The position numbers were made by a program, and so were the translations under genes. From contig CANOMQ010000020.1 in assembly GCA_947567595.1 (NCBI GenBank), positions 1 through 64,000 on the forward strand: a stretch of 64,000 nucleotides of DNA. Direction: 5' to 3'. The stretch's first letter is position 1. The number at the start of each line of letters is the position of its first letter. Below the pieces are notes generated by a model. That model had not been told where the DNA came from and did not search any database. It saw only the letters and a list, made by a program, of their open reading frames with translations. Of this stretch, positions 1-64,000 are shown in pieces. The DNA comes from an uncultured Lachnospiraceae bacterium. Its GTDB lineage: Bacteria; Bacillota; Clostridia; Lachnospirales; Lachnospiraceae.

Positions 1-51
<51 letters not shown>

Positions 52-64
52 AAATATGGTCTGC

Positions 65-103
65 AAATTTTGCTTCGCAAAATTACGAGAAACTTCGTTT
101 CTC
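65..103 (-). other. Two hairpins in the rRNA leader
   Basis: Two adjacent perfect inverted repeats with TTCG/GAAG-type loops lie just upstream of the 16S 5' end: 65-84 (AAATTTTGC stem) and 87-103 (GAGAAAC stem). They probably belong to the transcribed leader, where such hairpins take part in 16S processing. The role is inferred from position only. Confidence 0.5.
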
Positions 104-170
104 CGTCTGATTTTGGCACCAGTATAAACTGGCTAATTTCCTTATTCTGTAATTTCCATCACAGATTTAC

Positions 171-182
171 TTGTTAAAGGTC
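171..182 (-). promoter_or_regulatory. boxA-like antitermination element of the rRNA leader
   Basis: On the minus strand the leader reads GACCTTTAACAA, close to the E. coli rrn boxA (TGCTCTTTAACAA). It lies about 120 nt upstream of mature 16S, where NusB/S10 recognition elements normally sit. The assignment rests on sequence similarity and position. Confidence 0.45.
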
Positions 183-303
183 TGTTCGTTCTTCTGAACA
201 TTTTTCTGAATAATTCTCTTTTAGAATTTTCAGGGTTGCATTACTGTTTATTTGTCAAGGTTCTTTTTTGCTGTTCCTATATTATTTGCGACAGCTTTTA
301 AAG

Positions 304-331
304 ATTATCACATTTTGTTGTTTTTTGTCAA
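304..331 (-). promoter_or_regulatory. rRNA operon promoter
   Basis: On the minus strand there is a perfect -35 TTGACA (326-331), a 16-bp A-rich spacer and -10 GATAAT (304-309). An A-tract just upstream could serve as an UP element. A second TTGACA at 253-258 has no convincing -10. This is the most likely start point for the 16S-containing operon. Confidence 0.75.
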
Positions 332-340
332 GCCCTTTTT

Positions 341-1171
341 TCATTTATTTTTCATTTTTTTATTCAAATCATAAAAGAACAGATACTGCTGCAAAATCCC
401 CCCGCAATCACTATACCGCTCAAACGAAAATCCATTCGGGTACTGTTGTGCAAGTACCTTTTTAATATGTGTATCCTTCGGAAATGCCTCCATTTTATGC
501 AGCGCAAACAGACAAATGCAGTCCGCAACCTTCGCACCCACGCCGCAAAGCTTTAAAAGCTCCCTGCACGCATCGGAATAAGAGCATGTGGGAAGCTGTT
601 CCAAATCAATTTCCTGATACAATACCGCGTTTGCCGTCTCATGAATGTACCTGCTTCTATATCCTAAATTACAGGCATATAAATCCTCTATGGAAGCCTC
701 GGAAAGTGCTTTCGGTGTTGGAAAGTCATAGTATTCTACCACGTTTTGTGCCGTCCTTTTTTCCCCGTATTTCTCACACAGAAGGCGAATGCACTTGCGT
801 ATCCGCCTGATGTTGTTCTGCTGTGATATGATAAAGGAAATAATCATTTCCCATAAATCCTGCCGCAAAATCCGTATTCCTGAACCAAAAGAAGCCGCCG
901 ACAAAAGGTAGCTGTCCGCGGCATCAATGCGCCCTATGATCGCTGCATAGTCTGTCTCCATATCAAAGTAGGATTTCCATATGGTATCGTACTCCTCCTG
1001 TGTACAGTCAAAGCAAATCTCATTTCCGTTCTGAAACACTTCAAGATATTTTCCAAATGCTACAAGCCCCACGCCTCCTGCTTTTTCACCCTCAAGCGGG
1101 TTCATGCGGAAGCACTGGCCTGACATACAGATTTGTGTTATGGAAAAATGCTCTTTTGTCACCCAAACCAT
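341..1171 (-). CDS. OGG1-family DNA glycosylase/AP lyase
   Basis: This 276-residue protein of the HhH-GPD superfamily should excise oxidised guanine (8-oxoG) from DNA. The N-terminal part looks like the OGG N domain, with QCFRM near residue 20. The helix-hairpin-helix plus catalytic region contains LLKLCGVGAKVADCICL and then FPKDTHIKK. In this family the Lys of GVGAKVAD is the Schiff-base nucleophile, and the Asp before THIKK is the catalytic Asp. It follows yebC with a 5-bp gap, so the two are probably cotranscribed. Its stop codon is only about 10 bp from the -35 box of the rRNA promoter. Substrate preference cannot be read from sequence alone. Confidence 0.88.
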   Translation of the reverse strand: MVWVTKEHFSITQICMSGQCFRMNPLEGEKAGGVGLVAFGKYLEVFQNGNEICFDCTQEEYDTIWKSYFDMETDYAAIIGRIDAADSYLLSAASFGSGIRILRQDLWEMIISFIISQQNNIRRIRKCIRLLCEKYGEKRTAQNVVEYYDFPTPKALSEASIEDLYACNLGYRSRYIHETANAVLYQEIDLEQLPTCSYSDACRELLKLCGVGAKVADCICLFALHKMEAFPKDTHIKKVLAQQYPNGFSFERYSDCGGILQQYLFFYDLNKKMKNK

Positions 1172-1176
1172 GAATA

Positions 1177-1905
1177 TTACTCGTCCCAGTTGTGATATAC
1201 TGCCTGCACATCATCGTCCTCGTCTAGCAAATCAAGTGTCCTTGTCAGCGACTTGATTGCATTTTCATCCGTAAGCTCCACGTAATTTTGCGCAATCATA
1301 GTCACCTCCGCACTTGCCATAGTAATCTTGTTTTCCTCAAGCACCTTATATACGGCATCAAAATCATCTGGTGCCGTGATGATCTCAAAGCTGTCCTCTT
1401 CCTCCGAAAAATCCTCCGCACCTGCGTCAAGCGCCATCATCATCAAATCGTCCGCACTCATTTCACATTCTTCTTTATCAATGATAATCTGTCCCTTTTT
1501 GTCAAACATAAAGGAAACGCACCCCTGTGTGCCGATGCTCCCGTTTCCTTTTGTAAAGGCGCTGCGCACGTTTGCCGCCGTCCGGTTTTTATTGTCTGTC
1601 AGTGCTTCGACAATAATCGCAATGCCGTTTGGCCCATATCCCTCGTAAGTTACATGCTCATAATTGACTGCATTTGCATCACCTGCCGCTTTTTTAATTC
1701 CGCGGTCAATGGTATCATTGGGCATATTGTTCGCCTTTGCCTTTGCAATGACCTGCGCAAGCTTAAAGTTATTCGCCGGATCGGGGCCGCCTTCCTTTAC
1801 TGCCACTGCAATTTCACGTCCTATAATCGTAAAAATTTTACCCTTTGCGGCATCATTTTTCTCTTTTTTGTGTTTAATGTTTGCAAATTTTGAATGTCCT
1901 GACAT
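1177..1905 (-). CDS. yebC: YebC/PmpR family regulator/translation factor
   Basis: This is a full-length (242 aa) YebC protein. It begins with the family hallmark MSGHSKFANIKHKKEKND and keeps the conserved segments NNMPNDTIDRGIKKA, YEGYGPNGIAII and DNKNRTA. The family was first described as DNA-binding regulators, and more recent work assigns members a role in helping ribosomes through proline-rich stretches. A clear ribosome binding site (AAAGGAG) precedes the ATG. It lies between the CNNM gene and the DNA glycosylase and probably forms an operon with the latter. Confidence 0.95.
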   Translation of the reverse strand: MSGHSKFANIKHKKEKNDAAKGKIFTIIGREIAVAVKEGGPDPANNFKLAQVIAKAKANNMPNDTIDRGIKKAAGDANAVNYEHVTYEGYGPNGIAIIVEALTDNKNRTAANVRSAFTKGNGSIGTQGCVSFMFDKKGQIIIDKEECEMSADDLMMMALDAGAEDFSEEEDSFEIITAPDDFDAVYKVLEENKITMASAEVTMIAQNYVELTDENAIKSLTRTLDLLDEDDDVQAVYHNWDE

Positions 1906-1938
1906 CGTTATGTTCTCCTTTTTGTTATTTTTCTGAAT

Positions 1939-3309
1939 TTACAGTGCCTCCTCCAAGGCTTCCTGTGGCTCGTCCGGTATTGCCTTTGTCACAAGCACTG
2001 ATTGTATGACATTTTTTTCAACCTTTAATATCTTGAAATGATATCCGTCAATCTCAAGCTCCGTGTCCTCGTCCTCCTCCGGGATTCGGTCAAGCTTTGA
2101 GATTAAAAAGCCGTTCAAGGTTTCAAACTCCGTATTGTCAAAGTCAATTTCAAAGCGCTCCCGCAAGTCCTCAAGCTTTGTCATTCCTTCTATAATATAT
2201 TCGTTTTCGCCTTTTTCCTCAATATGGTTTTCCTCCGGATCATACTCGTCCATAATATTCCCGACAATCTCCTCGAGAATGTCCTCCATCGTGACAAGTC
2301 CTGCGGTCTGTCCGTATTCGTCCATGACGATTACCATCTGATTTTTTTCCGACTGCATACTCCGAAACAAATCATCTATATTTTTGGTTTCGGGCACAAA
2401 CACTGCCTCCCTGATGAGTCCCTCCACGGTTCCTACGGGACGGTTTAAGCCCTCGTCAGAAGTATGTATGCGCATGGCATCCTTTAAATAGAGCACACCC
2501 ACAATGTGGTCAAGGTTCTCCTCAAACACGGGATATCTGCTGTTGCTCTCCTTTAGCATAAAATTCAGGGCTTCCTTAAACGGCATCTGACTGTCTATCG
2601 CCGTGATGTTGTTTCGGTGCGTCATGATGTCGCTTGCTTCCTTGTCGCCGAACTCAAAAATATTCGTAATCATTTCAACCTCGCCTGCCTCAAGCACGCC
2701 AAGCTCATGACCTTCATTGACCATTGAAATGATTTCTTCCTCGGTCACCTCATTCTGCTCATCAGAGGTTCGAAACCCTAAGAGCCGCAAAAACGCATTC
2801 GCGGAAATGGCAACAATCCCGGTAAACGGATAAAGCGCCGTTCTCAGAAACTGGACATACCGGATAAAGCGATACGCCCATGCGTCGGGGTAGCGCTGCG
2901 CCAGCTTTTTTGGAAGCAAAATTCCAAACGTCAGCAGAATATACATCAGACAAAAGGTTGCCATAATCAATGCCAGCCACCGAATCAGACCTTCACTAAA
3001 ACCGCCTGTAAAGGAAAGACCAGAGAGCCAGTCCGCAAATGACATTGTCCACCGTGGCAGGAAAAAGCAGCCCATAACCAATTCAACTAAGGTTGTAATC
3101 AGTTGTATGGAATTGGTGTATATCGTGGCACGCACAACGACTCTGTTGAGAAGGATTGATTTCTGATCCTTCTCCTCCTCTGCCTTTCGTTCAATCTCCT
3201 TTTCATTCATTAAATGAATTGCTTTGTTAAAACCCGTAAGAACCGCCTCAATAAAAAGCAATATCAAAAATAAAATTATGCGAAAGGCGGAAGCATCACC
3301 ATCGTCCAT
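1939..3309 (-). CDS. CNNM/CorC-HlyC family membrane protein with CBS pair
   Basis: This is an integral membrane protein with four hydrophobic segments in the DUF21/CNNM domain (about residues 1-180), a CBS-domain pair (about 205-330, including the EAGEVEMITNIFEFGD and DIMTHRNNI motifs) and a C-terminal CorC_HlyC domain. Homologues are implicated in Mg/Co efflux, but many are annotated only as hemolysin-like. The start is taken at ATG 3309 (MDDGDASAF) because AAAGGAGA lies about 9 nt upstream. The longer ATG at 3348 would begin inside a hairpin and has no ribosome binding site. The transported ion is not shown by the sequence. Confidence 0.88.
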   Translation of the reverse strand: MDDGDASAFRIILFLILLFIEAVLTGFNKAIHLMNEKEIERKAEEEKDQKSILLNRVVVRATIYTNSIQLITTLVELVMGCFFLPRWTMSFADWLSGLSFTGGFSEGLIRWLALIMATFCLMYILLTFGILLPKKLAQRYPDAWAYRFIRYVQFLRTALYPFTGIVAISANAFLRLLGFRTSDEQNEVTEEEIISMVNEGHELGVLEAGEVEMITNIFEFGDKEASDIMTHRNNITAIDSQMPFKEALNFMLKESNSRYPVFEENLDHIVGVLYLKDAMRIHTSDEGLNRPVGTVEGLIREAVFVPETKNIDDLFRSMQSEKNQMVIVMDEYGQTAGLVTMEDILEEIVGNIMDEYDPEENHIEEKGENEYIIEGMTKLEDLRERFEIDFDNTEFETLNGFLISKLDRIPEEDEDTELEIDGYHFKILKVEKNVIQSVLVTKAIPDEPQEALEEAL

Positions 3310-3352
3310 TGAAATCGTTCTCCTTTTCATATACTTAAAATAATTCATAACA

Positions 3353-3389
3353 AAGGTGTAATCTGCATAACAAACGCAAATTACACCTT
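3353..3389 (-). terminator. Hairpin between pectate lyase gene and CNNM gene
   Basis: An inverted repeat (AAGGTGTAAT/ATTACACCTT) with extra GC pairs near the loop follows the pectate lyase stop by about 90 nt. The T tract is weak, so it may be a terminator for that gene or a leader hairpin of the CNNM gene. The rest of 3310-3477 shows nothing else. Confidence 0.45.
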
Positions 3390-3477
3390 TATACTATAAC
3401 ATTGCAAATTCAAATCGTCAATATCTAACCGCATTTCCAAACATAAGTTTTTGCTTTTATGGATTTTCTACCAAATG

Positions 3478-6400
3478 TCAGGCACCGCACATTTCTGCAA
3501 GCTTCTCAAACAAATCATCCAGTATTTTTGTGTTTTTGATGTTTTTTGTTGTAATGCTGAATACCGCTGTTTTGCTGCCGGCATACGTACTGCCGTCACC
3601 ATTGATTATGATTGATGCTTTGCCTTTGTGTATGTTGTTTGTGTATGTTATGGTAAGCTTTTGTTCATCCATAAGCTGTTTTACATCCTTTGGGGAAAGC
3701 TTTACATTGCCCTGCTTGATTTCTATCATCACACCGGGCTCGATTTCTGTTCCTGTATACTCAAGCTTATTGGTTTTTGCTGCCGAATCGCTCCAGTCCG
3801 CAGTAACCGTTACCTTTGCTTTGGACAAATCAATCGCGCCTTCGGCTTTCTTTTGAACCATATAAGAGCCTTTCAAAACCATTCCCTTATAATTGCCCTT
3901 ATCTTTCCCTTCAATTTTAACATGAACCGCCTTATCTGCTTCCATGATTTTTCCCATTTCGGAAGCCATACCTTCATCTGTATAATATTTTACGGTATAT
4001 TCGGAAGCCTTCACTTCCACACCGTTTACGGAAACATATGGCTTTGATTTGTGTACGCCCGGTTTATTGAAAACCATGTTCGGAATGACAAGCTTAACGC
4101 CTTGCGTTTCATCTGTCAAGGAATTTGCCCCGATTGTAAAAGTCTTTGAAAGCGCCTTGCTTCCTTTATAATTTCCCATGAAGGAAACGGTAAGCTTTGC
4201 TGCACCGACTTTCTTGTTGCTGCCGTATGCAAGCTTATAGTCCCTGCCTTCCTCAAGCGGTGTCCCCTGATAAGAAACGCCTGCGGTCGGAATGGTAACA
4301 CCTATTCCTGTGTATGGATACGGCGCACTGCTTACTCCGGTAATTTCCATGCCGGAGGTTACTGCATTCGGCTTAATCGTATAGGACTTCGTAACCGAGT
4401 CGGTGTAATACCCAAGTCCTGCAACTGTGAATTTAACGGTTCCCGCACTGGTAAGGTCTTTTTGGTATACGACCGTATAATCGGTTCCCGTTGTGAGTGC
4501 CTTGCCGTCCGCGTCTTTCACATCACCATTTTTCAGTTCAAGCCTCTTCGGTTCCCCATCATATGTAAAATTTGGTGCCACAAAGGAAACCGTAAATTTT
4601 TTCAATTTATTTTTGCCGATCACCTTCAGCTTATAAGTGCGTGTTCCGGCGAAATTACCTTTTCCTGTTATTGTAATCTCCTTGCCATCATCTGTTCTCT
4701 CACATTTATCAGTCTTTGAAATGCTATAATCTTTATTCGTCAGCTTTACGCCTCCATAGTAAACTGTGGGCGTTATTTTGGATTTTTCAACAACGAGCAG
4801 CTCCCCATTGTCCGTCACCCCGCCAACCACTACAGGCTCTTCCTCTTTGCTGACATTTTCAAGCTGCTTCTTTTGGATTTCAAAGGTTGCTGCAGCGTTC
4901 CCTGTCAGATTTCCTTTTCCGGTAACGGTAATTTTGGGCTTTTTGTTTTCCTTTGCACCTGCGGACGCATTGACATTATTCGTATACTTTACCGTATAAT
5001 CCGTGCCTTCCACAAGCTTATCGCTGTTATTCCATACGACTATCTCCGGCTTAATCGCACTGCCAGTATAGGTATAGGTGTAGGTCTCGCCTGCTTTTTT
5101 GAATGCAATCCGCAGTCCTACTCCTTCTGGAACCGTCGGCTCCTGCGAGCCCTCTCCAATGACACTGTACTTAAATGTCGCAATCGGACTGCTCATATAG
5201 CCTTCCTTTACGGCAAATGCTTTAATCGTCGTACTTGTGTTAATCTCGATTGGTTCTGTGTGAAGCGTGCTGTCCTCTGTTGGGGCAGTGTCGTCAAGCG
5301 TATAGTAAATTTTCGCATCCGGTGTATCACATTTAAGTTCAACCTTTGTCCCTTTGGGCACTTCTCCTTCAGGTACTGTCGGATAAGGGGCTTTTATCTC
5401 CGTGTTGTCGCCCGGATTGTCGTCCCCTCCGGTATTATCGCCTTCTCCGGGTTCCCCGGGAACTGTATACTTAAAAATTCTGACATCGCTGGTGGCAGTT
5501 CCCAGTATGGCAATTGCCCTGATTGTCGTCGTACCGGTTATCTCAATTGCGCCTGTGTAACGAGTGCTGTTTTGTGTCGGAACGCCGCCGTTTATGGTAT
5601 AGTATATTTCGGCACCGGCTGTATCACAGGATAACGTTATTTTTGTTCCTTTTTCCACTTTTGTATCGGTTGGTTTATCCGCCTTTGGCTCACTGACAGA
5701 GGGTAAATCCTCTCCCGGGGCGGTTGTCGTATCGTCGCCGTCCATAATAACAGGATTACCCGCAACATCGCCGCCAATAACCTTTACACTGGCTTTGTAA
5801 TTCACAACCAGTTCCTTTAACGCAGGAATGACCGCAAAATTTGTATTTTCCGAGGCGTCAAAGGTCCATCTAAGGTCGCCGCCATTTAAGCGTCCCGCAT
5901 ATTTCTGAACGGTTTCTTTTGCATCTGCTGCAGCTTCCGCAGCATAAGAATACATGATATCGCTTGTATCAAAGTTGTTGTAAGCGGTTGCACCCGCTTT
6001 TGTTTTCACACTTTCAGGAACCTGTTCGCTTGCATCCTTTACCTCATATGCATCAAATTCGGTCTTATTGGTGCTGCTGTAGGGAAGGTATGATTTTGCG
6101 CCTTCAATATGATTTGCATACGCTTTAATCATTCCGCCTGCTTCACCCGAAAATGTACCAGTCCCTAACGCGTCCGTGCCTTGCTTGGAAATCATCATCG
6201 GATAATTGCAGTTTTCAAAGTAGTTCGCCTCAACAAACGCAGAAGAACCTGTTGTTGAGCCAACACCATATTTTGAATTGCCATCATAGTAATTATTGTA
6301 AATATGGAAATTATGACCGTTTCGGATTCTCGGATGGCGGGAGTCGGAATGGTCAAACCAGTTATGGTGATAGGTCAAATAATCCGCGTAATTCTCCGTT

Positions 6401-7572
6401 TTGGGACTTGCATCAATCAGACAGGACTTTCCGCTGTCCCAAAAATGGTTATAAGAAACCGTACAATATTGTGACAGCTTAATGTCGATTGTTCCGTCAC
6501 CCTTTTTCTGGTCGGAGTCGCCTCCTGCCTGACCATAGAATAAATCCAAATCGTGAATCCATAGATTACAGTTATCCGTATCAATGGAAACACCGTCATC
6601 CATGAAATCTAATATTCCGAAATTGCGAAGCTCCACATTGCCGCAGTTTCTAATCAAAAAGCCAAAGCCCTTGACAGCCGCATCCTCACCAATTCCCTCA
6701 AGCGTGATGTTCATTGGCGTACGCGCTGCGCTTCCCTTGATTTGAATCCCCTCTGTACTTGAAGAAATATAGTCCAAATCCTCTTTGTTAACACAGCCTA
6801 TCACCCGAATGTCCAATATATCGTTCGAAGTTCCTTTTTTCTGTTTTGCATCCAGTATTGCCTGAATGCCTGTAACTTCCTGTGCAGGCTTACCCTCGCC
6901 GTTTATATGTATCATCGCTTTACAGGTCTTAGCCGTATCCTTTGTCACATAAATAACCTGTGCGTTATCCTTCAATGTTCCATCGTCATTATAGGCGCCT
7001 GAACCCGTCTTACAAGGCGATTGTTCAGAAAAGGCAAAACCGGAACGGTCATAATTGGTTACCTTAAGAGCCTTTGTTGCGGATGTCGCAATAACTGTTG
7101 CAGTTGATGTCCCGTTTTCCTCGCCTAATACTACGGCATCCACTTTCATATAGTAGGTACCCTTTGCAAGTCCTACAGTGTCCACCCGCCAATAACTGTC
7201 ATACTTACGGATTAAATCGTCGTCAATTCTTGCATATCTGCCGCCTGCGGAGGCTATGTACGCCATGTAGCCGTCCGCGCCGTCAACTGCTTCCCACTTG
7301 CGCCGACATTTACTTCTGCATTATTTTCTTTCAATGAAACAGGAGATGCAACTTTGTCTTTTGACTGTGTTGTAAAAACCATATAAAACAAATTTGCAGC
7401 ATCCGCCTTGACAACGTTATGCTTTCCCTCTGAAAGTTCTTTACTGATAATTCCATCTCCAGATGCGGTATATTTTATACCATCTATCTTTATTGTAGCA
7501 GCACTTTCTACAAAAACCAGTGTCAAAACTCCTGCCCCTGTTTAGCAAAGTGGATAGCTGTTTCCGGGTTAC
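3478..7572 (-). pseudogene. Secreted pectate lyase (PL1) with 5' end disrupted by frameshifts
   Basis: The intact frame (first ATG 7266) holds a polysaccharide lyase family 1 beta-helix at about residues 130-400. It has the PL1 signature DGTIDIKLSQYCTVSYNHFW and the catalytic-Arg region RHPRIR (310-315). Two chitobiase C-terminal-like repeats (about 530-600 and 625-700, each IYYT...P/T..ST..Y/H) and several Ig-like stalk domains follow. The ATG lies inside a fibronectin-like strand (WEAVDGADGYMAYI) and is not a natural start. The preceding 80 or so residues are in a second frame (7302-7541), and the signal-peptide-like start (TRKQLSTLL) is in a third (about 7545-7572). At least two frame breaks therefore separate promoter, signal peptide and enzyme. 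Either the gene is decayed or the assembly has errors here. No sorting signal is present. Confidence 0.72.
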
Positions 7573-7622
7573 ACGTCGTTTCCGCTCTCTTTCTTTTCCA
7601 CTGAAAAAAAGAAATTACACCC

Positions 7623-7651
7623 ATAATACTATATTTCCCCTGCAACTGCAA
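7623..7651 (-). promoter_or_regulatory. Promoter of the pectate lyase locus
   Basis: On the minus strand TTGCAG (7646-7651) is followed, after 17 bp, by TATTAT (7623-7628). It lies about 50 bp upstream of the signal-peptide-like codons. The remaining intergenic DNA up to mazF holds one hairpin. Confidence 0.55.
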
Positions 7652-7697
7652 CCACTTTTCGTAAAAATTATCAAAAAGTCTTTGTTAAAAATAAAAC

Positions 7698-7752
7698 AAA
7701 TTGTGCAACATCACCACCCGTTTTACATTTCCGATGGCATATTGCACAATTT
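7698..7752 (-). terminator. Terminator-like inverted repeat after mazF
   Basis: An 11-bp perfect inverted repeat (AAATTGTGCAA/TTGCACAATTT) has a structured 33-nt loop. On the minus strand it is followed by TGTTTTATTTTT. It lies 70 bp beyond the mazF stop and probably ends the nnr-alr-mazF transcript. Confidence 0.55.
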
Positions 7753-7823
7753 CCATGTCTCTGCTTCAATTTTTACCGTTCAAGCCAAAATCCGTACCTT
7801 CAAATATCCAAGCAGTCAAAGCC

Positions 7824-8159
7824 TTATGTATCAAGCTCAAGGCTGATTTGCAAGGCTCTGTTTACCCTCTGCATCACGGGACTGTCAAGATGGCATACCT
7901 TATCCTTCAAGCGCTTTTTGTCAATCGTCCGGAGCTGTTCTAGTAAAATAACCGAGTCCTTCACCATATCTCCCGCGTTAATCTCGATATGTGTCGGCAA
8001 ATTCGCCTTGTTCATCTTTGATGTAATCGCCGCGCAGATTACGGTCGGGCTGTGCCTGTTTCCCACATCGTTCTGAATAATCAGCACAGGTCTGACGCCG
8101 CCCTGTTCGGAACCCACAACCGGTCTTAAATCCGCATAATAAATATCTCCTCGTTTCAT
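7824..8159 (-). CDS. mazF: MazF/PemK-type endoribonuclease toxin, no antitoxin seen
   Basis: This 111-residue protein has the MazF/EndoA fold signature: [11 protein letters not shown], then [16 protein letters not shown] and VICAAITS. Family members are sequence-specific mRNA interferases. The start is ATG 8159, with GGAGG seven nt upstream; an extended frame to 8192 has no ribosome binding site. In Bacillus the order is alr-antitoxin-toxin. Here alr (ending 8292) is followed directly by the toxin, and the 130-bp gap encodes no ribbon-helix-helix antitoxin that I can find. The antitoxin may be elsewhere, or the protein may have another role. Confidence 0.9.
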
Positions 8160-8291
8160 AACAATCCTCCATGCTGTCAATCGCAAATCCATTCTTGTGT
8201 CTTATTGCCACAATCCTATTTTTGCCTGCCTTGAATGGATTTATACAATTGATGCAAAGATTGCCATGAAAATAAAATGATTTTCTTATTT

Positions 8292-9428
8292 TTAACGGTA
8301 AACGCGCGGGATACGCTTCCCCAAATCACAGGCAAGCTCATAGTTAAAGCGCCCCGAAAGTGCGCCCAATGCTTCCATTGTGATTTCCGCTTCCCCGTCT
8401 TTTCCGATTAGCGTAACCTCATCTTCCACCTGAACGGTTCCCTTAATGTCTGTTATGTCAACCATAAACTGATCCATGCACACGCGCCCGAGAATTGGCG
8501 CCTTCTGACCGTTTATCAGCACGTATCCCTTATTGGAGAGGCTTCTCGGATAGCCGTCGCCATAGCCGACACATATCGTTGCGACGCGCGTACCGCGGTT
8601 TGTTGTAAAGGTGCCGCCATAGCTGATTTCCCTTCCGGCGGGCACTGTCTTGACATAAACTACCCTTGATTTTAAGGTAAGAGACGGTCTGAGCGCTATC
8701 GTTTCATGCGCCCTTACCTCGTCCGAGGGCCACAGTCCGTACAGAATGATTCCCGCACGCACCGCGTCCATATTTGCCTCCGGCATTTCCGCAATCCCCG
8801 CACTGTTTGAGCAGTGCTTCATCGGAATGGAAATTCCTGCCTCCTCCTCAAGCCGCGCGATAAACTCCTGAAACTTCCGAAGCTGTTCATATGCCTTTGC
8901 CTTGTCATTCTCATCGGCTCTTGCAAAATGGGTAAAAATGCCTTCTATCTCAATGTGCTCCAATGCCGCAATCTGTTGGACAAGGGCAATGCTGTCGCTG
9001 TCCGGCTGCATTCCGATTCGTGTCATGCCTGTGTCTACCTTAAGATGCACCTTACAGCATTTCCCTTGTCTTGCAGCCTCTTTTTCCAAAGCCTCCGCCA
9101 TCTCATACGTAAATACCGTCAGGCGGATTTCCTGTGCAATCAGCTCCTTATAGGAGGAAGGAAACGTGTACGCCAAAATCAGAACGGGCTTTTTTATCCC
9201 GTTTTGACGAAGCGTCATTGCCTCCTGCGCCGTTGCGACCGCGTAACCCCATATACGGCTGTTGTGCTCCAAAAGCTTAGCGATTGGAACAGCGCCGTGA
9301 CCATATCCGTCCGCCTTGATGACTGCGATAATCTGCGTATTTTCCTGAATTTTTTGCTGAATGCTTTCTATATTAAAGGCGATTGCATCAAGGTCAATCT
9401 CCGCCCATACCCTGTCATAATATTCCAT
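8292..9428 (-). CDS. alr: Alanine racemase
   Basis: This PLP-dependent enzyme interconverts L- and D-alanine for peptidoglycan synthesis. The 378-aa length is normal. The PLP-binding Lys lies in VIKADGYGHGA (K38), and the second catalytic base Tyr is in the SYGGTF motif of the C-terminal domain, followed by TICVGYGDGYPR. It sits between nnr (33-bp gap upstream) and mazF, a grouping common in Firmicutes, and is probably cotranscribed with both. A GGGGGAG ribosome binding site precedes the ATG. Confidence 0.96.
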   Translation of the reverse strand: MEYYDRVWAEIDLDAIAFNIESIQQKIQENTQIIAVIKADGYGHGAVPIAKLLEHNSRIWGYAVATAQEAMTLRQNGIKKPVLILAYTFPSSYKELIAQEIRLTVFTYEMAEALEKEAARQGKCCKVHLKVDTGMTRIGMQPDSDSIALVQQIAALEHIEIEGIFTHFARADENDKAKAYEQLRKFQEFIARLEEEAGISIPMKHCSNSAGIAEMPEANMDAVRAGIILYGLWPSDEVRAHETIALRPSLTLKSRVVYVKTVPAGREISYGGTFTTNRGTRVATICVGYGDGYPRSLSNKGYVLINGQKAPILGRVCMDQFMVDITDIKGTVQVEDEVTLIGKDGEAEITMEALGALSGRFNYELACDLGKRIPRVYR

Positions 9429-9460
9429 CGAACGCTCCCCCTATATTGTATTATTCCCGA

Positions 9461-10984
9461 TTATAAAGCTTTCAGGGAATTGATGATGTCCTGTGCCATA
9501 ATATAATATGACGACGCGTTTTCCCTTGCATAATCCCCTGCAAGTCCGTGCGCATAAGTGCCGATTACCGCTGCCTCAAAGCCTGTCATTCCCTGCGCCA
9601 AAAGCCCGGAAACCACTCCGGTAAGCACATCGCCCGAGCCAGCCGTTGCCATGCCGTTATTCCCGCTGGAATTTAGGTAGGTAAGCTTTCCCCTTTTGGT
9701 AATCACCGTCCTTGCGTCCTTACACACCAGCGACACATCATACTTTTTCGTGAATGCCTTGCAGGTACCAAGAAGGTCTTTCTTGATTTCCGATACCGGA
9801 TATTTCATCAGCCGTGCAAACTCCCCAAGATGCGGCGTCAGCACAATGCCTGCGTCGCTCCTTCTGCGTCCGAACTGGAGTTCTTCCAAAAGTGCCTCAT
9901 TTTTTGCCAGTAAATTGAGCGCATCGGCGTCCATCACCATCGGCTTGCCGCTGTACTGCATGACCGTCCTTAAAATGTCAGATGCCCTGTTTGTCAGCGA
10001 AAGCCCCGGTCCGATTGCAATCACGTCCGCCCACTCCAAGCCGTTTTGCAATACCTGCCGTTCCCTCTCGCTTAAAGGCTCCCCGTCGTCCGCATCCTTG
10101 TAGGTGTCAACAATTGCCTCCGGCAGCTTTCGCAGAAGGCTTTCCCTGTTTTCCTCCGCCGTAAATACGCGCACCATGCCAGCGCCGATGCGGTATGCCG
10201 CAAGCGCGCAGAGCTGGCATGCGCCTCCCATGCTCCTTGAACCTGCTGCCAGAAACACCTTGCCAAAGGTTCCCTTATTTCCCGAAGGCGACCTGTCGGG
10301 CAGCTTCAAATCAGCCGCCTTGTCCGTAAAGGTCACCACCCCCGTGCGCTTTTTGTCCGTCAGGGCACGCGGAATGCCAATCGGCACGCAGACGACCTCC
10401 CCCGCGCACGACGCGCCGGGATAGAGCATCAGCCCGATTTTCCGGTAGGCAAACGTCACTGTCAGTTCTGCCTTAACGGCGCACCCCATAATCGTCCCGT
10501 CGTCCGTATTCACGCCGGAGGGAATATCAACCGCCACCACATGCGCCTTTGACGCATTGATTTCCTCGATTGCCTTCCTGTGTTTTCCCTCCACTGCCCT
10601 TGTCAGCCCGATACCGAAGATTGCGTCAATAATCACATCATAGAGCGTATGCTCCACCCCGTAATAGATTGGAATGCCAAGCTTTTTTGCCGTCTCAAGC
10701 TGCGTTTTTGTCTCTTCCGTAAGCTTTTTGTTCTCGCCTACCATATTGATTTCTACGCGAATTCCATGCTCCTGTAATATACGGGCAACTGCAATCCCGT
10801 CGCCGCCATTGTTCCCGCAGCCCGCAAACACGCCCACATAAATATTGGTTCCGTATTTTGCAAGCACCGCGTTTACCGTCTCAAGCGCCGCCCGCTCCAT
10901 CAGCACAAGGGACGCAATCCCGTACTCCCTGATGGCGCTCTCATCACATTTTTTCATCTCCGAAGCTGTCAGCACATATTCCAT
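9461..10984 (-). CDS. nnr: Bifunctional NAD(P)H-hydrate epimerase / ADP-dependent dehydratase
   Basis: This two-domain repair enzyme (507 aa) restores damaged NAD(P)H hydrates. The N-terminal YjeF_N epimerase domain (about 1-210) has the motif GCGNNGGDGIAVAR. The C-terminal ribokinase-like dehydratase domain (about 225-500) has GNKGTFGKV, GPGLS, a DADALN motif and the catalytic-Asp region AGSGDVLTG. Both halves look intact. It starts the nnr-alr-mazF run. No separate promoter is evident in the short gap after the coiled-coil gene, so its promoter may lie inside the preceding coding region. Confidence 0.94.
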   Translation of the reverse strand: MEYVLTASEMKKCDESAIREYGIASLVLMERAALETVNAVLAKYGTNIYVGVFAGCGNNGGDGIAVARILQEHGIRVEINMVGENKKLTEETKTQLETAKKLGIPIYYGVEHTLYDVIIDAIFGIGLTRAVEGKHRKAIEEINASKAHVVAVDIPSGVNTDDGTIMGCAVKAELTVTFAYRKIGLMLYPGASCAGEVVCVPIGIPRALTDKKRTGVVTFTDKAADLKLPDRSPSGNKGTFGKVFLAAGSRSMGGACQLCALAAYRIGAGMVRVFTAEENRESLLRKLPEAIVDTYKDADDGEPLSERERQVLQNGLEWADVIAIGPGLSLTNRASDILRTVMQYSGKPMVMDADALNLLAKNEALLEELQFGRRRSDAGIVLTPHLGEFARLMKYPVSEIKKDLLGTCKAFTKKYDVSLVCKDARTVITKRGKLTYLNSSGNNGMATAGSGDVLTGVVSGLLAQGMTGFEAAVIGTYAHGLAGDYARENASSYYIMAQDIINSLKAL

Positions 10985-11005
10985 AAGACGTTCTTCCTTT
11001 CCAAA

Positions 11006-11035
11006 AAACGCCCTCCTTTTCAGGTTTGGGCGTTT
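11006..11035 (-). terminator. Terminator overlapping the end of the coiled-coil gene
   Basis: On the minus strand AAACGCCC...GGGCGTTT is followed by TTT. The stem starts within the last codons of the 11020-11691 gene and ends 22 bp before the nnr start. It is a good intrinsic terminator by shape. Confidence 0.65.
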
Positions 11036-11691
11036 GTTTTGTTCTCCTCGTCCGTGTTGATTTTATCAATCAGGTCGGTCTCCTTATTCAGCACGTTTTT
11101 CGGGTTATATTTCATGTCAAATACGTCTATCACGTCCGGTCCGAAAATGGAATGCATGTAGGAATACATCTCGTCATTCCATATCTCTTTTTTCTGCTTG
11201 AGCAGAATCTGCTTTTTGAGCTTCACACGAAATGCCGCTACCCATTTGTTAATCTCATCAATGTCGGACACATTCTGCTGTATCTTTGCATAGCACACGC
11301 GCATGGTCGCAAGCATGAGGTTAAAGTTCGCCTCGTCAATCTGCTTGGGGATTTCCATCAGCTCATCATTGTATTCCTCAAGCTTTTGGTTGGTCTCCTC
11401 GATAATACGCTTGTTCTCTTCCATTTTCTTGTCTTTTGACTTGCTGTCAGGCAGCTCCATAATGCTGACGATTTCCGTCAGAACCTTCTTTTTGTATGCG
11501 CTTAGGCTTTTAATCTCGGTATTGAGCTTGCCCTGACGCTTCAATACGTCATTGAGCTTATCCTCAAGCGCAAGAATTTCGTCATTTCCGCCCGTCTGCG
11601 TAAACAATTTATGCCACTGGTTATCCAGCGTCAGAATCGGGATTTTCTTCCCGATTAACGCCTCCCTGAAAAATTCGTCCTCCTGCGGCAT
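11020..11691 (-). CDS. Coiled-coil protein of unknown function
   Basis: This is a soluble, highly charged 223-residue protein. The central part (about 40-125) has heptad-like Leu/Ile spacing with Lys/Glu-rich helices, as in a long coiled coil, and the C-terminal part includes a FGPDVIDVFDMKYNP motif. There is no signal peptide or membrane segment. It lies between rex and nnr with its own terminator. AGAAGGTG precedes the ATG at a normal distance. I do not recognise the family, and nothing in the neighbourhood fixes a role. Confidence 0.75.
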   Translation of the reverse strand: MPQEDEFFREALIGKKIPILTLDNQWHKLFTQTGGNDEILALEDKLNDVLKRQGKLNTEIKSLSAYKKKVLTEIVSIMELPDSKSKDKKMEENKRIIEETNQKLEEYNDELMEIPKQIDEANFNLMLATMRVCYAKIQQNVSDIDEINKWVAAFRVKLKKQILLKQKKEIWNDEMYSYMHSIFGPDVIDVFDMKYNPKNVLNKETDLIDKINTDEENKTNAQT

Positions 11692-11759
11692 GACATCACC
11701 TTCTTTTATCCTTCATAAAGATTATCCATTGTAAAAAAAACAGCTTCCAAGTATGCCTC

Positions 11760-12395
11760 TTACTCTACACTACCATTTACAATCCCATAAGAAAGCTTCA
11801 TCAGGCTGTCCGACAGATGCACGTTTTCCACAACGATGTCTGCGGGAACGTTCAAATCCACATGCGCAAAGTTCCAAATTGCCTTTACGCCGCACTTCGC
11901 AAGCACCTCGGCAGTCTTTACCGCACCCTCCTTTGGTATGGTGAGCACTGCGATGTCGACATCGTTTTTCCTGATAAATTTCTCCAGCCCATCGACATGC
12001 TGGACGCTGATTCCCCTGACCACTTTTCCGCAGATTGCCTGATTGTTGTCAAAAATGCCCTTCACAATAAAGCCCCTGCGCTCAAAATTCATATAATTTG
12101 CAAGTGCCTGCCCTAAATTCCCGGCGCCTATGATGACAAGATTGTGCTTCTCATTCAGACCCAGTATCTTTGCGATTTCATCATAAAGATACTCGACATT
12201 GTAACCGTATCCCTGCTGTCCGAACCCGCCAAAATTATTGAAATCCTGCCGTATCTGAGACGCGGTAACCTTCATAAGCTTGCTCAGATCCTGTGAGGAT
12301 ATCCTTTCTATTCCATTGTCCTTTAAATCTCCGAGGTATCTGTAATATCTCGGAAGTCTTGCGATTACCGCCTGTGATATGTTCTTATCATCCAC
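11760..12395 (-). CDS. rex: Redox-sensing transcriptional repressor Rex
   Basis: Rex binds DNA when the NADH/NAD ratio is low and releases it on binding NADH, which controls fermentation genes. The N-terminal winged helix (SQAVIARLPRYYRYLGDL ... KVTASQIRQDFNNFG) is followed by a Rossmann fold with GAGNLGQALANY. The start is taken as GTG 12395 because GGAGG lies about nine nt upstream; a longer in-frame ATG (12428) has no ribosome binding site. A candidate Rex operator overlaps its own promoter. The CoA-transferase gene upstream fits a redox/fermentation role. Confidence 0.95.
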   Translation of the reverse strand: MDDKNISQAVIARLPRYYRYLGDLKDNGIERISSQDLSKLMKVTASQIRQDFNNFGGFGQQGYGYNVEYLYDEIAKILGLNEKHNLVIIGAGNLGQALANYMNFERRGFIVKGIFDNNQAICGKVVRGISVQHVDGLEKFIRKNDVDIAVLTIPKEGAVKTAEVLAKCGVKAIWNFAHVDLNVPADIVVENVHLSDSLMKLSYGIVNGSVE

Positions 12396-12452
12396 AAGCC
12401 CACACCTCCATATATCAATTATCAACATCTTCCAAAAAAGAGTATATTATTA

Positions 12453-12481
12453 AGTATACAATTCTGTTAAATGATTGTCAA
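12453..12481 (-). promoter_or_regulatory. rex promoter
   Basis: On the minus strand a perfect -35 TTGACA (12476-12481) is followed, after exactly 17 bp, by -10 TATACT (12453-12458). The -35 lies a few bases past the CoA-transferase stop codon, so rex can be transcribed independently. Confidence 0.75.
12464..12481 (-). promoter_or_regulatory. Candidate Rex operator (autoregulation)
   Basis: TTGACAA-TCAT-TTAACAG on the minus strand matches 11 of 14 specified positions of the Rex site TTGTTAA-N4-TTAACAA. It covers the -35 box and half the spacer of the rex promoter, where binding would block RNA polymerase. The match is seen directly; the function is inferred. Confidence 0.6.
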
Positions 12482-12486
12482 TATGC

Positions 12487-13827
12487 TTATCGTTTATTAC
12501 TCCTGCGCCAGATTTTGCGCCGCTGCGCCTCTTTTATCAAATCCTCCCGGAAATCAGGGTGCGCAATGGAAATCAATGCCTCGGCGCGTTCCCACGTAGA
12601 GCGGCCCTCCAGATTGACCGCGCCGTACTCCGTCACGAGGAAGTAAACCTGACTGCGCGGCGACGTGATGATGTCCCCGTCAAACTGCGGGCGCACGCGC
12701 GAGTGGTAGACGCCTTTTTTATCCTTATAAACAGAGCTCATGCAGATAAACGCCTTGCCGCCCCTTGAGGCGGACGCGCCAATCAGGAAGTCAAGCTGTC
12801 CGCCCGTCCCGCTAATCTGCCTTGAGCCGGAGCTTTCCGCTGCGACTTGACCATATAGGTCAACCGACACACAGCTATTGATGGAGACCATGTTGTCAAT
12901 CTGCGCAATCACGCTCGGGCGGTTCACGTACTCCAAGGGATATGCCGCGATGCCGTGGTTGTCGTCAATCCACTCATAAAGCTCCGCCGAGCCGACCGCG
13001 CAGCCAAAAACGCCCTTTCCCTTGTCAATGCTCTTTCGCCTGTTCGTAAGCTTTCCTGCCTTGTACAGGCTTAAGTACGCGTCCGAACAAAGCTCCGTGT
13101 GCATTCCCAAATCCTTTAAATCCGACTCCGCAAGCAGCTCCCCTAACGCGTTTGGCATACTGCCCACGCCAAGCTGTAAGGTTGCCCCGTCCACGATGTG
13201 CGGCAAAATGTTTGCGGCAATTTTCCGGTCAACCTCTGTCACCGTAGGCAGCTTTGCCACCGCAAACGGCTCATGCTCCCCCTCCACAATATAATTCACG
13301 TCCGAGATGTGAATGCACTCGTCATAGCCGCCGTGCACCTTGGGCAGGTTTTCGTTGACCTCCACGATGACGATGTCCGCCATGCGCGTAATCGGTGCCG
13401 CCACGCCCGTGTTTGCGGAAAAATTAAAATATCCGTGCTTATCCATCGGCGACACGCTGACCATCACGACGTTGACGTCCAAAAAAAATTCATAATACGC
13501 CGCATTGTTGTGGAACACCATCGGGATATAATAGCAAAGCCCCCTGTCACAAAGCCTGCGCTCATACGCCGAGCAGTGCCAGCTATGGTATGTGAAGTGC
13601 TCCTGATGTTCGTCGCACTCCGCGACCGCAATCGGCTCCGCCATCAGATTGCCCCTGATTTTTACGTCATACAGCTCGTCCCGCCTTTTTGCAAGCGCCA
13701 TATCGAGCAAAACGGGCTTCCCGACGCAGCTTGTGTAATCAATCCAGTCGCCGCTTTTCACCACCTTGACCGCCTCGTCGGGGCTTGTAAGCTTTTCTTT
13801 ATATTCCGACACAAAATCCTTTAACAT
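12487..13827 (-). CDS. Acetyl-CoA hydrolase/CoA-transferase family (butyryl- or 4-hydroxybutyrate-CoA:acetate type)
   Basis: This 446-residue class I CoA-transferase is similar along its whole length to butyryl-CoA:acetate and 4-hydroxybutyrate CoA-transferases. Diagnostic segments are LQLGVGSMPNALG, GMHTELCSDAY (containing the probable catalytic Glu), ISGTGGQLDFLIGAS and ALISIAHPDFREDLIKEA. Such enzymes release butyrate or a related acid while recycling CoA onto acetate, the final step of fermentation. Glycine-motif differences (VGSMPN, not IGGMPN) and the sequence upstream leave the acyl substrate open. The neighbouring rex supports a fermentation role. GGAGG precedes the ATG. Confidence 0.85.
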   Translation of the reverse strand: MLKDFVSEYKEKLTSPDEAVKVVKSGDWIDYTSCVGKPVLLDMALAKRRDELYDVKIRGNLMAEPIAVAECDEHQEHFTYHSWHCSAYERRLCDRGLCYYIPMVFHNNAAYYEFFLDVNVVMVSVSPMDKHGYFNFSANTGVAAPITRMADIVIVEVNENLPKVHGGYDECIHISDVNYIVEGEHEPFAVAKLPTVTEVDRKIAANILPHIVDGATLQLGVGSMPNALGELLAESDLKDLGMHTELCSDAYLSLYKAGKLTNRRKSIDKGKGVFGCAVGSAELYEWIDDNHGIAAYPLEYVNRPSVIAQIDNMVSINSCVSVDLYGQVAAESSGSRQISGTGGQLDFLIGASASRGGKAFICMSSVYKDKKGVYHSRVRPQFDGDIITSPRSQVYFLVTEYGAVNLEGRSTWERAEALISIAHPDFREDLIKEAQRRKIWRRSNKR

Positions 13828-13882
13828 ATCGACCTCCGGCTCTTTTTCCTTTAATATTTTCTAAACATTTCTTTATTTCCCC

Positions 13883-13911
13883 TTGCAGTCCCAAAAACCA
13901 TGTGTTATACT
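13883..13911 (+). promoter_or_regulatory. Promoter of the divergent lipoprotein gene
   Basis: On the plus strand TTGCAG (13883-13888) is followed after 17 bp by TATACT (13906-13911). It lies in the 128-bp divergent region between the CoA-transferase and the lipoprotein. I find no equally clear promoter for the CoA-transferase. Confidence 0.65.
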
Positions 13912-13944
13912 GTGAAATTGTATAAAACATGAACATGATTTCAC
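13912..13944 (+). repeat. Inverted repeat between -10 box and ribosome binding site
   Basis: GTGAAAT (13912-13918) and ATTTCAC (13938-13944) bracket an AT-rich 19-nt loop. The repeat starts right after the -10 box and ends at AGGAGG, so it could be an operator or a leader hairpin affecting translation. Confidence 0.45.
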
Positions 13945-13955
13945 AGGAGGTACCA

Positions 13956-14594
13956 ATGAAAAAACAGTTTTTCAGACACTTATCGTTTTTCGCATGTATC
14001 CTGACGCTTGTGGTTTTGGCTACGGCATGCAGCAACAGTGCGCCCACAAATGGCGGCATTCCCACCGAGGAGCAGCGCTCGGCGGCAATTGAAGCTTTGG
14101 ACAGCGATGTCAGCAGCCTAGGCTTCTGGGTGGACGGCGTAACTTACCAGTTTCCCATGTATGTCAGCGATTTGACCGACAACGGCTGGGCATTTGACAG
14201 CTCCACGAAATCCGAGCTGAAAACCCTTCCCGCAAACACGCTTGTGGCGCCTGCCGTCGCCATGCGCAAGAAGGCGAATGACGGATATGGTGCGACCGCA
14301 TGTGCCGTGCAGCCAGTCAACAAAAGCACGTCGGAAACCACGCTTGAAAGCGCAAGGCTCTACAGCCTTAAATTTTCCAAGTCTGACGCCCCCACCCTCG
14401 TCCTTCCGTCAGGCATTACATGGGACAGCACCTTTGAGGAGGTCAAGGACGCCTGCAAGCACAAGACGGCTGTTGACCAAAACGGTATCAAATATATCCA
14501 AGTAAAGGGCGGCGATTCGTCCTATACCGTCACCATCAATTTTGACGCGGAAACTGACACGATAACAACCATCGAGTATCAGGGACGCTTATAA
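13956..14594 (+). CDS. Small lipoprotein of unknown function
   Basis: This is a 212-residue lipoprotein. The signal peptide starts at MKKQFFRHL and ends in the lipobox LATAC, with the lipidated Cys at residue 25. The exported part has no domain I recognise. Its sequence suggests a small mixed alpha/beta fold, ending in a SYTVTINFDAETDTITTIEYQG strand-rich segment. Start 13956 is chosen because AGGAGG lies five to six nt upstream. It is one of only four genes on the plus strand. It has its own promoter and a strong terminator shared with the convergent MATE gene. Confidence 0.85.
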   Translation: MKKQFFRHLSFFACILTLVVLATACSNSAPTNGGIPTEEQRSAAIEALDSDVSSLGFWVDGVTYQFPMYVSDLTDNGWAFDSSTKSELKTLPANTLVAPAVAMRKKANDGYGATACAVQPVNKSTSETTLESARLYSLKFSKSDAPTLVLPSGITWDSTFEEVKDACKHKTAVDQNGIKYIQVKGGDSSYTVTINFDAETDTITTIEYQGRL

Positions 14595-14611
14595 CAACAA
14601 TCCATTATCAG

Positions 14612-14655
14612 ACAGCCGGATGTTCTTCCCCCTTTTGCCGGCTGTTTATTTTTTT
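14612..14655 (+). terminator. Terminator of the lipoprotein gene, possibly bidirectional
   Basis: ACAGCCGG...CCGGCTGT is followed by TTATTTTTTT. The T tail overlaps the last codons of the convergent MATE gene. The stem can also act for that gene on the other strand, but the T tract there is poor. Confidence 0.8.
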
Positions 14656-16022
14656 GCGGGATAATCCGCGTGAATCCACTTGCCGCTTAAGAAACGCCGC
14701 ACGAAAATGACAGAGCGGATTCCCCAGTCTGCAAACATGCCAATCCACACCGCCATCGGTCCCATCTGAAACATCCGCACAAGGAAAATGCAAAGCGCCA
14801 CACGACAGCCCCACATCGTGATAACGGAAACCATCATTGAAAATTTCACGTCTCCTGCGGCGCGCAGTCCGTATGCAATGACAAACGAGCCTACCCAGAA
14901 TAGGGGCTTTGCAATGGTAATCGCCGTCACCATCTCGAAGCACATTTGGGCGGACTGCGGCTCCATTCCCGCAAGCCATGTCACGGGCTTTGTGATGGCA
15001 AGCACCAAAAGGCAGGACGCCAGAATACCCACCCATGCTACCTTCACCAGTTTTACGATATAATACTTTGTTTCCTCAATCCTGCCCGCGCCGATACACT
15101 GTCCGGCGACGGTCATCAGACCAATTCCGACGCCCATTCCGAACACGCCGTTGACGCTCTCCAAAATATTGGTCATCGCCTGCGCCGCGATTGCCACGGT
15201 TCCCATTGTCGAGACGGTGGACTGGATTGCAAGCTTTCCAAACTGGAACATGCCGTTCTCGATTCCCGACGGAATGCCGATTGCCATAATTTTCACAATG
15301 AGCGGCATGTCCGGACGGATTTTCAGATAATCCCTCACGACAATGGTCTGTTTTGGTTTCCGCAGGCAGTAAAAAATGACAACCGTGCAGAAAACTCGTG
15401 AAAGCAGCGTCGAGAGCGCCGCCCCCGCAACGCCCCACCGGAAGACATAGATAAACACTGCATTTCCCGTAATGTTTAAAAGGTTGGAGGTGACGGATAC
15501 CTTCATCGGGAACTTGGCATTGCCGCTCGCCCTGTAAAATGCCGCCCCCGCGCTAAACAGCGCCAAAAACGGGTAGGAAATGACCGTTATGATAAAATAG
15601 CGTATGGCGTTTTCCATAACGGGCGCCTCTACCGTGCCAAACACCACCCGCAAAAGCCGTTCGCCGCCCAAAATGCAGAACGCCATAATCGCAAGCGAAA
15701 TCACAAGCACCGTCAGCACGACCTGCCGCGCCGTCTTGTTGCTCTCCTTCACGTTCCCGGCGCCGATATACTGCGAGCACAAAATGACCGCGCCGGACGC
15801 CATTGCCGAAAAAATCTGAATGACAAGATTGTTGATGGAGTCCACAAGCGATACCGCGGAGATTGCCTCGCTTCCCACCGTGGAAACCATCATCGTGTCA
15901 ACCATTCCCATCAGGGAATTTAAAAGCTGCTCAATGATAATGGGCAGAAGAAGCAGATACAATGCCCTGTTGTCAAATAAGATATGTTCCCAGTCAATCT
16001 GTTTTTTATCATATAGCTTCAT
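14646..16022 (-). CDS. MATE family multidrug/cation efflux transporter
   Basis: This 458-residue polytopic protein has about twelve hydrophobic segments and the two-fold MATE organisation (PIIIEQLLNSLMGMVDTMMVS in the first half, IGIPSGIENGMFQFGK in the second). MATE proteins export organic cations or drugs using Na+ or H+. The substrate cannot be predicted. Its start overlaps the end of the HAD phosphatase gene by 14 bp, so the two are translationally linked. A TTGGAG ribosome binding site precedes the ATG. Confidence 0.92.
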   Translation of the reverse strand: MKLYDKKQIDWEHILFDNRALYLLLLPIIIEQLLNSLMGMVDTMMVSTVGSEAISAVSLVDSINNLVIQIFSAMASGAVILCSQYIGAGNVKESNKTARQVVLTVLVISLAIMAFCILGGERLLRVVFGTVEAPVMENAIRYFIITVISYPFLALFSAGAAFYRASGNAKFPMKVSVTSNLLNITGNAVFIYVFRWGVAGAALSTLLSRVFCTVVIFYCLRKPKQTIVVRDYLKIRPDMPLIVKIMAIGIPSGIENGMFQFGKLAIQSTVSTMGTVAIAAQAMTNILESVNGVFGMGVGIGLMTVAGQCIGAGRIEETKYYIVKLVKVAWVGILASCLLVLAITKPVTWLAGMEPQSAQMCFEMVTAITIAKPLFWVGSFVIAYGLRAAGDVKFSMMVSVITMWGCRVALCIFLVRMFQMGPMAVWIGMFADWGIRSVIFVRRFLSGKWIHADYPAKK

Positions 16023-16665
16023 TTTTTATGAACTCCAATAATTCCGAGGGTTTTTCGATAAACAGGTTCGCGCCGCTTTCCAAAAGCCGCTCCTTGTCCC
16101 GAAAGCCCCAAAGCACGCTGACACATTGTATGCCTGCATTTTTTGCCGTTTCCACATCAACCTCCGAGTCGCCCACATAAAGAGTTTCCGCACGCTTTGT
16201 ATGGTACGCCTCCATTGCGCGAAGCACGCTGTCGGGCGCCGGCTTTCTTAGCTGTCCCTCGCGGTCGCCCACCGCTACCGCAATCCGCGGAAAGTAACGT
16301 TTGTTTAATGTCTGCACCGCCGATTCGACCTTGTTGGAAACCACCGCGAGGTTCATGCCCTGCGCCAAAAGCGCGTCAATCAGCTCCATAATCCCCTCAT
16401 ACGGCTTTGTCTTGTCGTTGCAGTGCGCGTCGTAGTATCCGCGGAATGTCGCAAGTACCGCCTCAAAATCAGGGTTTCTTTCCCCGTCCGGCACCGCCCT
16501 TATCATCAGCCTGCGTATGCCGTTCCCCACAAACTGCCTGACCTCGTCAATGTCCCTTTGCGGCAGCTTAAACTGTGCGAGCGCATAATTGACTGCATCG
16601 GTCAAGTCCTGCAAGGTATCCAAAAGTGTCCCGTCAAGGTCAAAAATCACCGTCTTTATTTTCAT
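16009..16665 (-). CDS. HAD-family phosphatase, phosphoglycolate phosphatase-like
   Basis: This 218-residue haloacid-dehalogenase phosphatase has motif I VIFDLDGTLLDT, motif II VVSNKVES, a motif III Lys (KPAPDSVLRAM) and motif IV VGDSEVDVETAKNAG. A helical cap lies between motifs I and II (about 15-90), as in Gph/PpaX-type enzymes. The start is ATG 16665, after GGGAG; an upstream in-frame codon at 16695 has no support. It is followed by the overlapping MATE gene. The physiological substrate is uncertain. Confidence 0.9.
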   Translation of the reverse strand: MKIKTVIFDLDGTLLDTLQDLTDAVNYALAQFKLPQRDIDEVRQFVGNGIRRLMIRAVPDGERNPDFEAVLATFRGYYDAHCNDKTKPYEGIMELIDALLAQGMNLAVVSNKVESAVQTLNKRYFPRIAVAVGDREGQLRKPAPDSVLRAMEAYHTKRAETLYVGDSEVDVETAKNAGIQCVSVLWGFRDKERLLESGANLFIEKPSELLEFIKNEAI

Positions 16666-16789
16666 ACCTAATCTCCCTTTTATCACAGCCTGCAAGTTTT
16701 ATCTTTCATTTTTCCTACCTATTATAATACAATCCCGCAGACAAATCCATACCCAAAAATGTTCACAAAAAAACATTCACAAAAAACGT

Positions 16790-17740
16790 TCACACCACCT
16801 TGCGCGCCAAAAGCTGGTCAACGCGCAGCATTCCCGCGCCCTGCTTGCTCCAGCTCTCGCCAAGATCCTGCGCGGAATTTAACAGCATTCTTCTCAAATC
16901 CTGATTGCCAAGACGCGGGTATTTTTGCAGGCACAGCGCACACGCGCCACTCACAATCGGGGCGGACATCGACGTGCCGCTTTTGGCGACGTAGGGCGAG
17001 AACGCATACTTGTGGCTGCAGGAAACAATGTCCGTTCCCGGTGCCACAAGGTCGGGTTTTTTTAAGGGGTTGGAAATCCGGTTATCCAAATCCCGCCCCG
17101 GTCCACGGCTCGAATACTCGTTGCAAAGCCTGCTCCCCTTTCCCTTGTAATCCCCATCATGACACCCCACGCAGATACAGCTTGCGCACTCGCCAATCGG
17201 GGAGAGCGTCATCAGGTTTGGGCCCTTATTCCCCGCCGCCGCCACAATCACGATGTCCGACGCCCAAATGGTTTCCATATAGGTTTTAAACAGCGCCCAC
17301 TCGTCCTTGTCAATGCGCTCATCGGACTCCATTTCAATCGAAATGTTGAGCACCCTGATGGGATAACGCTTTTTCTGCGCAATCACCCACTCCAAACCCT
17401 GAATTAAATTTTTGAGGTTGCCGCCGCCCTTGCGGTCAAGCACCTTTCCACACAAAAGCAGGCACTCCGGCGCAATCCCGCGATACCTCCCCCGCGAAGC
17501 CGCCCCGTTTCCGGCTAATATCCCACAAACATGTGTTCCATGCCCGTTATCATCATACATACCCCTCTGTGGTATCCTTGCCCGCCGTTCCCCCGTAAAA
17601 TCAAAAAACTCCACAACCCGCCCCCGAAGGTCAGGGTGGGGAGCCACACCGCTGTCAAGCACAGCGACATAGACTCCCCTCCCTGTATAATTGGAAGCGT
17701 CATATAAATCACAGCCAAGCATTCTGCGTATTCTGTCCAT
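16790..17740 (-). CDS. Subtilisin-like (S8) serine protease without signal peptide
   Basis: This is a 316-residue subtilase with a complete catalytic triad: Asp in VAVLDSGVAPHPDL, His in DDNGHGTHVCGILAG and Ser in GTSMSAPIVSGACAL. An oxyanion Asn is in IVIVAAAGNKGPN. There is no signal peptide and only a short N-terminal segment before the catalytic domain, so it resembles intracellular subtilisins more than secreted ones. The start may be ATG 17740 or GTG 17755. It appears monocistronic, downstream of the ABC operon. The substrate is unknown. No long inhibitory propeptide is seen. Confidence 0.92.
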   Translation of the reverse strand: MDRIRRMLGCDLYDASNYTGRGVYVAVLDSGVAPHPDLRGRVVEFFDFTGERRARIPQRGMYDDNGHGTHVCGILAGNGAASRGRYRGIAPECLLLCGKVLDRKGGGNLKNLIQGLEWVIAQKKRYPIRVLNISIEMESDERIDKDEWALFKTYMETIWASDIVIVAAAGNKGPNLMTLSPIGECASCICVGCHDGDYKGKGSRLCNEYSSRGPGRDLDNRISNPLKKPDLVAPGTDIVSCSHKYAFSPYVAKSGTSMSAPIVSGACALCLQKYPRLGNQDLRRMLLNSAQDLGESWSKQGAGMLRVDQLLARKVV

Positions 17741-17853
17741 TGTCTTTTCCCACACCTTACATCACCGTTTGATGTTTTACTATATGCGTGGAAAAAGCCA
17801 AAGGTTCGGCTGTCCAATTCCGTTTCCCGTTATTGCGTTATTCCATTATTCCA

Positions 17854-19233
17854 TTATTCGTTGCGGATTGCCGCAAGCGGACTAAGCCGCATGGCGCGAA
17901 GCGACGGGATAAAGCCTGCCACCATGCCAATCACGATGGCAAACAGCACCGCAAGCGGGCTTAACCACAGCGGTATCCGGCAGATGGAGCCTGCCACGCC
18001 CATATTCGCCCCCACCTCGCTTGACGCGACAAGCGAGTTAATGCCAATGCTCAAAAGATAGCTGAACCCGACGCCCACGACACCGCCGATAAAGCCGATA
18101 AAGCCTGCCTCCATCAGAAACAATGCCTGTATATTGTGAATGTCGCACCCGAGCACCTTCATAACGCCAATCTCTTTTGTACGCTCATAAATGGACATCA
18201 TCATCGTGTTCGTGATACTGATTGCCGCCACAAGCATTGCCACCGCGCCGATTGCGCCAAGCACCGCCTGTATCGTGTTCATGCTGTCCATCTCCTGCTG
18301 AATCCACTCCGCCGAGCTGTATGCATTGTAGCCCATATCCTGTAACATCTGCGTAAGCGGCAGCACGTTTTCCATATCGTCAACCTGCACGATGACCTCC
18401 GAATAAAACAGCTCATTGTACGGCTTCCCGTTTTTGCGCGTCGGCTGTCCCGGAATGGCTTTTTTCTTAAAGATATGCTTAAGCTGCGCCTTTAGCGCGT
18501 CAATATCACACATCACGTCCTGACTGTAATTTGTCCAGTCGCCAAGCTCGCCCTTCGTGACACCTGCCGCCTCGATAATATATTTTTTCGGCGCCTTTAC
18601 GGGCGTACCGTCCTCGGGTGAACCACCACCGCGCGAGCCCCAGTACGCGTCCGTGTCAAAAATATAGAAAATCGCGTCGTTCATCAGGTCAATATTGGGT
18701 GCCTCGTTCTTTTCCCAGTAAGGGCTGCTGCCTGTCTTTTCATCATAAAAGTTAATCGGTACATTATGCCCGTAGAGGAATTTCAGCTCAGTCTGCGAGT
18801 CAGGATAGCTGCCCTGCGCAAGCTCCAAATTCAATCCCAAAAGCTCCTCCTGCGTCATTCCCGTAAGCGAAATCCAGCTCATATACCGCCCCGCTTTCGC
18901 AATCACGTCAAACGTCAGGTGCGGATAAACCTGCTCCACATGCTCCGTCGCAAGCATTTCATTCACAAATGCGTCGTCCAGCTTTTTTTCCTCGCTTTGC
19001 CCGTCACTGCTGGAGCTGGCATAGTAATAACCGCCCGAACTGACGCGGATTTGCGTCATCGAACTATAGTTCTGATAATTCTCCAGCATGGACTCCTTCA
19101 AGCCGTTTCCAAGCGCCACCATGACGACGATGGACGTAATACCGATGACCACGCCAAGCACCGTGAGCACCGTCCGCAGCTTACGCTTCCACAGATTGGA
19201 CATGCTCATCAGCAATAAATCAAAAATCTTCAT
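17854..19233 (-). CDS. ABC transporter permease, MacB/FtsX type
   Basis: This is a 459-residue permease with one N-terminal TM helix (RTVLTVLGVVIGITSIVVMVALGNGLKESM), a large extracytoplasmic MacB_PCD domain (about 45-320) and three C-terminal TM helices of the FtsX domain, including the YERTKEIGVMKVLGCDIHNIQALFLMEAG-type coupling region. Such permeases work as mechanotransmitters or export lipoproteins and peptides. Its ATG overlaps the stop of the CARDB-like gene (TAATG), and with the ATPase they form a three-gene operon. Confidence 0.92.
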   Translation of the reverse strand: MKIFDLLLMSMSNLWKRKLRTVLTVLGVVIGITSIVVMVALGNGLKESMLENYQNYSSMTQIRVSSGGYYYASSSSDGQSEEKKLDDAFVNEMLATEHVEQVYPHLTFDVIAKAGRYMSWISLTGMTQEELLGLNLELAQGSYPDSQTELKFLYGHNVPINFYDEKTGSSPYWEKNEAPNIDLMNDAIFYIFDTDAYWGSRGGGSPEDGTPVKAPKKYIIEAAGVTKGELGDWTNYSQDVMCDIDALKAQLKHIFKKKAIPGQPTRKNGKPYNELFYSEVIVQVDDMENVLPLTQMLQDMGYNAYSSAEWIQQEMDSMNTIQAVLGAIGAVAMLVAAISITNTMMMSIYERTKEIGVMKVLGCDIHNIQALFLMEAGFIGFIGGVVGVGFSYLLSIGINSLVASSEVGANMGVAGSICRIPLWLSPLAVLFAIVIGMVAGFIPSLRAMRLSPLAAIRNE

Positions 19234-21221
19234 TATTCATCATCCCCGTCCAATAAGTCCATGTCTTCCTGATGCTGCTTTGCCTTTTTCTTCTTCTTAA
19301 TCAGTGCGACAACCACAACAATCACGGCAATCACGACAACCACAATGATGACGATTGCAACAACCGGAAACCCTTTCTTTGGCTCCTCACCGCCGCCCTC
19401 AAAGTCCTCGCCGCCCATATCCATGCCCGGGTCGTCAAACATCATTTCATAGACAAGCAGATTCAGCTCCTTTTCAACCTGCGTCTCGTTTCCTGCCTCG
19501 TCCTCATAGGAAATGATTGCCTTGACAATGCCCTCACCCGTATCGGGCGCAACGCCTGTCACCATCGAATCCACACTGCCCGTCTGTCCGGGTGCAATAT
19601 TTCCAAGGTATGTAAGCGCCTCGTCAACCGAGTCGGACTTGTAGCTTACCTTGACATTGTAGAGCGTCGTCTTACCCGTATTGTATACGCTGAACATGAC
19701 GTTGGACTGCTCGCCCACCGCAATGGATTCCGGCATGACCTCCGCGCTGCTTGTGTCAAGCTTGGACTCCTGCTTAATCGGAACGGACACATGTGCAGTA
19801 TCCGAAATGTTAATCTGCTCGTCCGTATCATATTTCATATTGACCGTAAGCACATAAGGCTTCTGCGCCAAATCCGACTTTGCCTCCATCTCAATGCTCA
19901 TATCGTACGTCGCACCCGGCGCGATACTGCCCGTGTATACGGAGCTCGAGCCGGACGTCGGCAGAAACGCCGCATACGTCGCCGTCGTGTCATTGCCCTC
20001 CACGGTCGCCTCAAGGTTGAACAACACATTCTTGACCGTTGTCTCCGCAGACGTATTCTTAACACTTACCGTCAGCATAAAGGTTGAGCCTGCGTAAATC
20101 GTGTCGGGATTGGTCGTAAAGCCTGTAACGATAATACGCGGGTTGGAATTTTGCTTATCCTCGTCCTTAATCAGCGTGTCGCTCGGGTTTGCGCCCTTGA
20201 CATTGATATAGGTAACAATATCCGTCTCAACAAGTGCGCCGCTCTGATAATACGTCGCATGGAAGGTCAGCGGATAGCAGCCTGTCAGGACATCCTTGCG
20301 CACATTGAACTGCCAGCCGATGTCCATGCGCTTGTTGTACGCGTCCGCCGTATTGCTTGACGCCTGAATGAGCTGCACCATCTGCGCGTCGTACGGCTGG
20401 TTGATGTCAAAGGGCCACTTTGCCCTGTCATTGGAAACCGTCGGCGTAATCACCACGTCTGTAATATCTGTTTTTCCAAGGTTAATCAGGGATAATACGA
20501 CAAAAGCCTGTTCCCCGAATTTTGCGTCATTAATCGGCACCTCGTTTGAGAGCATTAAGAATTTTTCCGAACCGCTTGTGTTCTCCTTTGCAATCTCCAA
20601 TAAATAGCCTTCAATACTGGTCTCATAGGAGTTTAACTCGCTTTCGCTAAGCCCCTCATTTCTCATATACGCCATCGCGCTGTTGTAAATCCGGTCCATT
20701 TCCTTGATTTTTTCGTCGGTAAGGCTGTAGCGTATTTTCAAGTCCGTATAATAACGGTTGAGCTTTCCCCTGATATGCTCCCGCTGATCCTCGGAGGCGG
20801 AGTTATTGGTGTCCTTATCCGAGTCGTCATCGGAAGGGTTACTTGGTGTTGTTTCCCTTGCAACATCTAAAAGATAGCCCTCTGTTTTCTCTTCATAGCT
20901 TGTCAGCTCGGAAACGGTGAACTTATCATCTCTCATATGCGCCACGGCGTTGTCATAAATCTCATCCATTTTTTTAAGCTTGCTTTTTGACAGCTTATAG
21001 CGCACCTTTAAATCGGAATAATACCGACTAAGCTTTTCGATTTCATGCTCTTTTTCTTCCGCTGTTGCGGGATTTTTATTTTCCGTTTCAGGTTCTGTGT
21101 TTGTTGTATTAGAACTGGCGTTTTCCACACTGTTTAAATCGGCTGCATTGACTAAAAACGTGTTCCCACATAACACAACTACCGCAACCATCATGAGTAT
21201 CCATTGCTTTAATCGTTTCAT
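19233..21221 (-). CDS. Surface protein with CARDB/NEW3-like domains, ABC operon partner
   Basis: This is a 662-residue exported protein. It has a signal peptide (about 1-27) and a C-terminal membrane anchor (about 620-642) followed by a Lys-rich then acidic cytoplasmic tail. Between them, about 215-600 is a set of Ig-like CARDB/COG1361-type strands (VTPTVSNDRAKWPF, NVMFSVYNTGKTTLYNVKVSY). The N-terminal region carries two copies of a 66-residue helical module (57-122 and 147-212, both with RYY(S/T)DLK(V/I)RY and YLL(D/E)(V/I)A(R/K)E). The start overlaps the ATPase stop by four bases (ATGA). It probably supplies the extracellular part of the ABC complex. Function unknown. Confidence 0.85.
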   Translation of the reverse strand: MKRLKQWILMMVAVVVLCGNTFLVNAADLNSVENASSNTTNTEPETENKNPATAEEKEHEIEKLSRYYSDLKVRYKLSKSKLKKMDEIYDNAVAHMRDDKFTVSELTSYEEKTEGYLLDVARETTPSNPSDDDSDKDTNNSASEDQREHIRGKLNRYYTDLKIRYSLTDEKIKEMDRIYNSAMAYMRNEGLSESELNSYETSIEGYLLEIAKENTSGSEKFLMLSNEVPINDAKFGEQAFVVLSLINLGKTDITDVVITPTVSNDRAKWPFDINQPYDAQMVQLIQASSNTADAYNKRMDIGWQFNVRKDVLTGCYPLTFHATYYQSGALVETDIVTYINVKGANPSDTLIKDEDKQNSNPRIIVTGFTTNPDTIYAGSTFMLTVSVKNTSAETTVKNVLFNLEATVEGNDTTATYAAFLPTSGSSSVYTGSIAPGATYDMSIEMEAKSDLAQKPYVLTVNMKYDTDEQINISDTAHVSVPIKQESKLDTSSAEVMPESIAVGEQSNVMFSVYNTGKTTLYNVKVSYKSDSVDEALTYLGNIAPGQTGSVDSMVTGVAPDTGEGIVKAIISYEDEAGNETQVEKELNLLVYEMMFDDPGMDMGGEDFEGGGEEPKKGFPVVAIVIIVVVVIAVIVVVVALIKKKKKAKQHQEDMDLLDGDDE

Positions 21222-21976
21222 TGCTTCTCTTCCTCCTCAAGCTCCTCTTTTTTTCCCACTGTATTATCAATCATTTCCACAATTTTCCCGTCCACAATCC
21301 GGATAATCCGGTCGGCAAAGCTTGCCAGCGTATTGTCATGTGTTACCATAATCAGTGTCTGATTTTGCTCGCGCACCACGTTCTGCATTAAATTCATGAT
21401 TTCCTTGGACGTGTTCGAATCCAAATTTCCGGTCGGCTCATCGGCAAAGATGATTTCCGGCTTCACCACCAAAGCCCTTGCCACACCGACACGCTGCTGC
21501 TGACCGCCCGACATCTGGTTTGGTCTGTGATCCCAATACTTGTCAAGCCCGACCAAATGCACCATTTTCTTTGCGCGCCGGATTCGCTCCTTTTTGGAAA
21601 TGCCCTGAAAGGTCAGCGGAAGCGCCACATTCTCGACGGCGTTCATCGTACCCATCAGGTTAAACGACTGGAAAATAAATCCGATATGCTCCCGCCGGAA
21701 TTTTACAAGCTGGTTCTCGTTTTTTAACTCCATATGCTCGCCCGTGATGACAATCTGCCCCTTTGTCGGCTTTTCCAGCCCCGCAAGCATGTTGAGCAGG
21801 GTGGATTTTCCCGAGCCGGAGGTTCCCACAATCGCGCAAAATTCCCCGCGGTTAATGCTGAAGCTTACGCCGTTTAACGCCCGCACCCTGTTCTCACCAA
21901 TGCGGTAGACCTTGTACAAATCCTTGACCACAATCACTGGTGCGGCGTCTTTTTTGGTATATGTACTCTCTGACAT
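21218..21976 (-). CDS. ABC transporter ATP-binding protein, MacB/LolD type
   Basis: This 252-residue ATPase has Walker A GTSGSGKST, Q-loop FIFQSFNLM, signature MSGGQQQRV, Walker B IIFADEPTGNLDS and the switch His in VTHD. It resembles the MacB/LolD subfamily that partners FtsX-like permeases. It is the first gene of the operon with the CARDB-like protein and the permease. Two inverted repeats lie in its upstream region and could be operators. Confidence 0.95.
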   Translation of the reverse strand: MSESTYTKKDAAPVIVVKDLYKVYRIGENRVRALNGVSFSINRGEFCAIVGTSGSGKSTLLNMLAGLEKPTKGQIVITGEHMELKNENQLVKFRREHIGFIFQSFNLMGTMNAVENVALPLTFQGISKKERIRRAKKMVHLVGLDKYWDHRPNQMSGGQQQRVGVARALVVKPEIIFADEPTGNLDSNTSKEIMNLMQNVVREQNQTLIMVTHDNTLASFADRIIRIVDGKIVEMIDNTVGKKEELEEEEKQ

Positions 21977-22043
21977 GATACTCCCCTATATTCATTTTCC
22001 TGTTTTGATTTCACTTATTCTGTTACAAAAAAACTGCATAAAT

Positions 22044-22059
22044 ATGACAAATATGTCAT
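22044..22059. repeat. Inverted repeat in the ABC operon promoter region
   Basis: ATGACA-AATA-TGTCAT is a 6-bp perfect inverted repeat centred about 75 bp before the ATPase start, within a possible promoter (TTGTAA, 17 bp, TCATAT on the minus strand). It is a candidate regulator binding site. Confidence 0.4.
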
Positions 22060-22066
22060 TTTTATT

Positions 22067-22097
22067 ACAACTGTATCACTTCGAACAATACAGTTGT
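22067..22097. repeat. 10-bp inverted repeat upstream of the ABC operon
   Basis: ACAACTGTAT and ATACAGTTGT are perfect inverted arms separated by 11 bp. The element lies 90-120 bp upstream of the ATPase gene with no T tract, so it is more likely an operator than a terminator. Apart from this and the neighbouring repeat, the 272-bp region 21977-22248 holds only the terminator of the SH3 gene. Confidence 0.5.
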
Positions 22098-22218
22098 ACT
22101 GCCATTGAAATAATACCACATCTCGACAAAATCGGCAAGCTATAACATCATAATTTGTAAAAGTATGCAAAAATGATGTATTTTTCCAAATCGTTTGTTT
22201 TGCCACACTTATATAACA

Positions 22219-22244
22219 ATAAGGGAAGCCTCCGCTCCCCTTAT
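22219..22244 (-). terminator. Terminator of the sortase-LRR operon
   Basis: AAGGGGAGC...GCTTCCCTT on the minus strand, five bases after the SH3 gene stop, is followed by a short T-rich run. It marks the end of the 33455-22249 operon. Confidence 0.65.
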
Positions 22245-22248
22245 GTAC

Positions 22249-23193
22249 TCAATAATCATAATCAACGTATTCCGTATCTTTTCGCAATCTGCTATGGATA
22301 CTGCTTCTGTACTCCTTATTGTCGTAGCTTTGATATTTAATGCCCCTTTGCAGGTCAGTCATGCGTGCCCTCTGCTTGTCGGTAAGGCTGTTTGGTATCT
22401 CCTCATCAATGATTTTCATGTTTGCAATCTGCGTCACAGGCGCATAGGCGAACTCGCTGAACTCCGTGTAGTAGGTGTTCATTTCCACGTAATCATAGCT
22501 GTCCAAATCCGTCGTGTTGATGGTGATTGCCTTGTCGTAGCCTTCCTTAAACTGGAAAATCGCAATCTGCCCCAGAAGCTCCTTGTCCTCGTCAAACGCA
22601 AGCTCCAAAATCCGGTCGCCAAGCATTCCGGTCGTAGCCGTCTTTGTAAACTTGAGGTTGATGTCCGACTTTACCTTATCCTCATACAACATCTTAAAGG
22701 AAACGCCAACCTCATCATCAAGCTTTACATACAGCATGACCTTCTGCCCTACATAGCTGTTGTAAATATCTTTCTTGATGGTCTTTTCGTCATTCAAGGT
22801 CAGATAGACAAATTCATAACCGATTTCCGTCGCAATTCTCTGTGCGTCCGCAACCTGTGCGCTCGCCTTATTCGGAAGCCCGATTGCCCCCGCCGTCGTC
22901 ACCGAATCCCACTTCACATAGCCGATGACGCCAATGTTAATCCGGTACCAGCCGTTTGAAAATTCACCGATTACCCGCACCGGAAGGTTTGCGTCCAGCG
23001 TCGCAAGCACAATCGACGTATAGGTCGGCTCCGCGTAGACAATACAGCCTGCCTTCGTATAATATACATCTTCCTTTGCCGTATAGGTTGGTCCTTTTGC
23101 CAACGTCACGACTTCACTGCCAAGAGAGGCTGTGAACACAGTCACCCCAAGCAGCAGCACTGCCACAATTTTCTTTAACAGCTTTCCTTTCAT
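22249..23193 (-). CDS. Exported protein with N-terminal SH3-like domain
   Basis: This is a 314-residue exported protein. It has a signal peptide (about 1-33, KIVAVLLLGVTVFTASLG) and then a bacterial SH3-like segment (about 42-95: YYTKAGCIVYAEPTYTSIVLATL ... GWYRINIGVIGYVKWDSV), which usually binds cell wall or protein ligands. The remaining 200 residues are unrecognised mixed alpha/beta. The start is ATG 23193, nine nt after GGAGG. It is the last gene of the sortase-LRR operon, 18-21 bp behind the 474-residue LRR gene, suggesting a wall-associated role with those proteins. Confidence 0.82.
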   Translation of the reverse strand: MKGKLLKKIVAVLLLGVTVFTASLGSEVVTLAKGPTYTAKEDVYYTKAGCIVYAEPTYTSIVLATLDANLPVRVIGEFSNGWYRINIGVIGYVKWDSVTTAGAIGLPNKASAQVADAQRIATEIGYEFVYLTLNDEKTIKKDIYNSYVGQKVMLYVKLDDEVGVSFKMLYEDKVKSDINLKFTKTATTGMLGDRILELAFDEDKELLGQIAIFQFKEGYDKAITINTTDLDSYDYVEMNTYYTEFSEFAYAPVTQIANMKIIDEEIPNSLTDKQRARMTDLQRGIKYQSYDNKEYRSSIHSRLRKDTEYVDYDY

Positions 23194-23214
23194 CAACAGC
23201 CACCTCCTGTAAAC

Positions 23215-24639
23215 CTAATAATAATTGTCCTCCGTCAGCTCAAACGGGAACGAGTTCTCCTTAAATGAGCATTTTTTGTTAATCTTGACCTCGGTAAAGA
23301 TTGCGCCCGTAAACGCCGACGCCCCAATGCTTAGCGTATTTTTCGGTATCTCCACGCTCTCAAGCGCATTGCACCCCGAAAATGCATTGTCCCCGATACT
23401 AATCACGGATTTTGGTATGGTCAGCTCCTTAATGCCCGTACAGGCAGCAAACGCCTCCTCCGAAATCGCCTCCACCCCTGATTTGATTGTAAGCTCCGTT
23501 ATCCCTGTGCAACTGTAAAACGCCCGTTTGTCAAGCCTTGTCAGTGAGGAAGGAAGCTTCACGGTGGTAATCGCAAAGCAGTCCTCAAAGGCACTCTCGC
23601 CAATGCGCTCCAAGTCAGAGGGCCATTTGGTCGGTGCGAGCTTGTAGCAGTCAAAGAATGCTTCCTTGTCAACAGAAACCAAATCGGACGGCAGCTTTGT
23701 AAGCTCCATTTTCTGGCAATTGTAGAACGCCTGTTCTCCTATGGTCTGTATCGTGCTTGGCAGTGTTGCCTTTATCAGCTCATTGCACTCGTTAAACGCC
23801 TTTTTGCCGATTGCCGTCACGCCGTCAGGAATGGAAATCCTCGCAAGCCGCTCACAACTGTCAAAGACACCCTCTCCCATTTCCAAAAGACCTTCGGATA
23901 GCTCAATGTCCACCAAAAGCGCACAGCCCTTAAACGCGTTCTTGCCGATTTTTTCCACCGTATCCGGCATGGATACCCGCACAAGCGACTTGGAATTGGA
24001 GAACGCCGAATCGCCAATCTGCGTCACAGGCTTTCCTTCTATCGTATCGGGAATGTCAAGCGATGCCGCCGAACCCGTATATTTTTTGATTACGACATGA
24101 TCCCTGTATAGGTCATACTGGAAATCCGAGTCGGTTTTTGACGACGGCGTATCCGCCGTACTGCTCTCCTCTACGTAACTCTCCTCTTCCTGCGACTCGG
24201 AGGGCTGCTCCAAAAAATAATCATGACTGTCATTCCTGCCGCTGTCCACAGAGCCGTCTTTGCCTGCACCGCCGTTATTGGTTGAGGTTGAGGTCGTTGT
24301 CGAGGTTGTCGACGACACCCCTGTCTGTCCCGAAGGCTTTCTCTGCGCTTCTAAGGAAGCCGACTCCTGTCTTGCCTGCTCTTCCTCAAAAACAAGCATT
24401 GCAGTGGCATAATTTCCTTGTGAATTTTCTATCAAAGACCGGATATCCGCAGGATATTCCCCTTCCGCAAGGCTCTCCTGCGTTTCGGTTTCTTCTTCGG
24501 TCTGCGCGTCCGCCATAGCCTCGGTCGTTGTCTCCTCCTCGGCGCGGTCAAATACCCCCGTCTGATTCAAATACATTGCAAGCAGAATGCCGAACGCAAT
24601 CGTACAGCCTCCTACCATTCCCCAAAACAGTTTCTCCAT
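23215..24639 (-). CDS. Membrane-anchored BspA-type LRR protein
   Basis: This is a 474-residue protein with a single N-terminal TM helix (about 4-24, no cleavage site evident). A disordered linker rich in Glu, Ser and Thr (about 30-165) follows. About ten LRR_5/BspA repeats run from 180 to 460, with the periodic pattern (I/L)G..AF..C..L..(V/I).(I/L)P. The 23-residue period is obvious. These repeats mediate protein binding in surface adhesins. The linker would carry the LRR domain through the wall. It lies in the middle of the five-gene sortase operon. Confidence 0.9.
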   Translation of the reverse strand: MEKLFWGMVGGCTIAFGILLAMYLNQTGVFDRAEEETTTEAMADAQTEEETETQESLAEGEYPADIRSLIENSQGNYATAMLVFEEEQARQESASLEAQRKPSGQTGVSSTTSTTTSTSTNNGGAGKDGSVDSGRNDSHDYFLEQPSESQEEESYVEESSTADTPSSKTDSDFQYDLYRDHVVIKKYTGSAASLDIPDTIEGKPVTQIGDSAFSNSKSLVRVSMPDTVEKIGKNAFKGCALLVDIELSEGLLEMGEGVFDSCERLARISIPDGVTAIGKKAFNECNELIKATLPSTIQTIGEQAFYNCQKMELTKLPSDLVSVDKEAFFDCYKLAPTKWPSDLERIGESAFEDCFAITTVKLPSSLTRLDKRAFYSCTGITELTIKSGVEAISEEAFAACTGIKELTIPKSVISIGDNAFSGCNALESVEIPKNTLSIGASAFTGAIFTEVKINKKCSFKENSFPFELTEDNYY

Positions 24640-24657
24640 TATGCCATCTCCAATAAT

Positions 24658-26577
24658 TTATTGTCCCTTTGTAAAGTTTGTCTCCGAAAGCTGCGTTCCG
24701 TAGAATGCGCCCCTGATTACGGTTTCCAAGCCCTCGCAGCCTGTAAGCCCCGTGAGCGCCCCACAGTTTCGGAATGCTTCCGCGTTGATTTTCACCACGG
24801 AGGCAGGAAGGTCTGCGTCCAAAATTTCATCATGTCCCTTAAAGACCTCCGAGCCAATCTGCTTCACGCCCTCTGGAATCTGCACATGCGCGCTGTTTCC
24901 CCTATATGCGAGCAGCACGCCGTCCCCGACAATCAGAAAATCGTCCTCATTGCCCGCAGGCTCTTTATCCTTCCACTCGTTTAACCACTTCGTTCCCTCA
25001 AACGCCTTTGTACCGATATGCGTTACCGTATCGGGAATGGTCACCGTGCCAAGCTCCTTGCACGACATAAACGCGCCGTACTCAATCCTTGTCACGCTTT
25101 CGGGAATGGTAATCGATTTTAGCCCGCTTTCCGCAAACGCAAGTCTTCCTATACTCTTTATTGTCTCACTAATCTCATAATTCGTCAAACTTTTTTGCCT
25201 GTAATATTTTCTCTGTGCTATATATTCGTCACTTTCAAGGCTGCTCTCGTCATAGCTTATGGCTACGTCCGTCTTTTGGTTTCCGGCGTCCGGTGTCGTC
25301 TCCTGCGTTTCGCCGTTCTCCTTTTTTGCCGCCTCCGTCTCTGTCATCACGTCTGCTTTGACACCGTCCGGCAGTCCGTAAACCTGTCCGTCATGGTTAT
25401 TCATCAGCATGACTGCTTTCCCGGTCGAAATGATTGTCTTTCCGATTACACTGTCCGGCTCCGGCGCGTCAAGCGGGTGAATATAATTTTTTGCATTCGC
25501 AAAACCGCCTGCGTTTTCGCCCTCTGATGTGTCAGTATCCGACCTGTCGTCCGCACTACTCTCTATTTCGGTAATGGTCGTGACGGTCGTCGTATTTGTG
25601 ACACCCGTGTCATTTTCTTCACTGCCCGACACATCGGGAAGCTCTTCCAAATCCTCGTTGCTGTCCAAAAAATCCACCGGGTATTCCTTCTCATAAATAA
25701 CCGTTATTTTGCGCTCAGTGCCAAACGTATCCGCAGCGCTTCCCTTTGCCGTAAAAATCTTTACGTTCGGGCTTCCCGAAAAAGCAGACTTGTCAATCTC
25801 CGTCACCGTGGCAGGCATTGCCACCTGCGCCAGCTTTTCATTGTTTGCAAACGCCCGCTCACTGACAGCGCGCACGGAATTTGGCAGCGACACGTTTTCC
25901 ACAGAACCCATATTGGTCATCGCATACTTGGGAATGCTCCCTATCCGCTCAGACAGCTTTACATTCTTCACATTCTGCAAATTCCAAAACGCGTACGTGT
26001 CCATTTCCTCCACCGTTTCCGGCATGACGTAATTCTCTCCCTTGCGCGCCGGAAGCACCTGATAAAGCATGGTCATTGTCCCGTTATAAATCGCGCCATT
26101 ATAATAGGTAAGATAACGGTTCTCCTCATCAAGCATTACTTTGGCAAGGCTGTCACAGTTTGTAAACACGCCCGTGCCCCATGAGCTGACATTTTTTCCA
26201 ATCTGTGCCGATGTCAGCGCCGTACAGCCCTCAAACGCGCCCGGCCCGACCTTTGTAATCCTGTCGGAAAGAATAATGTTTGCAAGAGCCGTACAGTCCT
26301 TAAACGCGTTGTAGGATATGGCGGTCACACTGTCGGGAATCGTGACGCCCTTTAGCGTCTCGTTCCCCGCAAATGCCTCCTCACCGATAACCGTAACCGT
26401 ATCGGGGATACTGACATAAGCGTCAGTCCCCAGATACGAAGTCAGTGTTGTTCCGTTAATCCGAAATGCGTCATCTCCCGCGGCGTCCACTCCGCCGCCG
26501 ATTCCAAAAGCCACGCCGACAAAAGCAAGAACGCCGAGCATTATCACGCCCCCAAGGGCAATCAGCCTATTCTTCAT
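24658..26577 (-). CDS. Membrane-anchored BspA-type LRR protein with two LRR blocks
   Basis: This is a 639-residue protein with an N-terminal hydrophobic segment (about 7-30, GGVIMLGVLAFVGVAFGIGG). A first LRR_5 block spans about 35-290 (TVIGEEAFAGNETLKGVTIPDSV). A 170-residue acidic Ser/Thr/Asp linker follows, then a second LRR_5 block (about 470-635). No sorting signal is present, so the N-terminal helix is the likely anchor. Gaps to its neighbours are 11-18 bp. It shares architecture with the 474-residue protein next door, which suggests duplication within the operon. Confidence 0.9.
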   Translation of the reverse strand: MKNRLIALGGVIMLGVLAFVGVAFGIGGGVDAAGDDAFRINGTTLTSYLGTDAYVSIPDTVTVIGEEAFAGNETLKGVTIPDSVTAISYNAFKDCTALANIILSDRITKVGPGAFEGCTALTSAQIGKNVSSWGTGVFTNCDSLAKVMLDEENRYLTYYNGAIYNGTMTMLYQVLPARKGENYVMPETVEEMDTYAFWNLQNVKNVKLSERIGSIPKYAMTNMGSVENVSLPNSVRAVSERAFANNEKLAQVAMPATVTEIDKSAFSGSPNVKIFTAKGSAADTFGTERKITVIYEKEYPVDFLDSNEDLEELPDVSGSEENDTGVTNTTTVTTITEIESSADDRSDTDTSEGENAGGFANAKNYIHPLDAPEPDSVIGKTIISTGKAVMLMNNHDGQVYGLPDGVKADVMTETEAAKKENGETQETTPDAGNQKTDVAISYDESSLESDEYIAQRKYYRQKSLTNYEISETIKSIGRLAFAESGLKSITIPESVTRIEYGAFMSCKELGTVTIPDTVTHIGTKAFEGTKWLNEWKDKEPAGNEDDFLIVGDGVLLAYRGNSAHVQIPEGVKQIGSEVFKGHDEILDADLPASVVKINAEAFRNCGALTGLTGCEGLETVIRGAFYGTQLSETNFTKGQ

Positions 26578-26588
26578 ATGCTTCTCCT

Positions 26589-29500
26589 TTATGCTGTTTT
26601 AAAGCTCCTCTTTTTGCGGCTGTCACTTGTTGCAAATAAGATGATGGAAAGGCAAGCCATGCCTGTTGCAAGGAACCACTTCGGATGAATCGGATCGCCT
26701 GTTGACGGCGTCTGATCCAAGGTCTGCCCTGCAATCAGATTGTTGGTATCCACATAAATGACATAAGGTGAAAAATGTGGAGGTACAAAGGAAATACATG
26801 CAATTCCGTCGATTGTCGTAAATCTTGGTGTAAGCTGCTGTAAATTTCCGTTGTCACAAGCTGCCACTCTCGCGTTTCCTCCGTACTGGATCAGCACGTC
26901 AGGAATCGGCATTGTTACTGTTATGTTCAAACCATAGGTGTCTGTAATCTTGTTTTGACCAGTCGAGTCATAAAGTGAAATATCCATCGGGAAGTATGCA
27001 AGTCCGTCAAGTGAGCCATATTTGTTAATCAGGGACTCCTCTACCGCCGCTGTTGCTTCCGCTGACTCTGAAATCCGCACGATAAAATTATCCGTTGAGC
27101 CGTCAACCGTGATTGACGCTACATCTTTGTTGGATACGCCGTTCTTTGTAATATAAATCTTATTTCCGTTGTTGTCCGCTGTGCCAGTCTGGTTTGTCAC
27201 GGTGCCGCTTGTTCCGGTCGTTGTCGTGGTAGAGCTGCTTGGCTTGTTTGTCACCGTGGTCGTACTCGTGCTGGTGCCCGGTCTTCTTGATGGCTTTCTG
27301 TCATCGTCATCATCATCGTCGTCATCATCGTCGCCAACCCTCGTCTTATAGTTTGCCGTAACCGTTACGTCTGACTCCGGCATGACGATTGTCGTGGTTG
27401 ATGAGGTTGCATTTGCAAAGCCCAAGCTTGTAGAGCTGCTTGTCCACTTGCTGAATACCTTGCTTGACGAATCCGGCGCGAATGCTGAAATCGATACAGT
27501 CTCGCCTGCCTTGTACTCGCCCGTTCCGCTTCCGTAATTGACCGTGAGCTTGTATTTTTTCTTGTTGTCGTCGTCATCACCGTCGCCCGGCTTGTTTCCG
27601 CTGCCGCCATTGCCGTCCTTGCTAAAGTTTGCCGTAATCTTAACGTTCTCGTTTGGCATAACGAATACCGTGCTGTTTGCAGTCAGTCCGTCAACAAACA
27701 GGTTTGTATGTCCTGACGGGTCAACAGACCAGTACTGGAACTTGCTTCCGTCCGTCTTGGTATCCGCGACAATCGTAATCCGCTCGCCGCCCTTTGCCTT
27801 AATCTCTCCTGTTGTACCGTTTGCCGTACCGTTCTCAATCGTCAACGTGTACTCGTTGCCGTCCGGCTCGATAATGCTCGGATCCGGTGTGTATACCGCC
27901 TGAATGATTCTGTCCTCTGTTACGTTCTTCCACGGCTCGTTGGAACCGGTAAACTGTGTGCCGTCTGCCAAAATACATTTCCACTCGGAGAACTTATATC
28001 CTGACCGTACCGGAGTTGAGAGGCAGACTGCGTCTGCACCGTGGTCAACGTACTGCGGATTGTCAACCTGCGGATCCTTAAGCATGGAGGTATCGTAATC
28101 GATAAAGGTTACCTTATGCTTATCCTCGCCGACAAATTCAATATTGTCATAGGTCGGGTGCATTTTTAAATAGTAGTTATAAATTGCGCTGTTTCTTGTA
28201 CCAGTCGAGTCAAACTGCGGCCCCCTGATTGTTACCTTCTGTCCGCTCGCCAGATTAAATGCCGTCTCACCAATTGCACACTGCGGGTTTGGTATGGTAA
28301 CCTCCAGCCTGTTGCTGCTGGTATCCAAAAATGCCTCTGCACCTATTACCGCTATTGTTTCGGGAAGCTTAACCGTATCAAGCTTTGTCGCCTTGTAGAA
28401 GCAGCGCTCCGGCAATGTGGTAATCGAGGTCGTGCTTAAATCCGCCTCCGTAATCTCATCACAGTATGAAAACGCTTCCTTTGCAATACTCACTACATCG
28501 GAAAGATCCTTATCCCCTGACTCCACGCCAATCTTAAAGGATGAATTGTTTGTCTTGCTGTTTCCTCTGCCCTCCAAGCACTCAACAATTTCAAGTCCGC
28601 CCAGTCCGTTTGCCTGATCCGTCGTATAAAGTATCATATTGCCAAAACGCACATACGGATTTGCTTCGGGAATATCAATCTGTGTAAGGCTTCTGCAGTT
28701 GCGGTATGGCAGTGCGCCGATGTCCTTCATTGTCTCGCCGTATTTCGTGCTTAACAGATTTTCACAGCTCATAAACGCATAATCCGGCAGTGAACGCACG
28801 CTTGTAAGGTCAATTTTCGTCAGGTTGTCATTTCCTACAATTGAATTTTCCACATAATCGTGACCGTCATAGTTGCGCCAAATCACGCCGCTTGTCGTAT
28901 CATCGGGACCTGTAAGCTTTGCTACTGTTCCGCTGTAGGAGGACTCTGCCAGAAATCCGCTGAATAAACCTGCCGTAACGCCAAGCTCATCCAAGTCACT
29001 TTCGGCGATATAACCGCTTCCGGCATAGATATTTTTCACATCACCGTATTTTCCATAAGTCAGCACATTGTTGAGGTTTCTCTGGGCTTTGTCGCTTCCG
29101 TTTATGGCAACCTCAACCTGTTTGCCTGTCTTTGTACTGGTTCTTGTCTCTGGCGTATATGTCCTTGTCAGATAAGCAATGTCACTTGCATTCGCCGCAT
29201 TATTATAATACGCATTCGCATCAATGCTGTCCACACCCTTCGGGATTGTCATGAACAGCGTATAAAGCACAACATCCTCCTCACTGTAGTGGTTGTTGAT
29301 ATTGTACGGTCTGTCTACATAATTATTGGTAGCCCGCAAACCGCTCCACTCTTCAAATTTATCCGTAATACTATAGCCGGAATCACCGTTTGCCCATTTT
29401 TTCAGGATTTCCGCGTTGACAACGTCAATCTCCTCATAGTGCGGATAGTCAATCAGCGTACTCTCACCCGTCGCATTGTCACGGAGGATTGTCAGGTTGG

Positions 29501-32222
29501 TCGGCGCATCCGTCTTGTAGCAAATCTGGACGCTGCTGCCTGTCATCGTCTTTCCGTCAGCACTCATTGCAAGCTTAAACGGTGCGTATGAAGGATGGAC
29601 AGCGCCGTGGAAGATCAGGAAATCCGAGCCTGTCTTAAACGCATTCTCCTCTATTTCCAGCGCCTCTTCCCAGTAATTATCATCATCACCATACAATCCG
29701 GTCTTTGTCTGACTGAAAACCACATTTTCAAGGCTTGTACAGCCTGCAAAGGCATCCGCCCCAATAAAGGTTACGGAGTCTCCCAGCTCTACCCATTGCA
29801 GCTTTTTACAGTTTTCAAACGCGCTTGCATTGATTTTCTGTACAGTACCATCCGTAATAACAACCTTGTATATTTTATCCTTTACGTCATTTCCAAAGCA
29901 GTTGTCCGCAATCTCCGTGATGGTATACTTACCGACCTTCGCCGGAATTTCCACTGCGATGGAGTCAAACTCACCCTTGTTGTTTTCCTCATAGCCGGAC
30001 AGGATTGCCGTCTTCTCATCAACAATATCAATTGTCGCAATGTAATCGTCCCTGTTTTCCTGCCCCACGCCGATTTCAATATGCTCCACACCTGCATCGT
30101 CCGTAAACATGTACGGAATGACACCCGGATCACCGTTTTCCAGCTTATATCCGGGAATTGCCTTCCATGTAAGCTGTCTCGGGCTTGCCTTGGTATCCCT
30201 GCTTGCGCCGTGCTCCGGTCCTTTTACGTAAAACTCCTTGTTCACAACCTCACTAAATAATTTTCCCGGAAGGAACTCCGCGTCATACGCCCCCTCAGGG
30301 AATATGGCACATTCAAGATATTTGCAGCCTGCCAGTGTATGGTCCGGTATTAATTTACCGTCCTTGTCCGTCACACCATTTCCCATTCTTCCCGGGAAGG
30401 TAACGGTCTTTAAGTTTTCCCTGCCTGCAAGAATGTAATCGCTGTCTAATAACGTATTTTTGTCAGCCTGATATGCAATCTGGTTCATATAAGAAGGGAA
30501 TGCAAAGCTCTCGAGCGCTCCGCCGTCCTGATCAGCAGTCAGGGCAAACGCAGCCTGTCCCATCTTGAAATTCGTACTCTCGCCTGCAAAATGAACCGTG
30601 CTAAGCTTAGAGCAGCCGAAAAATGCATACGGATCAATAGTCAGCGTACCGTTCTTCAATCCGCCCATTGTGATGCTTTTAATATCTGAAAAATATAAAC
30701 AGCCTGCACCAATGTTCTCTACATACTCCGGAAATACAATATCACTCAGCAGCGTATTGTAAAATGCCATGCAGCCAATGGTCTTTAACTGTGAATTTTC
30801 ACTTGTAAACTGAACTGACGTAAGGTGTACACAGCCGGAGAACGCCTCATCACCTAAAATTTCGCAGTTGTCATCACTGATTGTAACCTCCTGTAAGTAT
30901 GTGGAGTTTGAAAACGCCGCCTTACCGATAAACAATACAGAGGAAGGAATCGTGATGCTTTTGATTTCCTTATTGTTGATAATATTATTGTTTTTATCGT
31001 CTATATGATCCTTGCTTTGCGGATCAAACGCGTTTGACGCGATACCCCTGATGGTTACCTTTCCGGTCGTCAGATAATCCTGATCGTCATTTTCCTGCTT
31101 TCCCTTGGGACCCTTTCCGCCAATATTCTGCGGTACCCATACCGGTCTGCCATTCTTTTGCAGCTTCACGAGCTGGTACTCTGTTATGTCGTCATTATCG
31201 TCACTGCGCAGTCTTTGGCAGATTACATAATCCACAATATCCTGATTGTCATTGTTATCGTCGTCAACCTTCTCATTTGAGCGGATATAGCCAAATGTCT
31301 TTGAAAACGTTGTAAGCTCTTCGCTTGGCTTGTCCGTGGTCTGCGCATATAAGCCCTGAATCCCACTGACCGCGTCATTCCACTTGGTTGCATCATCCTG
31401 TGTAAGGTTCGCATCATCCTTTGCCAGAATATCGTCCAATACGGCAACATAGTCATTAATGGAGTTATTATATTCCTCTATCTGTGTCTGATGCTCTCCA
31501 TAAGCCTCCGGCGCATAATCCTTCAGAATTTCCTCTGCATTCTTAGCGGAGCCATTATTTACATTGATATAGGTATTAACCGTATCCGTATAGGACAAGG
31601 TTCCCGTTGCTTCGTTGGTAATCTCTTTATTGGGCGATTCCGTTGATATGATTACCGGGGTTATGGGATTGAATTTCAATGTAGCAATTACCGTTGTACC
31701 ATCCGTGTCCTTTAAGTCCACATCCGCTTTTGAATAGGTACTAAGATTTTCGGTCTTATAGTTCAGGGTATATGTCTCCGAATCAAATTTTTCATAGACC
31801 TTTCCGAAATACGCATCATCCATCTGGATATAATCGTAGTATTCCGTATCCTTTATCTGAAACTTTTCCCTGTTTTCCGCAAAGACACTTTTTGTAATGA
31901 CTGCATTTTCTCCCGCATTATCCATGCGGACATCATATGCGTCAATAAACACATCACCCTCGATATGCTGTACGGTCTTTGTATCTCCTTTATACCGGTC
32001 TTCATTTGCAGCAGGGTCATATTTGTCTGAAACCGTGCCGACATACTTGTCTGCCTCATCCCGCAGATTGACATCCCCGTCAATGCCGGATGCCTGCATC
32101 GAACCATAGTTCTCCACCGGAATTGCCGCAACTACGACAGCCATTACTAAAGTTATCGAAGCTATGGTACGCTTTACTCTCCTTCTTAACCTGTAGTTCT
32201 TTTTCCCTTTGTTTTTCGTCAT
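26589..32222 (-). CDS. Giant BspA/InlB-repeat surface protein with TPSTG sorting signal
   Basis: This secreted protein of about 1,877 residues has a signal peptide (KRTIASITLVMAVVVAAIP), a 350-residue N-terminal region of unknown fold and several LRR_5 blocks (roughly 395-700, 780-890 and 1195-1370). InlB-type B-repeat/Flg_new_2 domains follow (about 1425-1650; YKFSEWKC, MPNENVKITANFS). Next are an 11-Asp run, a Ser/Thr-rich wall linker and a further domain. The C terminus is sortase-type: TPSTGDP, a hydrophobic stretch, then RKKRSF. It follows the class B sortase by 12-28 bp and is its probable substrate. The start is chosen at ATG 32222 after GGGGAG; ATG 32237 is possible. A role as adhesin is inferred. 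Confidence 0.92.
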   Translation of the reverse strand: MTKNKGKKNYRLRRRVKRTIASITLVMAVVVAAIPVENYGSMQASGIDGDVNLRDEADKYVGTVSDKYDPAANEDRYKGDTKTVQHIEGDVFIDAYDVRMDNAGENAVITKSVFAENREKFQIKDTEYYDYIQMDDAYFGKVYEKFDSETYTLNYKTENLSTYSKADVDLKDTDGTTVIATLKFNPITPVIISTESPNKEITNEATGTLSYTDTVNTYINVNNGSAKNAEEILKDYAPEAYGEHQTQIEEYNNSINDYVAVLDDILAKDDANLTQDDATKWNDAVSGIQGLYAQTTDKPSEELTTFSKTFGYIRSNEKVDDDNNDNQDIVDYVICQRLRSDDNDDITEYQLVKLQKNGRPVWVPQNIGGKGPKGKQENDDQDYLTTGKVTIRGIASNAFDPQSKDHIDDKNNNIINNKEIKSITIPSSVLFIGKAAFSNSTYLQEVTISDDNCEILGDEAFSGCVHLTSVQFTSENSQLKTIGCMAFYNTLLSDIVFPEYVENIGAGCLYFSDIKSITMGGLKNGTLTIDPYAFFGCSKLSTVHFAGESTNFKMGQAAFALTADQDGGALESFAFPSYMNQIAYQADKNTLLDSDYILAGRENLKTVTFPGRMGNGVTDKDGKLIPDHTLAGCKYLECAIFPEGAYDAEFLPGKLFSEVVNKEFYVKGPEHGASRDTKASPRQLTWKAIPGYKLENGDPGVIPYMFTDDAGVEHIEIGVGQENRDDYIATIDIVDEKTAILSGYEENNKGEFDSIAVEIPAKVGKYTITEIADNCFGNDVKDKIYKVVITDGTVQKINASAFENCKKLQWVELGDSVTFIGADAFAGCTSLENVVFSQTKTGLYGDDDNYWEEALEIEENAFKTGSDFLIFHGAVHPSYAPFKLAMSADGKTMTGSSVQICYKTDAPTNLTILRDNATGESTLIDYPHYEEIDVVNAEILKKWANGDSGYSITDKFEEWSGLRATNNYVDRPYNINNHYSEEDVVLYTLFMTIPKGVDSIDANAYYNNAANASDIAYLTRTYTPETRTSTKTGKQVEVAINGSDKAQRNLNNVLTYGKYGDVKNIYAGSGYIAESDLDELGVTAGLFSGFLAESSYSGTVAKLTGPDDTTSGVIWRNYDGHDYVENSIVGNDNLTKIDLTSVRSLPDYAFMSCENLLSTKYGETMKDIGALPYRNCRSLTQIDIPEANPYVRFGNMILYTTDQANGLGGLEIVECLEGRGNSKTNNSSFKIGVESGDKDLSDVVSIAKEAFSYCDEITEADLSTTSITTLPERCFYKATKLDTVKLPETIAVIGAEAFLDTSSNRLEVTIPNPQCAIGETAFNLASGQKVTIRGPQFDSTGTRNSAIYNYYLKMHPTYDNIEFVGEDKHKVTFIDYDTSMLKDPQVDNPQYVDHGADAVCLSTPVRSGYKFSEWKCILADGTQFTGSNEPWKNVTEDRIIQAVYTPDPSIIEPDGNEYTLTIENGTANGTTGEIKAKGGERITIVADTKTDGSKFQYWSVDPSGHTNLFVDGLTANSTVFVMPNENVKITANFSKDGNGGSGNKPGDGDDDDNKKKYKLTVNYGSGTGEYKAGETVSISAFAPDSSSKVFSKWTSSSTSLGFANATSSTTTIVMPESDVTVTANYKTRVGDDDDDDDDDDDRKPSRRPGTSTSTTTVTNKPSSSTTTTTGTSGTVTNQTGTADNNGNKIYITKNGVSNKDVASITVDGSTDNFIVRISESAEATAAVEESLINKYGSLDGLAYFPMDISLYDSTGQNKITDTYGLNITVTMPIPDVLIQYGGNARVAACDNGNLQQLTPRFTTIDGIACISFVPPHFSPYVIYVDTNNLIAGQTLDQTPSTGDPIHPKWFLATGMACLSIILFATSDSRKKRSFKTA

Positions 32223-32249
32223 GTTTCTTCTCCCCATTTTCCTATAGAA

Positions 32250-33455
32250 TTACTTAATCTTTTTTGCCACCACGACAAACCTGCCCTTATTCTCCTGATA
32301 ATCACAGGTTGACAGCGTAAGAAGCCTGTCCCCATAGGCGGCTGTTACCCCCGTGTCATATAGCGACAATGCTGCCATCTCATTCAGATAGGAATAAAAC
32401 TCCTTCTCAGAGACCGCATTGATAAACTGATAATACTTAAAGTTTACATCCTCCTCCGAGTAAACCTTCGAGCGAAACACATACATGACCTGATACTCAC
32501 CCTTTTCATATATTGTATCAAACTGTATGATTGGATGCTCCTCGTAATACGTCTGCTGACTGTATTTATTCAATGTCCCGAACATCTTTCCCGACTTCAT
32601 GTGATGCCCATAGAGAATGATATTGTCGCATCCTTTTATGACATCACACTGGTAGTCCATAAAAATACACCCGTTCTTATCCTCCTCCTGATTGAAATTA
32701 TGATTCAGATAATATTCATTATTGACTGTCTGCATAACAGGATAGTCAATTATTGTATCGTCAATTTTTACCCATCCGATTAGCTTTTGGTTCTTATTTA
32801 TTATTGCCTGATATTCCGGGAGCACGTCAGGCACTTCCACCGTCTCATCCGTATAATGGATTTTTACGCCCTTAGAGCCTGATAACGGCGCGCTTGCACC
32901 TGCTTCCTTTAGCGCCACTAATTCCTCAAACTCTTTGGCGCTTTTTGCCGACACCTGATAATAGGCGCCCAGATATCCAAAACTTACCAAGCACAAAAGC
33001 ACGCAGACTGCCATCACCAGCTTTCGTTTCCGCTCCCTTTTTTTCATAATCAGAAGGATTTCCTGCTGCATCCTCTGATCCATGTCCTCCAGCCGGATTT
33101 TGTCTTTTCCCGTATTGTGCGCCTTTTTTCTGCCCTTTAGTGCGCTTTTTAGCTTTTCAAGCTCCTGCTTTCTTTTCTCCCTGTTTTGGCGCTCCTTCTG
33201 TTCCTTTTGCGCCTTTTCCTCCTGAAGTCTTTGATACAGCTCATAAATGTTGTCGTCAAACTGTCTTCCGACGATGGACTCAAACGCATATCCTCCGTTT
33301 TTTAATTCCATATACAACGCTTCAATATCCTTTGGATTATCCAAATCAAAATCGCCGGTAATGGAATCAATGAGCTGCTTGTCCCGAAGCGCTGCCTGAT
33401 ACTCTTCCTGCGTACAAAAGCGCCTGCCCTCAATAGTCCATTGTAAGTCCGTCAT
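32250..33455 (-). CDS. srtB: Class B sortase, first copy
   Basis: This 401-residue membrane sortase carries catalytic His in IILYGHHMKSGKMFG, Cys in LLTLSTCDY and Arg in GRFVVVAKK. The class B assignment follows from the YGHHM and TLSTCDY context and the long N-terminal extension. A cytoplasmic N-terminal part of about 165 residues, highly charged and probably coiled coil (RKQELEKLKSALKGRKK), precedes one TM helix (about 170-190). It is the first gene of the operon encoding the giant TPSTG protein. The start is ATG 33455 behind AAGGGGAG; the in-frame TTG at 33476 overlaps that site. Confidence 0.93.
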   Translation of the reverse strand: MTDLQWTIEGRRFCTQEEYQAALRDKQLIDSITGDFDLDNPKDIEALYMELKNGGYAFESIVGRQFDDNIYELYQRLQEEKAQKEQKERQNREKRKQELEKLKSALKGRKKAHNTGKDKIRLEDMDQRMQQEILLIMKKRERKRKLVMAVCVLLCLVSFGYLGAYYQVSAKSAKEFEELVALKEAGASAPLSGSKGVKIHYTDETVEVPDVLPEYQAIINKNQKLIGWVKIDDTIIDYPVMQTVNNEYYLNHNFNQEEDKNGCIFMDYQCDVIKGCDNIILYGHHMKSGKMFGTLNKYSQQTYYEEHPIIQFDTIYEKGEYQVMYVFRSKVYSEEDVNFKYYQFINAVSEKEFYSYLNEMAALSLYDTGVTAAYGDRLLTLSTCDYQENKGRFVVVAKKIK

Positions 33456-33571
33456 TTTTTCTCCCCTTCTATCCAAGCTTACATTGTAATACGATATCCG
33501 TCAGATTAAACTGCCGTGTTCCAAATATTTACATAAACCTTTTATTTTAATTAGTTTACATATATACTATT

Positions 33572-33599
33572 ATTGTACTATATTTTCTGTTAATTTCAA
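33572..33599 (-). promoter_or_regulatory. Promoter of the sortase-LRR operon
   Basis: On the minus strand TTGAAA (33594-33599) is followed after 16 bp by TACAAT (33572-33577). It lies about 115 bp upstream of the sortase start in an AT-rich 220-bp gap that otherwise holds only the terminator of the BIG2 protein gene. Confidence 0.6.
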
Positions 33600-33656
33600 G
33601 TGTTTTTGCATTTTTTTATACAACTTTGTCTATTTCTTTTCCTTTCACATTGTTAT

Positions 33657-33697
33657 GTAAACAAAAACGCAGGCTATCTGCCCACGTTTTTGTTTAC
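33657..33697 (-). terminator. Terminator of the BIG2 surface protein gene
   Basis: GTAAACAAAAACG and CGTTTTTGTTTAC form a 13-bp stem with a short GC extension, seven bases past the stop codon at 33704. Confidence 0.75.
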
Positions 33698-33703
33698 AAA
33701 ATA

Positions 33704-36700
33704 TTATTTTACGGTGACTGTCACATTGACGGTTACCGGCTTTGCCTCTGCGTCGGCGTCCTTAAACCGAACCTGACACGCCAGCTTATAGGTGCCCTTT
33801 TTGACACTCAGCTTATCGCCTGCCAGTCCAAAGCTGATTGTGCCGTTGCGAAGCAAATCGTTTGACAGGGAAAACTGCTCAGCATTCTGACCTTTTACGT
33901 CAAACGTAATGCCGGAAATGCTGTTTAATCCAAGACTGCTGTTCTGTAGTGACAACGCGGTCACGTATTTATTGGAATTGCCCCTGTACAGGTTTCCTTC
34001 CTTTGGACTTAGGACAATCTTTGGCAGCTTGTTAACCGGTTTTATTTTGACATCCGTCTCAATCTGATATCCGTTCTCGAGTGTGGACTGCACGGTCACT
34101 TTGTATGTCGTTTTGCTTGACATACCCGCTATCCCTGCTTTCGCCTTCACCTCAATCTTCTGATCCTGATTTAAAACAGCCGTAAAGAATTTCTGACTGT
34201 CACCTGTTACCTTTACAGAACGGACTGGTGATTCGATGCCGGAAACCTTTGGCGTGTATACAATTGATGTCGCATTGCGTTCCACCAGATTAATCTTTCC
34301 CTTTGGTGAGGACAGTGCCACCTTTGCAGCCTTTGTATCCGCAATTTTTATGGTCAGGGACGCTTTTTTGATTGTCACCTCCGAATCGCCAACCGCGATT
34401 GTTGCATACAAATCCAGTTTGTAACTTCCCGGCTTAACGGCACTCTGGCTGTCCTTGACCAGACCAAGGTCTATCGCCTGTCTCTTTGTGCTGAACTCAT
34501 AGTAGAGAACCCTCTTGTCATCAATCAGCGCCTTCGCTGTCCCGTCATATGTCATTCTTATGATTTTGACATCATTTCCGCTTACAGAGACAGGAATCCT
34601 GTTGATTCCGTGATCCTTCATATTCGTCCCCATGTTCAGCGTCAATTGCCTGCTTCCAAGCGCGAGTGTCAGCTTATCCGGTGACTTGACATAGTTGATT
34701 TTACCCTTTATGTCAACATCCTGCGTCCATTCGTTGTTTTGCAGCGCAACCGTATACGAGGTGCTCTTTCCGCCATAATAGGTAATGCTCATGCCGCCTT
34801 GTGCGTTGATGGACGGCTTCTCCAATCCGTTTACGGACTTTGGCATGGTAAGCTGCATTGACGCGCTCTTTAAGACAAGCTTTTTCTTCGTTTTTGCATC
34901 CACGACATCCACCGCGCCGGATATCATACCGGGACAGATTGTAAGGCTCGTGCTGCTGTATTTCGGTTTTTTATTTTCCGTCTTTACCTTCACGTCAATA
35001 TACTGCGGCTCATTGTATCCGACAAAACGAACCTCTAAGCGCGTCTCTAAGCGCGGCGATTTTGAATCCGTAAACAAGCCGATTGTGGTACGGTCCAGCG
35101 TTCCCTTTGTGCCAAAGGTCACGGTCTTACTGTTTTTATTGTACGTCCCATAAAACCGTTCCTTATAATTTTGCGAGCCTGCATCCTTGACAGACGCAAT
35201 CTCATAGTTGCTTGAAATGGTATAAACCGCTGCCGCATCCCGGTAAAACAGATTTGCCTTTTGCTTTAATTTTATGGCAGCCGTGGGCAGGGTTACCTCC
35301 GTAACAATGGTTATCGGATACTGGTAGCGCCCTCCTTTTATCGTTTCGACCTCAAGCGTCGCATTGGTTGATGTTTTTTTGTCATAGCCCTTTGCAGGCG
35401 AATTGTCCCTGATTGTCATTACGGACATTCCGTTTACCGGAAGCTTTGCCGAAAAGCTTGGTGATTCCGCGTTCTGCTCCAGTACCCTGACCTTCTTGAT
35501 GGAATTACCGTTTTGTTCCTGCAGGGCAAACGGCGTTCCGATTGTATTATTCTTGTTGACCGTGATAACCGCCGACTCAACCACCGGCTCATAATCCATC
35601 ACATTGATTGTCAGGGTACCCACAAATGCCCCCGGATCCCCCGCAACCGCCGTAATCTGTACGATACCGACGCTCTTTATGGTCAGCACCACATTGCCGT
35701 CCTTATCCGTAACCAGCTTTCCGGTCTTTTTATCCACGGTAAAGGAAGCCACGGTCTCGTCATCTGACGCCCATTCATATGTGATGTTTTTTGCAGGCAC
35801 TTCATTAATCGTTGCCGCAAGCGCGATGGAAACAGGATACTTCCCGTCAACCCTCTTTACCTCGTTGACATCAACCTCCATCAGTTTCTTTTCGGGAAGG
35901 AACGTAAAGCTTTGCTCCGCTGTCTTTACCGGAGTCAGGACAATATTATCCACACAGTCCTCTAACGGCACGGTAATGCTGAATGTCCTTGCAAGCATAT
36001 CATTGCCCTCAAGCGTCCCGTTATCAATGGACAGGGTAAACCGGAACTCTGCCACGCCGCCGTCCGATTCCTCTTTTGTCGTAATGACAATCTGCTTCTT
36101 ATCCACAGACGTTACCTGTGCGATATCGCCGTCCGAAATCTTAACGCAGTTCACGCTAAGCCGTTCGTCTATTTCCTCCCAAATGATACTGCGCCCTACA
36201 TATTCGTAGGAAACCTTGAAGACCTCCTCTTTTCCCCTGTTAATCAGGCTCCTTCCTTCAATGTTAATTCCTGTAATACGCGTTACCGCAACCGGAAGCC
36301 TTGCCGAAAACGACGCATACCCCTCCTGCGTATAAGTGGCGCCATAATACTGGACAGTCGCATCATCACTGGCGGAAAGGGATATCGAGCCGTCATCCCA
36401 CTGCCAGCCCTCGGGAAGCTCGCAGTATTCGAGCGTCCTGTCAACATTCTCAATATAGCTTCCGATTCCTGCCTCCGCAATCTTTGCCTTTTTCTCCGTC
36501 AGCGAGAACAACCCCGTTACGGAAACAGACATATTTGTCACATGCGCCGTTCCGTTTAAGGATACCCGCAGCGTTGCCGTTCCCGAACCGATTGCGGTTA
36601 TTTTTGCCGTAGTCGCCGAAAGCTGCTTTACATAAAGGACATTTGGATCCGAGGAAACAAATGTCATCCGGTGTGTATCATCCTCAGAGCCCATTGGCAG

Positions 36701-39700
36701 GGTATACACCTTTACGTCAAAGGTATCACCCACCCACATATGCCTGCTCGAAGCATCCAAAACAATGCCGTCCACCTTCGCCGTGACCGTCACGATGATA
36801 TTTTTCTCAACGCCGTCGGCAAAGATTGTGACAACCGTCGTTCCTGTCTTCTCTGCCGCGTGTACAACTGCCTTATTGGCATTTTCCTCGTCTGCCTCAA
36901 CGGTTACAATGCTCTCATCCTTCGCCTCAAAGGTCGGCTTCTGCTTGTTTCCCGTGACCGTGATGACAGCCGAGTCCTCGCCCTCAACGCCAAGAAACAG
37001 GATATCGGTCGTAATCTCTGCCTTGAAATCATTTTGTATGATTTCTTCCCGGTATCCGATTGTCACGCCCGGATACGTCCTTCCCCAGCCGTCCGCGTCG
37101 GAAATGACCATATCATAAAGTGTGTCTTTATTCGGAAGCGTGTTGTAAAACTCTTTTGTAAAATAATAGTAGTCATCCTCTGTCGCCGCCGTGATTGTTA
37201 AATCCGTAAGCACGGTAGTGTCATTGGGCGCATAGAGGTTTACCGTTGCCGGAAGCGCCATATATTGAAGGTTAATGCCGACCACCCTGTTGTTTGCCGT
37301 TACCTTAATCGGCATACCTCTGTTAAACGCAATGGTCTTAAGCTGACCGCCCTTTTGCTTTTCGCTGTCGGTATAGTATGATTTCGTCATATCCGACATC
37401 ATAAACGGATACCCAAAATCCTCATAGTCCTTGTTTTTATGTGTCAGAAGCACATAGTAGTCACGGAAAGCCTTCGTCCGCTTCAAGCCCGTAACCTCCA
37501 TATAGATGCTGTCCGAATACCTGTTTGTAATCTCAGACTTAAGGTCCTCCACCTCCCTGCCGTCCGTGCGGGTAAGCTTTATGTCAAAATCATCCTCTTC
37601 GGAGCAGTTCGGTGTTTTTATGTAAACCTGCATGGTATCATCATTAATCCATGAAATCGAATACTCATCCAAGACAAACTTCCTGTTCTTTGCCTCGACA
37701 AGCTCAAAATCATAAAATGCAATCTGCTGTGTGGTACCCTCTTTATGCTTGAAAATTTCCACCTTATATTTTCCGATTTTTAACTTCTGCGTCGGAATGA
37801 CAACCTTGATGTTGGTTCCCCTTCCTGCATCCTCCCTAAGCCATTCTGTCGCAGACACGACGGCATCCCTCGACGCCCCGTCCTGCTCGGCAGTTATTTT
37901 TGCGGACAAATCACTGCTGGTAATGCCCGCCTCCTCACAATAATAATAGAAGTAATGCCGCTCCGCATTTTGGGAAATGACCTTTGGCGCGTCCCATCGG
38001 TTGGTGCTCAGCACCTTTTCGTCAATGTTAAATTCCGTGCTCGAATACGGGTGCGCCGTATCGCCGTCAACCACAAGCCTGACAAAATGCTCCCCCGGCT
38101 CCAGACTGCCCTGCGGTGTCAGATAAATCAGGCTTTCCGTCAGAGAATTGGAGGTCGTGGAATAAACCTCATCCTGACCGCCCGTTTTCCTGACAATGCT
38201 AAACTGCGTCCTCTTTCCGTTCAAGTCAACCGCAACGCCTACCTCTACCGCCTTGAGCACCGGATTATACGCCGCATAGTAAATTCCGGTTTTTACCGGT
38301 GACGTAAACTCGCTTTTCGAAAACCGGATATTGTGTCCCGAAAGCGACACATAAATGCTCTCTCCCGCCTTCGGCCAGTTTCCGTTTTTCTTAAATTTTA
38401 CAATATACCCCGACCAGACCTCCTTGGAGCTTACCCGCATCGAATTGAGCGGCGTCCCCGTTGAAGAGCCTGCCTTAAAATTAAAGTTCACATCCGCCGG
38501 ATTAAAGCCGGAGCCCTGTATGAAAAGGTACGCATACGGACTTGTATTATCATAATCCACTGCTATGGTACAATTCGTGACAACCGCGTCGGCAGTAATG
38601 GAAACCGCATTGCTGATATCCATTGTCTCCTCGTTGGTAAAAACAAGATTGAGATTATAATTGCCAAGGTCAATCGCATTCTTTAAGTTTGTCAGCGTCC
38701 ATACACTCTTATATAAAAGAACACCTGTTTGTGGCAAAATCACTTCGGGAAACACATAGCCGCTGCATATTCCCGTATAGCGCGGATCCGTCTTGATCGG
38801 CTCCTTTATCACAACACTGTCCTTTGTTGGCGCCGCCACGGTCTCACCGTTATTGGAAAGCGCAATCCGTTCAATATCGTCCGCGGTATTGAAAATGGTT
38901 ACCTCCACACTGTCATCCGATACACCCATATAATACGGCGTCTTTTCAAGGAAGATTTCCTGTTCGACAACCGTAAAGACTGCCTGCCTTTTAACCAGCT
39001 CCCTTTTTTCACCGCTGGCGCTTAGTCTCGTCAGGGCAAGCGACATCGTATGGGCATTGGAGGACGTGCTTACCAATTGCTTTTTATCCAGCTTAATAAT
39101 ATAGTAGCCTTCCTGCTTCGGATCCTGAATGACCTCTCCGTACCCCGCATCTTTTCCGCAGGGCTTATCATCAACGCTAAACTCCATTGTCACGTCTTGG
39201 GGAATCTCACAGCCGCTAAGCTTCATGATGATATACAAGGTTCCCTTGTAACAGTAATAGGTATTCTCTGTCGCCATGACAAGCTTTGTATAGTCAATGA
39301 GATCCATGTCGTCGTCCGCTAACACGTCCTCCTCATTGTCAGACAGCGTTTCCTGCGGCTCGCTTTCCATCGTTTCCGGCTGCGTCGTCATCTCAGCCGT
39401 TTCGGTCTCCTGTATGGTCTGCGTCCCGCCTTCTGTCTGTGCCGTATCGGTATCCAAGGTCTCTGTCTGTTCGGGCTGCGACTCTTCCACCGATACGGTA
39501 TCAGCCTGCGTTTCGGACTTCGGCTCTGCCACCGATGCCGTTACAGTCTCTGTCTCCTGCGCTTCATCCTCTGCTTCCGGTTCCTGCACTTCTAACTCCT
39601 CTGCCGTGCTTTCATTTGTCAGGCTGTGCTCTTCTGGTTCGCTTTGCGTCTGTGCTTCATCAATACAGACAGGCTCGCTTGCAAGCACGCCAGACGGCAC

Positions 39701-39769
39701 TGCCTGAAACAGCATACTCGCACACAAGACACCTGCCAGCAGTTTTTTCCATACCTTAAATGCTTTCAT
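33704..39769 (-). CDS. Large secreted Ig-like (BIG2) surface protein without sorting signal
   Basis: This exported protein of about 2,021 residues has a signal peptide (MKAFKVWKKLLAGVLCASML ... VLAS). An acidic Glu/Thr/Gln-rich region spans about 30-165. Many Ig-like beta domains follow. One is a clear BIG2 domain (about 1010-1110: VDGIVLDASSRHMWVGDTFDVKV ... ITAIGSGTATLRVSL), and a second BIG-type segment follows near 1370-1460. The protein ends in a beta strand, with no LPXTG-like motif or C-terminal anchor, so it may be released or held non-covalently. The start is ATG 39769 after AAGGAGG. It has its own promoter and terminator between the two sortase operons. Ligand unknown. Confidence 0.88.
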   Translation of the reverse strand: MKAFKVWKKLLAGVLCASMLFQAVPSGVLASEPVCIDEAQTQSEPEEHSLTNESTAEELEVQEPEAEDEAQETETVTASVAEPKSETQADTVSVEESQPEQTETLDTDTAQTEGGTQTIQETETAEMTTQPETMESEPQETLSDNEEDVLADDDMDLIDYTKLVMATENTYYCYKGTLYIIMKLSGCEIPQDVTMEFSVDDKPCGKDAGYGEVIQDPKQEGYYIIKLDKKQLVSTSSNAHTMSLALTRLSASGEKRELVKRQAVFTVVEQEIFLEKTPYYMGVSDDSVEVTIFNTADDIERIALSNNGETVAAPTKDSVVIKEPIKTDPRYTGICSGYVFPEVILPQTGVLLYKSVWTLTNLKNAIDLGNYNLNLVFTNEETMDISNAVSITADAVVTNCTIAVDYDNTSPYAYLFIQGSGFNPADVNFNFKAGSSTGTPLNSMRVSSKEVWSGYIVKFKKNGNWPKAGESIYVSLSGHNIRFSKSEFTSPVKTGIYYAAYNPVLKAVEVGVAVDLNGKRTQFSIVRKTGGQDEVYSTTSNSLTESLIYLTPQGSLEPGEHFVRLVVDGDTAHPYSSTEFNIDEKVLSTNRWDAPKVISQNAERHYFYYYCEEAGITSSDLSAKITAEQDGASRDAVVSATEWLREDAGRGTNIKVVIPTQKLKIGKYKVEIFKHKEGTTQQIAFYDFELVEAKNRKFVLDEYSISWINDDTMQVYIKTPNCSEEDDFDIKLTRTDGREVEDLKSEITNRYSDSIYMEVTGLKRTKAFRDYYVLLTHKNKDYEDFGYPFMMSDMTKSYYTDSEKQKGGQLKTIAFNRGMPIKVTANNRVVGINLQYMALPATVNLYAPNDTTVLTDLTITAATEDDYYYFTKEFYNTLPNKDTLYDMVISDADGWGRTYPGVTIGYREEIIQNDFKAEITTDILFLGVEGEDSAVITVTGNKQKPTFEAKDESIVTVEADEENANKAVVHAAEKTGTTVVTIFADGVEKNIIVTVTAKVDGIVLDASSRHMWVGDTFDVKVYTLPMGSEDDTHRMTFVSSDPNVLYVKQLSATTAKITAIGSGTATLRVSLNGTAHVTNMSVSVTGLFSLTEKKAKIAEAGIGSYIENVDRTLEYCELPEGWQWDDGSISLSASDDATVQYYGATYTQEGYASFSARLPVAVTRITGINIEGRSLINRGKEEVFKVSYEYVGRSIIWEEIDERLSVNCVKISDGDIAQVTSVDKKQIVITTKEESDGGVAEFRFTLSIDNGTLEGNDMLARTFSITVPLEDCVDNIVLTPVKTAEQSFTFLPEKKLMEVDVNEVKRVDGKYPVSIALAATINEVPAKNITYEWASDDETVASFTVDKKTGKLVTDKDGNVVLTIKSVGIVQITAVAGDPGAFVGTLTINVMDYEPVVESAVITVNKNNTIGTPFALQEQNGNSIKKVRVLEQNAESPSFSAKLPVNGMSVMTIRDNSPAKGYDKKTSTNATLEVETIKGGRYQYPITIVTEVTLPTAAIKLKQKANLFYRDAAAVYTISSNYEIASVKDAGSQNYKERFYGTYNKNSKTVTFGTKGTLDRTTIGLFTDSKSPRLETRLEVRFVGYNEPQYIDVKVKTENKKPKYSSTSLTICPGMISGAVDVVDAKTKKKLVLKSASMQLTMPKSVNGLEKPSINAQGGMSITYYGGKSTSYTVALQNNEWTQDVDIKGKINYVKSPDKLTLALGSRQLTLNMGTNMKDHGINRIPVSVSGNDVKIIRMTYDGTAKALIDDKRVLYYEFSTKRQAIDLGLVKDSQSAVKPGSYKLDLYATIAVGDSEVTIKKASLTIKIADTKAAKVALSSPKGKINLVERNATSIVYTPKVSGIESPVRSVKVTGDSQKFFTAVLNQDQKIEVKAKAGIAGMSSKTTYKVTVQSTLENGYQIETDVKIKPVNKLPKIVLSPKEGNLYRGNSNKYVTALSLQNSSLGLNSISGITFDVKGQNAEQFSLSNDLLRNGTISFGLAGDKLSVKKGTYKLACQVRFKDADAEAKPVTVNVTVTVK

Positions 39770-39835
39770 GGATAACTCCTCCTTCACTTTCTTCTATTTT
39801 CAGTCTTTGGACAATATAGCTGTATATTATTTATC

Positions 39836-39864
39836 ATTATACAATATTTTTCGGACATATTCAA
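39836..39864 (-). promoter_or_regulatory. Promoter of the BIG2 surface protein gene
   Basis: On the minus strand TTGAAT (39859-39864), a 17-bp spacer and a perfect TATAAT (39836-39841) predict a start site about 60 nt before the ATG. Confidence 0.75.
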
Positions 39865-39937
39865 TCAAATATCAAGCGGAAAAAACGAATTTCAACGCTT
39901 TATTTTCCAATATTTCCGCTATGTCAAAGCCTTATGT

Positions 39938-39960
39938 AAATGCCCGGATTATGGGCATTT
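39938..39960. terminator. Hairpin in the divergent region, role unclear
   Basis: AAATGCCC and GGGCATTT bracket a 7-nt loop and are followed on the plus strand by CTTTAT. It lies between the promoters of the BIG2 gene and the Cys-rich gene. It could insulate them or belong to a leader; no third gene is seen in 39770-40078. Confidence 0.4.
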
Positions 39961-40021
39961 CTTTATGTTATCCGGTGATGTCATTTTGGATATTTTTTGC
40001 AAAAATCTCCTCCCCCTTGTA

Positions 40022-40048
40022 ACACTTTTTCCCCTTGCACATATAGTA
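40022..40048 (+). promoter_or_regulatory. Sigma-K-like promoter of the Gly/Cys-rich gene
   Basis: CATATAGTA (40040-40048) fits the Bacillus sigma-K -10 consensus CATANNNTA, and AACA (AC at 40022-40023) lies 16 bp upstream as in sigma-K -35 elements. The expected start would be about 25 nt before the ATG. No good sigma-A promoter is seen here. The match is by eye and the consensus is short. Confidence 0.45.
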
Positions 40049-40078
40049 TAGAAAAACACTTCTTCGGAGGTAATTACC

Positions 40079-40357
40079 ATGAGTGAATTATCAGCAAGCA
40101 ACTGTGGCTGCAATCAGGCACCAAACTATTCGGAGTGTGGATGCGGCTGTGGCAACAACAACGGATTTGGAAGCTGGATTTGGATTTTAATCCTTCTTTG
40201 CTGCTGCGGCGGCAACAACAGCTTTGGATTCGGATGCGGCAACGGCTGTGGATGCGGCAATGACAACGGCTGCGGATTTGGCAATGGCTGCGGAAGCTGG
40301 ATTTGGATTTTAATCCTTCTTTGCTGCTGCGGCGGCAATTCAAACGGCTGCTGCTAA
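40079..40357 (+). CDS. Gly/Cys-rich small protein with duplicated hydrophobic-CCC module
   Basis: This 92-residue protein is built of Cys-Gly-Asn repeats (CGCGCGNNNG) and two identical hydrophobic modules, GSWIWILILLCCCGGN, at about residues 31-46 and 72-87. Cys makes up roughly a quarter of the protein. There is no signal peptide. CGGAGG lies eight nt before the ATG, and a good terminator follows. Short Cys-rich proteins of this look occur in many Lachnospiraceae, some under a name referring to chorion-type high-cysteine proteins, without known function. The upstream sigma-K-like element suggests a disulphide-crosslinked spore-coat component; that is an inference. Confidence 0.85.
   Translation: MSELSASNCGCNQAPNYSECGCGCGNNNGFGSWIWILILLCCCGGNNSFGFGCGNGCGCGNDNGCGFGNGCGSWIWILILLCCCGGNSNGCC
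40169..40215 (+). repeat. 47-bp direct repeat, copy 1
   Basis: This stretch is identical base for base to 40292-40338 and encodes the hydrophobic-CCC module. The copies start 123 bp (41 codons) apart, so the reading frame is preserved. Identity at synonymous positions indicates recent duplication or gene conversion. Confidence 0.95.
40292..40338 (+). repeat. 47-bp direct repeat, copy 2
   Basis: Second exact copy of the module at 40169-40215; it reaches to within seven codons of the stop. Confidence 0.95.
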
Positions 40358-40376
40358 ACCAAACGCGTTTCGACGC

Positions 40377-40411
40377 AGAGGGCTCGGTCTGTGTACACGG
40401 GCCCTCTTTTT
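40377..40411 (+). terminator. Terminator of the Gly/Cys-rich gene
   Basis: AGAGGGC...GCCCTCT is followed by TTTTT, beginning 20 bases after the stop codon. It is a strong intrinsic terminator, implying that the next two genes need their own promoter. Confidence 0.85.
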
Positions 40412-40447
40412 ACGGTATGGCGTTTCCATACAATTTTTGCGGCGCGG

Positions 40448-40476
40448 GAATATCCGCCGCTTCCTGTTCATATGAT
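40448..40476 (+). promoter_or_regulatory. Sigma-E-like promoter of the two unknown plus-strand genes
   Basis: GAATATC (40448-40454), a spacer of exactly 14 bp and CATATGAT (40469-40476) match the Bacillus sigma-E consensus (kmATATT, 14 bp, CATACANT) with about three mismatches overall. It lies between the terminator of the Cys-rich gene and the gene at 40544, where a promoter is required. Confidence 0.5.
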
Positions 40477-40488
40477 GTTATGAACAGG
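40463..40488 (+). repeat. 10-bp inverted repeat over the putative -10 box
   Basis: CCTGTTCATA and TATGAACAGG are perfect arms with a 6-nt loop. The repeat overlaps the sigma-E-like -10 and the likely start site, so it may be an operator, or the -10 resemblance may be incidental to it. Confidence 0.55.
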
Positions 40489-40543
40489 GCTACCCTGCGT
40501 GCCATGTGCTGCCACGTTTATCAGATTGGAGGTTTGGAATACT

Positions 40544-41020
40544 ATGGACGACAATGATTATGTGCTGGCGTTTGACCATTTTTACACCACCAATCATATC
40601 CAGATTCTAAAATCGCTCATTCCCTTTATCGAGGGCGAGCAGTCTGGTATGCTGCCCGTCATCATCAAATATATGGAATTGCAGTATACGCTCTCGCTGA
40701 TCAAAAAAGGAAGTAAGCCTACAGGAGAAGCGGGGATTTATGCGTGCAGCAAGGGACAGGGGGAAAAGGACGAAAAAGGGCTTGAAAACAATATCGAACA
40801 GATTTATAACGCCGTACACCGCTACCTTGCCCCGAACGAGGAGAAGGAATTTTCGCAGCTTTTATCGGCAATGCGCACGATGAAAAACATGCGCGAAATG
40901 CAGCAGATGCTTGAAATGCTCCAAAGCCTGAACCCGGATTCCGACGCAAACGCCACAAATGGCTTTGGCAATCTTGATATCAATGAAATTATGCAGATGT
41001 TCAATCAAAACGGAGGCTAG
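40544..41020 (+). CDS. Unknown helical protein, possible sporulation gene
   Basis: This is a 158-residue soluble, mostly helical protein. Recognisable stretches are FDHFYTTNHIQILKSLIPFI, MLPVIIKYMELQYTLSLIKKG and a Met-rich C-terminal helix (MRTMKNMREMQQMLEML). No signal peptide or TM segment is seen. The start is ATG 40544, with GGAGG 11 nt upstream; a longer frame from 40499 has no ribosome binding site. It is followed after 6 bp by another small helical gene. I do not recognise the family. A sporulation role is suggested only by the promoter-like sequence and the Cys-rich neighbour. Confidence 0.8.
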   Translation: MDDNDYVLAFDHFYTTNHIQILKSLIPFIEGEQSGMLPVIIKYMELQYTLSLIKKGSKPTGEAGIYACSKGQGEKDEKGLENNIEQIYNAVHRYLAPNEEKEFSQLLSAMRTMKNMREMQQMLEMLQSLNPDSDANATNGFGNLDINEIMQMFNQNGG

Positions 41021-41026
41021 ACCAAT

Positions 41027-41311
41027 ATGGACGCAAACAAAAAATGGTTAAACGATCCTGCGCTTGCAGGAATTGACAAGGCAAAACTTTCCTTTCTTGA
41101 AAAGCTTTTTATCCAAACCACGTCAATTGACATGACAAACCAAAAAGAAATGCTGCCTTTCCTGCTCTCGCTCTCAAAGCTTAGCAGGGAAAACAACATT
41201 TCTTTTGAAAAAGATGAGGTTGCACTGATTTATTCCGTACTGCAGAAATATTCAAGCAAGGAAGATATTTCTAAGATGGAGAAAATCTCTTCCGCCTTCC
41301 ATTTCCAGTAA
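41027..41311 (+). CDS. Unknown small helical protein
   Basis: This is a 94-residue acidic/basic helical protein (LSFLEKLFIQTTSIDMTNQKEMLPFLLSLSKLS). The phrase MLPFLLSLSKL recalls MLPVIIKYMEL in the gene before it, so the two may be distant relatives or partners. It is encoded 6 bp downstream of that gene with CGGAGG before the ATG, so both are surely cotranscribed. Its last 41 bases overlap the 3' end of the convergent TPKTG surface-protein gene. Function unknown. Confidence 0.78.
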   Translation: MDANKKWLNDPALAGIDKAKLSFLEKLFIQTTSIDMTNQKEMLPFLLSLSKLSRENNISFEKDEVALIYSVLQKYSSKEDISKMEKISSAFHFQ

Positions 41312-43841
41312 GCACAAGCAGCATTCCTGCCGAAAACAGGACGCATACGAACAGCATACGGTACTGCACCGGATCACCTGTTTTGGGTGTGGAATCCTTG
41401 ACATGCCGCGCGCCGGACGCAGCGCTTTGTGCCGTGGCATTCTTTTTTGTGGTTGTCTTTGTCTTTGTCTTTGATGCCGCAGACGCACTACTGATTCCCC
41501 CTGACGAAGGCTTCTTTGCCGCAGGCGTATTTGATGCCGCGGGCGTGCCGGATACTGCCGGCGTCTCTGTCGGTGTCTGCGACACTGCGGGCGCTTGTGG
41601 CTGTGTTTCACCGATTGTTACGGCATTTGCGCCAAGCGCTGATGTCGCCGCGCCTACTGCGCCTGTCCCAGCCGACGCGCCCAAGGTCACGCTTGTACTG
41701 CTGGTATTTGCCGCATTGCCCGTTGTACTCGTACTGCCTGAGCCTGCAGTTCCCCCGATGGTTGCTCCCAGCGTTATGCCCTTGGAGTCATTTGACTGAA
41801 TCACGCTCACCGAATCGCTTTTTGTCGTCTGCTTCTTATCGGACTCTGCCGCTTCCTTATCATATACAAGGTGCTTATATTTTGCCGCAAGCTCCTTTGC
41901 AATCGTTATCGCACGGTCAGATTTTGCGGTAAGCGTCACGTCCTTTGTCGCCTTTTCAAAGGCTTGGAATGCGTCGTCCTCCACATCTGTCAAGCCGTCC
42001 GGAAGTGCAATGCTCTTAATCGCACTGATATTCGAAAACGCGTCTTCTCCGATTGCGGTTATGGTGTCCGGTATTTTGACGGCGCTTGCACTGCCGCTAT
42101 ACTCGTAAAGCACGGTCTTTTTCGCATTCATCGTAAAGCCGGAGGTTGTTGCATACCATTTTTTATAAAGTGTCAGGTTTTTCTTGACCTCCTTCACCTT
42201 CCCGTCCGAATTGGTCTTTGTGTACTGGGACAGGCAGTTTTGGTCTGTGTACCAGTTGGAATCCGTATTATAGCCGGAATATTTGAATACCGCGTCGCTG
42301 TCGTAATCGGGATAGTCCTTCTTGGCAATGCCCTTTCCCTTCTCCACCTTTGTCTTTACCTTTGGCGCGCCGCTGTAGTCCTCCCCGTTGTAAGTCCCGC
42401 TGTATTTTCCGCCGTTCATGTCAAAGGTGACGGTATACCCGTCCGTCTCCCACTGCGCATAGAGCGTCAGATTGCCGGACAATGGCTTTCCCCATGTCAC
42501 AAACTCCGTGTCGGAGTCCTCTTCGTCCGTATACCAGCCCTTGAAGGTCTTGCCCTTTATTGTCGGCTTTTGGGACGGCTCGTTGACCGGTTCGTCCTCA
42601 TAAAGCTTCACCTTTTCCGGAACATGCTCCGCCCCTTCTGCCACAAAGGTCACATAAAAGTATGGCTTGATTTTCCGGTCCCATTTACCATAAATGGTCG
42701 TATCCTGCTCTATCGTATCCTTTGCAAAATCCCATGCCGTGGTACAAGCCGAATCCTTATACCAGCCGTCAAAGGTATATACTGTTTCCTGCTTTCCGTC
42801 GTCGGTCTCCACCGTGTAGCTTCCCTGTTCCAGTTTTTGGGGCTGTCCTCCGGAAATGGACACAAGTTCTGACACCGTGCTGTGCGCGGCAACGGTGCGT
42901 TTTTCACCCGTTATTCCCGAAATTCCGGTATCGAAGGTAACGGTATATTCCCGCGCTTCCTCGGACTGCGGTTCTGTTTCGGTCTGCGTCTGTGTCTCGG
43001 TTTCTTTTTGCTCCTCGCTTGTCACCGGCGTCTCCTGTCCGCCGCCGTTGTCCTCCTTCGTCTGGCTTTCCCCTTCTGTCGTCCGCTGTGTGGTGCTTTC
43101 CGTCTGAGGCTCTGCCGCGCCCTCTGCTTGGTTTTCCGGCGTTTCATAGTCAATTCCGGCAATTTTCTCCACCTTGTCTACATCAAGATAGGAGCTGTAT
43201 ACAAGCTGTTCATAGCTTTCGGCAAGCCTTTGCGCCATTTCCTTTGACTGCGGGGACTCATTGTCGTAAATATAGATGATATTGCTCTCCCCTGCCACGC
43301 CGCGGAACGCATTGTCATAGATTGTCTCAATGCATTTTGGCAGTACAATCCCCCTCACGTTTGAAATATGGTCAAATGCGTCCGGTGCGATTGTCGTCAC
43401 GCTGTCGGGTATCTGAACAAGCTTTGCGTCGCCGCTGTACTGGTACAGCACTGTCTTATCCGGGTTCAGGCAAAAGCCGTCCTCCTTGCAAAACCACTTT
43501 TTATAAATCGTCACGCTTTCCGAAATCCTGCACTCCTTGTCAAATTCCTCGATACACGCCTTATCCGTATACCATTTCCCTTGCTCCGTCTCGTACCCCG
43601 CATAAGAGGCATACTGCTCGTCGGGAAAATTGTCTATTGTGCTGTTGTTGTCGAGGACTAGAACTGGCGTTTGTTTTTCAAACCGATAGCCGTTATACTC
43701 CCCGTTAAATTCCCCGCCGTTCATGCTAAAGGTGACGGTACTTGTCTCCTCCGCCTGCGCCTCGGGCATTGGTATCTGCGCCAAGACCACTGCCAAAACC
43801 ATAAGGCTTACCCCTAAAATATTTTTTAATCTGCGATACAT
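41271..43841 (-). CDS. InlB-repeat/LRR surface protein with TPKTG sorting signal
   Basis: This is an 856-residue secreted protein with a signal peptide (about 1-30). Residues 36-215 and 471-660 are two copies of a composite module: an InlB-type strand (VTF(S/D)MNGG), a WYTD..C segment, YKKW, then LRR_5 repeats ending QLVY/HLVY. Between them are a Glu/Thr-rich linker and two InlB B-repeats (YTFDGWYKD, GKTFKGWYTD). After module two comes a 130-residue Thr/Ser/Ala wall linker and a sorting signal: TPKTGDP, a hydrophobic helix, RRKRF. It lies 12 bp behind the second class B sortase, its probable anchoring enzyme. Adhesion role inferred. Confidence 0.9.
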   Translation of the reverse strand: MYRRLKNILGVSLMVLAVVLAQIPMPEAQAEETSTVTFSMNGGEFNGEYNGYRFEKQTPVLVLDNNSTIDNFPDEQYASYAGYETEQGKWYTDKACIEEFDKECRISESVTIYKKWFCKEDGFCLNPDKTVLYQYSGDAKLVQIPDSVTTIAPDAFDHISNVRGIVLPKCIETIYDNAFRGVAGESNIIYIYDNESPQSKEMAQRLAESYEQLVYSSYLDVDKVEKIAGIDYETPENQAEGAAEPQTESTTQRTTEGESQTKEDNGGGQETPVTSEEQKETETQTQTETEPQSEEAREYTVTFDTGISGITGEKRTVAAHSTVSELVSISGGQPQKLEQGSYTVETDDGKQETVYTFDGWYKDSACTTAWDFAKDTIEQDTTIYGKWDRKIKPYFYVTFVAEGAEHVPEKVKLYEDEPVNEPSQKPTIKGKTFKGWYTDEEDSDTEFVTWGKPLSGNLTLYAQWETDGYTVTFDMNGGKYSGTYNGEDYSGAPKVKTKVEKGKGIAKKDYPDYDSDAVFKYSGYNTDSNWYTDQNCLSQYTKTNSDGKVKEVKKNLTLYKKWYATTSGFTMNAKKTVLYEYSGSASAVKIPDTITAIGEDAFSNISAIKSIALPDGLTDVEDDAFQAFEKATKDVTLTAKSDRAITIAKELAAKYKHLVYDKEAAESDKKQTTKSDSVSVIQSNDSKGITLGATIGGTAGSGSTSTTGNAANTSSTSVTLGASAGTGAVGAATSALGANAVTIGETQPQAPAVSQTPTETPAVSGTPAASNTPAAKKPSSGGISSASAASKTKTKTTTKKNATAQSAASGARHVKDSTPKTGDPVQYRMLFVCVLFSAGMLLVLTGNGRRKRFSPS

Positions 43842-43853
43842 GTTCTCCTCCCC

Positions 43854-44957
43854 CTAATTGATTTTCTTTGCAATCACCACAAACCGCCCGTCCTGCGTGT
43901 AATAATCACACGTCGATAAAATCAGGCAGGAATCACCGTATTCCAGCGTTTCCCCTGTGGTGTAAAGTGCATTGGCTTCTATATTTTGCTGAAATTCGGT
44001 AAAGCGCTCCTGCGTGCTGATGTCAATCGCGTCATAATAGCGGAATACGTCCTCATCTTCATACGCCACGGCAGAAAGCATTGCCGCCACCACGCGGTAA
44101 GTCCCCTCCTCATAAAGGCTGTCAAACCGGATTGTCTGGTGTTCCATGCAAAAGTCCTTGTCCTTATAATTTTTCAGCGTTCCAAACATGACGCCCGTCC
44201 TCATGTTGTGTCCGTAGATGATGATGTTCTGCCCGCTTTCCAGCACATTGCTGCGATAGTCAAGAATGAGAAGCCCGTTCTTGTCCGGCTGCCCCGTGAA
44301 GTTTTTGTCCAAATAATAATCGTTGTCCCCTTCCCTTGACATGACAGGGTAATTGATTTTTGTCCCTTCGATGGAAAGCCAGCCGGAAAAGTCCTCGTTT
44401 TCCTCATGCAAAGCCGTAAACTTGCTTAAAATGACAGGCTCATCCTGCTTTTCTAGTCCCGTCTGGGGCGGCGGCTCGCATTGTTCCTCGTCTGCCTGCG
44501 CGCTGGTGTCCGATATTGGTGTCGTATCCAAATCTGCAGACACGGTTATTTTGTCATGCAGCTTTTTGGTCTGATAATTGGTTCGCATGTCCAAAATCAA
44601 ATTCCAGTTCAGAAAGACAATGCAGAGCAAAAGAACCGCCACGGACACCACGGACGCAATGATTTTGTTGATACGAAACAGCCGTTTCACATTCTGCTTC
44701 CTTCTCTTTTTGGCAAGAAGCTTATCCTCTATCCGCGCCTTCTGCGCCTGCGTCATATTCTGCAATACCCGCTCTAAAAATGCTTCCCCCTTACTGCTTT
44801 GAAAGGTTATGTTATTTGACTTGATTTTATAGTAAATTTCCTGTGCAAGCTGTACGGTAAGCTCTTTTTTTCCACGCATTAACTGGCTTATGAGTTGTAA
44901 GTCATGCTCAAACGCTTCAGGATCATAGCCTGTGCCATATTTACTATCCTTTTCCAT
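43854..44957 (-). CDS. srtB: Class B sortase, second copy
   Basis: This is a 367-residue class B sortase with catalytic His in IIIYGHNMRTGVMFG, Cys in LILSTCDYY and Arg in GRFVVIAKK. The N-terminal cytoplasmic region (about 100 residues, basic) is followed by one TM helix (about 105-125). It is shorter than the sortase at 32250-33455 and clearly diverged from it, so the two are unlikely to be recent duplicates. It heads the two-gene operon with the TPKTG surface protein. AAGGTG precedes the ATG. Confidence 0.93.
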   Translation of the reverse strand: MEKDSKYGTGYDPEAFEHDLQLISQLMRGKKELTVQLAQEIYYKIKSNNITFQSSKGEAFLERVLQNMTQAQKARIEDKLLAKKRRKQNVKRLFRINKIIASVVSVAVLLLCIVFLNWNLILDMRTNYQTKKLHDKITVSADLDTTPISDTSAQADEEQCEPPPQTGLEKQDEPVILSKFTALHEENEDFSGWLSIEGTKINYPVMSREGDNDYYLDKNFTGQPDKNGLLILDYRSNVLESGQNIIIYGHNMRTGVMFGTLKNYKDKDFCMEHQTIRFDSLYEEGTYRVVAAMLSAVAYEDEDVFRYYDAIDISTQERFTEFQQNIEANALYTTGETLEYGDSCLILSTCDYYTQDGRFVVIAKKIN

Positions 44958-45016
44958 AAACGCACCTTATACTTTTTATGTAACCCTATAATTACATTTA
45001 ATATAGCACAAAAAAA

Positions 45017-45038
45017 GAAAATTGTATAGACAATTTTC
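45017..45038 (-). terminator. Terminator after leuS and its paralogue
   Basis: On the minus strand GAAAATTG...CAATTTTC is followed by TTTTTTT, 20 bases past the stop at 45059. Confidence 0.85.
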
Positions 45039-45058
45039 CCATTTTTTGTATTTTTTTA

Positions 45059-45805
45059 TTAAATTGATGTATTCAATAGATATTCGTCCATCTTTTCCCA
45101 CAACATCTTGGACAAATCGCACGCAAACGGCGCAATTAAAATCACATATTCCCTGCAAAGCTGTGTCACGGCTTCCTGACTGCCCGTATTGGCAGCAGCC
45201 TCCTGTACATTGCTGCCGGCATTGGCGTCCCGAACCGTTTTTGGTACTGCCTCGTCCATGGCGTGCTTTCTGACCTTGGTTACGATTTCCCCGATTTGCA
45301 GCTCCTTTTGCAGGACATTTAACAGCTCCATCAGCGCAGAAACGATATTGTGGCGGTTTGGCATGGTATTTTCACGCCCGATACACTTCTCGATTTTCTG
45401 CTGTGCCTGCCCTGACGCGCGGCGCATTCGCTCAAGGCTTTCCTTTTGGATTGCCTGATAGCCGCCCTGCCTGTTCCACGCCGTCGCCGCCAAAATAAAC
45501 CGCCTGTACCTTCCAAGGAATTTATACATTCCCTCTAACGCGCCCTCGTTCCAGCTTTCATAAAACGGCGCGTCATGCTCCTTTGGCGTCTGTTCAAAAA
45601 GCAGATAAAGCCGCAAACAGTCCGTACCATAATCCATTACAAGGTCGTCGTCAAATACCCTACTGCCTGTTTGACTAATCCAGTCAAGCAGTGCCCGCGC
45701 CTTGTCGCTTTTATATAGGAAGCTGTCGGGTATCGCACACCCCGACAGCTTCTTTGCATTGTATTCAATTTCCCTGTGATTAAGCGGTGTTAATATCTCG
45801 TCCAT
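45059..45805 (-). CDS. LeuRS-like anticodon-domain paralogue lacking catalytic motifs
   Basis: This is a 248-residue protein starting 7 bp after leuS. Residues 53-105 align well with the stretch of LeuRS just after KMSKS (LVMDYGTDCLRLYLLF versus [16 protein letters not shown], then a matching FLGRYRRF helix). Residues 135-170 and 213-242 align with the anticodon-binding helical bundle (IAPFACDLSKMLWEKM versus [12 protein letters not shown]). The KMSKS motif is replaced, and the HIGH half and editing domain are absent, so it cannot charge tRNA. It may bind tRNA-Leu or LeuRS. The neighbouring leuS is complete, so this is not a broken piece of it. Confidence 0.8.
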   Translation of the reverse strand: MDEILTPLNHREIEYNAKKLSGCAIPDSFLYKSDKARALLDWISQTGSRVFDDDLVMDYGTDCLRLYLLFEQTPKEHDAPFYESWNEGALEGMYKFLGRYRRFILAATAWNRQGGYQAIQKESLERMRRASGQAQQKIEKCIGRENTMPNRHNIVSALMELLNVLQKELQIGEIVTKVRKHAMDEAVPKTVRDANAGSNVQEAAANTGSQEAVTQLCREYVILIAPFACDLSKMLWEKMDEYLLNTSI

Positions 45806-45812
45806 TTCAACC

Positions 45813-48350
45813 CTATTTCACAACAATATTCAAAATCCTGCCCTTGACATAGATTTCCTTGACAACGGTTTTTCCTGCCATCAAATCCGCGATTGCCTTA
45901 ATTTCATGCGCCTTTTCCTTCACGGACTCCACTTCCTCGTCAAGCCCGACCACGAGCGTCGCCTTCACCTTGCCGTTAATCTGTACCGCAATCTCAACGT
46001 TTGCCTCAATCGTCTTTGCCTCGTCAAACTCGGGCCATTTCTGCTGGTATACCCTGCCTTTTCCGGCAAAATTGATTTTCCAAAGCTCCTCCGTCATATG
46101 CGGCGCAACCGGATTTAACAAAAGCAGCAGTGTCGCGTACTCCGCCCTTGTCACGCTGTTTGCCTTAAAGAACTCATTGACAAGCGCCATCATCGCCGCG
46201 ATTGCCGTGTTGAACTTTAATTCCTCAAAATCGTTTGATACCTTTTTGATGGTCTGGTGCATTTTTGTCTCAAACTCGGCGCGGTACGTATCGCCGTCAA
46301 CCAGCATATCCTGAAGCTTCCAAACCCTGTCAAGGAAACGGCGGCAGCCCTTAACGCCCTCCATGCTCCATGCGGCGGAAACGTCAAAAGCACCGATGAA
46401 CATCTCATACGTCCGCATGGTATCCGCGCCATAATCGTTGACGACATCATCCGGATTGATGACATTCCCCAAAGACTTTGACATCTTTACAATCGGGTGT
46501 TCTGCCATCTCGCCGTATTTCTCAACCAATGCCTTTCTCGCTTCTTTCTCGCTGCCATACTCCGCTATCAGCCGTTTTTGCTCCTCTGCTGTCTGATTGA
46601 CAAAGCTGTGTGGGTTCAGTCCCAAAATCATGCCGTGGCTTGTGCGCTTTTTGTACGGCTCACTGCATGAAACAAGACCTTGGTCATAGAGGAACTTATG
46701 CCAGAACCTTGAGTACAGCAAATGCAGCGTCGTATGCTCCATTCCGCCGTTGTACCAGTCAACCGGCATCCAGTAATCGATTGCCTCCTTGCTTGCAAAC
46801 GCGTCCTTGTTGTCCGGGTCAATATACCGCAGGAAATACCATGACGAGCCTGCCCACTGCGGCATGGTATCCGTCTCGCGCTCCGCCTTGCCGCCGCACT
46901 TCGGACAGGTCGTTTCCACCCAGTCGCGCATTGCCGCAAGCGGTGACTCACCTGTATCGGTCGGCATATAGCTGTCCACCTCGGGAAGCCGCAGCGGAAG
47001 CGCGCTCTCGTCAAGCGGCACATACCCGCAGCATGGGCACTTTACGATGGGAATCGGCTCGCCCCAGTAGCGCTGGCGTGAAAATACCCAGTCGCGCAGC
47101 TTGAAGTTTATTTTTTTATGTCCGATGCCTTTTTCTTCCAGCCATTTGGTTATCGCAGCCTTTGCATCGCTTACTTCCAGTCCGTCAAGGAAGTCCGAAT
47201 TGCACAGCGTTCCTGTCGCCACGTCCGTAAACGCCTCGTTCTGCACGTCTCCGCCTGCCACGACCTCTATAATAGGAAGTCCGAACTTCTTTGCAAAATC
47301 CCAGTCCCTTGTGTCATGCGCCGGAACTGCCATAATCGCGCCTGTTCCGTATGACATCAATACGTAGTCGGAAACCCATACCGGAATTTCCTTATTATTC
47401 ACCGGATTGATGGCTGAAATGCCTTTTAAGCAAACACCAGTTTTGTCCTTTGCAAGCTCTGTACGCTCGAAGTCCGATTTTTTGGAAGCCTGCTCGCGGT
47501 AGCCTGCAACCTCGTCATAATTTGCGATATCCGCCTTGTATTTTTCAATGAGCGGGTGCTCCGGTGAGATCACCATGTAGGTCGCGCCAAACAGCGTGTC
47601 CGGTCTTGTCGTGTAAACGGTCAGGATTTCGTCCTTGTCCTTCAGCTTAAAGTTGACCTCCGCGCCCTCGGAACGCCCTATCCAGTTTTTCTGCGAAATT
47701 TTAACCTTTTCGATATAGTCAACCTCGTTTAAGCCGTCAATCAGCTTGTCGGCGTACTCGGTGATTTTGAGCATCCACTGCGACTGCATTTTGCGGATAA
47801 CCTCCGAACCGCAGCGCTCGCACACGCCGTTTACAACCTCCTCGTTTGCAAGTCCGACCTTGCAGGAGGTGCAGAAATTAATCGGCATTTCGCTTTTGTA
47901 GGCAAGTCCTTTTTTGAACAACTGCAAGAAAATCCACTGTGTCCATTTGTAGTAATTTTCGTCCGTCGTGTTGATTTCTTTTGACCAGTCAAAGGAATAG
48001 CCAAGTGATTTTAACTGCTCCTTAAAACGCGCCACGTTATTTTTGGTGACGATTTTGGGGTGAATTTTATTTTGAATGGCGTAATTTTCCGTCGGAAGCC
48101 CGAACGCGTCCCAGCCCATCGGGAACAGCACGTTGTAGCCCTGCATTCTGCGCTTTCTTGACACAATGTCCATCGCCGTATATGGTCTTGGGTGCCCTAC
48201 ATGGAGTCCCTGTCCTGACGGATACGGGAACTCAACAAGGGCGTAATATTTTGGCTTGGATTTGTCAATCCTGACCTGAAATGCCTTCTCGTTGTCCCAT
48301 ATGTCCTGCCATTTCTTCTCAATATCCTTTGGAGAATATTCTCTGTTCAT
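45813..48350 (-). CDS. leuS: Leucyl-tRNA synthetase
   Basis: This is a complete 845-residue class Ia synthetase that charges tRNA-Leu. It has the HIGH motif as HVGH in [12 protein letters not shown], a zinc-finger-like CTSCKVG...CERCG segment, and the CP1 editing domain ([14 protein letters not shown] ... [13 protein letters not shown]). The KMSKS motif is at 622-626, followed by the anticodon-binding bundle and C-terminal domain. It has its own sigma-A promoter and AAGGAG ribosome binding site. Only about 100 nt separate it from the ssrA terminator, so no T-box leader can fit. Confidence 0.98.
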
Positions 48351-48408
48351 ATATTTTTGCTCCTTTTAATCGTTAATCTTTTCACACGGTGTAAACAAAC
48401 ATGTATTT

Positions 48409-48437
48409 ATTGTAGCGCAATCGGTTTTATATTGCAA
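48409..48437 (-). promoter_or_regulatory. leuS promoter
   Basis: On the minus strand TTGCAA (48432-48437) and TACAAT (48409-48414) are separated by 17 bp, giving a leader of about 50 nt. Confidence 0.65.
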
Positions 48438-48451
48438 GTCTTGGAAAAGAG

Positions 48452-48494
48452 AAAACTTCCAAAAGCATCCTTTTTGAACGCTTTTGGAAGTTTT
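48452..48494 (-). terminator. ssrA terminator
   Basis: On the minus strand a 15-bp stem, AAAACTTCCAAAAGC with its complement, follows directly after the tmRNA 3' end and continues into TCTCTTTT. Confidence 0.8.
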
Positions 48495-48497
48495 CAG

Positions 48498-48841
48498 TGG
48501 AGTAGACGGGAGTCGAACCCGTGTCCAAAAAACCATCCCATGTACTTCTACAAGCTTATCCGGCTGTTTCGGGCAAGCCCGGTTCCCTTCCGCATAGGCG
48601 AGCCAGCGCCCCTAAACGGTCAGTAGCTTCATGATACGCCCATATGCGCAAAGCTTTGCATATGTCGTTTCCTACAAAATCGATGCCTGAGTCCCGATGT
48701 GTAGGTGCACCCGGTCAGACAGCAGCCATTAGGCTGCGTATGCTAAATTATCTTCAGCGTTTAATTTTAATTTTGGAATTAACGCATACCTGCGGCTTGC
48801 TTCTCCATCTTCAAGTTCCCTGTCGAAACCTTTACTACCCC
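48498..48841 (-). ncRNA. ssrA: Transfer-messenger RNA (tmRNA)
   Basis: On the minus strand the RNA starts GGGGTAG...GGTTTCGACAGGG and ends with a T arm (GGTTCGACTCCC) and CTACTCCA. Its first seven bases pair with the last seven before the discriminator A, which fixes the ends; CCA is only partly encoded. The tag reading frame ends in ...NAEDNLAYAA with its stop at 48729-48731, a typical hydrophobic proteolysis tag. The partner gene smpB lies 500 bp upstream on the same strand. Confidence 0.96.
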
Positions 48842-48881
48842 TTGAACATCATGCGGTTTTTACCTGCTTCAAGGTCTTATC

Positions 48882-48910
48882 ATCATATCAGATAACACCC
48901 CAAAAGTCAA
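48882..48910 (-). promoter_or_regulatory. ssrA promoter
   Basis: On the minus strand TTGACT (48905-48910), 17 bp, TATGAT (48882-48887). The -35 overlaps the last codon and stop of the VanZ-like gene. The predicted start lies about 35 nt before the mature tmRNA end. Confidence 0.7.
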
Positions 48911-49329
48911 GTATCCTGACCGCCCTTTTTACCCAATTTTTTCTTCACCAAAGCCACTGCCGCTACCCCAATCAGGGTTCCAAGCGTATTCAGTATCAAA
49001 TCGTCAAGCTCGCTCACCCCCACGCTCCAAACATACTGCATGGTTTCTATGAAAAGTGACAGCATAAATCCCGAAAAGACTGCCAATACGCCCTTCATTC
49101 CCCGATAGCCCAGATACGCCCCAAACGGGATAAAAGCCACGATATTCCCCGCAAAAAAATACACCAGATGCCACCAGCTATGATTTTGCCAAAAACGGGC
49201 ATATTCCCGGAACAAATACCAGTTCAGCTCTCTTTGGGGAATGTCACGGACTAGCGTCAGCTTAAAAAGCACCGCCATATAGATGGCAAAAAGCACATGG
49301 ATTATCCACCGATAATTCGTTTTCTTCAT
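48907..49329 (-). CDS. VanZ-like family membrane protein
   Basis: This is a 140-residue polytopic membrane protein with about four hydrophobic helices. Its VanZ features are FKLTLVRDIP after the first helix, FIPFGAYLGYRG, LFIETMQYVW and SELDDLILNTLGTLIG. VanZ proteins are linked to low-level teicoplanin resistance in some enterococci, but most homologues have no known role. It follows smpB by 13 bp and is probably the last gene of the rnr-smpB transcript. AAGGAA precedes the ATG. Confidence 0.88.
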   Translation of the reverse strand: MKKTNYRWIIHVLFAIYMAVLFKLTLVRDIPQRELNWYLFREYARFWQNHSWWHLVYFFAGNIVAFIPFGAYLGYRGMKGVLAVFSGFMLSLFIETMQYVWSVGVSELDDLILNTLGTLIGVAAVALVKKKLGKKGGQDT

Positions 49330-49342
49330 AATGTTCCTTATT

Positions 49343-49813
49343 CTAGTACAGATTTTTTACCTTAAACTCCCTTTGCGCCTCACGTCTTGCGTCCTTTTTC
49401 GCAATGTCCTCACGCTTGTCATAGAGCTTCTTGCCCTTTGCAAGCCCGATTTCAAGCTTTGCCCTGCCGTTTGAAAAATAAACCTGAAGCGGCACAAGCG
49501 TATAGCCCTTTTCCTTAATCCGCCCAAGCAGCCTGTTAATCTCCTGCTTATGCAGCAGAAGCTTTTTGACGCGCAGCGGGTCCTTGTTAAATATATTTCC
49601 CTTTTCATAAGGGGATATATGCATACCATAGATAAATACTTCCGCATTTTCAATTCGGATAAATGCCTCCTTAATGCTGCATTTTCCCATGCGCAGCGAC
49701 TTTACCTCCGTACCGTGCAGCGCAATGCCGCACTCATACTTTTCCTCAATGAAATAGTCATGGTACGCCTTTTTATTATTTGCTACCAGTTTTAACGCAT
49801 TCTTGTCTGCCAT
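49343..49813 (-). CDS. smpB: SsrA-binding protein SmpB
   Basis: This is a 156-residue SmpB of normal length. It has the conserved start ([34 protein letters not shown]), GKCSIKEAF and the C-terminal tail [22 protein letters not shown] that enters the ribosomal decoding centre. It delivers tmRNA to stalled ribosomes. It sits 15 bp after rnr and upstream of ssrA, the usual Firmicutes order. Confidence 0.98.
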
Positions 49814-49828
49814 TGCCCTGCTCCTTTT

Positions 49829-51982
49829 TTAATCCGCCTTTTCGTCCTCTCCAAGCTCCCACTCCTCGGGGATTACAAAATCAATCGTTCTCGAAATCCT
49901 GTCCACCGCATTGACCTTGATGTGCAGCTTCTGCCCTAACTTGTAGCGGATTCCTGTCGCCTGCCCCACCATCTCGTAAGCTTCCTCGTCATAATAAAAA
50001 TAATCCCCCGGAAGCATGGACACATGAATCATGCCCTCCACCGTATTTGGCAGCTCCACATAAACGCCCCATGAGGTGATGGAGGAAATCACGCCCTCAT
50101 AAATGCTGCCGATACGCTCCTCCATATATTCCGCCTTTTTGAGCTTATCCGTCTCGCGCTCCGCCTCGTCCGCACGCCGCTCCATATCCGATGAATGCTT
50201 TGTCACCTCGGGAAGGATTTCCTGATAATGCGCAATCCGTTTTTCGCTTAATTTCCCGCGAAGCTGTTCCTTGATAATCCTGTGAATCTGCAAGTCAGGG
50301 TATCTTCGGATTGGCGAGGTAAAATGGCAGTAATACTGACACGCAAGTCCAAAATGACCAGCACAGTCAACCGTATATTTCGCCTGCTTCATGCTGCGCA
50401 GCGTCAGCCTGCTAATCAGCGCCTCCTCCGGTGTATCCTCCGCCTTTGCAAGCAGCTTTTGCAGCTCCTTGGGGTGGATTTCCTCCTGCTGGCTCTTCAA
50501 TAAATACCCGAAATTCCGGATAAAGGTGCCAAGCTTCGTAATCTTTTCCGGGTCAGGCGTATCGTGCGTACGGTAAACGAACGGCAGCTCAAGCCAGTAA
50601 AAATGCTCCGCCACGGTCTCGTTTGCAATCAGCATAAAGTCCTCGATAATCTTTGTCGCAACGTTTCTGTCATACGGCTTGATGTCTATGGGGTGCCCTT
50701 CCTGATCCAAAAGAATTTTTGTCTCGGGAAAATCAAAATCAATCGAGCCGCGCTTTCTGCGCTTTTTGCGCAAAATTTCCGCAAGCTCACGCATTAATTC
50801 AAACATGGGCACCAGCGCTTCGTACTCCCTGCGTTCTGCCTCGTCATGCTCCTCAAGGATTTTTTTCACGCTGGTATACGACATCCGCCTGTCCACCTTA
50901 ATGACGCTCTCGACCAGCTCATGGCTTACGACCTCGCCCTTTTGGTCAATGGTCATCAGACAGCTTAATGAAAGCCTGTTTTCTCCCGCATTCAAAGAGC
51001 AGATACCGTTTGAGAGCTTGTGTGGAAGCATCGGAATGACCCGGTCAACAAGATAGACGCTGGTTCCCCTCTCCCTCGCCTCCCAGTCAAGCGCCGAATT
51101 TTCCTGCACATAATTTGTCACGTCCGCAATATGCACGCCAAGCTGATAGTATGCGCCGTCCATTGTCAGGCTTACCGCGTCGTCCAAATCTTTTGCGTCC
51201 TCCCCGTCAATCGTCACCATCTGCAAATCGCGCAAATCACGCCTGCCCGCCATGTCTGCCTCGGACACCTCGTTTGCAACGTGCTCCACCTGATTCATGA
51301 TTTTCTCTGAAAACTCCACCGGCAGCTCATAGCCCTTTACAATGGACATAATGTCCACGCCCGGGTCGTTTGCATGACCGAGTATTTCTATAATTTTTCC
51401 CTCCGGCTTCCGGTTGTTCTTACCGTAATCCGTTATCTCGCAAACGACTTTATGTCCCGACACGGCTCCCTTGGAGCGCTCAACCGGAACAAAAATATCG
51501 TCCCTTATTTTTGTGTTGTCCGCAACCACAAAGCCAAAATTTTTGCTGCTCTTATCAAAAGTGCCCACGACATGCTTCATGCCGCGCGCTATAATCTCAA
51601 TGACCTGCGCCTCCTGACGCTTTCCGCTCTGTCCCGACAAAAGCGCCACCTTGACCGTATCGTTGTGAAACGCCCCGTTGACGCAGTTTTCAGGGATATA
51701 CAAATCCTCCTGTCTGCCGTCTATTTCCACAAAGCCAAAGCCCTTCGGGTGGCTGATAAACGTGCCAATCAGCTCCTTGTCCGCATGTTTTGCCTTGACA
51801 AACTTTCCCTTTTTCGTAATGGACAGCTTTCCTTCCGCTAAAAGCTCATTTAAAATGCGGTTCAGCTCAGGCCTGTCCTGCTTGGAAACCTGCAGCATGA
51901 CTGCAAGCTCCTTTTCCTTCATGGGCACATAAAAATCTTCCCCGACCAAATCCAGTATCACTTTTTTTCTTTTATCTGACAT
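49829..51982 (-). CDS. rnr: Ribonuclease R
   Basis: This 717-residue 3'-5' exoribonuclease degrades structured RNA and, with tmRNA/SmpB, defective mRNAs. Its order is an N-terminal winged helix (YVPMKEKELAVML), cold-shock domains (GFGFVEIDGRQEDLYIP, NFGFVVADNT), the RNB catalytic domain with metal-binding Asp residues in TIDGEDAKDLDDAV, and a C-terminal S1 domain (YEGVISSITSWGVYVELPNTVEGMIHV). The start is ATG 51982 after AGGTGCAGGT; the in-frame extension to 52051 is not conserved in character. It lies between secG and smpB. Confidence 0.96.
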   Translation of the reverse strand: MSDKRKKVILDLVGEDFYVPMKEKELAVMLQVSKQDRPELNRILNELLAEGKLSITKKGKFVKAKHADKELIGTFISHPKGFGFVEIDGRQEDLYIPENCVNGAFHNDTVKVALLSGQSGKRQEAQVIEIIARGMKHVVGTFDKSSKNFGFVVADNTKIRDDIFVPVERSKGAVSGHKVVCEITDYGKNNRKPEGKIIEILGHANDPGVDIMSIVKGYELPVEFSEKIMNQVEHVANEVSEADMAGRRDLRDLQMVTIDGEDAKDLDDAVSLTMDGAYYQLGVHIADVTNYVQENSALDWEARERGTSVYLVDRVIPMLPHKLSNGICSLNAGENRLSLSCLMTIDQKGEVVSHELVESVIKVDRRMSYTSVKKILEEHDEAERREYEALVPMFELMRELAEILRKKRRKRGSIDFDFPETKILLDQEGHPIDIKPYDRNVATKIIEDFMLIANETVAEHFYWLELPFVYRTHDTPDPEKITKLGTFIRNFGYLLKSQQEEIHPKELQKLLAKAEDTPEEALISRLTLRSMKQAKYTVDCAGHFGLACQYYCHFTSPIRRYPDLQIHRIIKEQLRGKLSEKRIAHYQEILPEVTKHSSDMERRADEAERETDKLKKAEYMEERIGSIYEGVISSITSWGVYVELPNTVEGMIHVSMLPGDYFYYDEEAYEMVGQATGIRYKLGQKLHIKVNAVDRISRTIDFVIPEEWELGEDEKAD

Positions 51983-52067
51983 ACCTGCACCTTTCTGCAA
52001 CCGTCTGCACCAATTCCATACCGCTCCCCAAGCAACCCCTGTTAATACCATTGTACACTATGAAGCA

Positions 52068-52098
52068 GAAAAAAACACCCTTGAATTTACAAGAGTGT
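52068..52098 (-). terminator. secG terminator
   Basis: On the minus strand ACACTCTTG...CAAGGGTGT is followed by TTTTTT, 19 bases after the secG stop. Hence rnr may need its own promoter in 51983-52067, which I cannot define well. Confidence 0.85.
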
Positions 52099-52116
52099 CT
52101 AAATGTTTTATCTTCG

Positions 52117-52353
52117 TTAAAAATTAATATTTAAAACAACTGCAAGCAACATAAATACAACGCCCAAAATCTTTGTAAACTTGACAAGCGCACCCTCCAT
52201 CGAACGCCCCTTGTTTTTGCCCCAGTAGGTTTCCGCCGCGCCACTGATTGCACCAAGTCCTGCCGATTTACCCTCCTGCATTAAAACAATCGCTGTAAAT
52301 ACAATCGATACCAATATCAAAATAACCGTAAGTACGATTCGCAAAGCTGCCAT
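52117..52353 (-). CDS. secG: Preprotein translocase subunit SecG
   Basis: This is a 78-residue membrane protein with two hydrophobic helices (about 4-26 and 55-75). The conserved SecG loop between them is VLMQEGKSAGLGAISGAAETYWGKNKGRS. It is a component of the SecYEG channel. It has AAGGAGG before the ATG, its own promoter and its own terminator, and precedes rnr as in other Firmicutes. Confidence 0.95.
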   Translation of the reverse strand: MAALRIVLTVILILVSIVFTAIVLMQEGKSAGLGAISGAAETYWGKNKGRSMEGALVKFTKILGVVFMLLAVVLNINF

Positions 52354-52388
52354 CTTTACACCTCCTTAGTGATGACCTAACAGTGACA

Positions 52389-52417
52389 AGTGTAACATAT
52401 GTGAACAGACTTTTCAA
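52389..52417 (-). promoter_or_regulatory. secG promoter
   Basis: On the minus strand TTGAAA (52412-52417), 17 bp, TACACT (52389-52394), about 35 nt upstream of the start codon. Confidence 0.65.
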
Positions 52418-52458
52418 CTGTTTTTTCACTATTTTGGCTATTTTTATTTTTTCACCCC

Positions 52459-52515
52459 AAAACAGGGTATCTGATATTTCCTAAACGGTTTAGAACATAT
52501 CAGACACCCTGTTTT
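52459..52515. repeat. 57-bp near-perfect palindrome
   Basis: Nested arms AAAACAGGGT/ACCCTGTTTT, TCTGATAT/ATATCAGA and CTAAAC/GTTTAG form an almost continuous hairpin with a 1-nt centre. It lies between the DUF3795 gene end and the secG promoter and may terminate the GNAT-AraC-DUF3795 transcript, though no strong T tract follows on either strand. The rest of 52418-52675 (AT-rich, about 200 bp) shows no gene or RNA that I can identify. Confidence 0.7.
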
Positions 52516-52675
52516 GATACCATTAATAAAACGGCGGTGAGCATATGTGTTGGCATAAAAGGGTTTTTTCATATGGCTCAAAGCAGTTCTGATTAATGAA
52601 TTCTTCTGCGCATTATATATATCGTCGAATTTTCGGAATTTTTTATATTATTTGAAAAATTTATGTAAATTTATC

Positions 52676-52975
52676 TTATCTGTTCTGTAATGCCTGAATC
52701 CGCATTCTGATGTTTTCCTCAAATTCCTCGTCCGAATATTTCGGGTCCCTTGTCCTTCTCCAAATATCACAGGGCGCGGCGTCGCACTCCCCGCAGTTTC
52801 TAAGCCCTTTTCCATTCACCGTACAGTCGTAAATCGCACATGCCTGTCCCTCGGGCGCATGGAAAACCTTTCCCTCACACGCGTTACACCCCGCACACAT
52901 TTTCCCGAAACAGTAGCATGCACTACAGTCCGTTCCGCATACACTCAATGTTTTGTTTTCTGATTGTCCCATCAT
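52676..52975 (-). CDS. DUF3795-type cysteine-rich protein
   Basis: This is a 99-residue (or 98 from the second ATG) soluble protein with ten or so Cys in the DUF3795 arrangement: LSVCGTDCSACYCFGKMCAGCNACEG, ACAIYDC, GLRNCGECDAAPCDIW. Such spacing suggests metal or Fe-S binding, but the family function is unknown. The start overlaps the AraC stop (GAATGATGG), so it is translationally coupled as the third gene of the GNAT-AraC operon. Confidence 0.85.
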   Translation of the reverse strand: MMGQSENKTLSVCGTDCSACYCFGKMCAGCNACEGKVFHAPEGQACAIYDCTVNGKGLRNCGECDAAPCDIWRRTRDPKYSDEEFEENIRMRIQALQNR

Positions 52976-53919
52976 TCGTCCCTTCCTTTCGCTTGGATAC
53001 TTTCGTTCACGCCTTGATTATCCGATATCCGCCGCGAAACGTCTTGTATATTTCCGACATCTTTTGCGGCAGGCTTGCATGACCGTTGCAGCGCATACTG
53101 CCTTGCCGCCGCAATGTCCATCGTGTGATGACGCTTGAACTCCCGCATTAGATGGGACTGGTCTGTAAAGCCGTATTTGCAGACGGCGTCCAAAGCCTGA
53201 AAGCGCGGATTGCGCAAAATCTCGTTCCACAAAAACTGATAGCGCACCATGCTGCAAAGCTTTTTCGGCGTAATCCCGATATACTCGTGGAACAGCCGTT
53301 CAAGCTGTCTGCTGCTGACAAAGCATTCCCCTGCCAGTCCAGTGACGCCCTGCGTTCCTTTGGAAAGGATAATCTGCTGTGCGGCATTTGTGACCACGCT
53401 GTTTTGCCGCGCATGCGTCAGGCGGGCAAGCAAAAGCGCCTCTGCCGCCGCGCTGCGCTCCGCCAAGGAACGCTTCTCAAAAAGCTGTGCGCGCAGTATG
53501 CGGTCGAGCCAATCGAACCTTGCCCGCACATCATCATGCACGTTTCTTGTCCCCTTCATGGAGTCCTCTGCAAACGGATAGGCGCCCCACGCAAAAAAGC
53601 GGATTGCAAAAACGGAGCACAGATGTCCGTCGTTTTTGTTGTCGTAATCCCAAAAGCTTGCGTCATTAATCCCGCAAAAGCCACCCGTAATTGTGTTTGC
53701 GGTTTCATCAATGTGATAAATGATGTCCACGCACGTATCGGGAATGACAAGCGTGCAGTCTGCGGTCTCCTTTGTCCGCAAATAAGGCTGGGCGCTTCCC
53801 CAAAAGTAGCGGACATATGATGTCAAAGCCGTATTTTGCGGCAGTAATTCCTGATATTTTTTATTCTGCTTCAACGGAGCCGCCGTGAGGAGCATATAAT
53901 AGGTAAGCACGCCCATCAT
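52972..53919 (-). CDS. AraC-family transcriptional regulator
   Basis: This is a 315-residue regulator with an N-terminal ligand/effector domain (about 10-165; LVIPDTCVDIIYHIDE) and a C-terminal AraC double helix-turn-helix (about 205-285; GLAGECFVSSRQLERLFHEYIGITPKKL and VCKYGFTDQSHLMREFKRHH). The start is placed at ATG 53919, overlapping the GNAT stop (GGAATGATG). The open frame continues upstream to 54309, but that part is only the shadow of the GNAT gene. Cotranscription with GNAT and DUF3795 genes suggests they share a stress or detoxification role; the effector is unknown. Confidence 0.88.
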   Translation of the reverse strand: MMGVLTYYMLLTAAPLKQNKKYQELLPQNTALTSYVRYFWGSAQPYLRTKETADCTLVIPDTCVDIIYHIDETANTITGGFCGINDASFWDYDNKNDGHLCSVFAIRFFAWGAYPFAEDSMKGTRNVHDDVRARFDWLDRILRAQLFEKRSLAERSAAAEALLLARLTHARQNSVVTNAAQQIILSKGTQGVTGLAGECFVSSRQLERLFHEYIGITPKKLCSMVRYQFLWNEILRNPRFQALDAVCKYGFTDQSHLMREFKRHHTMDIAAARQYALQRSCKPAAKDVGNIQDVSRRISDNQGVNESIQAKGRDE

Positions 53920-54407
53920 TCCGGTACCGTTTTCTGATAAGCAATCCGCGGCGTTTTGTCGGCGACATGGATAATGCCGCACCGGACATATCCGCTGGCT
54001 TCCAGTAAATGCTGCATGATGTGATTGTCCGCGTGCGTGTCCACCCGGATATTTGGTATCTGCGCCTCGCAAAACGACAGACAGTGCCGCAAAATCCCCT
54101 TTCGCGCCCCGCTGCCTGCGACTCTGTGTATCGTTGCGTACGGTGCGTCGTTTTGCCATGCGCCGTCCTCGATTTGCGCATAGGTCGGTTCCTCGCCGAA
54201 CACAAGCGCGAATACGCCGCAGATTGTATCGTTTTCCGTAAGCACATAGCTGTTTCCTGTCCTGATGTCGTTTTTGACAACCTCCACGGGCGGATTGCCT
54301 GTTCCCCACTGGCTCGGGTTGCCCGACAGGCGCATTTGCTCGCGCGCGTGCTCATAGATTGCAAGAATTTCGTCCAAATCCTCAAGGACTGCTTTTCGTA
54401 TTGTCAT
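53916..54407 (-). CDS. GNAT-family N-acetyltransferase
   Basis: This 163-residue GNAT protein has MTIRKAVLEDLDEILAIYEHA at the N terminus, a central strand YVLTENDTICGVFALVFG, the acetyl-CoA-binding loop region RVAGSGARKGILRHCLSFCEA (corresponding to R/Q-x-x-G-x-G/A) and a typical C-terminal HxxNxxMQxLLEASGYVRCGII segment. It should acetylate a small amine or a protein. It is the first gene of the operon with the AraC and DUF3795 genes. Confidence 0.9.
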   Translation of the reverse strand: MTIRKAVLEDLDEILAIYEHAREQMRLSGNPSQWGTGNPPVEVVKNDIRTGNSYVLTENDTICGVFALVFGEEPTYAQIEDGAWQNDAPYATIHRVAGSGARKGILRHCLSFCEAQIPNIRVDTHADNHIMQHLLEASGYVRCGIIHVADKTPRIAYQKTVPE

Positions 54408-54473
54408 TGTCTGTTCCTCTGTTAAAACATTGTCAAACTTTTTCTTCCGATTTTTTTATAAAACCTTCCATAT

Positions 54474-54519
54474 AAAAAGGAGGTCTCTCATGATTTCCAT
54501 TCTATCATGAAAGACCTCC
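54474..54519 (-). terminator. eno terminator
   Basis: On the minus strand GGAGGTCT..CATGAT..ATCATG..AGACCTCC is followed by TTTTTATA, 13 bases past the eno stop. Confidence 0.9.
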
Positions 54520-54531
54520 CTGCGCAAATAC

Positions 54532-55929
<1,398 letters not shown>

Positions 55930-56016
55930 CTAATCTTTTAGATTTTCTGTAGATTTTCCGTTGGATTTCCCTTTGGACCTATTCCATATCAACAAATAGT
56001 ATTGCCAAATAAAAGC

Positions 56017-56055
56017 AAAAAATTCAGGACAACCGTAAATTACCGTTGTCCTGAA
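56017..56055 (-). terminator. gpmI terminator
   Basis: On the minus strand TTCAGGACAACGGTAA...TTACGGTTGTCCTGAA-type stem (56023-56055) is followed by TTTTTTGCTTTT. It lies 50 bp past the gpmI stop and just before the eno upstream region. Confidence 0.85.
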
Positions 56056-56105
56056 CTTCCTATTATAATCATGTCATGAAATTGAATAATGTGCGATGGC
56101 CTGTA

Positions 56106-57647
56106 TTATTTGCGTACCAAAAGCGACTTTCCGGTCATCTCTGCCGGCTGCTGCATTCCCATCGTTTCGATTAAGGTCGGTACAATATCCGCAAGGCAGC
56201 CGCCCTCGCGCAGCGTATATTCCTTGCCATAATTTACAAGGATAAACGGCACCGGATTGGTCGTGTGCGCCGTGAACGGTGCGCCTGTCTCATAATCGAC
56301 AAGCTGCTCCGCGTTTCCGTGGTCCGCGCAGATGAACATGGTTCCATCTACCGAAAGCAATGCGTCAACTGCCTTTCCAACGCACTCGTCAACCGCCTCA
56401 ACCGCCTTGATAGCAGCCTCCTCAACACCCGTATGCCCTACCATGTCGGGATTTGCGAAGTTGATGATAATCACGTCATATTTGCCGGACTTGATTGCCT
56501 CGCAGAGCTTGTCGCATACCGTGTACGCGCTCATCTCCGGCTTTAAGTCGTAGGTCGCCACTTCCTTTGGCGAAGGCACAAGCACCCTGTCCTCGCCCTC
56601 GTTTGGCTCCTCCACGCCGCCGTTAAAGAAGAACGTAACATGCGCATATTTCTCTGTTTCCGCAATTCTTGCCTGCGTCATCTTGTTTGCGGCAAGCCAC
56701 TCGCCGAAGGTATTCGTAACCGAAATCTTGTGGAATGCCACAATCTTGTTCGGAATGGTCGGATCGTAATCCGAGAAGCATACATATTTCAAATCAAGGC
56801 GTTTTCTGTCAAAGCCCTTGAAGTCGTCGTCACAGAATGCCCTTGTAATCTCCCTTGCGCGGTCGGGACGGAAATTGAAAAATACAATGGAATCCTTGTC
56901 CTGAATTAACCCGACAGGCGCACCGTTCTCCATTACAACTGTCGGCAGCACGAACTCATCCGTTTTGTCGTTGTCATACGACTGCTGAATGCCTGCCGGT
57001 CCCGAAGCTGCCTGCTCGCCCTTGCCAAGCGTCATTGCCTCATACGCCTTCTGCACGCGGTCATAATTGTTATCCCTGTCCATCGCATAATAGCGTCCCA
57101 TTACAGACGCAATTTTACCAACGCCGATTTCCGCCATTTTTGCCTCTAACGCCTCGGCAAACTCCTTGCCGGACGCGGGCGGTGTGTCACGCCCGTCGAG
57201 GAAGCAGTGCACATAAACCTTGGAAAGGTTGTTCTTCTTTGCAAGCTCCAACAACCCGTAAAGGTGTGTATTGTGGCTGTGCACGCCGCCGTCCGATAAC
57301 AGTCCGAATAAATGCAGCGCCGAATCGTTCTTCTTACAGTTTTCAACCGCCTCCAATAAAGCGGGATTTTCAAAGAACGTGCCGTCCTGAATTTCCTTTG
57401 TAATCCTTGTAAGCTCCTGATAGACAATCCTGCCTGCACCCATATTTAAGTGCCCGACCTCGGAATTGCCCATCTGTCCGTCGGGAAGTCCGACTGCCAT
57501 TCCGCTCGCATTGCCCTTTACAAAAGGATATTCCTTCATCAGCCTGTCCATCACCGGCGTCCTGCCAAGCGCAACCGCATTGTGCTCTGTCTTTTCATTT
57601 AAGCCATAGCCGTCCAAAATCATTAAAACTGTCGTTTTTTTGCTCAT
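56106..57647 (-). CDS. gpmI: 2,3-bisphosphoglycerate-independent phosphoglycerate mutase
   Basis: This is a 513-residue Mn-dependent iPGM of the alkaline phosphatase superfamily. The start is MSKKTTVLMILDGYGLN, with the metal-binding Asp. The catalytic Ser is in GQMGNSEVGHLNMGAGR. Later metal ligands are in IVVINFANPDMVGHTG-type (here IIINFANPDMVGHTG) and CADHGNAEQ. It interconverts 3- and 2-phosphoglycerate, the step before enolase encoded downstream. The start is ATG 57647 after AAAGGA; the frame open to 57692 contains the promoter. Confidence 0.97.
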   Translation of the reverse strand: MSKKTTVLMILDGYGLNEKTEHNAVALGRTPVMDRLMKEYPFVKGNASGMAVGLPDGQMGNSEVGHLNMGAGRIVYQELTRITKEIQDGTFFENPALLEAVENCKKNDSALHLFGLLSDGGVHSHNTHLYGLLELAKKNNLSKVYVHCFLDGRDTPPASGKEFAEALEAKMAEIGVGKIASVMGRYYAMDRDNNYDRVQKAYEAMTLGKGEQAASGPAGIQQSYDNDKTDEFVLPTVVMENGAPVGLIQDKDSIVFFNFRPDRAREITRAFCDDDFKGFDRKRLDLKYVCFSDYDPTIPNKIVAFHKISVTNTFGEWLAANKMTQARIAETEKYAHVTFFFNGGVEEPNEGEDRVLVPSPKEVATYDLKPEMSAYTVCDKLCEAIKSGKYDVIIINFANPDMVGHTGVEEAAIKAVEAVDECVGKAVDALLSVDGTMFICADHGNAEQLVDYETGAPFTAHTTNPVPFILVNYGKEYTLREGGCLADIVPTLIETMGMQQPAEMTGKSLLVRK

Positions 57648-57683
57648 ATTGATAAAATCCTTTCTTTTCATTTTCTTATATAA

Positions 57684-57712
57684 AATATACACTTTTTTTC
57701 CCGTTTAAGCAA
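57684..57712 (-). promoter_or_regulatory. gpmI promoter
   Basis: On the minus strand TTGCTT (57707-57712), 17 bp, TATATT (57684-57689), giving a leader of about 30 nt. Confidence 0.6.
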
Positions 57713-57733
57713 TATGCAAAGCAAAATGCTTAC

Positions 57734-58579
57734 CTATTTTTTTCCTGCACCCCGCTCCTTTAATATATCCAAAAACTCCGAAAATGCCTTCTCGTGCATT
57801 TTGGAAACCGCATACGGATTTCTGCCAAGCAAAGAACCAATCCGCTTATAGGTTTTCTTCGTCCTTGTATGCTCAATGCGTTCCATAATGGCAGCGCGCG
57901 TATTACCGTATTTTTCCTTCCCTGAGCCAAGCGCCGAATTGATTTTGCGAAGCCCTGCCTCCGACTTTTCCTTCAAACCGCTTCCGTAAAACGCATACGC
58001 CACCTCAAAGCCCTTCTGGATATGGCGAAGCTCCTCGTTTCCACTCTCTAAGCCGACCAAAAGCTCCTTTAGGTTGACCGCCTCACGGATGCTTTCCGCC
58101 ATGTCAATGGAAAGATAGGCTGTCAGCAAAAACACAAGCACCTCAAGCAAATTCCGGTTCATGGCGAACACCAGTTTTTCTACAAAATTGTGCCCAAACA
58201 GCGTAAGCAGAACCGAAAAAAGCCCCCACGCCAAGGACGAGAGCGCACAGATATGACCGTTTAAGTTCAATGGCTTTTTGCTGTAATCCCAGTAACGCAC
58301 ATGGAAAAGCCGCTCCATTGCCACACCTGTAAAATATTCAAGGAGCGTCGCACTCGTCATTCCCACAAAAAATACCGATACCGCGTCCGTTCGAAACGGC
58401 AGTGTAAACACCAGCACCACAATCGCGCCCGAACCGTATATCGGCAAAAAAGGGCCATGTAAAAAGCCCCTGTTTACCCACTTCGCCTGACACACGGACA
58501 CATAGCAGGTTTCCCATACCCAGCCCAGAAAGCAGTAAAAATAAAAGAAAAACAACCATGTTGAAAAGGTATATGTCAT
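57734..58579 (-). CDS. CmpB-like putative ABC-transporter-permease membrane protein
   Basis: This is a 281-residue membrane protein with five or so TM helices in its first 170 residues (TFSTWLFFFYFYCFLGWVWETCYVS, NRGFLHGPFLPIYGSGAIVV, FTGVAMERLFHVRYWDYS). A basic helical C-terminal tail follows. These are the hallmarks of the family annotated as putative ABC transporter permease CmpB, which is widespread in Clostridia; no ATPase partner is known or seen here. The start is ATG 58579 behind GGAGG, overlapping the thiN stop by four bases. Function undetermined. Confidence 0.82.
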   Translation of the reverse strand: MTYTFSTWLFFFYFYCFLGWVWETCYVSVCQAKWVNRGFLHGPFLPIYGSGAIVVLVFTLPFRTDAVSVFFVGMTSATLLEYFTGVAMERLFHVRYWDYSKKPLNLNGHICALSSLAWGLFSVLLTLFGHNFVEKLVFAMNRNLLEVLVFLLTAYLSIDMAESIREAVNLKELLVGLESGNEELRHIQKGFEVAYAFYGSGLKEKSEAGLRKINSALGSGKEKYGNTRAAIMERIEHTRTKKTYKRIGSLLGRNPYAVSKMHEKAFSEFLDILKERGAGKK

Positions 58580-59256
58580 TCCTGCAAATCCTCCATGCAT
58601 ACCAAAAGCGTTCCGTCCCTCACTTCGACAAAGCTTTCACAATCCATAAACTCGTTGCTGATACCAATTGGAAAATCCGTCCGCACAAGCGCGTTGTCCA
58701 GTGTGTATTTCAAGCCCCGCTCCGTCACGCCTCGGGCGTCGGTTCCGAATGCGAATACGGAAAGCCGCCTGTTTTTCTGATACAGCGTTTTGGAAAAGCA
58801 GATACGGGCATTCTGAATAAGCTCCATTCGCTGTCCGCTTCCATATAAAATGCCGTACGCGCCGTTATTTAAGAGAAACCGCAGGCACTGGATATTTGCG
58901 AGCGTATGGTCAATACGCCCGCCCAGTGCGCCGTACAGTTCAAAATAATCACAGCCCGCCGCAAGCCCTTCCTTCACTGCCGCAAGCAAATCCGTGTCAT
59001 CCTTTTCCACCGGAAGCTGTTTTATCCGCACCGCGCCATTTGACGCTAGCTGCGCAAGAAGCGACTGCTCCTTTAGGGAATCCATATCGCCGATTACGAT
59101 GTCCGGCATAAGCCCTAGCTCCCGCAGAAAATCAAGTCCGCCGTCCGCAGCGATACACAGACTTTGCCCGCACTGTGCCACAAGCTCGTTTCTTGTCTTT
59201 CCAATCACCCTGTCCGCGTGGAATGTTCCCGCCGCAAAGATTATACACCGTTTCAT
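58576..59256 (-). CDS. thiN: Thiamine diphosphokinase
   Basis: This 226-residue enzyme makes thiamine diphosphate from thiamine and ATP. The conserved motifs are CIAADGGLDFLRELGLMPDIVIGDMDSL, KDDTDLLAAV and YGALGGRIDHTLANIQCL. The C-terminal domain (about 150-226) forms the thiamine-binding sandwich. It follows the MCP gene by 27 bp and overlaps the membrane-protein gene downstream by ATGA. In many Firmicutes thiN lies near rpe/rsgA, so the present neighbours are different. Confidence 0.93.
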   Translation of the reverse strand: MKRCIIFAAGTFHADRVIGKTRNELVAQCGQSLCIAADGGLDFLRELGLMPDIVIGDMDSLKEQSLLAQLASNGAVRIKQLPVEKDDTDLLAAVKEGLAAGCDYFELYGALGGRIDHTLANIQCLRFLLNNGAYGILYGSGQRMELIQNARICFSKTLYQKNRRLSVFAFGTDARGVTERGLKYTLDNALVRTDFPIGISNEFMDCESFVEVRDGTLLVCMEDLQE

Positions 59257-59283
59257 GACGCTGCCACGCCCTTTTTTACCAGT

Positions 59284-61017
59284 TTAAAAATGCTTAAAGA
59301 CATCGGTCTCCTTCTGCAATGCTGCCGCAATCTCCTGATTTTCGTCCATTCTGCTGCTGATGTTTTCCATATCCGTCACAAGCACCTGCGTGCTCTCCGC
59401 AGCACCCGTAACGCCGTTTGCACCCTCCTCGATGGCATTGGTAATCGTGCCGATGGAGCCTGCAATCTCGTCCATCGCATTCCTTAAATCATCGGTCTTT
59501 GCGGTGAACTCATTCATCACGGATTCAATATAGGTCGCATTGTCCCGGTACTGCACGCCGCTGTTGACAAAATTCTCAAACTCGGGAAGAATGGACGCAT
59601 TGACATACTCTACAAGATTATTTGCATTTCCCGCAAGGTTATACACCGCGTTGGTAACCACACCGTTGATTTCCTGAATGCGGTTTGCCGTTCCACGGCT
59701 TGATGCCGCAAGCTGCCGGATTTCATCTGCGACAACCGCAAAGCCTTTCCCCGCCTCGCCTGCGCGCGCCGCCTCAATGGACGCGTTGAGCGCAAGAAGG
59801 TTGGTCTGGCTGGAAATGCTTAAAATATCGTTGGTCAGCCCGTTGACCTGCTCGACACTCTTGCTCTCCTCGATTGCCTTGTTTAAAACGGTTAAGATTT
59901 CCTGAACCTTTGCGCTTGTCCCCTCCTTGTTTGCCCGCGCATTTGCCTCCATCTCGTCGGCGTTGACCTTCATCTGCTTTGAATATTCGTTAATGCTGTT
60001 TGACTTATCGGCAATCATCTCAACCTCCGTGCGCACCGAAGCGGCATTTTGGTTGATGGCGTTGGCAGAGTTTCCGACCTCCTGCATGGTTGCGGAAAGC
60101 TCCTCTGTCACCGCCGACAAATCAGAAGCGCTGTCGTTGGAGGTTCTTACACTCTCCTGTACCTTGTTGACAACCTCCTCAAGATGTCTTGAGTTCTCAA
60201 TAATCAGCCTCATGATATTTTGCAGCTTTTCCATAAAGGTATTGATACCATTTCCCAAATCGGCAATTTCGTCATTGGATAATATACTAATCCGCTTCGT
60301 CAAATCGCCCTCATTGCGGTCAATGTCCGCAATAATATCGTGGATTTCACGGTTGGCAATCTTAAGCTTTTTAATGACAAAGACAAAGACGCTGTACAGC
60401 GCGCCGCAGATGACAAGCACACAGACGACAATTCCTGCGATATTTTTCACAAGCGCCTTCTGATATTCCGCGCGCAGGGCAACACCTGCCGCGTCCGCGC
60501 TCTCTCTTGCAAGGTTTTCCATTTTGGTGACCTGCGTCTGAATGTCATTGCTATAGTCCTTAATCAGTCCGTTGGCAAGCGCAAATGCCGCCTCCTTTTT
60601 ATTGTTTCCGCTGTATGCAAGAAGCGTCTCAATCTCGTACTTTAAGCCCGTATAGCTTTTTACAAGCTGGTTGTACGCCGCCTCGTCCATCTCCACCAGT
60701 CCGTCCTGATACTCCTCAAGATAAGCATCAAGCACCTTCTGCTGGCTGCGCACATCGTCCACCAAGCCAATCAGCGTATCAAGGTCTGTTGCGATGATGT
60801 GGGAGAGCGCAAGCTTATGTATTTCCTGTGTCTGCCGCTGAATGTCGCTAAGCTCAGACAGGTTTACCATGTGCTCCTCCGCGATTTCAACAGCCGTGTT
60901 GTTGACATTCTTTAAGTTCCTGATTGCCTCCGCATTCGAAAAAACTGCCACAATTCCTAGAATACATACCGGAATAAAGATAATAATCTGAATGCTGATT
61001 CGTTTTTTCTTTTCCAT
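59284..61017 (-). CDS. Methyl-accepting chemotaxis protein
   Basis: This is a 577-residue transmembrane chemoreceptor. TM1 is about 8-30. A periplasm-facing four-helix-bundle-like sensor spans about 31-190, and TM2 is about 193-215. The HAMP domain (about 216-270; [15 protein letters not shown]) is followed by a long signalling coiled coil. Its hairpin tip [36 protein letters not shown] binds CheA/CheW. The sensor has no Cache domain. It starts 12 bp after the solute-binding lipoprotein gene, suggesting it senses ligand through that protein. No flagellar or che genes are in the window. Confidence 0.95.
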
Positions 61018-61029
61018 GTGCTTCCCCCT

Positions 61030-62334
61030 CTATTGTACTGCCGACGCTGCGATTCCGTTTGCAAGGTTGTCCATCAAATCCTGCAATGGTACGTTGTCCG
61101 GATTTCCCGCGGCGATAATATCCGCAAACTTTGTGCATGGATCCCAGTAGCTGTTTCCAACCCGCTGCAAAACGCCATACTGGGACTGATCAATCACCGC
61201 CGTGATTGCCGGTACTGCCGCCACCTCGTCGGACGCCGCCGCGTTTTTATTGGAAGGTCCCTGACTGCGCTCCTCAAACCGCAACGTCTGATTTTGCTCG
61301 TTTGTCAGCCAGTCCGCAAGCTTGTGTGCCCAGCCAAGATGTTTCGAATACGCGTTCACGCCCATCATCTTGTAGCCGGTAAACGACGCCATCTGAACCT
61401 GCTGCCCGTTTACGGTGTAGGTCGGAAGCTTGCACGCACCATAATCCGCGCCCCATGCCTTTTGTATCTCAACGGCATGCCATACGCCGCTAATGCCCAC
61501 AATCACTTCGCCGGAGTTTACACCCGGTATAAATTCCGTATCAGGCTGCATTAAAAATGCCGGGCTTTGTGTGATATTTAACAATGCCTGCGCGATGTCC
61601 ACGCCCTTGATACTGCCCTCGGTGCTGTTCCAGTTACAGTGGTTTGTCACGCCGTCATCGTTAATCCCGAAATCCAGTCCGGTGTTTCCGAAAAAGGAAT
61701 ACAGATACCAGCCGGAATCAAACTGCATTGATAATTTTTTATCATTCTCAGCCGCAACTTCAAGAATCCTGTCAAGCGTCTGTACGTCCTCCTGTGTAAA
61801 ATAGTTCTTATCATAATAAAGGAAATAGCCGTTATCCGCCGAATACGGATATGCGTAGAGCACATCATTGTAAGACGCCGCGTATACCGCCTCCTCAAGG
61901 TTCGCATTCTTTACCTCGTCCTGATTGACCACCGGTGACAGCGCGCCTCCGGCAATCATGCTGTACAACTGGTCGTCCGGCATGGAAAAAACGTCCGCCG
62001 CGCTGTGAATGTCACCAAGCACGTTGTTGCGCGTATCCCCGTCCTCTCCGTGCACGAGATTAATTGTAAAGCTCGCCTGCCCCGCGTATTCCTGCTTGAA
62101 GCTGTCGATCATTTTCGTGAGGTTTTCAAAGTTTGCCTCTTCCGCCCAAATGGTCAGCTCCACGTTGCCCGACTCAAGCGTGTACGCGTCCGCGTCTTCC
62201 TTGGCGCCGTTTTCGTCCGTCTCCTGTGCCACAGGCTCGTCTCCGGACTGCTTTTGTGCTTTCCCTCCACACCCTGTAAGGGACATTGATAAGAGCGAAG
62301 CAGATAGTATCGTTACCAAAATTTTTCTCTTCAC
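61030..62334 (-). CDS. Sugar-type extracellular solute-binding lipoprotein
   Basis: This is a 434-residue lipoprotein with signal peptide and lipobox LTGCGG. The mature part fits ABC solute-binding family 1: VELTIWAEEANFENLTKMIDSF near the N terminus, then hinge-crossing segments such as ADVFSMPDDQLYSMIAGGALSPV and GEVIVGISGVWHAVEIQKAWG. Oligosaccharides are the usual ligands. The start is GTG 62334 behind AAAGGA; a longer frame to 62370 begins in the leader. No ABC permease or ATPase follows. Instead an MCP gene lies 12 bp downstream, pointing to a sensory role. Confidence 0.9.
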   Translation of the reverse strand: MKRKILVTILSASLLSMSLTGCGGKAQKQSGDEPVAQETDENGAKEDADAYTLESGNVELTIWAEEANFENLTKMIDSFKQEYAGQASFTINLVHGEDGDTRNNVLGDIHSAADVFSMPDDQLYSMIAGGALSPVVNQDEVKNANLEEAVYAASYNDVLYAYPYSADNGYFLYYDKNYFTQEDVQTLDRILEVAAENDKKLSMQFDSGWYLYSFFGNTGLDFGINDDGVTNHCNWNSTEGSIKGVDIAQALLNITQSPAFLMQPDTEFIPGVNSGEVIVGISGVWHAVEIQKAWGADYGACKLPTYTVNGQQVQMASFTGYKMMGVNAYSKHLGWAHKLADWLTNEQNQTLRFEERSQGPSNKNAAASDEVAAVPAITAVIDQSQYGVLQRVGNSYWDPCTKFADIIAAGNPDNVPLQDLMDNLANGIAASAVQ

Positions 62335-62363
62335 GGTAGTATTCCTTTCTGTATTTATTTTCT

Positions 62364-62390
62364 TTGTCAATCGTTTCCGCTTTCTGACAA
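62364..62390. promoter_or_regulatory. Inverted repeat with cre/LacI-like core upstream of the binding-protein gene
   Basis: TTGTCA and TGACAA bracket a core whose reverse strand reads AAAGCGGAAACGATT, resembling CcpA cre or LacI-family operators. It lies between the promoter and the GTG start. Eleven of fourteen cre positions match by eye. Confidence 0.4.
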
Positions 62391-62401
62391 CTCGTAATTA
62401 T

Positions 62402-62430
62402 ATTTTATACTGTCTACGCATTTATTTCAA
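62402..62430 (-). promoter_or_regulatory. Promoter of the binding protein-MCP operon
   Basis: On the minus strand TTGAAA (62425-62430), 17 bp, TAAAAT (62402-62407). Confidence 0.6.
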
Positions 62431-62447
62431 TATAAATTTTTCGTCAG

Positions 62448-63746
62448 TTAATCATATTGTCTTTCGTCAACAATCACGGAATTTTTGTCCACAGTATGCG
62501 GTATGACTCCCATGCCTACAAGATACACCTTGGGCACTACCCCGATTGTCCTCCTGACCGCATTTACAAGCTTGGATTTAATCATCTCCTCCTTCTCCTT
62601 GAAAAGCGCTTTATCCGGCTCGTCGAGCTCCACCACCACATCAATCATGTCAAGCTTTGCCACCCTGTAAATGCGCATTAAGTAGCGCACATGGAGCATA
62701 TTCAGACCGTCAAACATATTTTCAAGCTGAAACCGGAATACGCTTACGCCCCTTATGAAAATCGTGTCACTTGCCTTGCTGTCAAACGGGCCAATCCTTG
62801 CGTATGTCCTGCCGCACTGGCACGGCTCTCTGTTGACTGTCGTCACATCGCCCGTCCGGTAACGGATTAGCGGCGTGCCCTCCCTGTGCAGTGTCGTGAA
62901 TACCAGCTCACCCTTTTTCCCGTCCTTTGCTGCAGTATCCGTATCCTTTTCCAAAATTTCAGTCACAAAGAAATCCTCCTGTACATGCAACCCGTTATGA
63001 TAGATACAGTCGCATGCAACGCCAAGTCCTCCCAGCTCACTTAAACCATATATGTCATACGTACTGATACCCAGCCTGCGCTCAATATCCCTACGCATCT
63101 TCAAAGACCACGACTCGGTTTCGCAAATCGCGGTTTTCAGCTTCAAATTCTCTATTTCGTGCAGTTCCTCAATCACCTGTCCGATATGCAGTAAGTACGA
63201 AGGTGTACATAAAATCCCCGTAACATTCAGCTCCTTCATCATATCAATCAGACTCCTTGTATTGCACATCATCATGGGAACGACTGCCGCCCCTACCCTT
63301 TCCGCTCCGCCATATGCCTCCAGTAATCCGGTGAAAAGCCCGTAATGAAACATAATCTGTATCGTGTCATTCCTTCCAAGTTCTGCCATCGAAATACATC
63401 TTGCCACACATTCCGCCCAAGCCCCTATATCGCTTCTTGTGCACCCGACCGTAATCTGCGTACCTGTTGTTCCATTGGAGTTATGGTATCGGATAATCTC
63501 ACTTTGTGCCACCGCCATAATGTCAAACGGATTGTTTTGTATTAAATCCTCCTTCGTCGTAAAGGGAAGCTTGTCCAAATCCTCTATCCTGCGTATGTCT
63601 CCCGGTTCAATTCCTTTCTGCTGCATTTTCTTTCTATAATACGCAACGCTGTGGTAAACCTTCTTTACCATTCCGACAAGACGTTTTTCCTGCAAAGTCA
63701 TAAGTTCATCGCGGCTCATGCACTCTCTTGCCTCATTCCATATCAT
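62448..63746 (-). CDS. paaK: Phenylacetate-CoA ligase-like adenylate-forming enzyme
   Basis: This 432-residue ANL-superfamily enzyme of the PaaK type activates an aryl acid as the acyl-AMP and transfers it to CoA. It has the phosphate-binding loop YHNSNGTTGTQITVG, the motif YDIYGLSELGGLG, and LIRYRTGDVTTVNREPCQCGRT, whose Cys residues are typical of PaaK. The C-terminal small domain has FIRGVSVFRFQLENMF. Anaerobic gut bacteria often carry one or more such genes, in indole-pyruvate/phenylacetate metabolism or surface chemistry. The start is ATG 63746, with AGGTGG eight nt upstream. No partner genes are adjacent. Confidence 0.9.
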   Translation of the reverse strand: MIWNEARECMSRDELMTLQEKRLVGMVKKVYHSVAYYRKKMQQKGIEPGDIRRIEDLDKLPFTTKEDLIQNNPFDIMAVAQSEIIRYHNSNGTTGTQITVGCTRSDIGAWAECVARCISMAELGRNDTIQIMFHYGLFTGLLEAYGGAERVGAAVVPMMMCNTRSLIDMMKELNVTGILCTPSYLLHIGQVIEELHEIENLKLKTAICETESWSLKMRRDIERRLGISTYDIYGLSELGGLGVACDCIYHNGLHVQEDFFVTEILEKDTDTAAKDGKKGELVFTTLHREGTPLIRYRTGDVTTVNREPCQCGRTYARIGPFDSKASDTIFIRGVSVFRFQLENMFDGLNMLHVRYLMRIYRVAKLDMIDVVVELDEPDKALFKEKEEMIKSKLVNAVRRTIGVVPKVYLVGMGVIPHTVDKNSVIVDERQYD

Positions 63747-63849
63747 ATTTGCAACCACCTACTCCTTTCCATTAATAAAAATACATTATTTTTGTAAATT
63801 ATGCAAGTACACGCAACAATTTTCCTGCATTTTTTTGTATATTATGCAC

Positions 63850-63888
63850 GGAGATTTCCGTAAAAGCCGCTATTACGGGCAAATCTCC
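63850..63888. repeat. Long inverted repeat upstream of paaK
   Basis: GGAGATTT-CCGTAA and TTACGG-(GC)-AAATCTCC form a 14-bp stem with a 9-nt loop, about 100 bp before the paaK start. It may be an operator, or a terminator for a gene to the right. The rest of 63760-64000 shows no coding sequence that I can support. Confidence 0.55.
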
Positions 63889-63913
63889 TTTCCGTATCCA
63901 TGTGTGGTTAAGT

Positions 63914-63957
63914 AGTAAAAAAAGAAACCTGCCCGTTTACCGAAGCCGGTTTCTTTT
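63914..63957. terminator. Bidirectional terminator
   Basis: AGAAACC and GGTTTCT arms are flanked by AAAAAA on the left and TTTTTT on the right, so the structure works in both directions. It probably ends a transcript entering from the right of the window. Confidence 0.75.
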
Positions 63958-64000
63958 TTAGGAATTATTTTTAGGATTATTTAGGAGCTGGTTGAATGTG

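Follow-up and report, generated by a model that had tools for sequence, protein, structure and literature searches.

A three-gene cassette of Lachnospirales that follows spore formation and carries predicted mother-cell promoters

The Lachnospiraceae, many of which spread as spores, rank among the major families of gut anaerobes. In a 64,000-nucleotide stretch of contig CANOMQ010000020.1 from an uncultured member of this family (the whole of which we call the window), a first, sequence-only reading had noticed three small rightward genes between two sortase loci in DNA transcribed almost wholly leftwards, which raises the question of what these genes do. The layout agrees with that reading: the long open reading frames run leftwards, and the plus strand carries ORF1 (40079-40357; 92 amino acids, rich in Gly, Cys and Asn, starting MSELSASNCGC and holding two hydrophobic-CCC modules), ORF2 (40544-41020, with its ATG at 40544; 158 amino acids, probably helical as judged from sequence only) and ORF3 (41027-41311; 94 amino acids, probably helical, with a short module in common with ORF2). 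A ribosome-binding site GGAGG at 40066-40070 (plus strand), invariant in a 24-row alignment, precedes ORF1, and the 3' end of ORF3 at 41311 overlaps the 3' end of a leftward gene (41271-43841) by 41 bp. Both flanking sortase genes (32250-33476 and 43854-44957) are confirmed by their sortase domains, and the cassette is separated from them by a 2027-residue protein and by one of LRR_5/Flg_new type. Elsewhere in the window, 13929-14594 is a further plausible rightward gene, and a tmRNA at 48495-48841 is the sole Rfam match at gathering thresholds.

No significant match to a curated family was found for any of the three ORFs in Pfam and NCBIfam scans, and no solved or family-level homologue was found for the cassette proteins, in line with the earlier remark that no described function is known for these families. 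Members of the families were scanned against Pfam only for ORF2 and against NCBIfam only for ORF1, where neither the window protein nor 25 ORF1 members at E 0.1 gave a match. The lowest E-values, those of Maelstrom (1 of 28 ORF2 members, E 0.003) and TadB_TadC_N (14 of 90 ORF3 members, best E 2e-4, in a tally that shows no cut-offs), were provisionally taken as helical-composition noise. The best PHROGs matches were likewise weak (E 0.0044, 0.079 and 0.0004 for ORF1, ORF2 and ORF3) and all of unknown function. Phage or plasmid cargo was considered and rejected, as tblastn with ORF2 at E 1e-5 gave no match among 50,697 records of phages and 72,556 of plasmids. In the literature, six peptide motifs of the family were not found in print, no description of these proteins turned up among papers judged by title or the start of the abstract, and "high-cysteine HCB protein", a RefSeq name for such proteins, led only to unrelated work.

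The same cassette recurs in the same gene order across Lachnospiraceae; the isolates COE1 and A4, for example, carry it at loci L091 and L107. We read 50 of the 97 ORF2 loci by eye, namely the window, the 29 that rank next and all but one (G001) of the 21 lowest, so that about 47 loci of middle rank lie outside this reading. ORF3 follows ORF2 at 28/28 assessable loci of a first set, 17/20 divergent loci and 80/80 loci of a further, named set, and ORF1 stands ahead of ORF2 at 25/29, 7/20 and 77/80, respectively. When compared with four relatives, the three genes are under purifying selection, with dN/dS, obtainable for 11 of 12 comparisons, lying at 0.06-0.17 (ORF1 0.08-0.17, ORF2 0.06-0.12, ORF3 0.06-0.11 for three of four relatives, dS being saturated for the fourth). 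Neighbouring genes, named by eye except for luxS, which was placed by coordinates, differ between genera while the cassette persists, and a functional link to the sortases is therefore not supported. A neighbourhood of leuS and sortase is common to some relatives.

What the cassette does follow is spore formation. Among 150 Lachnospiraceae genomes, one per genus, with SpoIVA and SpoIIIAE as sporulation markers, ORF2 occurs in 97 and SpoIVA in 103; 95 genomes have both, 2 only ORF2, 8 only SpoIVA and 45 neither (Fisher p 2e-27, phi 0.85; phi 0.17 for the LuxS control). The 126 genomes that are at least 90% complete include 86 with ORF2 and 89 with SpoIVA. On an rpoB tree covering 132 of these genomes (18 of the 150 had no usable rpoB), 17 supported independent pairs differ in SpoIVA, and ORF2 changes with it in a mean of 15.4 pairs, in the opposite direction in none and not at all in 1.6, compared to 4.5 with and 2.4 against for LuxS. 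The exceptions are few. Of the two ORF2 genomes without a SpoIVA match, one matches SpoIIIAE with a score under the model's cut-off, which is also the case for the window's own genome, itself a carrier of SpoIVA and of SigK/SigE-type sigma genes; the other, G092, has an ORF2-like gene and no SpoIVA, SpoIIIAE or ORF3 match; and two of the eight SpoIVA-positive genomes without ORF2 have an ORF3 match. The wide occurrence in lineages without sporulation genes that would have spoken against the sequence-only reading is not seen with these two markers.

In a sample of the whole class (245 genomes), the ORF3 profile was found in 7 and SpoIVA in 174, one 78% complete genome (G251) having ORF3 and no SpoIVA match. 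The cassette is almost confined to one order, and it is not part of the core endospore machinery of Clostridia because nearly all sampled spore formers outside this order lack the family. Since it is usually kept in spore-forming Lachnospiraceae and lost in non-formers, a role in sporulation is strongly supported by these comparisons: the three genes very probably contribute to building the spore, perhaps to its protective outer layers.

The promoters point to the compartment. Upstream of ORF1, at 40022-40047 on the plus strand, a putative sigma-K-type promoter consists of AC (40022-40023), 16 nucleotides and CATATAGT (40040-40047), where the earlier reading had placed a sigma-K-like -10 element. 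In 27/27 aligned close sequences CATATAGTATA is identical, and the DNA further upstream has diverged. The pattern AC-N15-17-CATAnnnT precedes ORF1 in 27/32 genera (shuffles: mean 0.9, maximum 5) and at 73/74 named loci (mean 3.1, maximum 8), these 74 being drawn from 77 of which two were short of upstream DNA and one contained other letters. For C. difficile, sigma-E and sigma-K promoters have been described to share a -10 element and to differ in the -35 element, ATA versus AC (PMC3789822). The window's ORF1 site also scores 9/12 as a sigma-70-like site, and the -10 boxes of sigma-A and sigma-K overlap in their letters. At the 9/12 setting, sigma-A-like sites precede ORF1 in 16 of 32 genera (shuffle mean 7.5, maximum 13) and at 21 of 74 named loci (mean 12.2, maximum 21); at 10/12, they do so in 3 genera (mean 2.0) and at 1 named locus (mean 2.1). 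Moreover, the TTG of a sigma-A -35 element is not conserved, the triplet before AC matching it at no more than one position in 26/27 genera, and control of ORF1 by sigma-A appears unlikely.

ORF2 and ORF3 seem to form a separate unit. A 9-bp stem followed by a T-run at 40378-40406 (plus strand) forms an intrinsic terminator in the gap between ORF1 and ORF2. In an alignment of 18 chosen sequences, pairing holds for 98.8% of 162 cells and both sides have changed in 4/9 pairs, and none of 500 shuffles reached these values on either percent paired or covariation score. Further downstream, the sigma-E-like site noticed earlier lies at 40450-40476 (plus strand), with ATA (40450-40452), 16 nucleotides and CATATGAT (40469-40476), and it is found again in close relatives. 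ATA-N15-17-CATA precedes ORF2 in 21/35 genera (shuffle mean 2.4, maximum 8) and at 37/80 named loci (mean 4.7, maximum 10), well above chance. As a positive control, the same pattern lies upstream of spoIVA in 15/20 genomes of the family (mean 1.9), and the AC pattern does so in 5/20 (mean 3.1). The ORF2 promoter is not uniform: because the strict ATA pattern occurs at 17/80 named loci and the strict AC pattern at 19/80, sigma-K, alone or together with sigma-E, may transcribe ORF2 in some lineages. In all of these alignments and promoter counts locus L012 is absent, and genus and named counts are not mutually independent since the named set was gathered by way of closer relatives and shares at least two contigs with the genus set (L129/L002 and L169/L004). 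With both promoters conserved and of the predicted types, and with an occurrence that follows spore formation through many independent changes, the proposal of expression in the sporulating mother cell holds up at the level of sequence.

We therefore consider it probable that the cassette is specific to Lachnospirales and works in the mother cell, where a complex of ORF2 and ORF3, made early, helps to assemble or anchor a late, disulfide-crosslinked ORF1 in the coat or exosporium. This reading draws on the conservation of the cassette, the purifying selection on its genes, their loss together with SpoIVA, two promoter types, the terminator and a natural gene fusion (see below). In an early wave, sigma-E would direct synthesis of ORF2 and ORF3 in the mother cell, where the two most likely bind each other through their common module and serve, at the surface of the forespore, as a scaffold, a chaperone or an anchor. 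In a late wave, sigma-K would direct synthesis of ORF1, whose two like units each comprise a flexible Gly/Asn/Cys arm and, after it, a short Ile/Leu/Trp strand with CC or CCC at its end. These strands probably stack and are locked by disulfides between their cysteines, which would give the spore coat or exosporium a tough layer. Such a sequence of events resembles Bacillus subtilis, where SpoIVA, SpoVID, SafA and CotE are early, sigma-E-made coat morphogenetic proteins that organise sigma-K-dependent structural proteins, but the likeness to ORF2-ORF3 is one of timing only, with no significant curated-family homology.

The mutual binding of ORF2 and ORF3 is suggested by the proteins themselves. 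ORF2 has the core FDxLxTxxxIQxLKxLLPxxxxxxQxxLxxxIKYMELQYT, its short common module with ORF3 is recovered by hhalign with a probability of 81 (E 1.2e-5), whereas 60 column shuffles gave probabilities no higher than 7.3, and at one locus (L085) a single ORF carries both proteins. The pair might instead be a regulatory or checkpoint device of the mother cell, with a hook like that of SinI/SinR binding a transcription or morphogenesis factor and with ORF1 as an unrelated neighbouring coat protein, although we regard this as unlikely. The SinI/SinR hook (SinI is solved as 5tmx) has a short helix, an S-P-E-E turn and a second helix in a dimerising pair, a layout to which ORF2-ORF3 would correspond, and SinI is the top solved-structure match of one ORF3 profile (A9; 38 residues) and among the four NCBIfam models tied for most ORF3 member matches. 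These similarities are, however, not significant (E 0.22 for the structure; 3/90 members with a best E of 0.003), SinI is absent from the solved-structure list of the other profile (A6), and Pfam and NCBIfam scans found no DNA-binding domain. Separate promoters with a terminator between the units would suit a regulatory pair, as would the 13/20 divergent loci at which ORF1 is not adjacent, for which reason ORF1 need not be a partner of ORF2-ORF3, but among closer relatives it adjoins them almost throughout.

In ORF1, the module WIWILILLCCC is present twice, encoded by a 72-nt direct repeat of 85% identity, and exactly two modules were scored in 101 of 102 ORF1 sequences (67-115 amino acids); in the remaining sequence one was scored and another can be made out by eye. 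Cysteine makes up 16.8% of residues over the 102 sequences (median 13 per protein), Lys, Arg, Pro and Tyr are nearly lacking, and ORF1 has a single match within its own genome even at E 10. The sequence-only reading had also offered membrane insertion, and ORF1 could then be a small membrane-active or embedded protein, sited in the outer forespore membrane or in that of the mother cell, akin to other small hydrophobic sporulation proteins and without any crosslinked layer. Two strongly hydrophobic Ile/Leu/Trp stretches per protein and a weak Pfam match to the Pmp3 proteolipid (E 1.7, the best for the window protein) would fit. A helix that spans a bilayer needs around 20 residues, and since the hydrophobic core of the module has a median of 8 (range 4-11), insertion is doubtful; the many cysteines and the lack of significant family matches also make this a quite improbable account. 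The least tenable view, which we consider very improbable, is that of an accessory surface or stress module tracking clade or genome size: the cassette does sit among surface-protein and sortase genes in the window and is almost limited to one order, but the independent pairs follow SpoIVA and not the LuxS control, mother-cell-type promoters are conserved, and neighbours vary while the cassette stays.

The crosslinked layer that we favor would have analogues. CsxA of Clostridium sporogenes, ExsY/CotY of the B. cereus group and CotY of B. subtilis are described as self-assembling, crosslinked cysteine-rich arrays that require harsh reduction to disassemble (PMC7333573), and CdeC of Clostridioides difficile forms organised lamella-like bodies in E. 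coli (PMC7677010). ORF1 shares with the former group a high cysteine content and combines it with a sigma-K-type promoter, a trait of self-assembling cysteine-rich spore-surface proteins; with CdeC and CdeM, which are cysteine-rich exosporium builders, it would also share its place. It differs from CsxA, ExsY and CotY in being small, in repeating an arm and a short aliphatic strand twice and in travelling with ORF2-ORF3, and from CdeC in length, as the numbering of a C-terminal variant implies no fewer than 405 residues for the latter (PMC7677010). Homology of ORF1 to a described family was not found in the Pfam and NCBIfam scans. According to a BLASTP survey of 214 genomes, neither CdeC nor CdeM is present in Lachnospiraceae (PMC6101409).

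These results yield three concrete, unannotated gene families, one of them present in most of the SpoIVA-positive genera sampled, which could together be used in metagenomes as markers of the capacity to form spores, and the two-module rule of ORF1 offers a simple design for materials. More tentatively, and with slightly less conviction than doubt, we suggest that Lachnospirales evolved a spore-surface system of their own that replaces the CdeC/CsxA type, in which an early ORF2-ORF3 heteromer derived from a duplicated helical unit nucleates a layer of ORF1 whose paired strand modules stack and are afterwards locked by cysteine runs. If so, loss of the cassette would be a reproducible part of the loss of sporulation during host adaptation.

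The cassette lies on the plus strand of a draft genome (4.16 Mb, 99 contigs, 98% complete) and consists of ORF1 (40079-40357, 92 aa), ORF2 (40544-41020, 158 aa) and ORF3 (41027-41311, 94 aa), with a terminator-like stem (40378-40406) between ORF1 and the ORF2-ORF3 pair. Of the named relatives, Lachnospiraceae bacterium COE1 is the closest here, with 86% identity in ORF2. No significant match to any of the three proteins was found in Pfam or NCBIfam, and the same held for relatives of ORF1 (25 members against NCBIfam), ORF2 (28 members against Pfam) and ORF3 (28, later 90 members, against both). The top solved-structure match of ORF3 was SinI with one profile, not significant (E 0.22), and SinI was missing from these matches when a second ORF3 profile was used. 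The 3' end of ORF3 overlaps by 41 bp (41271-41311) the 3' end of a leftward gene for an LRR_5/Flg_new surface protein (41271-43841) with a C-terminal TPKTG resembling a sortase signal. The window further encodes a surface-type protein of 2027 aa whose N-terminal part is rich in Thr and Glu (33704-39787) and, again rightward, a 221-aa lipoprotein-like product (13929-14594), both without Pfam match at E 0.001, as well as a tmRNA on the minus strand (48495-48841; Rfam, 131 bits).

The cassette follows the ability to form spores. Among 150 Lachnospiraceae genomes sampled as one per genus, ORF2 alone as query matched 32 and a profile of 28 ORF2 relatives matched 97, while the sporulation marker SpoIVA (TIGR02836) was matched in 103, 101 of them above cut-off. 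The sequence-only reading had expected the families to be restricted to spore formers, and this was borne out with ORF2 and SpoIVA: 95 of the 97 ORF2 genomes are SpoIVA-positive, with 2 carrying ORF2 only, 8 SpoIVA only and 45 neither (phi 0.85, compared to 0.17 for the control gene LuxS at the similar frequency of 109/150). Incomplete genomes do not explain this pattern, since ORF2 was found in 86 and SpoIVA in 89 of the 126 genomes with completeness of 90% or more and contamination of 5% or less. Of the two genomes with ORF2 only, SpoIIIAE is matched in G030 (86% complete) at a score below the model cut-off, as it is in the window's own genome, and in G092 (460 contigs) SpoIVA, SpoIIIAE and ORF3 were all unmatched. 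In the SpoIVA-only group of eight, ORF3 is matched in two genomes, weakly in one, and four of the remaining six are less than 80% complete; G021 (92% complete) and G037 (96%) represent real gaps or a very divergent ORF2. We corrected for kinship using a quick maximum-likelihood tree of rpoB segments, which covers 132 of the 150 genomes and offers 17 independent, supported pairs differing in SpoIVA. When the pairing was randomised 200 times, ORF2 tracked SpoIVA in a mean of 15.4 of these 17 pairs, with 0 opposite and 1.6 without difference (sign test, median p 3e-5, range 3e-5 to 2.4e-4); LuxS goes with SpoIVA in a mean of 4.5 pairs and against it in 2.4. Such counts are blind to the direction of change, loss or gain, of which loss is described as the usual view for sporulation (PMC8340488).

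Across 245 genomes of the class, ORF3 was found in 7 and SpoIVA in 174, so the cassette is a trait of one order and not core sporulation machinery. The seven include three Lachnospiraceae (G000, G022, G391) and two genomes of the same order but of other families (G209, G309). G251, from a different family (78% complete, SpoIVA unmatched), carries the cassette and a truA neighbour that resemble those of Lachnospiraceae, and G279 gave a weak partial match, probably spurious, at an ORF that resembles ribosomal protein L33.

Gene order was read by eye at 50 of the 97 ORF2 matches, counting the window. Among the 29 closest loci after the window, an ORF1-type protein is encoded within about 1 kb upstream of ORF2 in 25 (one of the other four has masked upstream letters), and ORF3 follows ORF2 in all 28 assessable loci, the contig having ended in one. 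At 20 of the 21 lowest-scoring matches that were read, ORF3 comes next in 17 and ORF1 adjoins in only 7; many divergent lineages thus have no ORF1 beside ORF2-ORF3. In a second set from closer members (the best 80 of 154 relatives, hereafter named loci), ORF1 is upstream in 77 and ORF3 just downstream in all 80. The neighbours, identified by eye, vary by genus, from leuS and a sortase as in the window to luxS, truA or S8 peptidases, and the cassette is therefore conserved more widely than its neighbourhood. Against four relatives, dN/dS was 0.06-0.17 in 11 of 12 comparisons, all that were computable.

Promoters were searched with patterns built on C. difficile, where sigma-E and sigma-K sites are described as sharing a -10 and differing in the -35 (ATA and AC, respectively; PMC3789822), using dinucleotide shuffles as background. 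Upstream of ORF1, the proposed sigma-K-like site is upheld far above shuffles: AC-N15-17-CATAnnnT occurs in 27/32 genera (shuffles mean 0.9, max 5) and 73/74 named loci (mean 3.1, max 8), with the ATA version at chance (1/32 and 0/74). In 27 close sequences the block CATATAGTATA is constant while the sequence beyond it on the upstream side has diverged, and in a comparison of 24 genera neither CATA nor the last T of CATAnnnT varies. Because CATAnnnT includes letters of a sigma-A -10, we also checked for sigma-A-like sites; these were found at 9/12 letters in 16/32 genera (shuffles mean 7.5, max 13) and at 10/12 letters in 3/32 (shuffle mean 2.0), and the -35 TTG is not kept, with 0 letters matching in 16/27 genera and one in 10/27. 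An alignment upstream of ORF1 (A4; loci L002-L028) has in many genera a conserved TAA (TGTAA or CATAA) a few bases past the -10, near the expected transcription start, which may be another box overlapping the first or may serve in initiation; the COE1-type branch, window included, has AAAAA instead.

For ORF2-ORF3, a sigma-E-like site had been suggested, and the matching pattern is clearly enriched over shuffles though not universal. ATA-N15-17-CATA occurs in 21/35 genera (mean 2.4, max 8) and 37/80 named loci (mean 4.7, max 10), and the strict form with terminal T is present in 16/35 and 17/80; however, the strict AC form in 4/35 genera and 19/80 named loci counts against a pure sigma-E reading. 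As positive control, spoIVA of 20 chosen family genomes has the ATA pattern upstream in 15 (shuffles mean 1.9, max 5), compared to 5 for the AC pattern (shuffle mean 3.1); spoIVA of the window's own genome has neither. This genome has a SpoIVA match, a SigK-like match of 275 bits, below the cut-off of 298.65 that B. subtilis likewise does not pass, and a second strong sigma match of 250 bits that we infer to be SigE. The terminator stem is maintained by compensatory change: in 18 sequences 98.8% of 162 cells pair, both sides have changed in 4/9 pairs, and 0 of 500 shuffles scored as high on percent paired or covariation. Given separate promoter types and a conserved terminator between them, ORF1 and ORF2-ORF3 are probably two transcription units.

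Composition sets ORF1 apart: 102 sequences (a few sharing a contig) average 21.3% Gly, 16.8% Cys and 14.9% Asn, with 0.0% Lys, 0.1% Tyr, 0.2% Pro and 0.4% Arg, and the most frequent N-termini conform to MS(D/E)L-x-A-(S/T)-x-CG. The pattern used detects exactly two hydrophobic modules in 101 of the 102, the one remaining sequence having a weak second module; each module usually ends in CC or CCC. The uninterrupted core (median 8 residues, range 4-11) is short for a membrane-spanning helix, which speaks against the earlier idea of membrane insertion, and would suit a stacked strand.

Judged by sequence, both ORF2 and ORF3 appear helical. In hhalign the two profiles agree along 36 columns with probability 81 and E 1.2e-5, compared to 0.2 for a reversed profile and a maximum of 7.3 in 60 column shuffles; the proteins therefore seem to share a helical unit. 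Contact between the two proteins is suggested by a natural fusion in another family of the order, a single 200-aa ORF (L085:1153-1755) that is ORF2-like at 12-163 (E 1.7e-11) and ORF3-like at 117-199 (E 2.8e-11), each E-value being from a search of two sequences. At another locus (L090, reverse strand), ORF1 is followed by a short ORF matching parts of both profiles; its genome, G013, is SpoIVA-positive and has no normal ORF2 match.

The computations show that the three genes form a conserved unit that occurs together with SpoIVA, that it has promoters of two types with a terminator in between, and that ORF2 and ORF3 share a module and are fused in one case. Starting from this, we propose that an ORF2-ORF3 complex would prepare or anchor a surface layer early in the mother cell, that ORF1 would later stack via its two strand modules, and that disulfides would then lock the stacked protein in the coat or exosporium. 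Self-assembling, disulfide-locked cysteine-rich proteins of the spore surface have been described elsewhere, and their authors propose similar roles for many unrelated cysteine-rich proteins (PMC7333573, PMC7677010). For sporulation in gut bacteria a 66-gene signature has been described (PMC4890681, PMC8340488), and one cassette gene may be among its uncharacterised members. A search of 214 Lachnospiraceae genomes reported neither CdeC nor CdeM (PMC6101409), and ORF1 is a candidate builder of the spore surface in this family.
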